The notes under the pieces: generated by a model | Told to the model about the DNA's origin: nothing | The model's input: the letters and a program-made list of their open reading frames with translations, nothing else | Database searches by the model: none | Translations under genes and position numbers: made by a program | NCBI GenBank assembly: GCA_903834845.1 | Contig: CAILKW010000220.1 | Coordinates: forward strand, 1 to 34,151 | Direction of reading: 5' to 3' | DNA length: 34,151 nucleotides | Source of the DNA: an uncultured Bacteroidia bacterium | Lineage (GTDB): Bacteria; Bacteroidota; Bacteroidia; Bacteroidales; Prolixibacteraceae | Shown here: positions 1 through 34,151 of the stretch, piece by piece | Position numbering within the stretch: position 1 is the first letter of the stretch | Layout of the letters: the number at the start of each line of letters is the position of its first letter

Positions 1-900
1 GTAAACCTCATCCGGTGTTCCGCCACCAAGTACGTCACGTGGTGCAAGATTACCGATAAGCGCAACTTCCGGGCCGACCAATTCTCTGATTTGATTTATT
101 GGATGATCAAATGCAAAGTTAAAAAGATTAACACCAATCTCGTGTAAAAACGGGGCACAAATCAGACCAAAGGCATCGTTATGAAAAAAACGAATCTTTG
201 AAGGTACGGCACTGAATGATCTTTGTAAATAAGGAACAACAAATTCACGGCACTCCTCCTCACCGACAAAACCCACAATATCATCAAGTAGAAGAATCCC
301 TTCAATGGAGGGAAAACACTCTTTTTGATATTGAACCCATTCACAAATAAAACGGGTGATTTTTTCGAGAAGTTCATTTGCTTTCTCTGGTTCTAAAGCA
401 AGAAGCATCATAAACTCAGTAGTTCCCATCAAAAATGTGGCGATGTTTAAAGGGCCTCGTGACACTGCAAATTTTATTGAATGTCCCGATTGAATAATCT
501 GTGGCTCAAGTATTTTCAACCTGTTAATCATAAAAGGCAATAAACCATCGCATTTTACATTAGGTTGAGGAAGAGAAGCAATATCATCAGAAGTGTGTAT
601 TATCTTTTCGGCATGAGGAAGATTCTCGTTGTACCAGATTGAACGTGCCCCAAAAGCCGATGGTTCTGTACACATTCCATATTCGGACCAGAAGCCGGGT
701 AAAAAAGTGACATCAGGAAATGTTTCAATTGCTTTAATGTTTGTCTTCAGCCATGTTTCGTCCGAAGTGTAATAATCGAGAGTCGAAACCCCCGACCAGC
801 CCGGTAACCAAGGGCTGTCTATGATAAACCCCACAGATTTTTCATTCTGACTTTCACCATTTACGATAGCGAGAAGATTGTCCCATTCTATTTTGGTCAT
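1..900 (-). CDS. Uroporphyrinogen decarboxylase (URO-D) family protein, 3' end cut by window
   Basis: An open frame of 300 codons runs from an ATG at 900 to the left edge without a stop, so the C-terminus is missing. The protein resembles the URO-D/COG0407 superfamily, which includes uroporphyrinogen decarboxylase and the corrinoid methyltransferases MtaA/MtbA. Visible family-like stretches are RFFHNDAFGLICAPF (His about residue 240), GVNLFNFAFDHP and GPEVALIGNLAPRDVL. The His-x-Cys zinc motif of MtaA/MtbA is absent: the segment reads H-N-D. It is therefore probably neither a classical HemE nor a typical zinc methyltransferase. It lies downstream of the SusC/SusD pair on the same strand but behind a terminator, so it may be transcribed separately, and an association with that uptake system is inference. 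Its substrate is unknown. Family assignment is fairly confident, function is not. Confidence 0.8.
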   Translation of the reverse strand, partial: MTKIEWDNLLAIVNGESQNEKSVGFIIDSPWLPGWSGVSTLDYYTSDETWLKTNIKAIETFPDVTFLPGFWSEYGMCTEPSAFGARSIWYNENLPHAEKIIHTSDDIASLPQPNVKCDGLLPFMINRLKILEPQIIQSGHSIKFAVSRGPLNIATFLMGTTEFMMLLALEPEKANELLEKITRFICEWVQYQKECFPSIEGILLLDDIVGFVGEEECREFVVPYLQRSFSAVPSKIRFFHNDAFGLICAPFLHEIGVNLFNFAFDHPINQIRELVGPEVALIGNLAPRDVLGGGTPDEVY

Positions 901-938
901 GAGTAATATTGTACTTTAAAAAGTTAAAATAATTCAGC

Positions 939-946
939 CAAAAGTA
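939..946 (-). promoter_or_regulatory. Candidate -7 element for the URO-D gene
   Basis: On the minus strand this reads TACTTTTG, matching the Bacteroidetes -7 consensus TAnnTTTG, 38 bases before the URO-D start codon. A second match, TACCTTTG, lies at 1016-1023 next to the susD terminator. Neither has a convincing TTG box 19-21 bases upstream, so which one is used is uncertain. Confidence 0.35.
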
Positions 947-1020
947 TCATAGTACTAACATTAAATCATATAATTTCTTTGCCTTATATGATACTATTTT
1001 TGCAAGAATGTTGTTCAAAG

Positions 1021-1060
1021 GTAAAAATAACGCCATTGCTGAAGAATCAACAATGGCGTC
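1021..1060 (-). terminator. Rho-independent terminator after susD-like gene
   Basis: A 9-base perfect stem (1030-1038 with 1051-1059, core CGCCATTG/CAATGGCG) encloses a 12-base loop. On the minus strand it is followed by TATTTTTAC. It lies about 65 bases past the SusD stop and before the URO-D gene, which suggests the SusCD transcript ends here or is attenuated here. Confidence 0.75.
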
Positions 1061-1122
1061 AAAAAAAAAGTAATTAAATGTTTGAAAAAGTAACTTTCAT
1101 CGGCTTTTAATTTGATGAATCA

Positions 1123-3003
1123 TTAAATATCATCTGCTGCCGGAATAGCGGTTAATGGAGGCTTATTGTTTGCGTAACCATCGTAACCGAAATTCTGGTT
1201 TATTACTCCCTGTGTGTTCGAGCTAACCGAGCTTTGTGGTATTGGCCATAGAACATGAAAAGGACTTAATGTATATTCCTGTCCATTATTAGCTTTGACT
1301 CCTTTATTGTACCAATCGGTTTTTTCAGTTACCCTATCAAAGTAGAAATTTTTTGTTCCGAAATTTGCTGCTGTATAGGTATTCCCTTTATACGCTTTCC
1401 CTGTCTTTACAAAGATAAAGGAAATGCGGTTAAGCTCAGTTTTACGTGGTTCTTCCCAGAATAATTCACGGGCACGTTCGTCAAGAATAGTTCCGATATC
1501 GAATTTTGCTGCATCGGTATATGCTGCACATCCTGCACGAGTTCGAACAGCATTGACATCAGCCATAGCCTTAGCGATTTCCCCTTTCCACCAATATGCT
1601 TCGGCACGCAGCAAATATGTTTCGGCCAGACGGAAAACATACCAGTCGTAGGAACCTCCCTGCGGTTGAATTCTCCTTGGATCAGGATTGTAAATTTTGT
1701 AATGAGGCCAGCCAAACCAGTTTCTGATGGTATCGGTAGTTAATACTCCACCTGCTGAATTTCTTAACTGTAAAGGCTTATTGTAATAGGGATTAGCCTT
1801 CAAGTTTGGGTGATTATAAACAAGATCTTCCATGTTCATCCAGTTGTATTTTTTATGCCTCAGGTCATTCTGATCGTCCCAAATCATTCGTGTAGAATAA
1901 TTAGTTCCTCTTGCGCGTCCGATTCCACGGCCAAAAGTCTCAACCAATTTTATGTCCTGAGCTGCAACATCTGAAGTTGCAGGTCCTACACCATCCGGAG
2001 TTCTAAGGAAATTCGAGTTAGAGACACCCCAGAAAGGAACGGCCTGACGCATAATCTGAAGATCTAAACGCGAATCAATCAAATCCTCTCTTGAAAGAAC
2101 CATAAAAAGCACCTCTTTATTAGTACCCAGTGCTTTATTTGCATGCCAGTGCAATCTGGAAATCACATCATCCCTAACTATACCAAGTTTAGTTAAATAA
2201 TCACCCTCTTCTTTTGGTATCGCACCAAAAGGGGTTTTCATTAAACTATATGCTCCACCATCAATTGCACCGTTTGCGGCTGCTATCGCGGCATCAAACT
2301 CACCAAGTGCCAGATCAATTTTTGTAAGTAAATGTTGACAGGCACCTTTGGTAACACGGCCTCTATCAACATTATCCGTGCACCATTGAGCCGCAAACTC
2401 CATATCCTTTTTAATCTTTTGGAGAATAACCTCTCGTTTTGTAGTATAAAAATCAAGTTTTGGTTCAATTATTTCTTTACCGATAAAAGGAATATCACCA
2501 AATTGCTGTGTCAAACGATAGTAGCGGTAAGCTCTGTGAAAATATGCAGAACCTAAAACTGCGTTACGTTCAGCTTCGTTGGTGAATTTGGTTTGATCAA
2601 TACGAGAAATAACCACATTTGCATACTTAATACCTTTATAACCTTCGAGCCAAAACCACCCGATTCTGTTATAGTCAATATTATCGAGTTGAGAGCTTGG
2701 AGTAATTTGGATATTCATATTCATCGCCGGACCTGGTTTGTCGGTAGTTCCTTCAACGCAAACCTCCGAAAAAATTAGTTCTGTAATCATCGGGCAACCG
2801 TCTCCATACCACTCATAGCGCATGTTTCGTTCACAAGCAGTTAAAGCTCCGTACATTCCACGGGCATCAACAAACGCATTTTCCGGGGTAAAAATGGAAA
2901 GTGGTTTTGGCTCCAACCATTGGTCACTGCAATTCACTGTTCCCATTGCTAAAGGTATGAAAAGCAGGATTCGAAAAAATAATTTTATATTTAATGTCTT
3001 CAT
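1123..3003 (-). CDS. SusD/RagB-family outer-membrane nutrient-binding lipoprotein
   Basis: A 626-residue protein with a lipoprotein signal: a basic N-terminus, a hydrophobic stretch and a lipobox ending at Cys25 (GTVNCS). SusD proteins sit on the cell surface as a lid over their SusC partner and capture the nutrient. The C-terminal half has the conserved SusD pattern FRLAETYLLRAEAYWWKGE, then VNAVRTRAG and LDERARELFWEE, which are the TPR-like helices and C-terminal domain (RagB/SusD, PF07980). The start lies 23 bases after the SusC stop, so both are surely co-transcribed. No glycoside hydrolase, lyase or peptidase that would reveal the substrate is encoded in the window. Family assignment is very secure, ligand unknown. 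Confidence 0.95.
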   Translation of the reverse strand: MKTLNIKLFFRILLFIPLAMGTVNCSDQWLEPKPLSIFTPENAFVDARGMYGALTACERNMRYEWYGDGCPMITELIFSEVCVEGTTDKPGPAMNMNIQITPSSQLDNIDYNRIGWFWLEGYKGIKYANVVISRIDQTKFTNEAERNAVLGSAYFHRAYRYYRLTQQFGDIPFIGKEIIEPKLDFYTTKREVILQKIKKDMEFAAQWCTDNVDRGRVTKGACQHLLTKIDLALGEFDAAIAAANGAIDGGAYSLMKTPFGAIPKEEGDYLTKLGIVRDDVISRLHWHANKALGTNKEVLFMVLSREDLIDSRLDLQIMRQAVPFWGVSNSNFLRTPDGVGPATSDVAAQDIKLVETFGRGIGRARGTNYSTRMIWDDQNDLRHKKYNWMNMEDLVYNHPNLKANPYYNKPLQLRNSAGGVLTTDTIRNWFGWPHYKIYNPDPRRIQPQGGSYDWYVFRLAETYLLRAEAYWWKGEIAKAMADVNAVRTRAGCAAYTDAAKFDIGTILDERARELFWEEPRKTELNRISFIFVKTGKAYKGNTYTAANFGTKNFYFDRVTEKTDWYNKGVKANNGQEYTLSPFHVLWPIPQSSVSSNTQGVINQNFGYDGYANNKPPLTAIPAADDI

Positions 3004-3025
3004 TTGTTATTAGCTTTTAAGTGAA

Positions 3026-6000
3026 TTAGAGTGTCAAGTTAATTCCAATGGTAAAAGTACGAGGTGATGGGCCATTGGTCAGATTATTACTTTCGTTACG
3101 ATATTGTTCCGGATCCCAGAATTTCCATTGAGGTGCCCAATATGCTACATTCCTTATTGTACCAAATATTTTGAGATTACTAATATCAGCTTTTTGCAAT
3201 ATAGACCGGGGAACAGTATATGAGAGGCTTATATTGTCGAACCTTATAAATGAGCGTTCTCTCCAGACATTAAATACCGCTCCACCTTCGTTGGAATAGA
3301 TACGGGCGTATTCAGTAGTTGGATTTTCAGGTGTCCAGTAAGGAGTTATATATGCATTTATCCTTTCCGGAAATCCATCCCGGTTTTTGGCAACGTTGTA
3401 TGCGCCGTAATGTCCCCAATTAGAATAAAATGAAAGTCCGAGATCGAAATTATTAAAAATATTGAACTCCTGCCGCATGGTCCAACGATAAAGTGGTTCA
3501 GTTTGTCCCTGAAATTGATTGTCCAATTCATTTATTTTCCCGTTATTATCTACATCCTGAAGGTGAAAATCACCAGGGTATTGTCCGAATTTGGCAGCAT
3601 CAGTTTCTTGGCCTTTTTGCCATACACCTATAATTTTAGGCTCCCATATCTGGCTGATCGAATGTCCAATAAACCATTTGTTACTTGTGTCGTCACCCTC
3701 TTTTGTACCTATAATGTTTCCTTGTGCATCTTTGACATTAACTTGATCGCCGTAAAGGTGGACAATTTTATTCTTGTTATATGAAATATTAAAGTTTCCT
3801 CTCCATTTGAAATTTTTGTGATCAATGATTTTGGCATTCACAGTAAACTCAATTCCACGGTTCTCCAATTCGCCGAGGTTTGTTGCAACGGAACTGAATC
3901 CCAAAAGATCAGGCAATTTTCTATCAACCAAAAGATCAAGAGTATTCATCTTATAGTATTCAATTGAACCATCTAACATACCATCAAAAATAGAGTAGTC
4001 AACTCCAAAGTTTAATGCCCTACCCTTTTCCCATTTCAGGTTAGGATTTGCCATACGATTAACATACAACTGATTACTCTCATAAACTGTTCCCGTAGTA
4101 GTAGAATATGGATATTTCCCTATACTCATATCCGAAAGAGCATCATAACGGCCTACTTCGCGATTACCATTTTCACCCCAAGAAAGGCGTAGTTTGGTAT
4201 ATGTAAGAATATCGTTTTTAAAGAAATCTTCATCTGAAAGCACCCAGCCTAATGCCGCTGAAGGGAATGTTCCTCGTGGATTTCTCAATCCAAATGCAGA
4301 ATAGCCATCGCGACGAACAGATAGTGTCAACATATATTTGCTACGATAAGAATAAAAAACACGAGCCATCAAGGCATCGCCTGTACTGTACTCGTCATTA
4401 CTACTGATACTGTTAGCTGTGCTTTTACCTGCTGTCATATTATGAAATCCTAAGGCATCTGTTGGAGAAAATCCTTGTGTTGACATGGCGTTTTGCCAGC
4501 TTTGATATTTCTCAGCATTAGCAAGAAGTGTAACATCAATTTGATGAACTTCTTTTATTGTTTTATTCCATTTAACTAAGTGGTCTAACTGCCAACTATA
4601 AGTTGTGCTTTGTTCCCTATTTGCCTGACCTCCGAATTTAGCCCACTCTTCGTGAAGTGCCGACTGATGGTTCATATACTCATACCACTGAAAACGAGGT
4701 GAAAAATTCATTTGATATGATATCCCTAATGGGAAAGTCACTTTTGCGTATAAATTATTTGTGAGCGTATTATATATTTTTCTCCGATTCTGATACATTT
4801 TATCGTAAAGTGGATATTTTGAACCACGACCCAAGTCATCAACCGGACTGATTCGAATTGTTGTTCCATCATCCTTATAAATAGAACCCCAAGGTGAACT
4901 CCAAACCATTTGACTCCAATCGGCATTGATATTGCTTTCGTCACGATTGGCAAATTGTGTATTAATACCTACGTTCAGCCAATCTGTTACTTTGGCATCC
5001 AAATTAAGGCGACTTCTGATGGTTGAAAATTTATCCCCTACAATAACACCTTCATTACTATTGTACCCAACAGACCAATAGTATGTTACTTCGTCCTTTT
5101 TCCCGGATAAAGAGAGGTTGTGATCCTGTCGCAGACCAGTTTGAAAGACCAAATCTTTCCAGTTCGTTGGAGTGTTAGCTTTATAGTTTTTAACCTCCAC
5201 AGGCAAAAGACCCAAACGAGGTAACCAAATATCCAATAGTTCACCTGTTGAACCATCTCTCCACATTGCTTCAGTTACAGTAGAAGGTAATTTTGTTGGA
5301 TCATCAAATTTATACAGTTTTGCATTTGTAGCTGCATTGTAATAGTTTAAAGATTTCATTACGTCAGTGCGCCAGTTCAGAAAATCATAAGGATCATGCG
5401 CCTCCTGAAGAGTTGCCATAGTTGCAACGCCAACGCTTGAAGTAACATTGATCATCGGTTTTCCCTGTTTACCTTTTTTGGTAGTAATGATTATTACGCC
5501 ATTCGCAGCTCTTGCACCATACACAGCCGAAGAAGATGCATCTTTCAAAACATCAATAGTTTCAATGTCGGTAGGATTTATATCTTCCATACCACCCTGA
5601 TAAATTACACCATCTAGAACGATCAATGGAGATGAAGAGGTTTTCAAAGTGTTGTCACCCCTGATTTCAAGATCGCCACCACCTTTTGCAAGTGAAGAAA
5701 AACCTACGCTTAACCCGGCAATGTTGCCGCGAAGGATGTCCTGAACAGATTGTGGTTTCTCATTCTCCAACCTTTCCGATTTTACTGATGACACTGAACC
5801 TGTTAAATCTCTCTTTTTGGCAGTTCCGTAGCCGATAGCAACTACTTCATCAATTTTCAGTGTGCTTTCTTCGAGAGTTACATTAATTTCGGTCTGGTTT
5901 GTGATCGTTACCTCAGTACTATTGAAACCAATAAACGAATAAACCAAGATTGAATTTGGTTTCGCCCCAACCAAAGTATAGTTACCATCAAAGTCAGTTA

Positions 6001-6223
6001 CTGTTCCACTGGTCGTACCTTTAATAATAATAGCAACGCCTGGTAGTGCCTCTCCTGATTTGGCAATTACTTTCCCTTTGACCGTTTTTGTTGATTGAGC
6101 CATAACATTCGCAGGAAGCGAAAGCAGGCTGAACAAAACAATAAAAGCACTTAGCAAAACAGCTCCCAAAGTCTTGTTCAAATAGAGCATAAATCTCCCT
6201 TTTCCCCGATTCTTCTTTTTCAT
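3026..6223 (-). CDS. SusC/RagA-family TonB-dependent outer-membrane transporter
   Basis: A 1065-residue outer-membrane importer, the partner of the SusD-like lipoprotein immediately downstream. A signal peptide with likely cleavage after VMA (Ala42) is followed by a carboxypeptidase-D-regulatory-like domain (about 47-117, with GKVIAKSGEALPGVAI and TVTDFDGNYTL), a TonB-box-like stretch (IDEVVAIGYGT, about 124-134), a plug domain (about 135-250, with LKDASSSAVYGARAANG and VIIITTKKGK) and a long beta-barrel ending in FTIGINLTL. There is no N-terminal STN domain, so it is not the type controlled by an anti-sigma factor. The divergent AraC-type gene is the likelier controller. TonB/ExbBD energy coupling is family knowledge. 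Substrate unknown. Confidence 0.97.
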   Translation of the reverse strand: MKKKNRGKGRFMLYLNKTLGAVLLSAFIVLFSLLSLPANVMAQSTKTVKGKVIAKSGEALPGVAIIIKGTTSGTVTDFDGNYTLVGAKPNSILVYSFIGFNSTEVTITNQTEINVTLEESTLKIDEVVAIGYGTAKKRDLTGSVSSVKSERLENEKPQSVQDILRGNIAGLSVGFSSLAKGGGDLEIRGDNTLKTSSSPLIVLDGVIYQGGMEDINPTDIETIDVLKDASSSAVYGARAANGVIIITTKKGKQGKPMINVTSSVGVATMATLQEAHDPYDFLNWRTDVMKSLNYYNAATNAKLYKFDDPTKLPSTVTEAMWRDGSTGELLDIWLPRLGLLPVEVKNYKANTPTNWKDLVFQTGLRQDHNLSLSGKKDEVTYYWSVGYNSNEGVIVGDKFSTIRSRLNLDAKVTDWLNVGINTQFANRDESNINADWSQMVWSSPWGSIYKDDGTTIRISPVDDLGRGSKYPLYDKMYQNRRKIYNTLTNNLYAKVTFPLGISYQMNFSPRFQWYEYMNHQSALHEEWAKFGGQANREQSTTYSWQLDHLVKWNKTIKEVHQIDVTLLANAEKYQSWQNAMSTQGFSPTDALGFHNMTAGKSTANSISSNDEYSTGDALMARVFYSYRSKYMLTLSVRRDGYSAFGLRNPRGTFPSAALGWVLSDEDFFKNDILTYTKLRLSWGENGNREVGRYDALSDMSIGKYPYSTTTGTVYESNQLYVNRMANPNLKWEKGRALNFGVDYSIFDGMLDGSIEYYKMNTLDLLVDRKLPDLLGFSSVATNLGELENRGIEFTVNAKIIDHKNFKWRGNFNISYNKNKIVHLYGDQVNVKDAQGNIIGTKEGDDTSNKWFIGHSISQIWEPKIIGVWQKGQETDAAKFGQYPGDFHLQDVDNNGKINELDNQFQGQTEPLYRWTMRQEFNIFNNFDLGLSFYSNWGHYGAYNVAKNRDGFPERINAYITPYWTPENPTTEYARIYSNEGGAVFNVWRERSFIRFDNISLSYTVPRSILQKADISNLKIFGTIRNVAYWAPQWKFWDPEQYRNESNNLTNGPSPRTFTIGINLTL

Positions 6224-6313
6224 AAATAAATCTAAATTAATTGTTTAAAACAAGAATAATTGTTTTCTCTTCAGATGAATAATAATTTTTTAACAAAAAT
6301 AATTACTTTTTGA

Positions 6314-6345
6314 CAAAAATAAACTCTCATTACTACCTCAGTCAA
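6314..6345 (-). promoter_or_regulatory. Promoter for the SusC/SusD pair
   Basis: On the minus strand a TTG (6345-6343) is followed after 21 bases by TATTTTTG (6321-6314). This matches the Bacteroidetes TTG/TTTG - 19 to 21 bases - TAnnTTTG promoter. A second identical -7 octamer at 6301-6294 has no upstream box. The ATG of the SusC gene is about 90 bases downstream. Confidence 0.6.
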
Positions 6346-6369
6346 TATTTTATTTGCAAACACTTATAC

Positions 6370-6377
6370 TATATTTG
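6370..6377 (+). promoter_or_regulatory. -7 element for the AraC-type regulator
   Basis: TATATTTG followed by C fits TAnnTTTG and lies 54 bases before the chosen ATG at 6432. It would start a transcript downstream of the upstream TTG codon at 6354, which argues against that longer start. It lies about 25 bases from the divergent susC promoter, so one bound regulator could affect both. Confidence 0.5.
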
Positions 6378-6431
6378 CAGCTTCATTTTAGAGGAAACTT
6401 ATATTATTACCAATTAATATTATTATTATTA

Positions 6432-7298
6432 ATGAAGCCATTCAAAGAAGTCATTAACTATCCGGCTGATAACTCATTTTTGATAAAATATGATGATTTT
6501 CCCCATTTCACTTTTCCCTGGCATTTTCATAATGAATATGAAATAGTATTTATTATCAAGAGTTTTGGGAAAAAATTTGTCGGCGATTCGGTGGAAGAGT
6601 TTTCCGCTGGAGATTTATCTCTTTTCGGCAGCAAGCTTCCTCATTTTTATATGAACGATCAATTGTTTTATCAGGGAGATGACAATTTTAGGGTTAACGC
6701 AATTATTGTTCAGTTTCCAACAAGCTATTTTCCTCAGCAGCAATTGCAGCGACCTGAATTCGGATCAATAAAAAAACTGTTAAACAGTGCTTCTGCCGGT
6801 TTAAAATTTCCATCCGAAACTGCAGCAATTGGTGGCCCTATTCTTAACGACATGCTTAGAACAATCGGGATGGAACGCCATCTTCTATTTGTAAAATTGA
6901 TAGATTTCCTTGGAAGTTCAGAATCGCGGTTTATTGCAACTCCTGATTATACAAATTCGATTGATGATCAGGGGGAGCCACGAATGGCCAAAATTTATAA
7001 ATTCATAACTAGTAATTATAATAGAAAAATAACTCTCGAAGAGGTAGCCTCAGTTGCAGGAATGAATCCTTCAGCTTTTTGTCGCTACTTCAGACAAAAA
7101 ACGGGAAAAACTTATGCCCAATTTGTTAATGAACTAAGGATAAACTATGCCTGTAAACTTTTAAGACATGATAAACAAACTGTTGTGCATATTTGTGATG
7201 AAGCCGGATTCAATAATCTTTCAAATTTCAATCGTCAGTTTAAAGGCTTCACAGGAAAATCACCATCAGAATATCGTGAGTTATTCCGCGGAAAGTAG
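6432..7298 (+). CDS. AraC-family transcriptional regulator
   Basis: A 288-residue one-component regulator. The N-terminal cupin-like sensing domain shows the familiar WHFHNEYEIVFI and SAGDLSLFGSKLPHFY segments. The C-terminal ~100 residues carry the two AraC helix-turn-helix units (ITLEEVASVAGMNPSAFCRYFRQKTGKTY, shown here as positions about 215-240, and VVHICDEAGFNNLSNFNRQF, then GKSPSEYR). I chose ATG 6432 (MKPFKEV) because a longer reading from a TTG at 6354 adds a low-complexity leader and overlaps the promoter. The gene is divergent from the SusC/SusD pair, so it probably regulates their expression in response to a small sugar-like ligand. That link is inferred from position. Confidence 0.9.
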   Translation: MKPFKEVINYPADNSFLIKYDDFPHFTFPWHFHNEYEIVFIIKSFGKKFVGDSVEEFSAGDLSLFGSKLPHFYMNDQLFYQGDDNFRVNAIIVQFPTSYFPQQQLQRPEFGSIKKLLNSASAGLKFPSETAAIGGPILNDMLRTIGMERHLLFVKLIDFLGSSESRFIATPDYTNSIDDQGEPRMAKIYKFITSNYNRKITLEEVASVAGMNPSAFCRYFRQKTGKTYAQFVNELRINYACKLLRHDKQTVVHICDEAGFNNLSNFNRQFKGFTGKSPSEYRELFRGK

Positions 7299-7310
7299 TG
7301 GATCATTGTA

Positions 7311-7318
7311 TAATTTTG
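7311..7318 (+). promoter_or_regulatory. -7 element for the SRAP gene
   Basis: TAATTTTG fits TAnnTTTG and lies 28 bases before the ATG at 7346, just after the AraC-type stop codon. No clear -33 box is visible. Confidence 0.35.
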
Positions 7319-7345
7319 TATTTTTATAAAAATATTTCAATAAAA

Positions 7346-8164
7346 ATGTGCGGTAGATATATACTAATCCAGAAAGCAGAAGTTCTCGAAAAACGTTTCG
7401 GAGTAATCGTTCCTGATACTGTTCACCTGACTCCGTCATATAACATAGCTCCTGGAAAGCTTGCACCGGTAATCACAAATGAACATCCACTTGAAATTCA
7501 GATGTTTCGATTCGGCTTAACCCCATCGTGGATGACAAAACCATCTTTTTTTATCAATGCGCGAGCCGAAGGTGACCATAATTCAGACAACAATCCGGGT
7601 TATAGCGGAGCCAAAGGAATTATCACTAAACCAGCCTTCCGTAAAGCAATCAGAAGCCAGCGGTGCCTGATTCCAGCTGATGCATTTATTGAAGGTCCTG
7701 AAAAAGAAAAGCTGAATAAACCCTATGTTATTTATTTGCGAGATAAGGTACGACCGTTTGCATTCGCCGGAATCTGGGACTGCTGGAAGAACCCTGAGAC
7801 TGAAGAATTAATTAATTCCTTCGCCATTATTACAACTGTAGCGAATGAAGTAATGCAAAAAATAAATCACCACCGCTCACCGGTTATCCTCCACCAGAGT
7901 GACGAAAAACACTGGTTGTCTAACAGTCTTCCTTTGTCTGAAGTTACCCGACTTTTGATGCCTTACCCCGGTGTATTAATGAATGCATATCCAATAGCAC
8001 CAACTATTAAAAATCCCGGTGCAGACGATCCCGGACTTATTCACCCGGCAGGACAAAGAATAATGATTGAGACAGTAATCACAAGCAGATCTGAAGCTCG
8101 AATTACAGGAATGGGAAGTAATAAGAATTTTGGGTTTGACGAAAAGAATCCGTTGGGGATCTGA
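7346..8164 (+). CDS. SRAP-domain abasic-site DNA-protein crosslink protein (HMCES/YedK type)
   Basis: A 272-residue SRAP protein. Members covalently trap abasic sites in single-stranded DNA through Cys2, exposed after removal of Met1. The start at ATG 7346 is decided by this: it gives MCGRYI, placing the catalytic Cys at position 2, whereas an upstream alternative start would bury it. Other family residues are visible: FINARAE (Asn/Glu), CLIPADAFIEG (Glu), FAFAGIWD and HHRSPVIL (catalytic His). The length is normal to slightly long. It converges with an alkylguanine methyltransferase gene whose stop is 33 bases away, making a small DNA-damage neighbourhood. Confidence 0.95.
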   Translation: MCGRYILIQKAEVLEKRFGVIVPDTVHLTPSYNIAPGKLAPVITNEHPLEIQMFRFGLTPSWMTKPSFFINARAEGDHNSDNNPGYSGAKGIITKPAFRKAIRSQRCLIPADAFIEGPEKEKLNKPYVIYLRDKVRPFAFAGIWDCWKNPETEELINSFAIITTVANEVMQKINHHRSPVILHQSDEKHWLSNSLPLSEVTRLLMPYPGVLMNAYPIAPTIKNPGADDPGLIHPAGQRIMIETVITSRSEARITGMGSNKNFGFDEKNPLGI

Positions 8165-8196
8165 GCCATTTGACATGGAAAAGCTCTATCAAAAAA

Positions 8197-8709
8197 TCAA
8201 CTTATAAAATTCATTGTCTCTTTTTCCTGAAACAATAGGTTTTTCCCTGAATTTTGTTGCTCGTGAAATAATAGCCATTTTTTCCTTTCTAAACCACCTG
8301 CATATCCTGTGAGTTTTCCGTTATTACCGATAATCCGGTGACAGGGAATGACAATAGGTAAAGCGTTTCTCGCATTGGCCATCCCAACTGCCCTGCTTGA
8401 TTTTTCAGACCCCGTTGCCCGTGCTATTTCAAGATAGCTCTTTGTGAAACCATATTTTACATCCACAACATTATTCCAAACGCGATGTTGAAAATCAGTG
8501 CCATCAGGATCAATAGGCAAATCGAACAGTTGTCGGTTTCCCAAAAAATAATCTTCAAGTTGCTTTTTACTGCGAAACAGAATTTCAGGGATATAAGTTT
8601 TAACCTCAATATAATCAGCATTAAACTCAATCATTTTGAGTCTCAATTCATCCGAAACCAGTTTCAAAACTCCGATCGGACTATTCATTGTTATAAAGAA
8701 TACTGCCAT
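8197..8709 (-). CDS. ogt: Methylated-DNA--protein-cysteine (O6-alkylguanine) methyltransferase
   Basis: A 170-residue suicide repair protein that moves alkyl groups from O6-alkylguanine to its own Cys. The active site IPCHRIIG is present (Cys123), as are the recognition region FQHRVWNNV, the helix-turn-helix GSEKSSRAVGMANARN and the downstream GYAGGLERKKWLL. ATG 8709 is chosen; a TTG two codons upstream is also in frame but less likely. There is no Ada-type N-terminal domain, so it resembles Ogt/MGMT. It is convergent with the SRAP gene and divergent from rlmN. Matches to the Bacteroidetes -7 box on this strand occur at 8757-8764 and 8777-8784. Confidence 0.95.
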   Translation of the reverse strand: MAVFFITMNSPIGVLKLVSDELRLKMIEFNADYIEVKTYIPEILFRSKKQLEDYFLGNRQLFDLPIDPDGTDFQHRVWNNVVDVKYGFTKSYLEIARATGSEKSSRAVGMANARNALPIVIPCHRIIGNNGKLTGYAGGLERKKWLLFHEQQNSGKNLLFQEKETMNFIS

Positions 8710-8811
8710 AACCAATTTATTATTAATTCATTTCGATGGAGAAAGATATACAAGGACAAAAATACAAAACAACGGTCAAAGATATGAAGTACCTTACGAA
8801 ACTTTAAATAC

Positions 8812-8819
8812 TACCTTTG
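8812..8819 (+). promoter_or_regulatory. -7 element for rlmN
   Basis: TACCTTTG followed by C, a canonical TAnnTTTGC, lies about 65 bases before the rlmN ATG. No clear upstream TTTG box at 19-21 bases. In the same intergenic region the minus strand has -7 matches for the methyltransferase gene. Confidence 0.5.
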
Positions 8820-8884
8820 CGGCAAGTTGTTGATTGTGTTTTAAGTGTGATATTTGTTGAAATAATTCAAATAATTAATAAGTG

Positions 8885-9901
8885 ATGAAAGATCAACTTT
8901 TTGGTAAAGATTTAGGCGAATTAAAGGAGATCAGTGCTAACCTTGGGTTGCCTGCTTATACTGCACGGCAACTTGCCAACTGGCTCTACAAAAAGGAAAT
9001 TAATTCGATTGATGAGATGAGCAACTTGTCGAAAAAAACAAGGGAATTGCTTAGCGATAAATTTGTATTTGGTCTTATCTCTCCATCTAAAGTTCAAATT
9101 AGTGTTGATGGCACAAAGAAGTACCTTTTCCCTACATTTCAGAATAAATTTATTGAAACAGCAATGATTCCCGAAGAGGAACGTAAAACAGTTTGTGTTT
9201 CGACACAAGTCGGATGTAAAATGGGTTGCCTTTTCTGTATGACAGGTAAACAAGGTTTTCATGGGCAACTTACAGCATGTGAGATAATAAATCAAATCAG
9301 AAGTATTAAAGAATATGGCGAAGTCTCCAACATTGTTTACATGGGAATGGGTGAACCTTTCGATAATCTTGATGCTGTTCTAAAAAGTCTTGATATACTT
9401 ACCTCCGATTGGGGTTATGCAATGAGCCCCAAGCGGATAACAGTCTCGTCAATTGGAATTATTCCTTCCTTGTTAAGGTTTCTCAAGGAGTGCGAAGTGC
9501 ATCTTGCAATTAGTTTGAATACCCCATTCGCAGATGAACGATCTAAACTGATGCCCATTCAAACTGCCTATCCGATTGCAGACGTAGTACACGAAATTAA
9601 AAGTTGGGATTTTGGCAGGCAACGTCGTATATCATTTGAATACATCCTTTTTAAAGGTGTTAATGATTCACAATTACATGTCAGAGAATTGGTAAAATTG
9701 TTATCGGGAGTCAGATGCAGGGTAAATCTTATCCGTTTCCATGCTGTACCAGGATCCCTTCTCTCAAGTCCAGATGAAGATATGATGAATGGTTTCAGAG
9801 ATCAGCTTAACGACAAGGGAATTACAGCAACTATACGAGCTTCACGAGGTCAGGATATCAATGCTGCTTGCGGTTTGTTGTCAACAAAGGAGATGATTTA
9901 G
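8885..9901 (+). CDS. rlmN: Dual-specificity 23S rRNA/tRNA adenine-C2 methyltransferase RlmN
   Basis: A 338-residue radical-SAM enzyme that methylates C2 of A2503 in 23S rRNA and A37 in some tRNAs. The radical-SAM motif CKMGCLFC gives iron-sulfur ligands Cys111, Cys115 and Cys118, followed by MTGKQGF. Also seen are VYMGMGEPFDN, RITVSSIGIIP, HAVPGS and, near the C-terminus, ASRGQDINAACG, which carries the methyl-carrying Cys (about residue 329). ATG 8885 is preferred; a GTG immediately upstream is in frame and would add one residue. It is followed by metK on the same strand, and RlmN consumes two SAM per reaction. metK, however, has its own promoter. Confidence 0.97.
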   Translation: MKDQLFGKDLGELKEISANLGLPAYTARQLANWLYKKEINSIDEMSNLSKKTRELLSDKFVFGLISPSKVQISVDGTKKYLFPTFQNKFIETAMIPEEERKTVCVSTQVGCKMGCLFCMTGKQGFHGQLTACEIINQIRSIKEYGEVSNIVYMGMGEPFDNLDAVLKSLDILTSDWGYAMSPKRITVSSIGIIPSLLRFLKECEVHLAISLNTPFADERSKLMPIQTAYPIADVVHEIKSWDFGRQRRISFEYILFKGVNDSQLHVRELVKLLSGVRCRVNLIRFHAVPGSLLSSPDEDMMNGFRDQLNDKGITATIRASRGQDINAACGLLSTKEMI

Positions 9902-9962
9902 TAAAAAAAGTAGTTCATTTACCTAATCTTAAATTCAAGGTTTTGTAAAAATATTTCCGAAA

Positions 9963-9995
9963 TTTGGAAAACTCAATCAAATGTTTTTATCTTTG
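9963..9995 (+). promoter_or_regulatory. Strong promoter for metK
   Basis: TTTG (9963-9966), a 21-base spacer and TATCTTTG (9988-9995) followed by CA. This is the best complete match in the window to the Bacteroidetes -33/-7 promoter. It predicts a transcript start near 10000-10003, just before the riboswitch-like structure. Confidence 0.75.
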
Positions 9996-10002
9996 CAAAG
10001 TT

Positions 10003-10056
10003 ATTAGTGGATAAATTTGATTGATTGCAACCACGGAAAAAAATGCTAAAACAAAA
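10003..10056 (+). ncRNA. SAM-II-like riboswitch aptamer in the metK leader
   Basis: The transcript start is followed by a P1-like stem GTGG (10007-10010) / CCAC (10031-10034). Its long loop contains TTTGAT and ends in GATTGCAA. After an A-rich connector comes GCTAAAAC (10045-10052). This order (short P1, GAUUGCAA, CCACG, A-rich loop, GCUAAAA pairing back as a pseudoknot) is that of the SAM-II (metA) aptamer as I know it. Its place in front of SAM synthetase fits feedback by SAM. SAM-II is best known from alphaproteobacteria. The motif was recognised by eye only, without a covariance-model score. Confidence 0.7.
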
Positions 10057-10073
10057 TTTTCGGATTCTTTCCC

Positions 10074-10084
10074 ATCAATCAAAT
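10074..10084 (+). promoter_or_regulatory. Possible anti-aptamer segment of the metK leader
   Basis: ATCAATCAAAT here is the exact reverse complement of 10015-10025 inside the large loop of the SAM-II-like aptamer. Pairing of the two would compete with aptamer folding, as an expression platform would. A further hairpin, CTGAAATTTCAG at 10115-10126 flanked by TTGAT/ATCAA, lies between this segment and the metK start. Confidence 0.4.
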
Positions 10085-10146
10085 ATCCCTGTAATTTATT
10101 AATTATTAATTGATCTGAAATTTCAGGTTATCAAATTATTTTTATT

Positions 10147-11436
10147 ATGGGATATCTTTTTACTTCAGAATCGGTGTCAGAAGGACACCCCGACAAAGTA
10201 GCCGATCAGATTTCGGATGCGGTACTTGATGAATTTTTGGCTTTCGACCGTAACTCTAAAGTTGCCTGCGAGACTTTAGTGACTACCGGTCAGGTAATTC
10301 TGGCAGGTGAGATCAAATCACAGACTTATGTTGATGTGCGTGAGGTGGCTCGCAGAGTAATAAACAGGATTGGTTACACAAAAGCTGAATATCAGTTTGA
10401 TGGCGATTCTTGCGGTGTTTTAACCGCTTTACATGAACAATCACCAGACATTAACCGTGGGGTTGATAAGATTGATCGCGAAAATCAGGGAGCAGGTGAT
10501 CAGGGGATGATGTTTGGTTACGCTTCGTCCGAAACTGAAAATTACATGCCTTTATCGCTCGACCTGTCGCATCTGTTGCTACTTGAATTAGCTGCAATTC
10601 GGCGTGAGCTGAAAGTTATGACCTACCTTCGTCCTGATTCAAAATCGCAGGTAACAATCGAGTACGATATTAATAACAAGCCAGTTAAAGTTCACACGAT
10701 TGTTGTTTCGACCCAACATGATGATTTTATTCAGCCTGAAAACAATTCTCCGGAAGCTCAGGCTATAGCAGATCAATCTATGTGCGACAAAATAAAGGAG
10801 GATGTTCAGCAATACCTGATACCCGCAATTGTAGCAAAATTACCCGCATCAATTCAACAATTGTTTAATCCCGGATACATTCTGTATGTCAATCCTACCG
10901 GGAAATTTGTGATTGGTGGACCTCATGGTGATACCGGACTTACCGGACGTAAAATAATCGTTGATACTTATGGTGGAAAAGGAGCCCATGGCGGGGGTGC
11001 TTTCTCAGGTAAGGATCCATCAAAAGTTGACCGCTCTGCCGCTTATGCAGCAAGGCACATTGCAAAAAACATGGTAGCAGCCGGGGTTGCAGAAGAGATT
11101 TTGGTGCAGCTCGCTTATGCTATTGGTGTTGCTCAACCTGTCAATATTTACGTAAACACTTATGGAACTGCTAAAGTAGCATTGAATGACAGTGAGATTT
11201 CTGAGAAAATTTCAGAATTATTCGATTTGCGTCCTTATGCAATCGAAGAGCGTTTAAAACTACGTAATCCGATTTATGAGGAAACAGCAGCTTATGGGCA
11301 CATGGGGCGTACTCCTCAAACAATTACTAAAAAGTACTCTTCTCCCTATTTTGGAGATCTGGTAAAGGAAGTCGAACTCTTTACTTGGGAGAAACTTGAT
11401 TACATTGACAAAATAAAAGCTACATTCGGCGTTTAA
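10147..11436 (+). CDS. metK: S-adenosylmethionine synthetase
   Basis: A 429-residue enzyme making SAM from methionine and ATP. Family signatures are plain: [20 protein letters not shown] at the N-terminus, [12 protein letters not shown] (methionine/ATP binding), [20 protein letters not shown], then [16 protein letters not shown] and [11 protein letters not shown]. The length is greater than the E. coli enzyme (384) but usual for Bacteroidetes. The start ATG 10147 leaves a leader of about 145 bases containing a SAM-II-like element, so expression is probably controlled by SAM. A terminator follows directly. SAM made here would feed methyltransferases such as RlmN, encoded upstream. Confidence 0.98.
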
Positions 11437-11458
11437 ACCCACTATATCAATTAGATAC

Positions 11459-11496
11459 AAGCCTGATAAGTTTTAAAATTTATCAGGCTTTATTTT
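11459..11496 (+). terminator. Terminator of metK
   Basis: An 11-base perfect stem (11459-11469 AAGCCTGATAA with 11480-11490) with a 10-base A/T loop is followed by TATTTTG. It lies about 20 bases after the metK stop and just before the convergent end of ftcD, which it may also serve from the other side. Confidence 0.85.
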
Positions 11497-11513
11497 GAAT
11501 TATCATCAAAATG

Positions 11514-13199
11514 TCAATTTCCCAACTTCTTCCTTACGAGGCTCTGAATCTCCTCACATCGTTTTTTTGCAGCTATTTCGAGATTTTCAGCCTCACATAA
11601 AATTCCACTGATGGCTTCTTTATCGTCAAAGGATAATGAATTAACGAGAACATTGAGGTAAGCACCCGAAATTGCCGTTGCTGCACAAAGCGCACCAACT
11701 CCGGCATCAGTCACAGAATTTGGATTGCCTGTTTCAATCATTGCCTCAATTATTTCGAATGACTGATATGACAATTGCATAACCCGAAAAGGGACAAAAA
11801 TAGCATTTTGGGTAGCCGATTGAATCGCTTCATTCCGCGTCGCTAATTCCTTTGGAGTTTCTTTTGCTAATTTAAAGGCTTCCATAATTTGATTAAATGC
11901 CTCAGTATCTTTATCAACAAGCTTTAAGAGCTCCTCATATATTACCTTTCCTTTTTCGGCCCAATTTGAAAACTCTTCCCAACGACTGTCCCAACCCCGT
12001 TTATGTGAAGTAAGATTAGCAACCATAACACCAAGTGCAGCACCCAAAGCACCAGTCAAAGCTGCAACTGAACCTCCGCCAGGTGCTGGACAATCGGAGG
12101 CTGTTTCACGGACAAAATCAGATAATTTCAGATTTATCAATTTATCAACATCTTCAGCAAGAATATATTCGATGATTCTTTTATCAGGATCAAAAGTTGA
12201 TAATTCATCGAGACCTAATGATTTAACAGCTATTTTAATAATTTCCCTGTCGGGGATTCCCAAAGAACGTTGTTGCTTTTGGAGATAATATTTGCCTGCA
12301 TTGAGCAATGCTTGTAAAGGAATCATCCCGATTAACTCGGAGCCTGTCACCCTGATTCCCCTGTCTCGTGCCCGTTCACAAACTTCATCAAAAGCAATAT
12401 GAATTGGAGTAGCCGTAATATCTGTAAGATTAATTGATATTTGTGCAATTCCGTATTCCTTAATAAACCAACCTATTGCCCTTACATTCTTTAATGTTCC
12501 GGGAATTCTCACTTGTTCGCCATTTTCATCCGTAATTATTTTTCCGGTTATGGGATCTCCATCTCTTTTTACCCGTCCTGATTCACGAACATCAAAAGCA
12601 ATAGAATTAGCAAGTCGTACAGAAGTAGTATTCAGATTAATATTATAAGCAATTAGAAAATTTCTGGCACCGATTGCGATTGCTCCGGAGCGTTCATTAA
12701 AAATAGCCTTCCCGTAATCGGGTTGCCAACCAGAAGTTTTCAACTTTTCTGCAAGCCCTTCGTATTCACCAGCCCGACAATTTGCAAGACTTCTTCGTTT
12801 TTCTTCAAAAGCAGCAAATTCATAACAATAAACTGGTAATCCTAACTCTTCACCAACTCGTTTCGCAAGTTTTCTGGCATATTCAACAGTTTCATCCATT
12901 GTGATATCTGAAATCGGGATGAGAGGACATACGTCTGTCGCTCCAAACCGAGGATGTTCTCCTTTGTGATAACGCATATCAATCAATTCTGATGCGCAAC
13001 GAATTGCAATGAAAGCAGCTTCAATAACCAACTCAGGTTCTCCAACAAATGTGACGACTGTCCGATTTGTAGCATATCCGGGATCTACATTGAGAAGCCT
13101 TATTCCTTTGACGCTTTCAATACTATCGGTAATTTGTTTAATTAAAGATAGATCACGTCCTTCTGAGAAATTTGGTACACACTCAATAATTTGTTTCAT
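11514..13199 (-). CDS. ftcD: Glutamate formiminotransferase-formiminotetrahydrofolate cyclodeaminase fusion
   Basis: A 561-residue bifunctional enzyme for the last histidine-degradation steps: it transfers the formimino group of formiminoglutamate to tetrahydrofolate, then releases ammonia to give 5,10-methenyl-THF. The N-terminal ~330 residues are the formiminotransferase (MKQIIECVPNFSEGRD, YHKGEHPRFGATDVCPL, IGARNFLIAYNINL). The C-terminal ~210 are the cyclodeaminase (ETASDCPAPGGGSVAALTGA, NPNSVTDAGVGA). Both halves look complete, as in the animal FTCD, whereas many bacteria encode them separately. It is the last gene of the hut cluster, 59 bases after hutI. The released one-carbon unit links histidine breakdown to folate metabolism. 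Confidence 0.97.
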   Translation of the reverse strand: MKQIIECVPNFSEGRDLSLIKQITDSIESVKGIRLLNVDPGYATNRTVVTFVGEPELVIEAAFIAIRCASELIDMRYHKGEHPRFGATDVCPLIPISDITMDETVEYARKLAKRVGEELGLPVYCYEFAAFEEKRRSLANCRAGEYEGLAEKLKTSGWQPDYGKAIFNERSGAIAIGARNFLIAYNINLNTTSVRLANSIAFDVRESGRVKRDGDPITGKIITDENGEQVRIPGTLKNVRAIGWFIKEYGIAQISINLTDITATPIHIAFDEVCERARDRGIRVTGSELIGMIPLQALLNAGKYYLQKQQRSLGIPDREIIKIAVKSLGLDELSTFDPDKRIIEYILAEDVDKLINLKLSDFVRETASDCPAPGGGSVAALTGALGAALGVMVANLTSHKRGWDSRWEEFSNWAEKGKVIYEELLKLVDKDTEAFNQIMEAFKLAKETPKELATRNEAIQSATQNAIFVPFRVMQLSYQSFEIIEAMIETGNPNSVTDAGVGALCAATAISGAYLNVLVNSLSFDDKEAISGILCEAENLEIAAKKRCEEIQSLVRKKLGN

Positions 13200-13258
13200 T
13201 CTTGATATTTATTTACCTATTATTTTAATAATATAACCTGTAATGTTTTAATGCTTTA

Positions 13259-14509
13259 CTATTTATCATTCGCGATTTCTCCCCGTTTCCAAACCTTTGA
13301 GGGCTTTAAACTTCCCTGTTGGTAAAGTATATCGCGATAATCGGAAGTCGGAAATCCTATCATGTCGGCAATAAAACCATTTTTTAAAACTCCCCTGTCT
13401 TTTAAACTAAGTGCATTTGCTGCCCTGAAAGTGATGCCTGCCAATGACTCAGCTATTGTCATTTTTTCAAAGATACCCAACAATGCAGTTTGAACTAACA
13501 GATCTCCCATTGGTGCCGAACCAGGATTCCAGTCGGAGCCTATTGCGAGTGAGCAACCTGAATCCAACAACTTTCGGGCGGAAGCAAAACGACAACCTAA
13601 TCCCAATGAAGCTCCCGGAAGTACAATTGGGATTACATCGGATGCAGCTAATAATTTTATTTCCTTATCTTCAACAATTTCAAGATGGTCAACCGAAAGA
13701 ACACCCAACTCGCACGCCAGCGAAACTCCACCTTTAGTAAACTGTTCCGCGTGAATTACCAAATCAAAACCAATACTTTTTGCTTTTAATAAATACTTCC
13801 GCGCTTCATCAACTGAAAATGCTCCATCATCTATGTATATATCAATCCGGTCTGCCAGAGCAAGTTTTTTAACAATAGGAAGCAGTTCACAAACAATATT
13901 TTCCAAATAATCTGATTGACTTCCCGGAAAGTCCGATGGTTTGATATGTGCTGCAAGGCAAGTTGGGATAAGATCAACAAAATGGGTTTGATTCACTTTA
14001 CCGATAACTTCAAGGAGCTTAATCTCTCCTAAAATATTTAAGCAATAACCACTTTTTACCTCTGTCGTTGTAACACCATTTTTTAAGTGTTTTAATACTC
14101 GTTCCATTAACAGTGCTTCAAGTTCTGCAATAGTGGCATCTCTTGTATGTGAAACGGTACTGTCAATTCCTCCTCCGTCTTGTGCAATTTCGAGATAATT
14201 TTTCCCGGCTAAGCGGAGAGAATAGTCGTTTGCCCTGCTTCCTGCCCAGCAAATATGGGTATGTGGATCGATTAGCCCAGGTATAACAACCATCTGGTTT
14301 TCTACGTATTCGATCCATGAGGAATTCCTAAAATCCGAACAAAGCTGATTAAATTCTCCGACTGCCGCAATTTTTCCGTTGCAAACCACAATTCCACCCT
14401 GGTGAACGGTTTTAAGCTGACTGTCGCAAAGACTTCCTTTCAAAGGAAGATTATCCATTGTTAAAAGCTGAGTAAAAGGGCCGATTATTTTATTTTTATA
14501 ATTGTTCAT
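13259..14509 (-). CDS. hutI: Imidazolonepropionase
   Basis: A 416-residue amidohydrolase-superfamily enzyme that hydrolyses imidazolone-5-propionate to N-formimino-L-glutamate. Visible are the metal-binding motif [16 protein letters not shown] (His83 and His85), [14 protein letters not shown], the later HAEQ and VDHLE histidines, and [10 protein letters not shown] with the catalytic Asp. Its ATG overlaps the hutU stop by four bases, indicating translational coupling. Length and motifs are normal. Confidence 0.97.
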
Positions 14510-16179
14510 TTAAAACTAAGGTTAAATGTACTCATATTATCCTGAGCCTTAATATATCCTGCATCATTATGCCTGAAAATACCCATTGCAGGATCATTGT
14601 ACAGCACCCTTCGAATACAAGTTTCGGCTCTTTCGGTTCCATCAGCAACTACGACCATGCCTGCATGTTGCGAAAAGCCCATCCCAACTCCTCCTCCGTG
14701 GTGGAATGATACCCAAGTTGCACCTCCTCCGGTATTAGCCATTAGATTTAGCAGTGGCCAGTCTGAAACCGCATCACTTCCATCCATCATTTTTTCGGTT
14801 TCTCTGTTTGGTGATGCCACCGATCCACAATCAAGATGGTCGCGCCCTATTACAATTGGAGCTTTTACCCTCCCCGATTTTACAAGATTATTAAATAGAA
14901 CGCCTGCTTTTTCGCGCTCACCCATTCCCAGCCAACAAATTCGTGCAGGAAGACCTTGAAATTTAACTTTCTGTTCAGCTTTTACTAACCAGTTGATCAT
15001 ATCCGTACTATCAGGGAAAGCCTCAATCAGAGCATTGTCGGTTATTCGAATATCTTCAGGGTCACCAGATAAAGCTACCCAACGAAATGGACCTTTGCCA
15101 TCGCAAAACAGAGGACGGATGAACTCCGGAATAAAACCGTTAATGTCAAAAGCATTTTTTTCTCCACCTTGTTTTGCCATCTCGCGAAGATTATTGCCAT
15201 AATCAAACACGATGCTCCCATGCCTCTTCATTTCGAGCATAAAACCGACATGTCGTGCCATGCTTTTTATTGCCAGTGCTTTGTACATTCCATGTTCCGC
15301 TATTCGCATAGCATAAGCCTCCTCAAGAGTTATACCATTAGGCACATAGCCATGCAAAGGATCATGTGCAGAAGTCTGATCTGTAACAATATCAGGAATA
15401 ATTCCATCAGTTAGAAGCCTTTCGAGAGTGTCACCAATGTCAGCAACAAGGCCTACAGAGATGGCATCACCTTGTTCTTTTGCCTTCAGTACTACTTCTT
15501 TTGCTTCTTCGTAGGAGTAGTAAATATAGTCAATATATCCGGAATGAAGTCTTTTAATAATCCTTTCAGGATCAATATCAACACCCAGAAATGTTGCTCC
15601 TGCCATAGTTGCAGCAAGTGGCTGAGCTCCGCCCATTCCGCCAAGTCCACCCGAAACAATCAATTTATGTTTGAGATCTCCTTTAAAATATTTCATTCGA
15701 CAGGCAACAAAAGTTTGGTATGTTCCCTGTAGAATTCCTTGTGAACCTATATAAATCCAACTTCCCGCGGTCATCTGGCCATACATCATCAGTCCATTAC
15801 TTTTCAGTTTTTCGAAATGATCCCAGGTTGCCCAGACAGGAACAAGGTTGCTATTAGCAATAAATACTCTGGGAGATTCAGGATGTGTTCTTACAATTCC
15901 TACGGCTTTGCCTGATTGAATCAGTAAACTATGGTATTCATCAAGTTCGAGAAGGCATTTAATAATCTGTAACAAAGCTTCGGGATTTCTTGCAGCTTGA
16001 CCTGTACCTCCATAAACAACAAGTTCATCTGGGTTTTCGGCAACATTCCCATCCAGATTGTTTAGCAGCATCCTTAATGGTGCCTCTGTCTGCCATGATT
16101 TTGCATGCAATTGATTTCCGGTAGGAGCTTGATAAACAGGATGTGTGGCATATTTATTAATAAATTCCGTATAATTCAT
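14506..16179 (-). CDS. hutU: Urocanate hydratase (urocanase)
   Basis: A 557-residue NAD-dependent enzyme converting urocanate to imidazolonepropionate. Family signatures include [35 protein letters not shown] (NAD-binding glycine-rich region), [31 protein letters not shown] with the conserved Cys, and [20 protein letters not shown] near the C-terminus. It overlaps the 3' end of hutH by 23 bases and the start of hutI by four, so the three are read from one message. Typical length. Confidence 0.98.
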
Positions 16180-17749
16180 GACGTTCGTTTTTAAGTTTAA
16201 ACTTCAGTTTTTTAGCAGCTTTGGCTGAAATAGTAACTAACGTTTTATTTGATACCATTTCAATTGCTTTATTCATTTCCTCAGACATGATGTGATCATA
16301 TTCGGCAAATGGAATTGTTTGTCTTACAAAACGGTGACATTCGTCTATGATTCCACCTGAAGTTAGCGGTCTTCTGAAATCAAAACCTTGGGCAGCGCAA
16401 TATAGTTCAATTCCCAGAATTTTCTCAAGGTTTGAAATTACCATTAGTGCTTTGCGTGCGCTTATTGATCCCATACTTACATGATCTTCCTGTCCCAGAG
16501 ATGTGGGAATGCTGTCGGCACTCGCCGGGAAACACAAACTTTTGTTTTCGCTCACTAAAGCCGCAGTTGTATATTGTGGAATCATAAAGCCGGAATTTAA
16601 ACCCGTCTCTTTCATAAGCAGTTTTGGAAGTCCTTCGATTGAATCATTAAGTGAAAGATAGATACGGCGATCGGCAATATTTCCCAATTCTGATGCTGCT
16701 ACGGTAACATAGTCAAGAGCCATTGCAAGCGGCTGACCGTGGAAATTACCTCCACTGATTGTCTGGCCATCATGTAAAATAATTGGGTTGTCAGTTACCG
16801 AATTTAATTCAATGTTTAACAGCTCTTTAAGATGAAGCCAGGCATTTCGGGAGGCACCATGAACCTGTGGAATACATCTTAGCGAGTAAGGATCCTGAAG
16901 GCGTGAACAGTTTTTATGCGACTGCACAATTTCAGAATTCCCGATAATCATTCTCATTCTTTCAGCTACATAACATATTCCTTGATAAGGCCTTAGAGAA
17001 TGTAATTCAGGAGAAAAAGTTTTTACTGATCCTAACATAGCTTCAAGGTTCATTGCAGCAATCAAATCGGCGTTATCCAGACAGTTTTGCAATCGCTCTA
17101 CAATCTTAACTGTGTGAGCAGTAATAAATTGGGTTCCATTAATTAACGCAAGCCCCTCTTTTGCACCAAGCTCTATTGGTTTTATCCCAAATTTTTTTAG
17201 AATAATTCCCATTTTAACAATTTTTCCTTTGAAAATCACTTTACCGTAGCCTGTCAAAGGAAGAAAGAGGTGTGCCAGAGGAGCCAGATCGCCAGAAGCT
17301 CCTACGGATCCCTGAGAAGGTACTACCGGTATAATATCGTTATTGATATGCCATAAGATCCGCTCGAGCGTATTCATTGAAATGCCCGAATAACCTTTTG
17401 CCAGAGTGTGTACTTTCAGAATCATCATGAGTTTGGCAATATCAGGTTGAATCGGGTCGCCAACACCAACGCTATGACTCATTAACAAATTAAGTTGTAA
17501 CTTTTTTGTATCACTTTCAGAGATAATTGTTGTGCAAAGAGGTCCGAATCCGGTATTGATTCCATAAACTGTTTCATGGTTTGCCACAATGTTTTCAACA
17601 ATACTTCTACTGTAGGCAATCAGCTCACCCGCCTTTGAACTAATGGTTCCGGTAATTTTTCCGGCTACCAGCTTAAGAGCAATGCCTACGGTGAGAGTAT
17701 CATCACCATAGTTAAACGATTTTGGGATTATCTTATCTTTTTGAACCAT
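16157..17749 (-). CDS. hutH: Histidine ammonia-lyase
   Basis: A 530-residue enzyme that removes ammonia from L-histidine to give urocanate, the first step of the pathway. The Ala-Ser-Gly triad that cyclises into the MIO prosthetic group is present as [14 protein letters not shown] (Ala151-Gly153). [11 protein letters not shown] and LALINGTQ are also typical. ATG 17749 (MVQKDK) is chosen over an upstream in-frame TTG at 17755. It is somewhat longer than most HutH proteins (about 500-510), mostly at the termini. As first gene of the operon it is probably driven by a promoter in 17750-17844, where I see no perfect TAnnTTTG, only the one-mismatch TACGATTG at 17818-17811. Confidence 0.97.
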
Positions 17750-17844
17750 ACTCAATTAGTATAAAACATTAAAATCATGGCTGTTAATTTCAGTTTGCAT
17801 AATCATAGTACAATCGTACGAATTATTAATACAACCAAATATGA

Positions 17845-17870
17845 CAAAAGCCGGTATTATCCGGCTTTTG
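17845..17870 (-). terminator. Terminator after the deoxynucleoside kinase gene
   Basis: A perfect 10-base stem (CAAAAGCCGG 17845-17854 with 17861-17870) and a 6-base loop. The stem itself supplies the T-run, and the hairpin lies about 45 bases after the minus-strand kinase stop and before hutH. It separates the GH3-kinase unit from the hut operon. Confidence 0.75.
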
Positions 17871-17914
17871 AAGATGTTTAAAAAGTAGTTAAAACAGAAA
17901 GGCTAACACCTTTT

Positions 17915-18550
17915 TCAGAAAAGTCCGTGCAATTGAGCATCAATACGGTCAATTACTTTACTGAGATCTTCTTGCTTTTCGGCAAAATTGAGTTCGTCAA
18001 CATTAATAACAAGCAACTTACCAAGCCTGTATCGGCTTGCCCATGCTTCGTAGCGTTGGTTGAGTTGCTTGAGATAGTCGAGTCGGATAGTGTTTTCATA
18101 TTCTCTACCACGTTTTTGGATTTGCTGAACCAGTGTAGGAATTGAAGCACGTAAATAAATAATCAAGTCGGGAGGTTGAATCAACTTACCCATTAGCTCA
18201 AAAAGGGTGTGATAGGTCTCGAAATCGCGCGTACTCATCAACCCCATGTCATGAAGATTAGGTGCGAAAATCTCAGCATCCTCATAAATAGTTCTGTCCT
18301 GAATAACAGTTTTCCCCGAATTACGGAACTGAACAATCTGGCTGAAACGATTATTAAGGAAATAAACCTGTAAATTAAACGACCAACGTTGCATGTCGTG
18401 ATAAAAATCGTTTAGGTATGGATTCCCGTCAACTTCTTCGTAGTGAGCGTCCCATCTGTAATGTTTTGATAAAATCCCTGCGAGTGTTGTTTTTCCGGCA
18501 CCGATATTTCCGGCAATTGCAATGTGCATTTTAGCAGCTTCAATTTTCAT
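17915..18550 (-). CDS. Deoxynucleoside kinase (deoxyadenosine/deoxyguanosine kinase type)
   Basis: A 211-residue nucleoside salvage kinase that phosphorylates deoxynucleosides with ATP. It has a P-loop GNIGAGKTT (residues 14-22), EEVDGNPYLNDFY, FLNNRFSQ, the DRTIYEDAEIFAPNL segment equivalent to the DRS motif, and a lid with RGREYE. These match the dNK/dGK family common in Bacteroidetes and Firmicutes. MHIAIAGN seven codons downstream is a possible alternative start. It is 14 bases downstream of the GH3-family gene on the same strand, so probably co-transcribed. Which base it prefers cannot be read from the sequence. Confidence 0.92.
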   Translation of the reverse strand: MKIEAAKMHIAIAGNIGAGKTTLAGILSKHYRWDAHYEEVDGNPYLNDFYHDMQRWSFNLQVYFLNNRFSQIVQFRNSGKTVIQDRTIYEDAEIFAPNLHDMGLMSTRDFETYHTLFELMGKLIQPPDLIIYLRASIPTLVQQIQKRGREYENTIRLDYLKQLNQRYEAWASRYRLGKLLVINVDELNFAEKQEDLSKVIDRIDAQLHGLF

Positions 18551-18564
18551 AAGCAGATAATTTG

Positions 18565-20091
18565 TTATTTATTTAACGATTCATGAATTCTTAGTAAACC
18601 ATCCAGATAATCCCTGTTATTTGATAAACGGGGAACCTTATTCTGCCCGCCTATCTTTCCGCGTTCACGCATCCACTCCATAAATGTTCCATCTGTAACT
18701 ATCAGAACATGTGGTCTTTCCAATGTCGCGTTTCTATGTCTTTTAGCTTCATAGTCAGAGTTTAGATCCTGCAATTTTTGGTCAAGAATTGTGGTAAACT
18801 TATCTATATCCGATGGTTGGGTATCGAATTCAATAAGCCACTGATGCGCCCCTTTTGACTGACTTTCGCTCATAAATATTGGTCCGGCTGTATAATCACT
18901 AATAATTGCCCCTGTTCCAAGGCAGGCTTCCTTGATGGCTCTTTCAGCGTTATCAATAATAACTTCTTCACCAAATGCGTTAATAAAGTGTTTAGTACGA
19001 CCTGTTATCCTCAGTTTATAAGGATTCTTTGAGGAAAATTTTACTGTATCGCCAATCATGTATCGCCAAAGTCCGCCATTAGTAGAAATCACCATAGCAT
19101 AATTAACACCTGTCTCTACATCCCAAAGAGGAATAGTTAAGGGATGGTCTTCATTGGCGTTACTTGAAGGAATAAACTCGTAGAAAACACCATAATCAAG
19201 CATAAGTAGCATATCAGCGCTTGAGGGATCATCCTGAATCGCAAAAAAACCCTCCGAAGCATTGTATGTCTCCATATAGTTCATTTTAGCAGATGGAATA
19301 ATACGCTTATATTGTTCCCTATATGGATCGAAAGAAATTCCGCCATGGATAAAAAGTTCGAGGTTTGGCCATACTTCAAGAATATTCGATTTCTTTGTGT
19401 ATTCGAGAATGTATCGAAGAAGAACCATAAACCAGGAAGGAACCCCAGCCAATGAAGTAACATTTTCAGTTACTGCAGTTTTCGTAATCTGGGAAATTTT
19501 TTCTTCAAACTCGGGAATCAATGCGATTTCAGTGGGAGGTGTACGATGGAAATCTGTCCAAAATGGAAGATTCTCAATCATAATTGCTGAAAGATCACCA
19601 TAATAGGCTTTATTACTCAAATTCGTCATCTGATGACTTCCACCCAATGTCAAACTCTTTCCCGAAAGTAATGATGCCTCGGGATAATTGCGATAGTAGA
19701 TAGCCAACACATCTTTCCCCCCTCTGAAATGGCAATCATCAAGTGATTCCCTCGAAACGGGGATAAATTTACTCTTAGCATTGGTTGTTCCCGATGACTT
19801 GGCAAACCATTTCATTATTCCGGGCCAAAGCACATTTTTATCGCCTTGAATCATACGGTTAATCAAAGGTTCGATGGTTTCATAACGGCCAACTGGAACT
19901 TTTTCTTTGTATTGTTCCCATGTTTTGGTGTTCGCATAGTCGTATTTTTCGCCCCATTCGGTATTTTTGGCCGCGTTAAGAAGATTAAAAAGCACCTCCT
20001 GCTGGATATCTGCTGCATGTTCCCGATAGAGATCTATTTCATAAATACGCTTATAATTAATCCAGTTGATTAGCGAATTGAGAATTGTCAT
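18565..20091 (-). CDS. GH3-family (auxin-responsive promoter-like) acyl-adenylating protein
   Basis: A 508-residue member of the GH3 family, named after plant enzymes that conjugate hormones to amino acids and belong to the adenylate-forming superfamily. Nucleotide-binding motifs are visible: AKSSGTTNAKSKFIPVS, then YMETYNASEGFFAIQDD, and WRYMIGDTVKF. A C-terminal domain carries RTKHFINAFGEE. Bacterial GH3 proteins are widespread in Bacteroidetes, but their substrates are not established to my knowledge. No signal peptide is seen, so it is cytoplasmic. It is transcribed with the downstream deoxynucleoside kinase. A TAAATTTG -7 match at 20189-20182 could be its promoter. Confidence 0.92.
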   Translation of the reverse strand: MTILNSLINWINYKRIYEIDLYREHAADIQQEVLFNLLNAAKNTEWGEKYDYANTKTWEQYKEKVPVGRYETIEPLINRMIQGDKNVLWPGIMKWFAKSSGTTNAKSKFIPVSRESLDDCHFRGGKDVLAIYYRNYPEASLLSGKSLTLGGSHQMTNLSNKAYYGDLSAIMIENLPFWTDFHRTPPTEIALIPEFEEKISQITKTAVTENVTSLAGVPSWFMVLLRYILEYTKKSNILEVWPNLELFIHGGISFDPYREQYKRIIPSAKMNYMETYNASEGFFAIQDDPSSADMLLMLDYGVFYEFIPSSNANEDHPLTIPLWDVETGVNYAMVISTNGGLWRYMIGDTVKFSSKNPYKLRITGRTKHFINAFGEEVIIDNAERAIKEACLGTGAIISDYTAGPIFMSESQSKGAHQWLIEFDTQPSDIDKFTTILDQKLQDLNSDYEAKRHRNATLERPHVLIVTDGTFMEWMRERGKIGGQNKVPRLSNNRDYLDGLLRIHESLNK

Positions 20092-20202
20092 GCTATGAAT
20101 TATTTTGAATTATTCGGTTGAAATTTAGTAATTTTCGGCAAAATATCAAAGTGTTTGTTTTTACATATAAATTTAATGCGACAAATTTAAAACTTTATTC
20201 TC

Positions 20203-20730
20203 ATGAATGTAGTAGATATCGTTCTGATTGTACTTATTATTGGTGCTGCAATTAATGGTTTTGTAAAAGGTTTTTTTATAGAGCTGGCTTCAATTGCCTC
20301 ATTAATACTTGGAATATGGGCTGCCGTTGAATTTACCGATCTTGTCCAGCAATGGCTGTCGAACTACCTTCACTGGAGTATTGACTCTATAAGACTAGCA
20401 GCATTTATTCTTATTTTTGTTTTTGTTGTCCTTATTGTTCACTTAATTGCATCACTCACCGAAAAATTTGTAAAAGCGATAGCTCTCGGTATCTTTAGTA
20501 GGCTGGCAGGAGCTATATTCGGAGCATTTAAAGCTGCATTTATCCTGAGTATCCTAATAATAATAATCACAAAAATAGAGAATTATACCATTACAATTAT
20601 ACCTGATAAGGCAAAAACCGAATCCAGATTATATGGCCCAATCGAAAACATGGCTCCCAATATACTGCCATTCCTGAAAGCAGAAAAGGAAAGAACAAAC
20701 CGACAACCATCAAAAAACCCTACAACATAA
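20203..20730 (+). CDS. CvpA-family membrane protein
   Basis: A 175-residue protein with about four hydrophobic segments. It starts with the typical CvpA pattern NVVDIVLIVLIIGAAINGFVKGFFIELASIASLILGIW (residues about 2-39, with the conserved GFVKGF), followed by FVVLIVHLIASLTEKFVKA and RLAGAIFGAFKA. CvpA is named for a requirement in colicin V production in E. coli and is linked to envelope function, but its molecular role is unresolved. The C-terminus is hydrophilic and lysine-rich. It stands alone and ends two bases before the stop of the convergent gene. Confidence 0.9.
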   Translation: MNVVDIVLIVLIIGAAINGFVKGFFIELASIASLILGIWAAVEFTDLVQQWLSNYLHWSIDSIRLAAFILIFVFVVLIVHLIASLTEKFVKAIALGIFSRLAGAIFGAFKAAFILSILIIIITKIENYTITIIPDKAKTESRLYGPIENMAPNILPFLKAEKERTNRQPSKNPTT

Positions 20731-20732
20731 CA

Positions 20733-21842
20733 TTAATGGTTATCTGATTTTACACGACTACTTTTAATTACTTTTTCTGAAAAATCTTTCCAGAACATTC
20801 TATGAAATTTCAGACTATTCGATTTTGTGAGTAATTCGTTAGGAGAAAATGTACTGCCGGGAATAGTTGCCAACCTCGTTTCCTCCTTGTAAAGTGATGG
20901 AGATTCAGGATGAAATTGAACTCCTATGACATTACCAAAAACCCTGTGCTGCAATCCTTCCACGATTTTTTTATCGGTTGAAGTCGCAATTACATTCAGA
21001 TTTGCTCCCTTTTTCCCGACTGCCTGATGATGATAACTTAAAACCATGGGTGTAGTCGCCTCAGACATCCTCGAAATCTCACCAAGATACCCTTTTTGAA
21101 GAATTCTAATGGGATGGAAATTGCCGCCGAACAGTTCTGAAAGTGGATAAAAAGGACTTAAATAACTCCTATGTTGGTTTTCTAAAGGCATTGCAGCAAC
21201 TTTTTCTAAGGTATTTTTATGATAACGTTGCTGGGGTATATCCTGAAGCAAAGTTCCTCCTGCAGCTACATTCATAGTTTGCATACCAAGGCAAAAAGCT
21301 CTAATAATAAAGTCAGGCTTACCAACGAGAAAAGGTTTGAATGTTGGGTTTCGGCTACCTCCAATAAGATGGAAAAACAGAGAAGTCTCGAAATAATGAC
21401 GATATGGATCGGTAACTAACGTTAATAGATGTTCCTCCTGTCCATAAACTGCTGCCGGAATATCGGGACCTCCATAGAAAATTATCGCATCCGACTCTTC
21501 AAATAATTTTCGGAAAGCAATTGAGCAATTATTTTCACGATAAATATCTTCCAGTTTAAGATCACCTGTTATTTTCATAAGTTTATAATTATTTATCTGA
21601 TGTTCTGCCAGATATTTTTCCGATGCAGTATAATTATAAGCCTCCTTTTCGTAGTAAACACCCAATAATTCCACTTCCGGGATGTCGATAATTTTATTTT
21701 CGACCATCCAGACCATGTTTTCAATATTACTAACTGTTGGATGGAGCAAAACCAACCTGTGCTGGGCCTGACCCTGAAAAAAGATCAGTATAACGAAGGT
21801 CAACATTAACAATGATTTGATTTGAAATCCGCCTTTTCTCAT
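20733..21842 (-). CDS. Exported class-I glutamine amidotransferase-like (peptidase C26-type) protein
   Basis: A 369-residue protein with an N-terminal signal peptide (hydrophobic residues 10-22, likely cleavage after GQA at Ala26), so it is predicted to be periplasmic or secreted. The rest resembles class-I glutamine amidotransferase/gamma-glutamyl hydrolase proteins: IIFYGGPDIPAAVYG (oxyanion region), nucleophile elbow RAFCLGMQTMNVAAGG with Cys184, MVLSYHHQAV, and GVQFHPESPSLY with His311 and Glu313. The Cys-His-Glu triad is therefore complete. Cytoplasmic relatives such as PuuD hydrolyse gamma-glutamyl amides. An exported member suggests breakdown of external gamma-glutamyl compounds, but this is inference. 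There is no obvious operon partner. Confidence 0.8.
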   Translation of the reverse strand: MRKGGFQIKSLLMLTFVILIFFQGQAQHRLVLLHPTVSNIENMVWMVENKIIDIPEVELLGVYYEKEAYNYTASEKYLAEHQINNYKLMKITGDLKLEDIYRENNCSIAFRKLFEESDAIIFYGGPDIPAAVYGQEEHLLTLVTDPYRHYFETSLFFHLIGGSRNPTFKPFLVGKPDFIIRAFCLGMQTMNVAAGGTLLQDIPQQRYHKNTLEKVAAMPLENQHRSYLSPFYPLSELFGGNFHPIRILQKGYLGEISRMSEATTPMVLSYHHQAVGKKGANLNVIATSTDKKIVEGLQHRVFGNVIGVQFHPESPSLYKEETRLATIPGSTFSPNELLTKSNSLKFHRMFWKDFSEKVIKSSRVKSDNH

Positions 21843-21999
21843 ATTATTTATATTTAAGGCTGAAAAGTAGTATTTTTAATTCAAAAATCATAATCACATC
21901 CCCACTTTAACCTTTTCTTTTCTTTGAACAGTTAGATGCGTTGATTTTCCTGTGAATAATTTAAGAATTTTTGCTTTTATACAAGATGTTTGAAAGTTG

Positions 22000-22007
22000 T
22001 ATCTTTG
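22000..22007 (+). promoter_or_regulatory. -7 element for tyrS
   Basis: TATCTTTG followed by CA, a canonical TAnnTTTGC, 25 bases before the tyrS ATG. TTTG boxes exist upstream (21970-21973) but at 26 bases spacing, longer than usual. Confidence 0.55.
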
Positions 22008-22031
22008 CACGATTATTTAATTACTGTTTAA

Positions 22032-23327
22032 ATGAATTTTGTTGAAGAATTAACCTGGAGAGGCATGGTACATGATATGATGCCCGGACTTGAAGAACAG
22101 CTAAAAAAAGAAGTTACATCGGCTTATCTTGGGATTGACCCGACCGCAGACTCTTTACATATCGGACATCTTGTTGGTGTGATGATGTTAAAACATTTCC
22201 AGATTTCGGGACATAAACCCATAGTTTTAGTGGGTGGCGCAACCGGAATGATAGGCGATCCTTCCGGCAAATCGCAGGAACGAAATTTATTGGATGAACC
22301 GACCTTGAGGCATAATCAGGAATGTCTTAAAATTCAAATTGCAAAATTTCTTGATTTTGATTCAATGAATCCGAGCCAGGCTGAAATGGTCAACAATTAT
22401 GATTGGATGAAAGACTTCAGCTTTCTGGATTTTATACGCGACATTGGCAAGCACATCACCGTCAATTATATGATGGCAAAAGATTCAGTCAAAAAACGAC
22501 TTGATCCTGACAGTGGCCTGACAGGGATGTCATTTACTGAATTTACTTACCAATTAGTTCAGGGTGCCGATTTTCTCCATCTTTTTAAAACTAAAAACTG
22601 CAAATTGCAGATGGGAGGCTCCGATCAATGGGGAAATATCACCACAGGTACTGAGTTGATCAGGAGGGTTGCCGGTGGCGAGGCATACGCACTTACTTGT
22701 CCGCTTATCAAAAAGGCAGATGGTACAAAATTCGGAAAAACAGAATCAGGTAACGTTTGGCTCGATCCGGTGCGCACATCACCATATAAATTCTATCAGT
22801 TTTGGTTAAACACTTCGGATGCAGATGCAGACAAATACATCAAAATTTTTACCATTTTACCAAAAGAAACGATAGATCAATTAATTGAACAGCATAAACT
22901 GGCACCTCATCTGCGTCAGCTACAAAAAGTATTGGCTAAAGAAGTTACCTGCATGGTTCATTCTGAAGTTGATTACAATTTAGCGGTTGAGGCCTCGGAA
23001 ATTCTCTTTGGAAAGGGAACTGAGGAAACATTACGTAAGCTTGACGAAGAAACATTTTTATCAGTTTTCGAGGGTGTACCGCAATTCAATATTCCGATGT
23101 CTGATCTTGAACCAGAAGTAAATATTGTTGATTTATTGGCAGAAAAGACTTTGGTTTTTCCGTCGAAAGGTGAAGCACGGCGTACAATTGCAGGTGGCGG
23201 TGTGTCAATCAATAAGGTAAAAATTGAAAAACCTGACGAAATAATTTCTCAATCTAAACTTATTGGAGGCAAATATCTTTTGGTACAGAAAGGGAAGAAG
23301 AACTATTTTCTCCTAAAAGCAGAATAA
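22032..23327 (+). CDS. tyrS: Tyrosyl-tRNA synthetase
   Basis: A 431-residue class-I aminoacyl-tRNA synthetase charging tRNA-Tyr. It has [16 protein letters not shown] with HIGH at 43-46, [14 protein letters not shown], the tyrosine/tRNA-binding [21 protein letters not shown] and the KMSKS-equivalent KFGKT near residue 233. The C-terminal S4 RNA-binding domain ([20 protein letters not shown]) is present. Length is normal. The gene has its own promoter and shares a two-way terminator with the convergent tRNA-Asn gene. Confidence 0.98.
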
Positions 23328-23360
23328 ACTAAAAAATAAGAATCAAAATACTTGTAAAAC

Positions 23361-23396
23361 AAAAAAGGCTGAAACCCAACGATTTCAGCCTTTTTT
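23361..23396. terminator. Bidirectional terminator shared by tyrS and tRNA-Asn
   Basis: A perfect 14-base inverted repeat (23361-23374 with 23383-23396; core GGCTGAAA/TTTCAGCC) with A6 on one side and T6 on the other and an 8-base loop. It is symmetric, so it should work for tyrS (+) and for tRNA-Asn (-). It begins two bases after the mature 3' end of the tRNA. Confidence 0.9.
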
Positions 23397-23398
23397 AG

Positions 23399-23472
23399 CT
23401 CCTCAGGTAGGACTTGAACCTACGACCTACGGATTAACAGTCCGCCGCTCTAACCAACTGAGCTACTGAGGA
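23399..23472 (-). tRNA. tRNA-Asn (GTT)
   Basis: A 74-base tRNA. On the minus strand the acceptor stem TCCTCAG pairs with CTGAGGA, the D-arm has AGCTCAGTTGGTTAGAGC, the anticodon arm reads GGACTGTTAATCC with anticodon GTT, and the T-arm contains GGTTCAAGTCC. The discriminator base is G and CCA is not encoded. A TAATTTTG -7 match (23525-23518) followed by CA lies about 45 bases upstream. The shared terminator follows immediately. Confidence 0.97.
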
Positions 23473-23517
23473 ATAAGCTTATAATTTACCTTAGCCATAA
23501 TTTCTTCTAAAGCGTTG

Positions 23518-23525
23518 CAAAATTA
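23518..23525 (-). promoter_or_regulatory. -7 element for tRNA-Asn
   Basis: The minus strand reads TAATTTTG followed by CA, a TAnnTTTGC match, 46 bases upstream of the tRNA 5' end. On the plus strand TATATTTG at 23549-23556 is the matching candidate for the divergent PfkB-family gene. Confidence 0.45.
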
Positions 23526-23548
23526 GTAAGTTTTTCATAAATCTGAAA

Positions 23549-23556
23549 TATATTTG
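23549..23556 (+). promoter_or_regulatory. -7 element for the PfkB-family kinase gene
   Basis: TATATTTG fits TAnnTTTG and lies 27 bases before the ATG at 23583. No clear -33 box. Confidence 0.4.
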
Positions 23557-23582
23557 TAAAATAATCAAAAAAAAATCAAAGA

Positions 23583-24563
23583 ATGAGAAAGTTGAAAATA
23601 TTGGGTATTGGGAATGCCCTTGTTGATATTATGGTACTAATAGAAAATGATCTAATTATCAATAATTTAAATCTTCCTAAAGGAGGAATGACCCTCGTTG
23701 ATGGTGATCAATCAGCGATGATTCAAAATGAAATTTCGCACCTGAATATTAAAATTGCAACCGGTGGTTCTGTTGCAAATGCGATTAATGGGATCGCAGG
23801 TCTTGATGTGGATTGCGGGTTTGTTGGTGCAATCGGTCGAGATGAGCTTGGGTTACTGTTTAAAAATGACATGTTCAAACGTGGAATTTCCTTGGTGATG
23901 AAAGAACTCGATCTTCCTACCGGGCGCGCAGTGGGTTTTATCAGTCAGGGTGGAGAGCGCACATTTGCCACATATTTGGGAGCAGCCATTGAAATGGGTC
24001 CTGATGATATCTCGACAGAGCTATTTAATGGATACGATTTGTTTTTTATCGAAGGTTATCTGGTTTTTAATCATGCTTTAATTATGGCAGCCGCTACCGC
24101 TGCAAAATCAGCAGGACTTACAATTGCACTCGATCTGTCGAGTTTCAACGTTGTCGAGGCCAATCAAGATATTCTCAATGAATTAGTTGATAATTATATT
24201 GATATTATTTTTGCCAACGAAGAAGAAGCAAAGTCATTTACTGGTATGTTACCAGAAGAGGCCCTTGATAATCTGGCAGATCGATGTGATATAGCTATCG
24301 TAAAGGTTGGGAAAGAGGGTGCTTTTATTAAACAGGGAACTTGTAAATGGCATATCCCAGCCGTGACGTCTTCAGTAATTGATACTACAGGTGCAGGTGA
24401 TTATTTTGCAGCCGGATTTCTGGCAGGTTTAGCAACAGGATGCGATCTGGGAAAATGTGGGTCAATTGGCGCATTAATGGCAGGAGAAGTGATAAAAGTA
24501 ATTGGTGCAGAATTAAGTGATAGCCAATGGAATGACGTAAAAAACCGCGTAAAATCACTATAA
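23583..24563 (+). CDS. PfkB-family carbohydrate/nucleoside kinase (adenosine-kinase-like)
   Basis: A 326-residue ribokinase-fold kinase. The N-terminus has GIGNALVDI and MTLVDGDQ, then the PfkB signature 1 region TGGSVANAINGIAGL and GFVGAIGRDELG. Signature 2, DTTGAGDYFAAGFLAGLATG, contains the catalytic Asp in GAGD. The NALVD start and GGSVAN segment resemble adenosine-kinase-like members, but the substrate (nucleoside or sugar) cannot be fixed by reading. It is monocistronic between tRNA-Asn (divergent) and the Fic gene (convergent). Confidence 0.92.
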   Translation: MRKLKILGIGNALVDIMVLIENDLIINNLNLPKGGMTLVDGDQSAMIQNEISHLNIKIATGGSVANAINGIAGLDVDCGFVGAIGRDELGLLFKNDMFKRGISLVMKELDLPTGRAVGFISQGGERTFATYLGAAIEMGPDDISTELFNGYDLFFIEGYLVFNHALIMAAATAAKSAGLTIALDLSSFNVVEANQDILNELVDNYIDIIFANEEEAKSFTGMLPEEALDNLADRCDIAIVKVGKEGAFIKQGTCKWHIPAVTSSVIDTTGAGDYFAAGFLAGLATGCDLGKCGSIGALMAGEVIKVIGAELSDSQWNDVKNRVKSL

Positions 24564-24608
24564 ATTTGTCAATACTTTAGTTTTTTAAGGGTTATAGTCG
24601 CGTAAAAC

Positions 24609-25658
24609 TCAAAAGTAGGTCTTTACGGCAAATTCAAATTGACTTATAAAGATTTTTTTAAAGACTGATATGTTGTTTTGCTCATAGAATATCAACATTG
24701 CCTTTTTATAGTCAATGGAATTTATGGTTCTGAAAGAAATGGGACAGCAATTATTATTCATTAGTATTGCGTTGCTAATGATTCTTGCTGTCCTTTTATT
24801 TCCATCATTAAAGGCTTGAATATATGATAGTAATACTAAGGCAAGTAAAGCTTTCGCAAAAACATTTTTCTCCTTGTTGACTAATGCACACATATTTTCG
24901 AGTGCCTCCCTAATCTGAAACTCGTTATCAAGAGGTTTATAGTTAGTTCCTGAAATTCCGACTCTTCGTCTTCTGATATTTCTGTCAACGTACAACTCCT
25001 TTATTAAGATGCTGTGAATATCTTCAATTCCGGATACAGTTAACGGTGAGACATAAGTAGTATTTTCAATAATAAAATCCAAGGCATCCTTATGATTAAG
25101 AAGCATGATCGCCTCCTCTTTCGTTTTACCCGATGCTGTTTCTTTTTCTCTTAACAAACGTTCTGTTTCTAAAAGCGAGTATGTATTGCCTTCAATCTGT
25201 GATGACTTCCAGCTCAGGTCAATTGCCAAACGTTCAAGCTCTTTTTTATATTCAAGATATGTGAGTTTAGAAATATTCTCTTTATATATATTTTGAAGAT
25301 TATTCAATATGTTAAGCTCATCATTTGTGAAAACAGAAACTTTACTTAAAGTATCTGTAATTAATGAATGGTTGTAACTCTCTTTTATATTCCTTTCATC
25401 TATTTCCATTTTAAAATACATCTCTTCATCAATGAAGCGAATTAATTCATAAGCTGGACTTATCAGGTACTTTGTTCCTTTTCCTTTACCGTTAAAAATG
25501 ATCAGATTTGTTGATATTAATTTTTGCAGAGTTCTTTTTAAGGTTGCATAACCAAGTTTTACTTCAATTCCGGCGTATATCTCCCCTGATGAAACTGAAG
25601 AATTCAGTTTAAGAAATTCCAGTATTAAAGTGCTGTTGTCTTTTATATTTTTCGACAT
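24609..25658 (-). CDS. HTH-Fic-domain protein with altered Fic motif
   Basis: A 349-residue Fic protein from ATG 25658 (MSKNIKD); a GTG seven codons upstream overlaps a promoter-like TATATTTG and is less likely. The N-terminal ~70 residues form a winged-helix region (SSGEIYAGIEVKLGYATLKR, then LISTNLIIFNGKGKGTKYL). The centre has an inhibitory-helix-like SSQIEGN near residue 151 and the Fic core lies around 281-289. Fic enzymes transfer AMP or related groups using HPFx(D/E)GNxR. Here the motif is QAFNDGNKR, with Gln281 (CAA) replacing the catalytic His, so ordinary AMPylation may be lost. No short antitoxin gene lies beside it. It may act as a DNA-binding regulator, or have unusual chemistry. 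Confidence 0.88.
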   Translation of the reverse strand: MSKNIKDNSTLILEFLKLNSSVSSGEIYAGIEVKLGYATLKRTLQKLISTNLIIFNGKGKGTKYLISPAYELIRFIDEEMYFKMEIDERNIKESYNHSLITDTLSKVSVFTNDELNILNNLQNIYKENISKLTYLEYKKELERLAIDLSWKSSQIEGNTYSLLETERLLREKETASGKTKEEAIMLLNHKDALDFIIENTTYVSPLTVSGIEDIHSILIKELYVDRNIRRRRVGISGTNYKPLDNEFQIREALENMCALVNKEKNVFAKALLALVLLSYIQAFNDGNKRTARIISNAILMNNNCCPISFRTINSIDYKKAMLIFYEQNNISVFKKIFISQFEFAVKTYF

Positions 25659-25678
25659 ACTAAATAATTTTGAGATCA

Positions 25679-25686
25679 CAAATATA
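25679..25686 (-). promoter_or_regulatory. -7 element for the Fic-domain gene
   Basis: The minus strand reads TATATTTG, a TAnnTTTG match 20 bases upstream of the chosen ATG at 25658. It supports that start over the GTG at 25679, which lies inside the element. Confidence 0.45.
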
Positions 25687-25816
25687 GTAATTGCGGCTCA
25701 ATATTAATAATAAATGAGCCCTATTTGTAGTTTGTGTGAGCTTTATAATTGTCAGGTATTACACTATTAATCATTTTTCTCAATTTGGGGATAAGAATAT
25801 TTTAGACAAAATTGAT

Positions 25817-25824
25817 TAGATTTG
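25817..25824 (+). promoter_or_regulatory. -7 element for the membrane-protein gene at 25852
   Basis: TAGATTTG followed by CA (TAnnTTTGC) lies 27 bases before the ATG. An upstream in-frame TTG is part of this element, so it cannot be the start. Confidence 0.5.
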
Positions 25825-25851
25825 CACTATAAAAATTTTAAATTCGAAAAA

Positions 25852-26652
25852 ATGTCCTTCGCACAAAAACTCCAAAAGAGTAAATATCACCTTATTTTTT
25901 CTGTTTTACCTATAGTTATTATTGCCGGCGTAATAAAGGTCATCCTTCACTTTCTTGATTGGGAATTGATTCCAAAAGAGCTTACTATGTTCTTTCCCAG
26001 CATTTTAACCGGAATCATATTTATACTCGGGGTTTTATTGGCCGGCGTTGTTTCGGATTACAAAGAGAGTGAGAAAATCCCGAACGAATTAGCGGCATCA
26101 TTGTATGCACTCTGGCAGGAGACAAATTTTATAGGCAAGGTTCAAAACTGTAAATCTGTACCTGGGATATTTATTAAATTGAGATTGTTTATTCCGACTT
26201 TAAAGGAAGATTTTTTTTTAAAACGAAACGACAAAATATTTAAGCTTCTTGATGACTTGTCATCCGATGTTATTCAATTAGGGAAAGAGGATGCTTTGCC
26301 CGGATATCTTTTCAGAATGAAGGTGGAAATATCAAATTTGAAAAAAAATTTAACCCGTATTAATGTCATTAAAAGTACTGATTTTATTCCTTCAGTTTTT
26401 GTTTGTATTCTCGCTATTACTATTGTCTTTCTGACTGTTTACTGCCTACTGGCTGTTGATCCGTGGTGGGGAGGGTTGATTGTTCAGTGCATTTTCACTT
26501 TCGTGATCTTTGCGATCCTTAAGCTAATCAAGGACATGGAGGATCCTTTCAAATACGATGGGAGTGGCCAGGCCAAAGCCGACGAAGTACGTCTCGAGGT
26601 CCTTGATTACCTCCAAAAAGAATTTGAAGAAAAACTAATATGGCTTTTTTGA
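25852..26652 (+). CDS. Unknown membrane protein with four predicted transmembrane helices
   Basis: 266 residues from ATG 25852 (MSFAQKLQ). Hydrophobic segments lie about 18-35, 50-70, 180-200 and 208-225, in two pairs separated by a polar region of about 100 residues (GVVSDYKESEKIPNELAASL, then several Lys-rich stretches). This two-pair layout is loosely like bestrophin-like/DUF4239 proteins, but I cannot confirm that relationship. The C-terminus is charged. It converges with another small membrane protein whose stop is five bases away, and is divergent from the Fic gene. No function is assigned. Confidence 0.7.
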   Translation: MSFAQKLQKSKYHLIFSVLPIVIIAGVIKVILHFLDWELIPKELTMFFPSILTGIIFILGVLLAGVVSDYKESEKIPNELAASLYALWQETNFIGKVQNCKSVPGIFIKLRLFIPTLKEDFFLKRNDKIFKLLDDLSSDVIQLGKEDALPGYLFRMKVEISNLKKNLTRINVIKSTDFIPSVFVCILAITIVFLTVYCLLAVDPWWGGLIVQCIFTFVIFAILKLIKDMEDPFKYDGSGQAKADEVRLEVLDYLQKEFEEKLIWLF

Positions 26653-26656
26653 AAGA

Positions 26657-27028
26657 TTAATTGCGAAATCTGTCTGCAATATATTGCCAAATAATTTTTA
26701 CTCCGAGAAAAAAGCAAAAAACACCAAACAATATAAAAAGACCTCCCAAGCCAATGGCTATTATTTCTTTTGGCGTTTGAGGCATCGCATGGGCAAGTCG
26801 CTGGTAAACTGTAAATCCTGTTGATTCAACACCACCCTTAGGAGCAGTTTTAACAGCCCATATAATCAAAGAACCGACTCCGATCATAACTACTGCCAAA
26901 CCCCAGCCTAAATAAAACCCTTCCTTGTCAAATTTTGCTGGTTCAACCCTTTTGGATTTAATTGGTTTTTTTTTCGCGTTGGTTACTTTTTGGGCTGATT
27001 CGGTTTCAGTTCTTTTTTTTACATTCAT
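26657..27028 (-). CDS. Small unknown membrane protein with two predicted helices
   Basis: 123 residues: a basic, Lys-rich N-terminal tail of about 35 residues, then two hydrophobic helices (about 43-61 and 90-112, the second with a GLGGLFILFGVFCFFLG pattern) joined by a loop containing AMPQTPKEI. It ends in a basic tail (ADRFRN). The start is well supported: ATG 27028 is preceded by AGGAGG at 27040-27035 with six bases spacing, unusual for Bacteroidetes. I do not recognise the family. No partner on the same strand. Confidence 0.7.
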   Translation of the reverse strand: MNVKKRTETESAQKVTNAKKKPIKSKRVEPAKFDKEGFYLGWGLAVVMIGVGSLIIWAVKTAPKGGVESTGFTVYQRLAHAMPQTPKEIIAIGLGGLFILFGVFCFFLGVKIIWQYIADRFRN

Positions 27029-27040
27029 GGCAAACCTCCT
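27029..27040 (-). promoter_or_regulatory. Strong Shine-Dalgarno sequence
   Basis: AGGAGG on the minus strand, six bases before the ATG of the small membrane protein. Most genes in this window have no such site, so it stands out and fixes the start. Confidence 0.7.
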
Positions 27041-27148
27041 GATTTTTTGTTTAGTAATTTAATAATGTGCTGTTTTAAAATTATTCCTGCACCATAGGCA
27101 ACGAAATTATGAAATAATTTGTTACTTTGCAATCTCTTTTAAAAAATA

Positions 27149-27997
27149 ATGAAAGTTTTTACCACAGTTACATCATTGCAAGAGGCACTTAAAGATGTGC
27201 AAGATAAAGGCTTCACAGTCGGCTTTGTCCCAACAATGGGAGCCCTTCACTACGGGCATTTGTCGCTCGTTGCAAAAGCTGGAAGCATGACAGACATTGT
27301 GGTTGTTTCAATTTTTGTTAATCCGACCCAATTTACTGACAAGAACGACCTTACTAATTACCCCCGAACTCTGGAATCAGATTTGAAATTGCTTTCATCT
27401 GTTCGGTGCGACTATGTTTTTTCGCCGTCAGTTGAAGAGATGTATCCAGTGGAAGATACACGTAAATTTGATTTTGGATATCTCGAAACTGTTATGGAAG
27501 GGGAATTTCGTCCGGGTCATTTTAACGGAGTAGCTCAAGTTGTCAGTAAACTATTTGCGATTATTTTACCCCAAAAGGCTTTTTTCGGACTCAAGGATTT
27601 TCAACAGTTGGCTGTCATCAGGAAAATGGTGAGACAGATGGGCCTTCCGGTAGAAATAGTTCCTTGCGATATTGTACGCGAAGGTGATGGATTGGCAATG
27701 AGCTCACGAAATAAGCTTTTGTTGCCGGAGTATAGAAACTGTGCATCTATTATTTATCAAACATTAAAAGAAGCAAAAGAGCTGACAACGACAAAATCTC
27801 TACAATTCATTAAGGATTTTGTGGTTAACCGGATAAATGCAAACGGACTTTTAAAAGTCGAATATTTTGAGATAGTAGATGAAAATAGTCTGATGCCTTC
27901 AAAGAACTTTAATGAACCCGGAGCAAAAGTGGGTTGCATTGCTGTCTTTGCTGGTAAGGTAAGGCTAATTGATAACATTATTTTTGACATTAATTAA
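27149..27997 (+). CDS. panC: Pantothenate synthetase (pantoate--beta-alanine ligase)
   Basis: A 282-residue enzyme joining pantoate and beta-alanine with ATP to give pantothenate. It carries [18 protein letters not shown] (ATP-binding HIGH-like motif), [40 protein letters not shown] and [13 protein letters not shown]. Normal length. It is followed after seven bases by panD, whose product beta-alanine is its substrate, a logical operon. Upstream TTACTTTGC (27122-27130) is one mismatch from the usual -7 box. Confidence 0.97.
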
Positions 27998-28004
27998 GTA
28001 TAAA

Positions 28005-28355
28005 ATGTTTATAGAAGTTTGTAAATCTAAAATTCACAGGGTAACTGTAACGGGAGCCGATCTTCAGTATGTGGGTAGCATTACAATTGACGAAGATCTT
28101 ATGAACGCCGCTAATATCATTGATAATGAGAAAGTTCAGGTTGTTGATGTTAATAATGGCGAGCGTCTCGAAACTTATGTGATACGAGGCGAAAGGGGCA
28201 AAGGTGAAATTATTTTAAATGGCCCTGCCGCCAGAAAAGTCTCAGTTGGCGACATTGTGATTATTGTTTCTTATGCTTCGATGGATTTTGAAGAAGCTAA
28301 GAGCTTTAAACCGCGTATTATTTTCCCTGATACAGAGAATAATCGGTTGGTATAA
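28005..28355 (+). CDS. panD: Aspartate 1-decarboxylase
   Basis: A 116-residue pyruvoyl enzyme making beta-alanine from aspartate for pantothenate/CoA synthesis. ATG 28005 gives [18 protein letters not shown] with the self-cleavage site Gly24-Ser25 in YVGSIT; Ser25 becomes the pyruvoyl group. [19 protein letters not shown] and [10 protein letters not shown] are also typical. A longer reading begins inside panC and is rejected. It is probably co-transcribed with panC and possibly with the two genes downstream (gaps of 29 and 36 bases). Confidence 0.97.
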
Positions 28356-28384
28356 CAAAATTTGTAGGATTAAATTTTGAAGTT

Positions 28385-29341
28385 ATGAGCCATAAGAAAT
28401 TGATTCGGTTCGATTGGGCAATGAAAACAATACTTCGGGATAAATCAAATTTCGATGTGTTGGAAGGTTTTCTATGTGCCTTATTTGAGGATGACAGTAT
28501 CAAAATTCTCAACATTCTTGAAAGTGAAAGCAATCAGAAAACATACGATGATAAATTTAACCGTGTTAATTTGTTGATACAAGATAAAGAAAACCGGAAA
28601 ATATATATCGAAATACAAAATACCAGAGAAACAGACTATTTGGAAAGACTGCTTTACAGTTCATCCAAGATTATTGTTGACCACCAAAAACTTGGAAATG
28701 ATTTTTCCAACATCAGCAAAGTGATCTCAATAAGCATCATGTATTTCAATTTGGGTTTGGGTGATGACTATATTTATCACGGTAACAATGATTTTTATGG
28801 AATTAACACCCATAACAAATTAATCGTTAAAAAACGTGTTGAATTATTGGACAGCTTAGAACCTAAATATAAATTTGAAGAGAAAAATATCTTTCCCGAG
28901 TACTACATCATAACGGTGGAGAGGTACAAGAATATAATACAGAGGCGAATAGATGAATGGGTTTATATATTTAAGAACAACGAAGTAGCAGAAGGGTCAA
29001 CTTCAAAAAACATAGATAAAGCCGAGCAGAAACTTGCAGAATTGAATATGACAGACGAAGAAAGGGCAGTATATGAGAAATACCTTATAAACTTAGCAAG
29101 AGACAGAGATGCAATAAATACCGCAAAAGAGGAGGGTCATGAAGAAGGCAAGATCGAAGGCAAGATCGAAGGCAAAATTGAAGGCAAGATTGAAGGCAAG
29201 ATTGAAGGCATTGAACTAATGATAGTTAATGGTTATAAATCAAATGTTACAATTGAGCTCTTATCTATAATGGCACAAATAAGCACTGAAGAAGTTAACA
29301 ATATTCTGATGAAGTCTGGATTGATGACAAAACCATTTTAG
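28385..29341 (+). CDS. Rpn-type PD-(D/E)XK nuclease-family protein with GKIE repeats
   Basis: A 318-residue protein of the Rpn / PD-(D/E)XK family 'transposase' group (PF12784-type), abundant in Bacteroidetes. The N-terminus has RFDWAMKTILRDK and FDVLEGFLCALFEDD, then ESESNQKTYDDKFNRVNLL and IYIEIQN, followed by YLERLLYSSSKIIVDHQ. In relatives as I remember them the segment is RVDLL...IEIQ, with catalytic Asp and Glu. Here Asn62 (AAT, 28568-28570) replaces Asp while Glu76-x-Gln78 remains, so nuclease activity is doubtful. The C-terminal region has five GKIE repeats and a final helical tail. These proteins are thought to promote recombination, but there are no terminal inverted repeats and I see no sign it is a mobile element itself. 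It lies between panD and radA. Confidence 0.85.
   Translation: MSHKKLIRFDWAMKTILRDKSNFDVLEGFLCALFEDDSIKILNILESESNQKTYDDKFNRVNLLIQDKENRKIYIEIQNTRETDYLERLLYSSSKIIVDHQKLGNDFSNISKVISISIMYFNLGLGDDYIYHGNNDFYGINTHNKLIVKKRVELLDSLEPKYKFEEKNIFPEYYIITVERYKNIIQRRIDEWVYIFKNNEVAEGSTSKNIDKAEQKLAELNMTDEERAVYEKYLINLARDRDAINTAKEEGHEEGKIEGKIEGKIEGKIEGKIEGIELMIVNGYKSNVTIELLSIMAQISTEEVNNILMKSGLMTKPF
29147..29206 (+). repeat. 12-base tandem repeat, five units, encoding GKIE
   Basis: Five units of GGCAAGATCGAA/GGCAAAATTGAA type in frame inside the Rpn-like gene, followed by a partial sixth (GGCATTGAA). The first two units are identical and the others differ by one or two bases. Whole-unit changes would not disturb the frame. 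Confidence 0.9.
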
Positions 29342-29377
29342 ATTACTTATTTAAACTCAATATCAAGTCCCTCACCG

Positions 29378-30733
29378 ATGTCGAAAACAAAAACTACGTT
29401 TGTTTGCCAAAGTTGCGGCACACAATCTCCCAAATGGATTGGCAAATGCAATTCATGCGGAGAATGGAATACTTATATTGAGGAAATCCTTACTGAAAGA
29501 AAGTCTGGCTCAACTCTTCAGGTAAAAGGGAATTTGAAACCACAACTACTCTCCGAGATAAATCTCAACCAACAATCGCGTATTGTTACCGGAAATGTAG
29601 AATTTGACCGCGTTATCGGTGGTGGTTTGGTTCCCGGCGGATTAATACTGCTTGGAGGAGAACCAGGTATCGGTAAATCAACACTTGTTCTTCAGATTGC
29701 ATTACAACTCCCGCAATTGAGGGTTTTGTACATTTCGGGCGAAGAGAGCCTTCAGCAACTCAAAATGAGGGCTAATCGTTTGAATGGTAAGACATCACCT
29801 TGTTTGTTTTTATGTGAAACTTCACTCGAAAATATTCTTTTACATCTCGAGTCAGAAAAACCTGACTTAGTAATCATTGATTCTATTCAGACAGTTGCTA
29901 CCGAATTAGCTGAATCTTCGCCGGGTAGTGTAACACAAATAAGAGAGTGTACTGTCGCAATTATGAAGGTAGCCAAGTCTAACCAGATTGCTGTAATTTT
30001 AATAGGTCATATAAACAAAGAAGGTAGCTTGGCTGGACCTAAAGTACTTGAGCATATCGTTGATACAGTACTTCAATTTGAGGGAGACAGGAATTACCTT
30101 TACAGAATACTCCGATCTGTAAAAAATCGTTTCGGCTCAACGTCCGAACTTGGTATTTTCGAAATGCGGCAGGATGGATTGCACGAGGTAAATAACCCCT
30201 CCGAAATGTTGCTATCATCGCATAATGATGGATTAAGCGGAACAGCCACTGCAGCCACGATGGAAGGAATGAGGTCGTTCCTTATTGAAGTTCAATCTCT
30301 TGTAAGTTCAGCAGCTTATGGCAATCCGCAACGGTCTTCCACCGGTTTCGATTTACGCAGGATGAATATGTTATTGGCCGTACTCGAAAAAAGAGCCGGG
30401 TTTAAACTTATGACAAAAGATGTTTTTCTAAATATAGCGGGCGGACTTCGTGTTGACGACCCAGCTATGGATCTGGCTGTAATTGCAGCAATTCTCTCTT
30501 CCAACTTCGATGTCGCAATTGATAAACAGATAGCTTTTGCAGGCGAAGTGGGACTTACTGGCGAAATACGACCTGTAAACCGTATTGAACAACGCATAGC
30601 TGAAGCGCAAAAACTTGGTTTTAAAGAGATTTATTTGTCGAAATACATCAAAGGTGTTGACTTCTCACGTTTCGATATTAAGATTCATCAAATCGAAAGG
30701 GTCGAGAAAATGATCAGAACTTTATTTTCATAA
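29378..30733 (+). CDS. radA: DNA repair and branch-migration protein RadA
   Basis: A 451-residue RecA-superfamily ATPase that acts with RecA in recombinational repair. It has an N-terminal zinc finger (Cys10, Cys13, Cys24, Cys27: CQSCG and CNSCG), a Walker A GGEPGIGKST at residues 93-102, the family-specific KNRFG motif (VKNRFGST near residue 248) and a C-terminal Lon-protease-like domain without need for its catalytic activity (AGGLRVDDPAMDLAVIAAILS, AFAGEVGLTGEIRPV). Full length. Apparently the last gene of the panC-panD-nuclease-radA run. No ordinary terminator was found directly after it. Confidence 0.97.
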   Translation: MSKTKTTFVCQSCGTQSPKWIGKCNSCGEWNTYIEEILTERKSGSTLQVKGNLKPQLLSEINLNQQSRIVTGNVEFDRVIGGGLVPGGLILLGGEPGIGKSTLVLQIALQLPQLRVLYISGEESLQQLKMRANRLNGKTSPCLFLCETSLENILLHLESEKPDLVIIDSIQTVATELAESSPGSVTQIRECTVAIMKVAKSNQIAVILIGHINKEGSLAGPKVLEHIVDTVLQFEGDRNYLYRILRSVKNRFGSTSELGIFEMRQDGLHEVNNPSEMLLSSHNDGLSGTATAATMEGMRSFLIEVQSLVSSAAYGNPQRSSTGFDLRRMNMLLAVLEKRAGFKLMTKDVFLNIAGGLRVDDPAMDLAVIAAILSSNFDVAIDKQIAFAGEVGLTGEIRPVNRIEQRIAEAQKLGFKEIYLSKYIKGVDFSRFDIKIHQIERVEKMIRTLFS

Positions 30734-30811
30734 ACTATTACTTTTTGTCGGTGCCTTAGACCTCACGTAATGGTAAAACATAGTTTCAATCCAGCAATTT
30801 TCTAAACAAAA

Positions 30812-30932
30812 TTTACATCCCTTCAAACCGGCAAAGGTTTTGAAAAAACAAAAAATAAGGTAAATAAGGTTGGGGATTAATATTAACTCGTTGGTTACTA
30901 AGGTTAAGAATAAAGGAAAAATAAGGTTTTTT
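30812..30932 (+). repeat. Intergenic repeat copy A
   Basis: Starts TTTACATCCCTT and ends ATAAGGTTTTTT. It contains AATAAGGTAAATAAGGTT (30854-30871) and, 36 bases later, GTTGGTTACTAAGGTTAA (30890-30907). Copies B and C hold the same two blocks at the same spacing. Confidence 0.85.
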
Positions 30933-30947
30933 AAAAACCTTATTTTT
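30917..30947. repeat. Perfect 15-base inverted repeat
   Basis: Arms 30917-30931 and 30933-30947 (AAAAATAAGGTTTTT and its complement) flank one central base. It overlaps the end of repeat copy A. On either strand it could form a hairpin ending in T-runs, so it could stop transcripts from radA and from the opposite side. Confidence 0.8.
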
Positions 30948-30995
30948 GTTTTCCAAAATTAGTAGAAAGGTTAATGAATATGTATTTAAACCTTA

Positions 30996-31114
30996 TTTAC
31001 ATCCCTTTAAACCCGCAAAGGCTTTGATCAAAAAAATAAGGTAAATAAGGTTGGTGATGTATGTTAACCCGTTGGTTACTAAGGTTAAAAACAAATGAAA
31101 AATAAGGTTTTTTT
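30996..31114 (+). repeat. Intergenic repeat copy B
   Basis: Same order as copy A: TTTACATCCCTT, GCAAAGG, AATAAGGTAAATAAGGTT (31035-31052), GTTGGTTACTAAGGTTAA (31071-31088), ATAAGGTTTTTTT. Near-identical over about 120 bases with few substitutions and little length change. An inverted copy of part of it (AACCTTATTTAC) lies at 30989-31000. Confidence 0.85.
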
Positions 31115-31147
31115 GTTTTTGTTTTAAACCCCATTTTCTCTTAAACC

Positions 31148-31299
31148 ACGAAGTAGTTTAACTTGAATCGAAGATCGGCGAAGTCAATAACCTAAAGTGT
31201 AGCCTGCGGAACCGGGGGAAACGAACAACCCACCACGAAAAACTACGAAGTAGTTTAATTCGAATAGCCTAAAGTGTAGCTTGCGGAACCGGGGGAAAA
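31148..31299 (+). repeat. Two-copy repeat with GCGGAACCGGGGGAAA
   Basis: ACGAAGTAGTTTAA occurs at 31148-31161 and 31245-31258. A 31-base block starting CCTAAAGTGTAG and ending GCGGAACCGGGGGAAA occurs at 31191-31221 and 31268-31298 with one mismatch. It is more GC-rich than its surroundings. Copies differ in the length between the two blocks. Function unknown. Confidence 0.8.
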
Positions 31300-31351
31300 T
31301 GGATGAAAGTACACCGGCAACCACAAAATTGGTTGAACGTTGATTAAAATA

Positions 31352-31538
31352 AACTGCCTATCCCTTTCATTCAAGTTCACTATTTATTGGAATTCATTCA
31401 TATTTGTAACGCATTACATATTAAGCAATTGCATCAAATCCCCCCAGCCCCCCTTTTTGAAAGGGAGAGTCGCTCAAACGTAAATTGTTTCCTTTATATT
31501 GTTTTCAAGAATAAGTTGACCGAAAGGGATAAGCAGTT
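31352..31538. mobile_element. Possible small MITE-like element
   Basis: A 26-base imperfect inverted repeat (31352-31377 against 31513-31538, four mismatches; the outer 17 bases, AACTGCCTATCCCTTTC, have one mismatch) bounds 187 bases with no open frame. The hexamer AAAATA lies directly outside both ends (31346-31351 and 31539-31544), as a target duplication would. The flank is A/T-rich, so chance is possible. Confidence 0.45.
31439..31466. repeat. C-run/G-run hairpin element
   Basis: TCCCCCCAGCCCCCCTTTTT followed by GAAAGGGAG forms a short hairpin (CCCTTT/AAAGGG). Similar C-rich/G-rich palindromes are scattered between genes in many Bacteroidetes genomes, as far as I recall. It lies inside the possible MITE-like element. 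Confidence 0.5.
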
Positions 31539-31540
31539 AA

Positions 31541-31623
31541 AATAAATAAGGTAAATAAGGTTAGTTATTAAGGTTAACAAGTTGGTTACTAAGGTTAAAA
31601 ACAAATGAAAATAAGGTTTTTTT
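31541..31623 (+). repeat. Intergenic repeat copy C (shorter)
   Basis: Contains AATAAGGTAAATAAGGTT (31545-31562) and GTTGGTTACTAAGGTTAA (31581-31598), again 36 bases apart, and ends ATAAGGTTTTTTT. It lacks the TTTACATCCC beginning of copies A and B. It starts immediately right of the possible MITE-like element, which may have displaced that part. Confidence 0.8.
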
Positions 31624-31691
31624 AATTACGCTTTAACTATATTTCTCATCTTCTTAACCTTACCACCTAAAGCCCTCCTGATACACACAAC

Positions 31692-31720
31692 AAAAAAAGC
31701 CCTCCTTGCGGAGGGCCTTA
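31692..31720 (-). terminator. Terminator of the surface-like repeat protein gene
   Basis: The stem GCCCTCC (31699-31705) / GGAGGGC (31710-31716) with a 4-base loop is followed on the minus strand by seven T residues. A textbook terminator, about 35 bases past the stop codon. Confidence 0.9.
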
Positions 31721-31755
31721 AAATTTAATTCTATTAAATCTATTATTCTGAAATT

Positions 31756-34151
31756 CTAGTTAAGAAGAGATACTTCCTTCGATAAGTTAATACCCCATGT
31801 TGCAGGAGTTCCAATAACGTCATCAATAACACCTGTACTTGGTGCTGTAGTGTACCATGCGTTAGCCCTATCAGCTTGCATCTTATCTGTCAATGGCTGT
31901 AAAAGTGCAGTAGCAGGATCAACATCCTCAATCTGCAAATTAATATTTGACATACTGGTTGAAACACCATAAGTAGCTGTAGTAGCAACTATTTTAACAA
32001 CCAATGCTTTAAGTGGTAATAAAGCTGAAGAATAGATTTTCGCATCTGTGAACGTGCCTGCACCTGAGGTTGGTACGGCAGCAGTATATGTACCGCTTAA
32101 ATTATTACCATATACCCAGAATACATCATTCTGATCTGGTGTACCATAACCATCTGCGTCATTAAGAGTACCAACTGCCGTAGCTGCAACAGGAAGTGCA
32201 AGACTTGCAGTGGTATAACTTGCAAGATTCAAAGTGGCCAATTTCGTATTGTTGGTAATCTGAATTACTCTTGGGTAGTTTGTTGAAGTAGTAAGCGAGG
32301 TTAGCTCAGTATTGTTAGCAATAATCAACGTTGTACCAGGTCCCTGTGGGAAATGTGTATGACCTAAAGCAAGTGTTTTGAGACCTGTGTTAGAACAATT
32401 GGCAACTAATAAATTATTAATAACTCCGGATGTTGTAAGAGATGTTAATTCATCGCAATTTGCAACAGATGCACCTCTTAAAACTCCATGTAATTTAAGA
32501 GTTGTAAGACTAGGCGCAGATAAACCACCTTCAACTAAAACACCCGCATTAGTTGCAATATAAGAAACTGCAGAAAAATCGGTTTTGGCAGCACCTGTAA
32601 TCTCAGCTGTAAGTAATTCGTCAAAGCCTCCGGTTAGATTAACCATGTTGTTAACAGCGCCAAGGGTAAGATGTTCAACGACTGGAATTGTAGCAGGAGT
32701 TGACCAATCGTATTTGGCTAAAGTAACATTTGTGGCACTATTTGAAACAAAATAACCACCTACACCATCCCATAATGGAATAGAAACTGTGGTAGGACCT
32801 TCAATAGTAACAGTGTATTCGCAGTCAACCAATTTCTCTAAATTTACAGTGCCTCCGTCAGCGATATTCAGATCTAAATCGTCATCTGATGTTGTACAAG
32901 CAGAAAGATCAAGAGAAGTAGCATCACCGGCATGAACAATCAAACCATTAAGATATTCAACAGTTTTAATGGTAACGGTAAGTGCAGAGTCAGCATCAAG
33001 ATGATCAATAGTGGTTTCGCCTAATACAACAGATTTTGCATTTGGAAACTCAAGTGTATTTTCTGTCCCAAAGCCCCACCAATCTGATAATATGCCCACA
33101 TTAGGATTCATAACAAGATTAGGAAAATTAATACTTTGTACGTTCCAGTCGTCATCATTTCCTTGAGTACCATCCTCTCCCCAAATATCTAAATACACAT
33201 AGCCACCGACACTTAATAAAGATGTTGATTCATAAACACCGTCATATCCCAGACCATACCATCCACTAACAATTGCGATTTTAGGATCATTAACATCAGC
33301 TCCCCAAATATCGTAATTTCCGTCAACCTGACTCAACAAAGGTAAACTAAGGTTATCACCAGGAGCACTTTCAATATAAACATCGCCATTTATAACTGCT
33401 TGAACTTTTGACATAATGGTATTCAATTTTGCTCTGAAGGCAGCAGTGATATTAGCAGTATTAACTACGAAATATCCGTTTACAATGGCCAACTGGTTCA
33501 ATTTGCCAAAAAAGAAATCTACTGCAGCATCAGAGGTAATTATAACCCAACCATTGTACATTGCTGTACTGTTAAGAATAGTAGTAATGTCGGCCTGAGC
33601 AGCAGCCAAAGCCAATTGTAAACCCTGAATGGTTAATTTTGTTTTGTCGGCATTTGAAGGATCACCCTGAAGAGCAAGTAAGGTAGCATCAATCTTAGCA
33701 AGTGTTGCAACATTTCCTGCATCAATAATAGCTTTTAAAGCAGCTTCAAGTGCGGTTACTTTTGCATCGGTATTTCCGTTAACAGCAAGAACACCACCGT
33801 TAATAAGGGCTTCAAGGGCAGCTTTTGCAGCTTCAATTTTTCCGTCTGTAACCAATAATCCGGCGGCAGTAGCTTCGTTAATACTTACTATACTTGCTGC
33901 AATAGCTTGTTCAAGAGCCAATTTAGCAGCAGCAATTTTTGTATTTAGGTTTTCTTTTGTAGCAGATAAACCATCGGCAATAACTTTATTAATAGCTTCT
34001 GTAGCGGCAGCAATTGTTGCAGTTACGTTTGCATCGGTAGAAAGAGCACTCTCTGCAATTTGTTTAAGTATCTCAGCCTGAATAGCTTTAACCTCAGCAG
34101 AAGTAGCAGTTAATGCCAACTGAACTTTCAATGCATCAAGTTTGTCATTCA
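31756..34151 (-). CDS. Large alanine-rich coiled-coil and beta-solenoid-like surface protein, N-terminus outside window
   Basis: The frame is open from the stop at 31756 to the right edge (about 798 residues seen), so the true start and any signal peptide lie outside. A TTG within the frame is not a credible start. Upstream residues read NDKLDALKVQLAL, coiled-coil-like. The first ~165 visible residues are helical and Ala-rich, with about four degenerate 24-27-residue units (GLSATKENLNTKIAAAK, GLLVTDGKIEAAKAALE, GGVLAVNGNTDAKVTALE, AGNVATLAKIDATLLAL). After that come Trp/Asp/Gly-rich, then LRR- or receptor-L-like stretches (CDELTSLTTSG, NNTELTSLTTS, NNTKLATLNL), suggesting a beta-solenoid. No type IX secretion C-terminal domain or LPXTG motif is evident. 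Probably exported, adhesion or envelope role possible; no function is assigned. Confidence 0.8.
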   Translation of the reverse strand, partial: NDKLDALKVQLALTATSAEVKAIQAEILKQIAESALSTDANVTATIAAATEAINKVIADGLSATKENLNTKIAAAKLALEQAIAASIVSINEATAAGLLVTDGKIEAAKAALEALINGGVLAVNGNTDAKVTALEAALKAIIDAGNVATLAKIDATLLALQGDPSNADKTKLTIQGLQLALAAAQADITTILNSTAMYNGWVIITSDAAVDFFFGKLNQLAIVNGYFVVNTANITAAFRAKLNTIMSKVQAVINGDVYIESAPGDNLSLPLLSQVDGNYDIWGADVNDPKIAIVSGWYGLGYDGVYESTSLLSVGGYVYLDIWGEDGTQGNDDDWNVQSINFPNLVMNPNVGILSDWWGFGTENTLEFPNAKSVVLGETTIDHLDADSALTVTIKTVEYLNGLIVHAGDATSLDLSACTTSDDDLDLNIADGGTVNLEKLVDCEYTVTIEGPTTVSIPLWDGVGGYFVSNSATNVTLAKYDWSTPATIPVVEHLTLGAVNNMVNLTGGFDELLTAEITGAAKTDFSAVSYIATNAGVLVEGGLSAPSLTTLKLHGVLRGASVANCDELTSLTTSGVINNLLVANCSNTGLKTLALGHTHFPQGPGTTLIIANNTELTSLTTSTNYPRVIQITNNTKLATLNLASYTTASLALPVAATAVGTLNDADGYGTPDQNDVFWVYGNNLSGTYTAAVPTSGAGTFTDAKIYSSALLPLKALVVKIVATTATYGVSTSMSNINLQIEDVDPATALLQPLTDKMQADRANAWYTTAPSTGVIDDVIGTPATWGINLSKEVSLLN

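Follow-up and report, generated by a model that had tools for sequence, protein, structure and literature searches.

A SAM-II riboswitch of the long-loop family lies at the head of the leader of metK, the SAM synthetase gene, in the 34,151-nt contig analysed here (this whole stretch is called the window). We consider it somewhat probable that it controls metK by feedback, through a linker strand that pairs either with the aptamer or with the start region of the gene. A cmscan search of the whole window returned two matches above cut-off, a tRNA and the Rfam family RF01726, SAM-II (long loop), at 10001-10059 of the forward strand, with 68 bits against a gathering cut-off of 44, an E-value of 2.8e-11 for the whole window and an alignment over the full model (1-60). 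The ten other Rfam rows for the leader were all far under their own cut-offs. A preliminary description had proposed a SAM-II-like aptamer opening the metK leader and had suggested scoring it with the SAM-II covariance model; the score is significant and the aptamer is confirmed, whereas the accession suggested there, RF00521, was not returned and Rfam 15 gives RF01726. The order of the blocks was also read correctly, namely GTGG (10007-10010), GATTGCAA, CCAC (10031-10034) and, after an A-rich segment, GCTAAAAC (10045-10052). The aptamer itself is not unusual: it belongs to a known family of feedback elements that is widespread. The coordinates of the features are collected in Table 1.

Table 1. 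Features of the metK leader and gene in the window, with the basis of each assignment.
Feature	Position	Strand	Basis
Promoter TTTG-N21-TATCTTTG	9963..9995	+	read directly
P1 5' strand	10007..10010	+	pairs with 10031-10034; model alignment; GUGG/CCAC vs GAGG/CCUC in relatives
Loop L1 strand of P2 pseudoknot	10021..10028	+	P2 pairs counted in 33 aptamers
P1 3' strand	10031..10034	+	model alignment and pair counts in relatives
P2 pseudoknot 3' strand (GCUAAAACAA)	10045..10054	+	model alignment and pair counts
Anti-aptamer strand AUCAAUCAAAUAUCC	10074..10088	+	predicted fold; tests over 46 genera
Start-masking strand AUAUCCC-U-GUAAU	10083..10095	+	overlaps anti-aptamer; pairs with 10144-10155 (predicted, linker without aptamer)
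Hairpin upstream of start codon	10111..10130	+	predicted in both states
Start region AUUAUGGGAUAU, including metK AUG	10144..10155	+	predicted fold
metK, methionine adenosyltransferase (SAM synthetase), 429 aa	10147..11436	+	NCBIfam TIGR01034

Base pairs were counted in 33 of 37 representative aptamers, four f4 aptamers with a long loop L1 being left out. The four pairs of P1 are paired in 100% of the cells; three of them are invariant, and the remaining one is U-A in 25 aptamers and A-U in 8, a change that splits by family and may represent one event. The two helices of P2 are paired in 87.2% and 100% of the cells, and one P2 pair occurs as UA, CG, AU and UG, with both sides changed in 11 aptamers. 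Covarying pairs, which the preliminary description had proposed to look for in relatives, are therefore present in both P1 and P2. In the host genome, P2 joins UUG (10021-10023) with CAA (10052-10054) and GC (10027-10028) with GC (10045-10046), the outer helix UUG/CAA being short. Over P1 and P2 together, 94.5% of the cells are paired, compared with 88.7% in shuffles and 25-43% with slid partners; among the same 33 aptamers, neither the pairs in which both sides have changed (2 vs 2.0 in shuffles) nor the further pair types (7 vs 7.3) exceed the shuffles. In the f7 aptamers of L140-L145, L147-L149, L151, L152, L154 and L155, P1 and the GCUAAA strand are set further apart by one or two additional hairpin-like repeats (at most about 65 bases), and in f4 (L059, L146, L153 and L157) the added sequence sits inside loop L1.

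The promoter was found as previously described, with TTTG (9963-9966), 21 bases and TATCTTTG (9988-9995), in keeping with the -33/-7 promoter consensus of Bacteroidota. It ends 11 bases before P1, suggesting that the aptamer probably opens the transcript. The motif TAnnTTYG occurs no more than 45 bases upstream of P1 in 152 of the 155 parsed leaders, compared with 5.9% of mononucleotide-shuffled upstream stretches and 0 of 155 in the first 45 linker bases; this -7 element exceeds chance. The upstream element is weaker than the -7 element, a TTG at N18-23 before it being present in 57 of the 155 leaders (11 of 16 in the host's genus). A scan of 9850-10250 with the sigma-70 consensus found no promoter, as expected for a promoter of the Bacteroidota type.

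The metK product scores 495.8 bits against TIGR01034 (cut-off 309.4), and metK is the usual target of the aptamer in these genomes. In family-wide and phylum-wide Rfam searches, run with stricter filters that lost some weak matches, RF01726 was found in 127 of the 140 genomes searched of the host's family (f1), covering 23 of 23 genera, and in 63 of the 395 genomes of a phylum sample, 57 of these over the cut-off. The places fetched for inspection were 110 of 128 in the family (18 unfetched) and 50 of 63 in the phylum, the host locus (L001) being counted in both; on these fetched places, metK adjoins the aptamer in 157 of 159 loci, with its start codon at most 400 bases downstream. The short core motif was unmatched in L045 and L048, both of which carry a variant. 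Nine of the 13 host-family genomes lacking an aptamer match have no metK match and three have metK cut at a contig end, while the remaining one, G029, has only distant metK fragments (identities of 45% and 27%); among the host-family genomes searched, none was seen that lacked the aptamer yet had a closely related metK start in intact form. The sole fetched match with an assembled neighbour other than metK is L159, from another class of the phylum, which scores 31.9 bits, below the cut-off, and is possibly a diverged SAM-II; the neighbouring ORF resembles, by eye, an O-acetylhomoserine (thiol)-lyase. For the analyses of leaders, L002 (contig end, no metK) and L159 (no metK, 31.9 bits) were dropped and L156 and L158 were unparsed, leaving 155 leaders from 46 genera.

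The distance from aptamer to ATG, previously put at about 90 bases, amounts to 87 bases, counted from 10059 to the ATG at 10147. The metK target and the long spacer are both present as described, but they are not as unusual as was supposed: 48 of the 49 loci fetched outside the host's family also have metK as their target, and the spacer is regular, the linker after the GCUAAA strand having a median of 96 bases in 109 host-family leaders and 76 in 46 others. The accompanying suggestion that the control mechanism may differ given this spacer was followed up in the linker, where a candidate platform was found, although its states are hardly distinguished in the host leader.

A first possibility for the output is transcription termination, in which SAM would favour an intrinsic or Rho-dependent terminator in the linker. 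SAM-II elements of alpha- and betaproteobacteria are often followed by terminators, according to the available text of two reports (PMC1273637, PMC2258182), and in the host leader the hairpin at 10111-10130 is followed by a T-rich stretch before the AUG; however, the hairpin is predicted in both states, a terminator scan of 9850-10250 found no GC-rich hairpin with a U-tract, and terminators were found in 5 of the 155 leaders, against a shuffled mean of 4.4, the host leader not being among the five. An intrinsic terminator as the general output was rejected at this chance level, and we regard control by termination as unlikely. By eye, the stem sequence of the hairpin varies in the host's genus. 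Riboswitch termination in Bacteroides RNA-seq sets has been analysed elsewhere (PMC12121620), in work that might bear directly on this question.

When the whole leader is folded, the anti-aptamer strand is predicted to form 15 Watson-Crick pairs with the aptamer (10016-10025 with 10074-10083, and 10009-10013 with 10084-10088). This helix ties up the 5' strand of P1 together with the pseudoknot loop and therefore excludes the aptamer. The fold of the host leader is modestly better than those of its shuffles (z -1.80, 8 of 200 as good). In the linkers of the host's genus (16 leaders), the longest run without any variation is UCAAUCAA, which in most of them is followed by UCCC.

Pairing between the aptamer 5' half and the linker was then compared over the 46 genera, in tests that treat genera as independent and whose p values are uncorrected for the number of tests. 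By partition function, the mean pairing is 0.538, compared with 0.286 for dinucleotide-shuffled linkers (Wilcoxon p 2.4e-10); the corresponding values are 0.517 and 0.323 in the host family (p 7.9e-6) and 0.613 and 0.239 in f7 (p 6e-5). Matched aptamer-linker pairs reach 0.529 against 0.332 for permuted ones, with 0 of 20000 permutations as high, and the genuine pair lies above the swapped mean in 37 of the 46 genera. Matched linkers also exceed swapped ones within the host family (p 0.0025) and within f7 (p 0.0035), where one of the two swap comparisons is not significant (p 0.148). In addition, a single-helix score favours a genus's own linkers over those of other genera (mean rank 0.68, p 3.9e-5, 46 genera). 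These results point to a covariation of aptamer and linker beyond what relatives share. The anti-aptamer is almost absent from three of the four f4 genera (0.08, 0.00 and 0.10) and from f1.g12 (0.02), and pairing is not clearly above shuffles in f1.g23 (7 leaders), f1.g3 and f2.g26.

The same comparisons bear on the possibility that the complementarity simply follows from AT richness and common descent, the aptamer having some other output. Linkers pair less when dinucleotide-shuffled, and also when swapped within one family, which makes this explanation distinctly improbable, even though the genera are not independent, the host leader differs little between its states and duplex scores, taken by themselves, are weak for the host family. 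With RNAduplex, p<=0.05 against shuffles was reached by 23 of 109 host-family leaders, 32 of 46 others and 2 of 16 leaders of the host's genus; single-helix scores against shuffles are likewise weak (13 of 46 genera).

The other partner of the linker strand would be the start region. When the linker is folded without the aptamer, AUAUCCC (10083-10089) lies on GGGAUAU (10149-10155) and GUAAU (10091-10095) on AUUAU (10144-10148), so that the AUG is covered; AUAUCC cannot pair with the aptamer and the start region simultaneously. The folding program does not handle pseudoknots, and for the OFF state the aptamer was omitted from the model. In the whole-leader fold (ON), the AUG is still paired, in a weaker seven-pair helix of 10089-10095 with 10144-10150. 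In the models of the host leader, the AUG is thus largely paired in both states, which are hardly distinguished, with a start accessibility of 0.290 ON and 0.289 OFF and a start-linker pairing of 0.72 ON and 0.78 OFF. Taken over the family, the evidence is stronger than in this single leader. Over the 46 genera, the OFF minus ON difference in start-linker pairing exceeds that of shuffles (p 0.00019; host family p 0.025). Accessibility of the start shifts in the predicted direction when all genera are taken together (p 0.001) and within f7 (p 0.0012); in the host family the shift is not significant (p 0.145).

Covariation between linker and start region was examined in samples reduced by a length limit in the start window, with 43 genus representatives in the linker-start pair test and 132 leaders of 37 genera in the swap score. 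Matched linker-start pairs exceed permuted ones in the host family (p 0.0024 for -20..+12 and 0.021 for -6..+9); in f7 the same comparison (p 0.72 and 0.63) leaves the start helix unsupported. The swap score for complements of the start is significant over the 37 genera (p 0.0016 and 0.0003) and in one test of the host family (p 0.012), and not significant in the other (p 0.079) or in f7 (p 0.11 and 0.10). Other host-family leaders have such complements at different positions: in L115, UUAUCCC complements GGGAUAA, which ends in the A of AUG; in L102, GAUCAAUU complements AAUUGAUC before the AUG; and in L006, AAAUUUUAAU complements AUUAAAAUUU.

The feedback switch that we favour builds on computed features, namely family membership, the metK target, the promoter, the pairing potential of the anti-aptamer strand and its covariation over genera. 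At low SAM, 10074-10088 would pair with the aptamer 5' half (its P1 5' strand plus loop L1), with the start region less firmly held (ON). At high SAM, the P1/P2 pseudoknot would form and release the anti-aptamer strand, whose 3' part, with the bases that follow, would pair with the AUG region (10144-10155) and hinder initiation (OFF). Because the class is known, the host aptamer is expected to bind SAM and to switch metK off; SAM binding has been reported for an A. tumefaciens SAM-II member (PMC1273637). Masking of the AUG by the freed strand is a prediction of the folding models. We infer that translation, and not transcription or mRNA decay, is the level of control, since terminators were not found, a start helix is predicted, and initiation in the phylum is Shine-Dalgarno-less. 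Bacteroidetes are described, in the available text of PMC6847099, as having no Shine-Dalgarno sites, with initiation tuned partly by structure near the start codon. SAM-II switches that act on translation have been described as working by direct occlusion, with a ribosome site inside P2 and a linker without a role (PMC10907184), and S. meliloti metA is reported to have a Shine-Dalgarno site that acts from a distance (PMC9373788). Direct occlusion is very unlikely here given the 87-base separation, a phylum described as lacking Shine-Dalgarno sites (PMC6847099, PMC3155529, available text) and a linker that carries a covarying anti-aptamer.

The surroundings of the leader were also inspected. 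Directly upstream of the metK promoter lies rlmN (8882-9901, forward strand; TIGR00048), encoding a SAM-consuming RNA methyltransferase. A conserved rlmN-metK linkage was considered and rejected, rlmN being found in the host locus only among the 159 loci, of which L001-L059 alone have long flanks. On the reverse strand, opposite to metK, 11514-17755 holds a histidine-degradation cluster with HutH and with FtcD joined to a cyclohydrolase-like domain (below the cut-off of that model); the ORFs between resemble HutI and HutU by eye. The source assembly comprises 8.2 Mb in 851 contigs (completeness 97.9, contamination 6.1).

Previous studies place the aptamer within a well-known group. A few occurrences of the SAM-II class were reported from the Bacteroides group in 2005 (PMC1273637), and the long-loop family RF01726 was reported in 2010 from Bacteroidetes and marine samples (PMC2864571, Table 1). 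The host aptamer differs in nothing from that family (Weinberg et al. 2010), having the same full-length match, P1 with the P2 pseudoknot, and the same placement ahead of a gene of the SAM pathway. It is common for metK to be preceded by a SAM riboswitch, and SAM-I, SAM/SAH and SAM-Chlorobi, which are other RNA families, also occur before SAM synthetase genes (PMC2864571); a SAM-I riboswitch was sought in the same genome without a match, and SAM/SAH and SAM-Chlorobi gave no match above cut-off in the window by cmscan. The expression platform may be the only new part. An anti-aptamer with a start-codon helix is unmentioned in the available text of the RF01726 description (PMC2864571), and no such mechanism was found in literature on SAM-II with metK in Bacteroidetes, Bacteroides and flavobacteria, in a search that lay mostly outside subscription journals and supplements. 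We put forward only tentatively, as the less probable case, that the SAM-II/metK leaders of Bacteroidota share an undescribed platform in which a linker strand alternates between aptamer and AUG, forming a Shine-Dalgarno-free translational riboswitch. If true, this would show how translation can be placed under riboswitch control where, as in this phylum, Shine-Dalgarno pairing is not used. The alphaproteobacterial SAM-II elements (RF00521; metA, metX, metZ) belong to the same aptamer class and have the same expected ligand. Their outputs, as far as the available reports describe them, are terminators or a Shine-Dalgarno site located within the aptamer or adjacent to it, whereas the leader described here has a long Shine-Dalgarno-less linker before metK.
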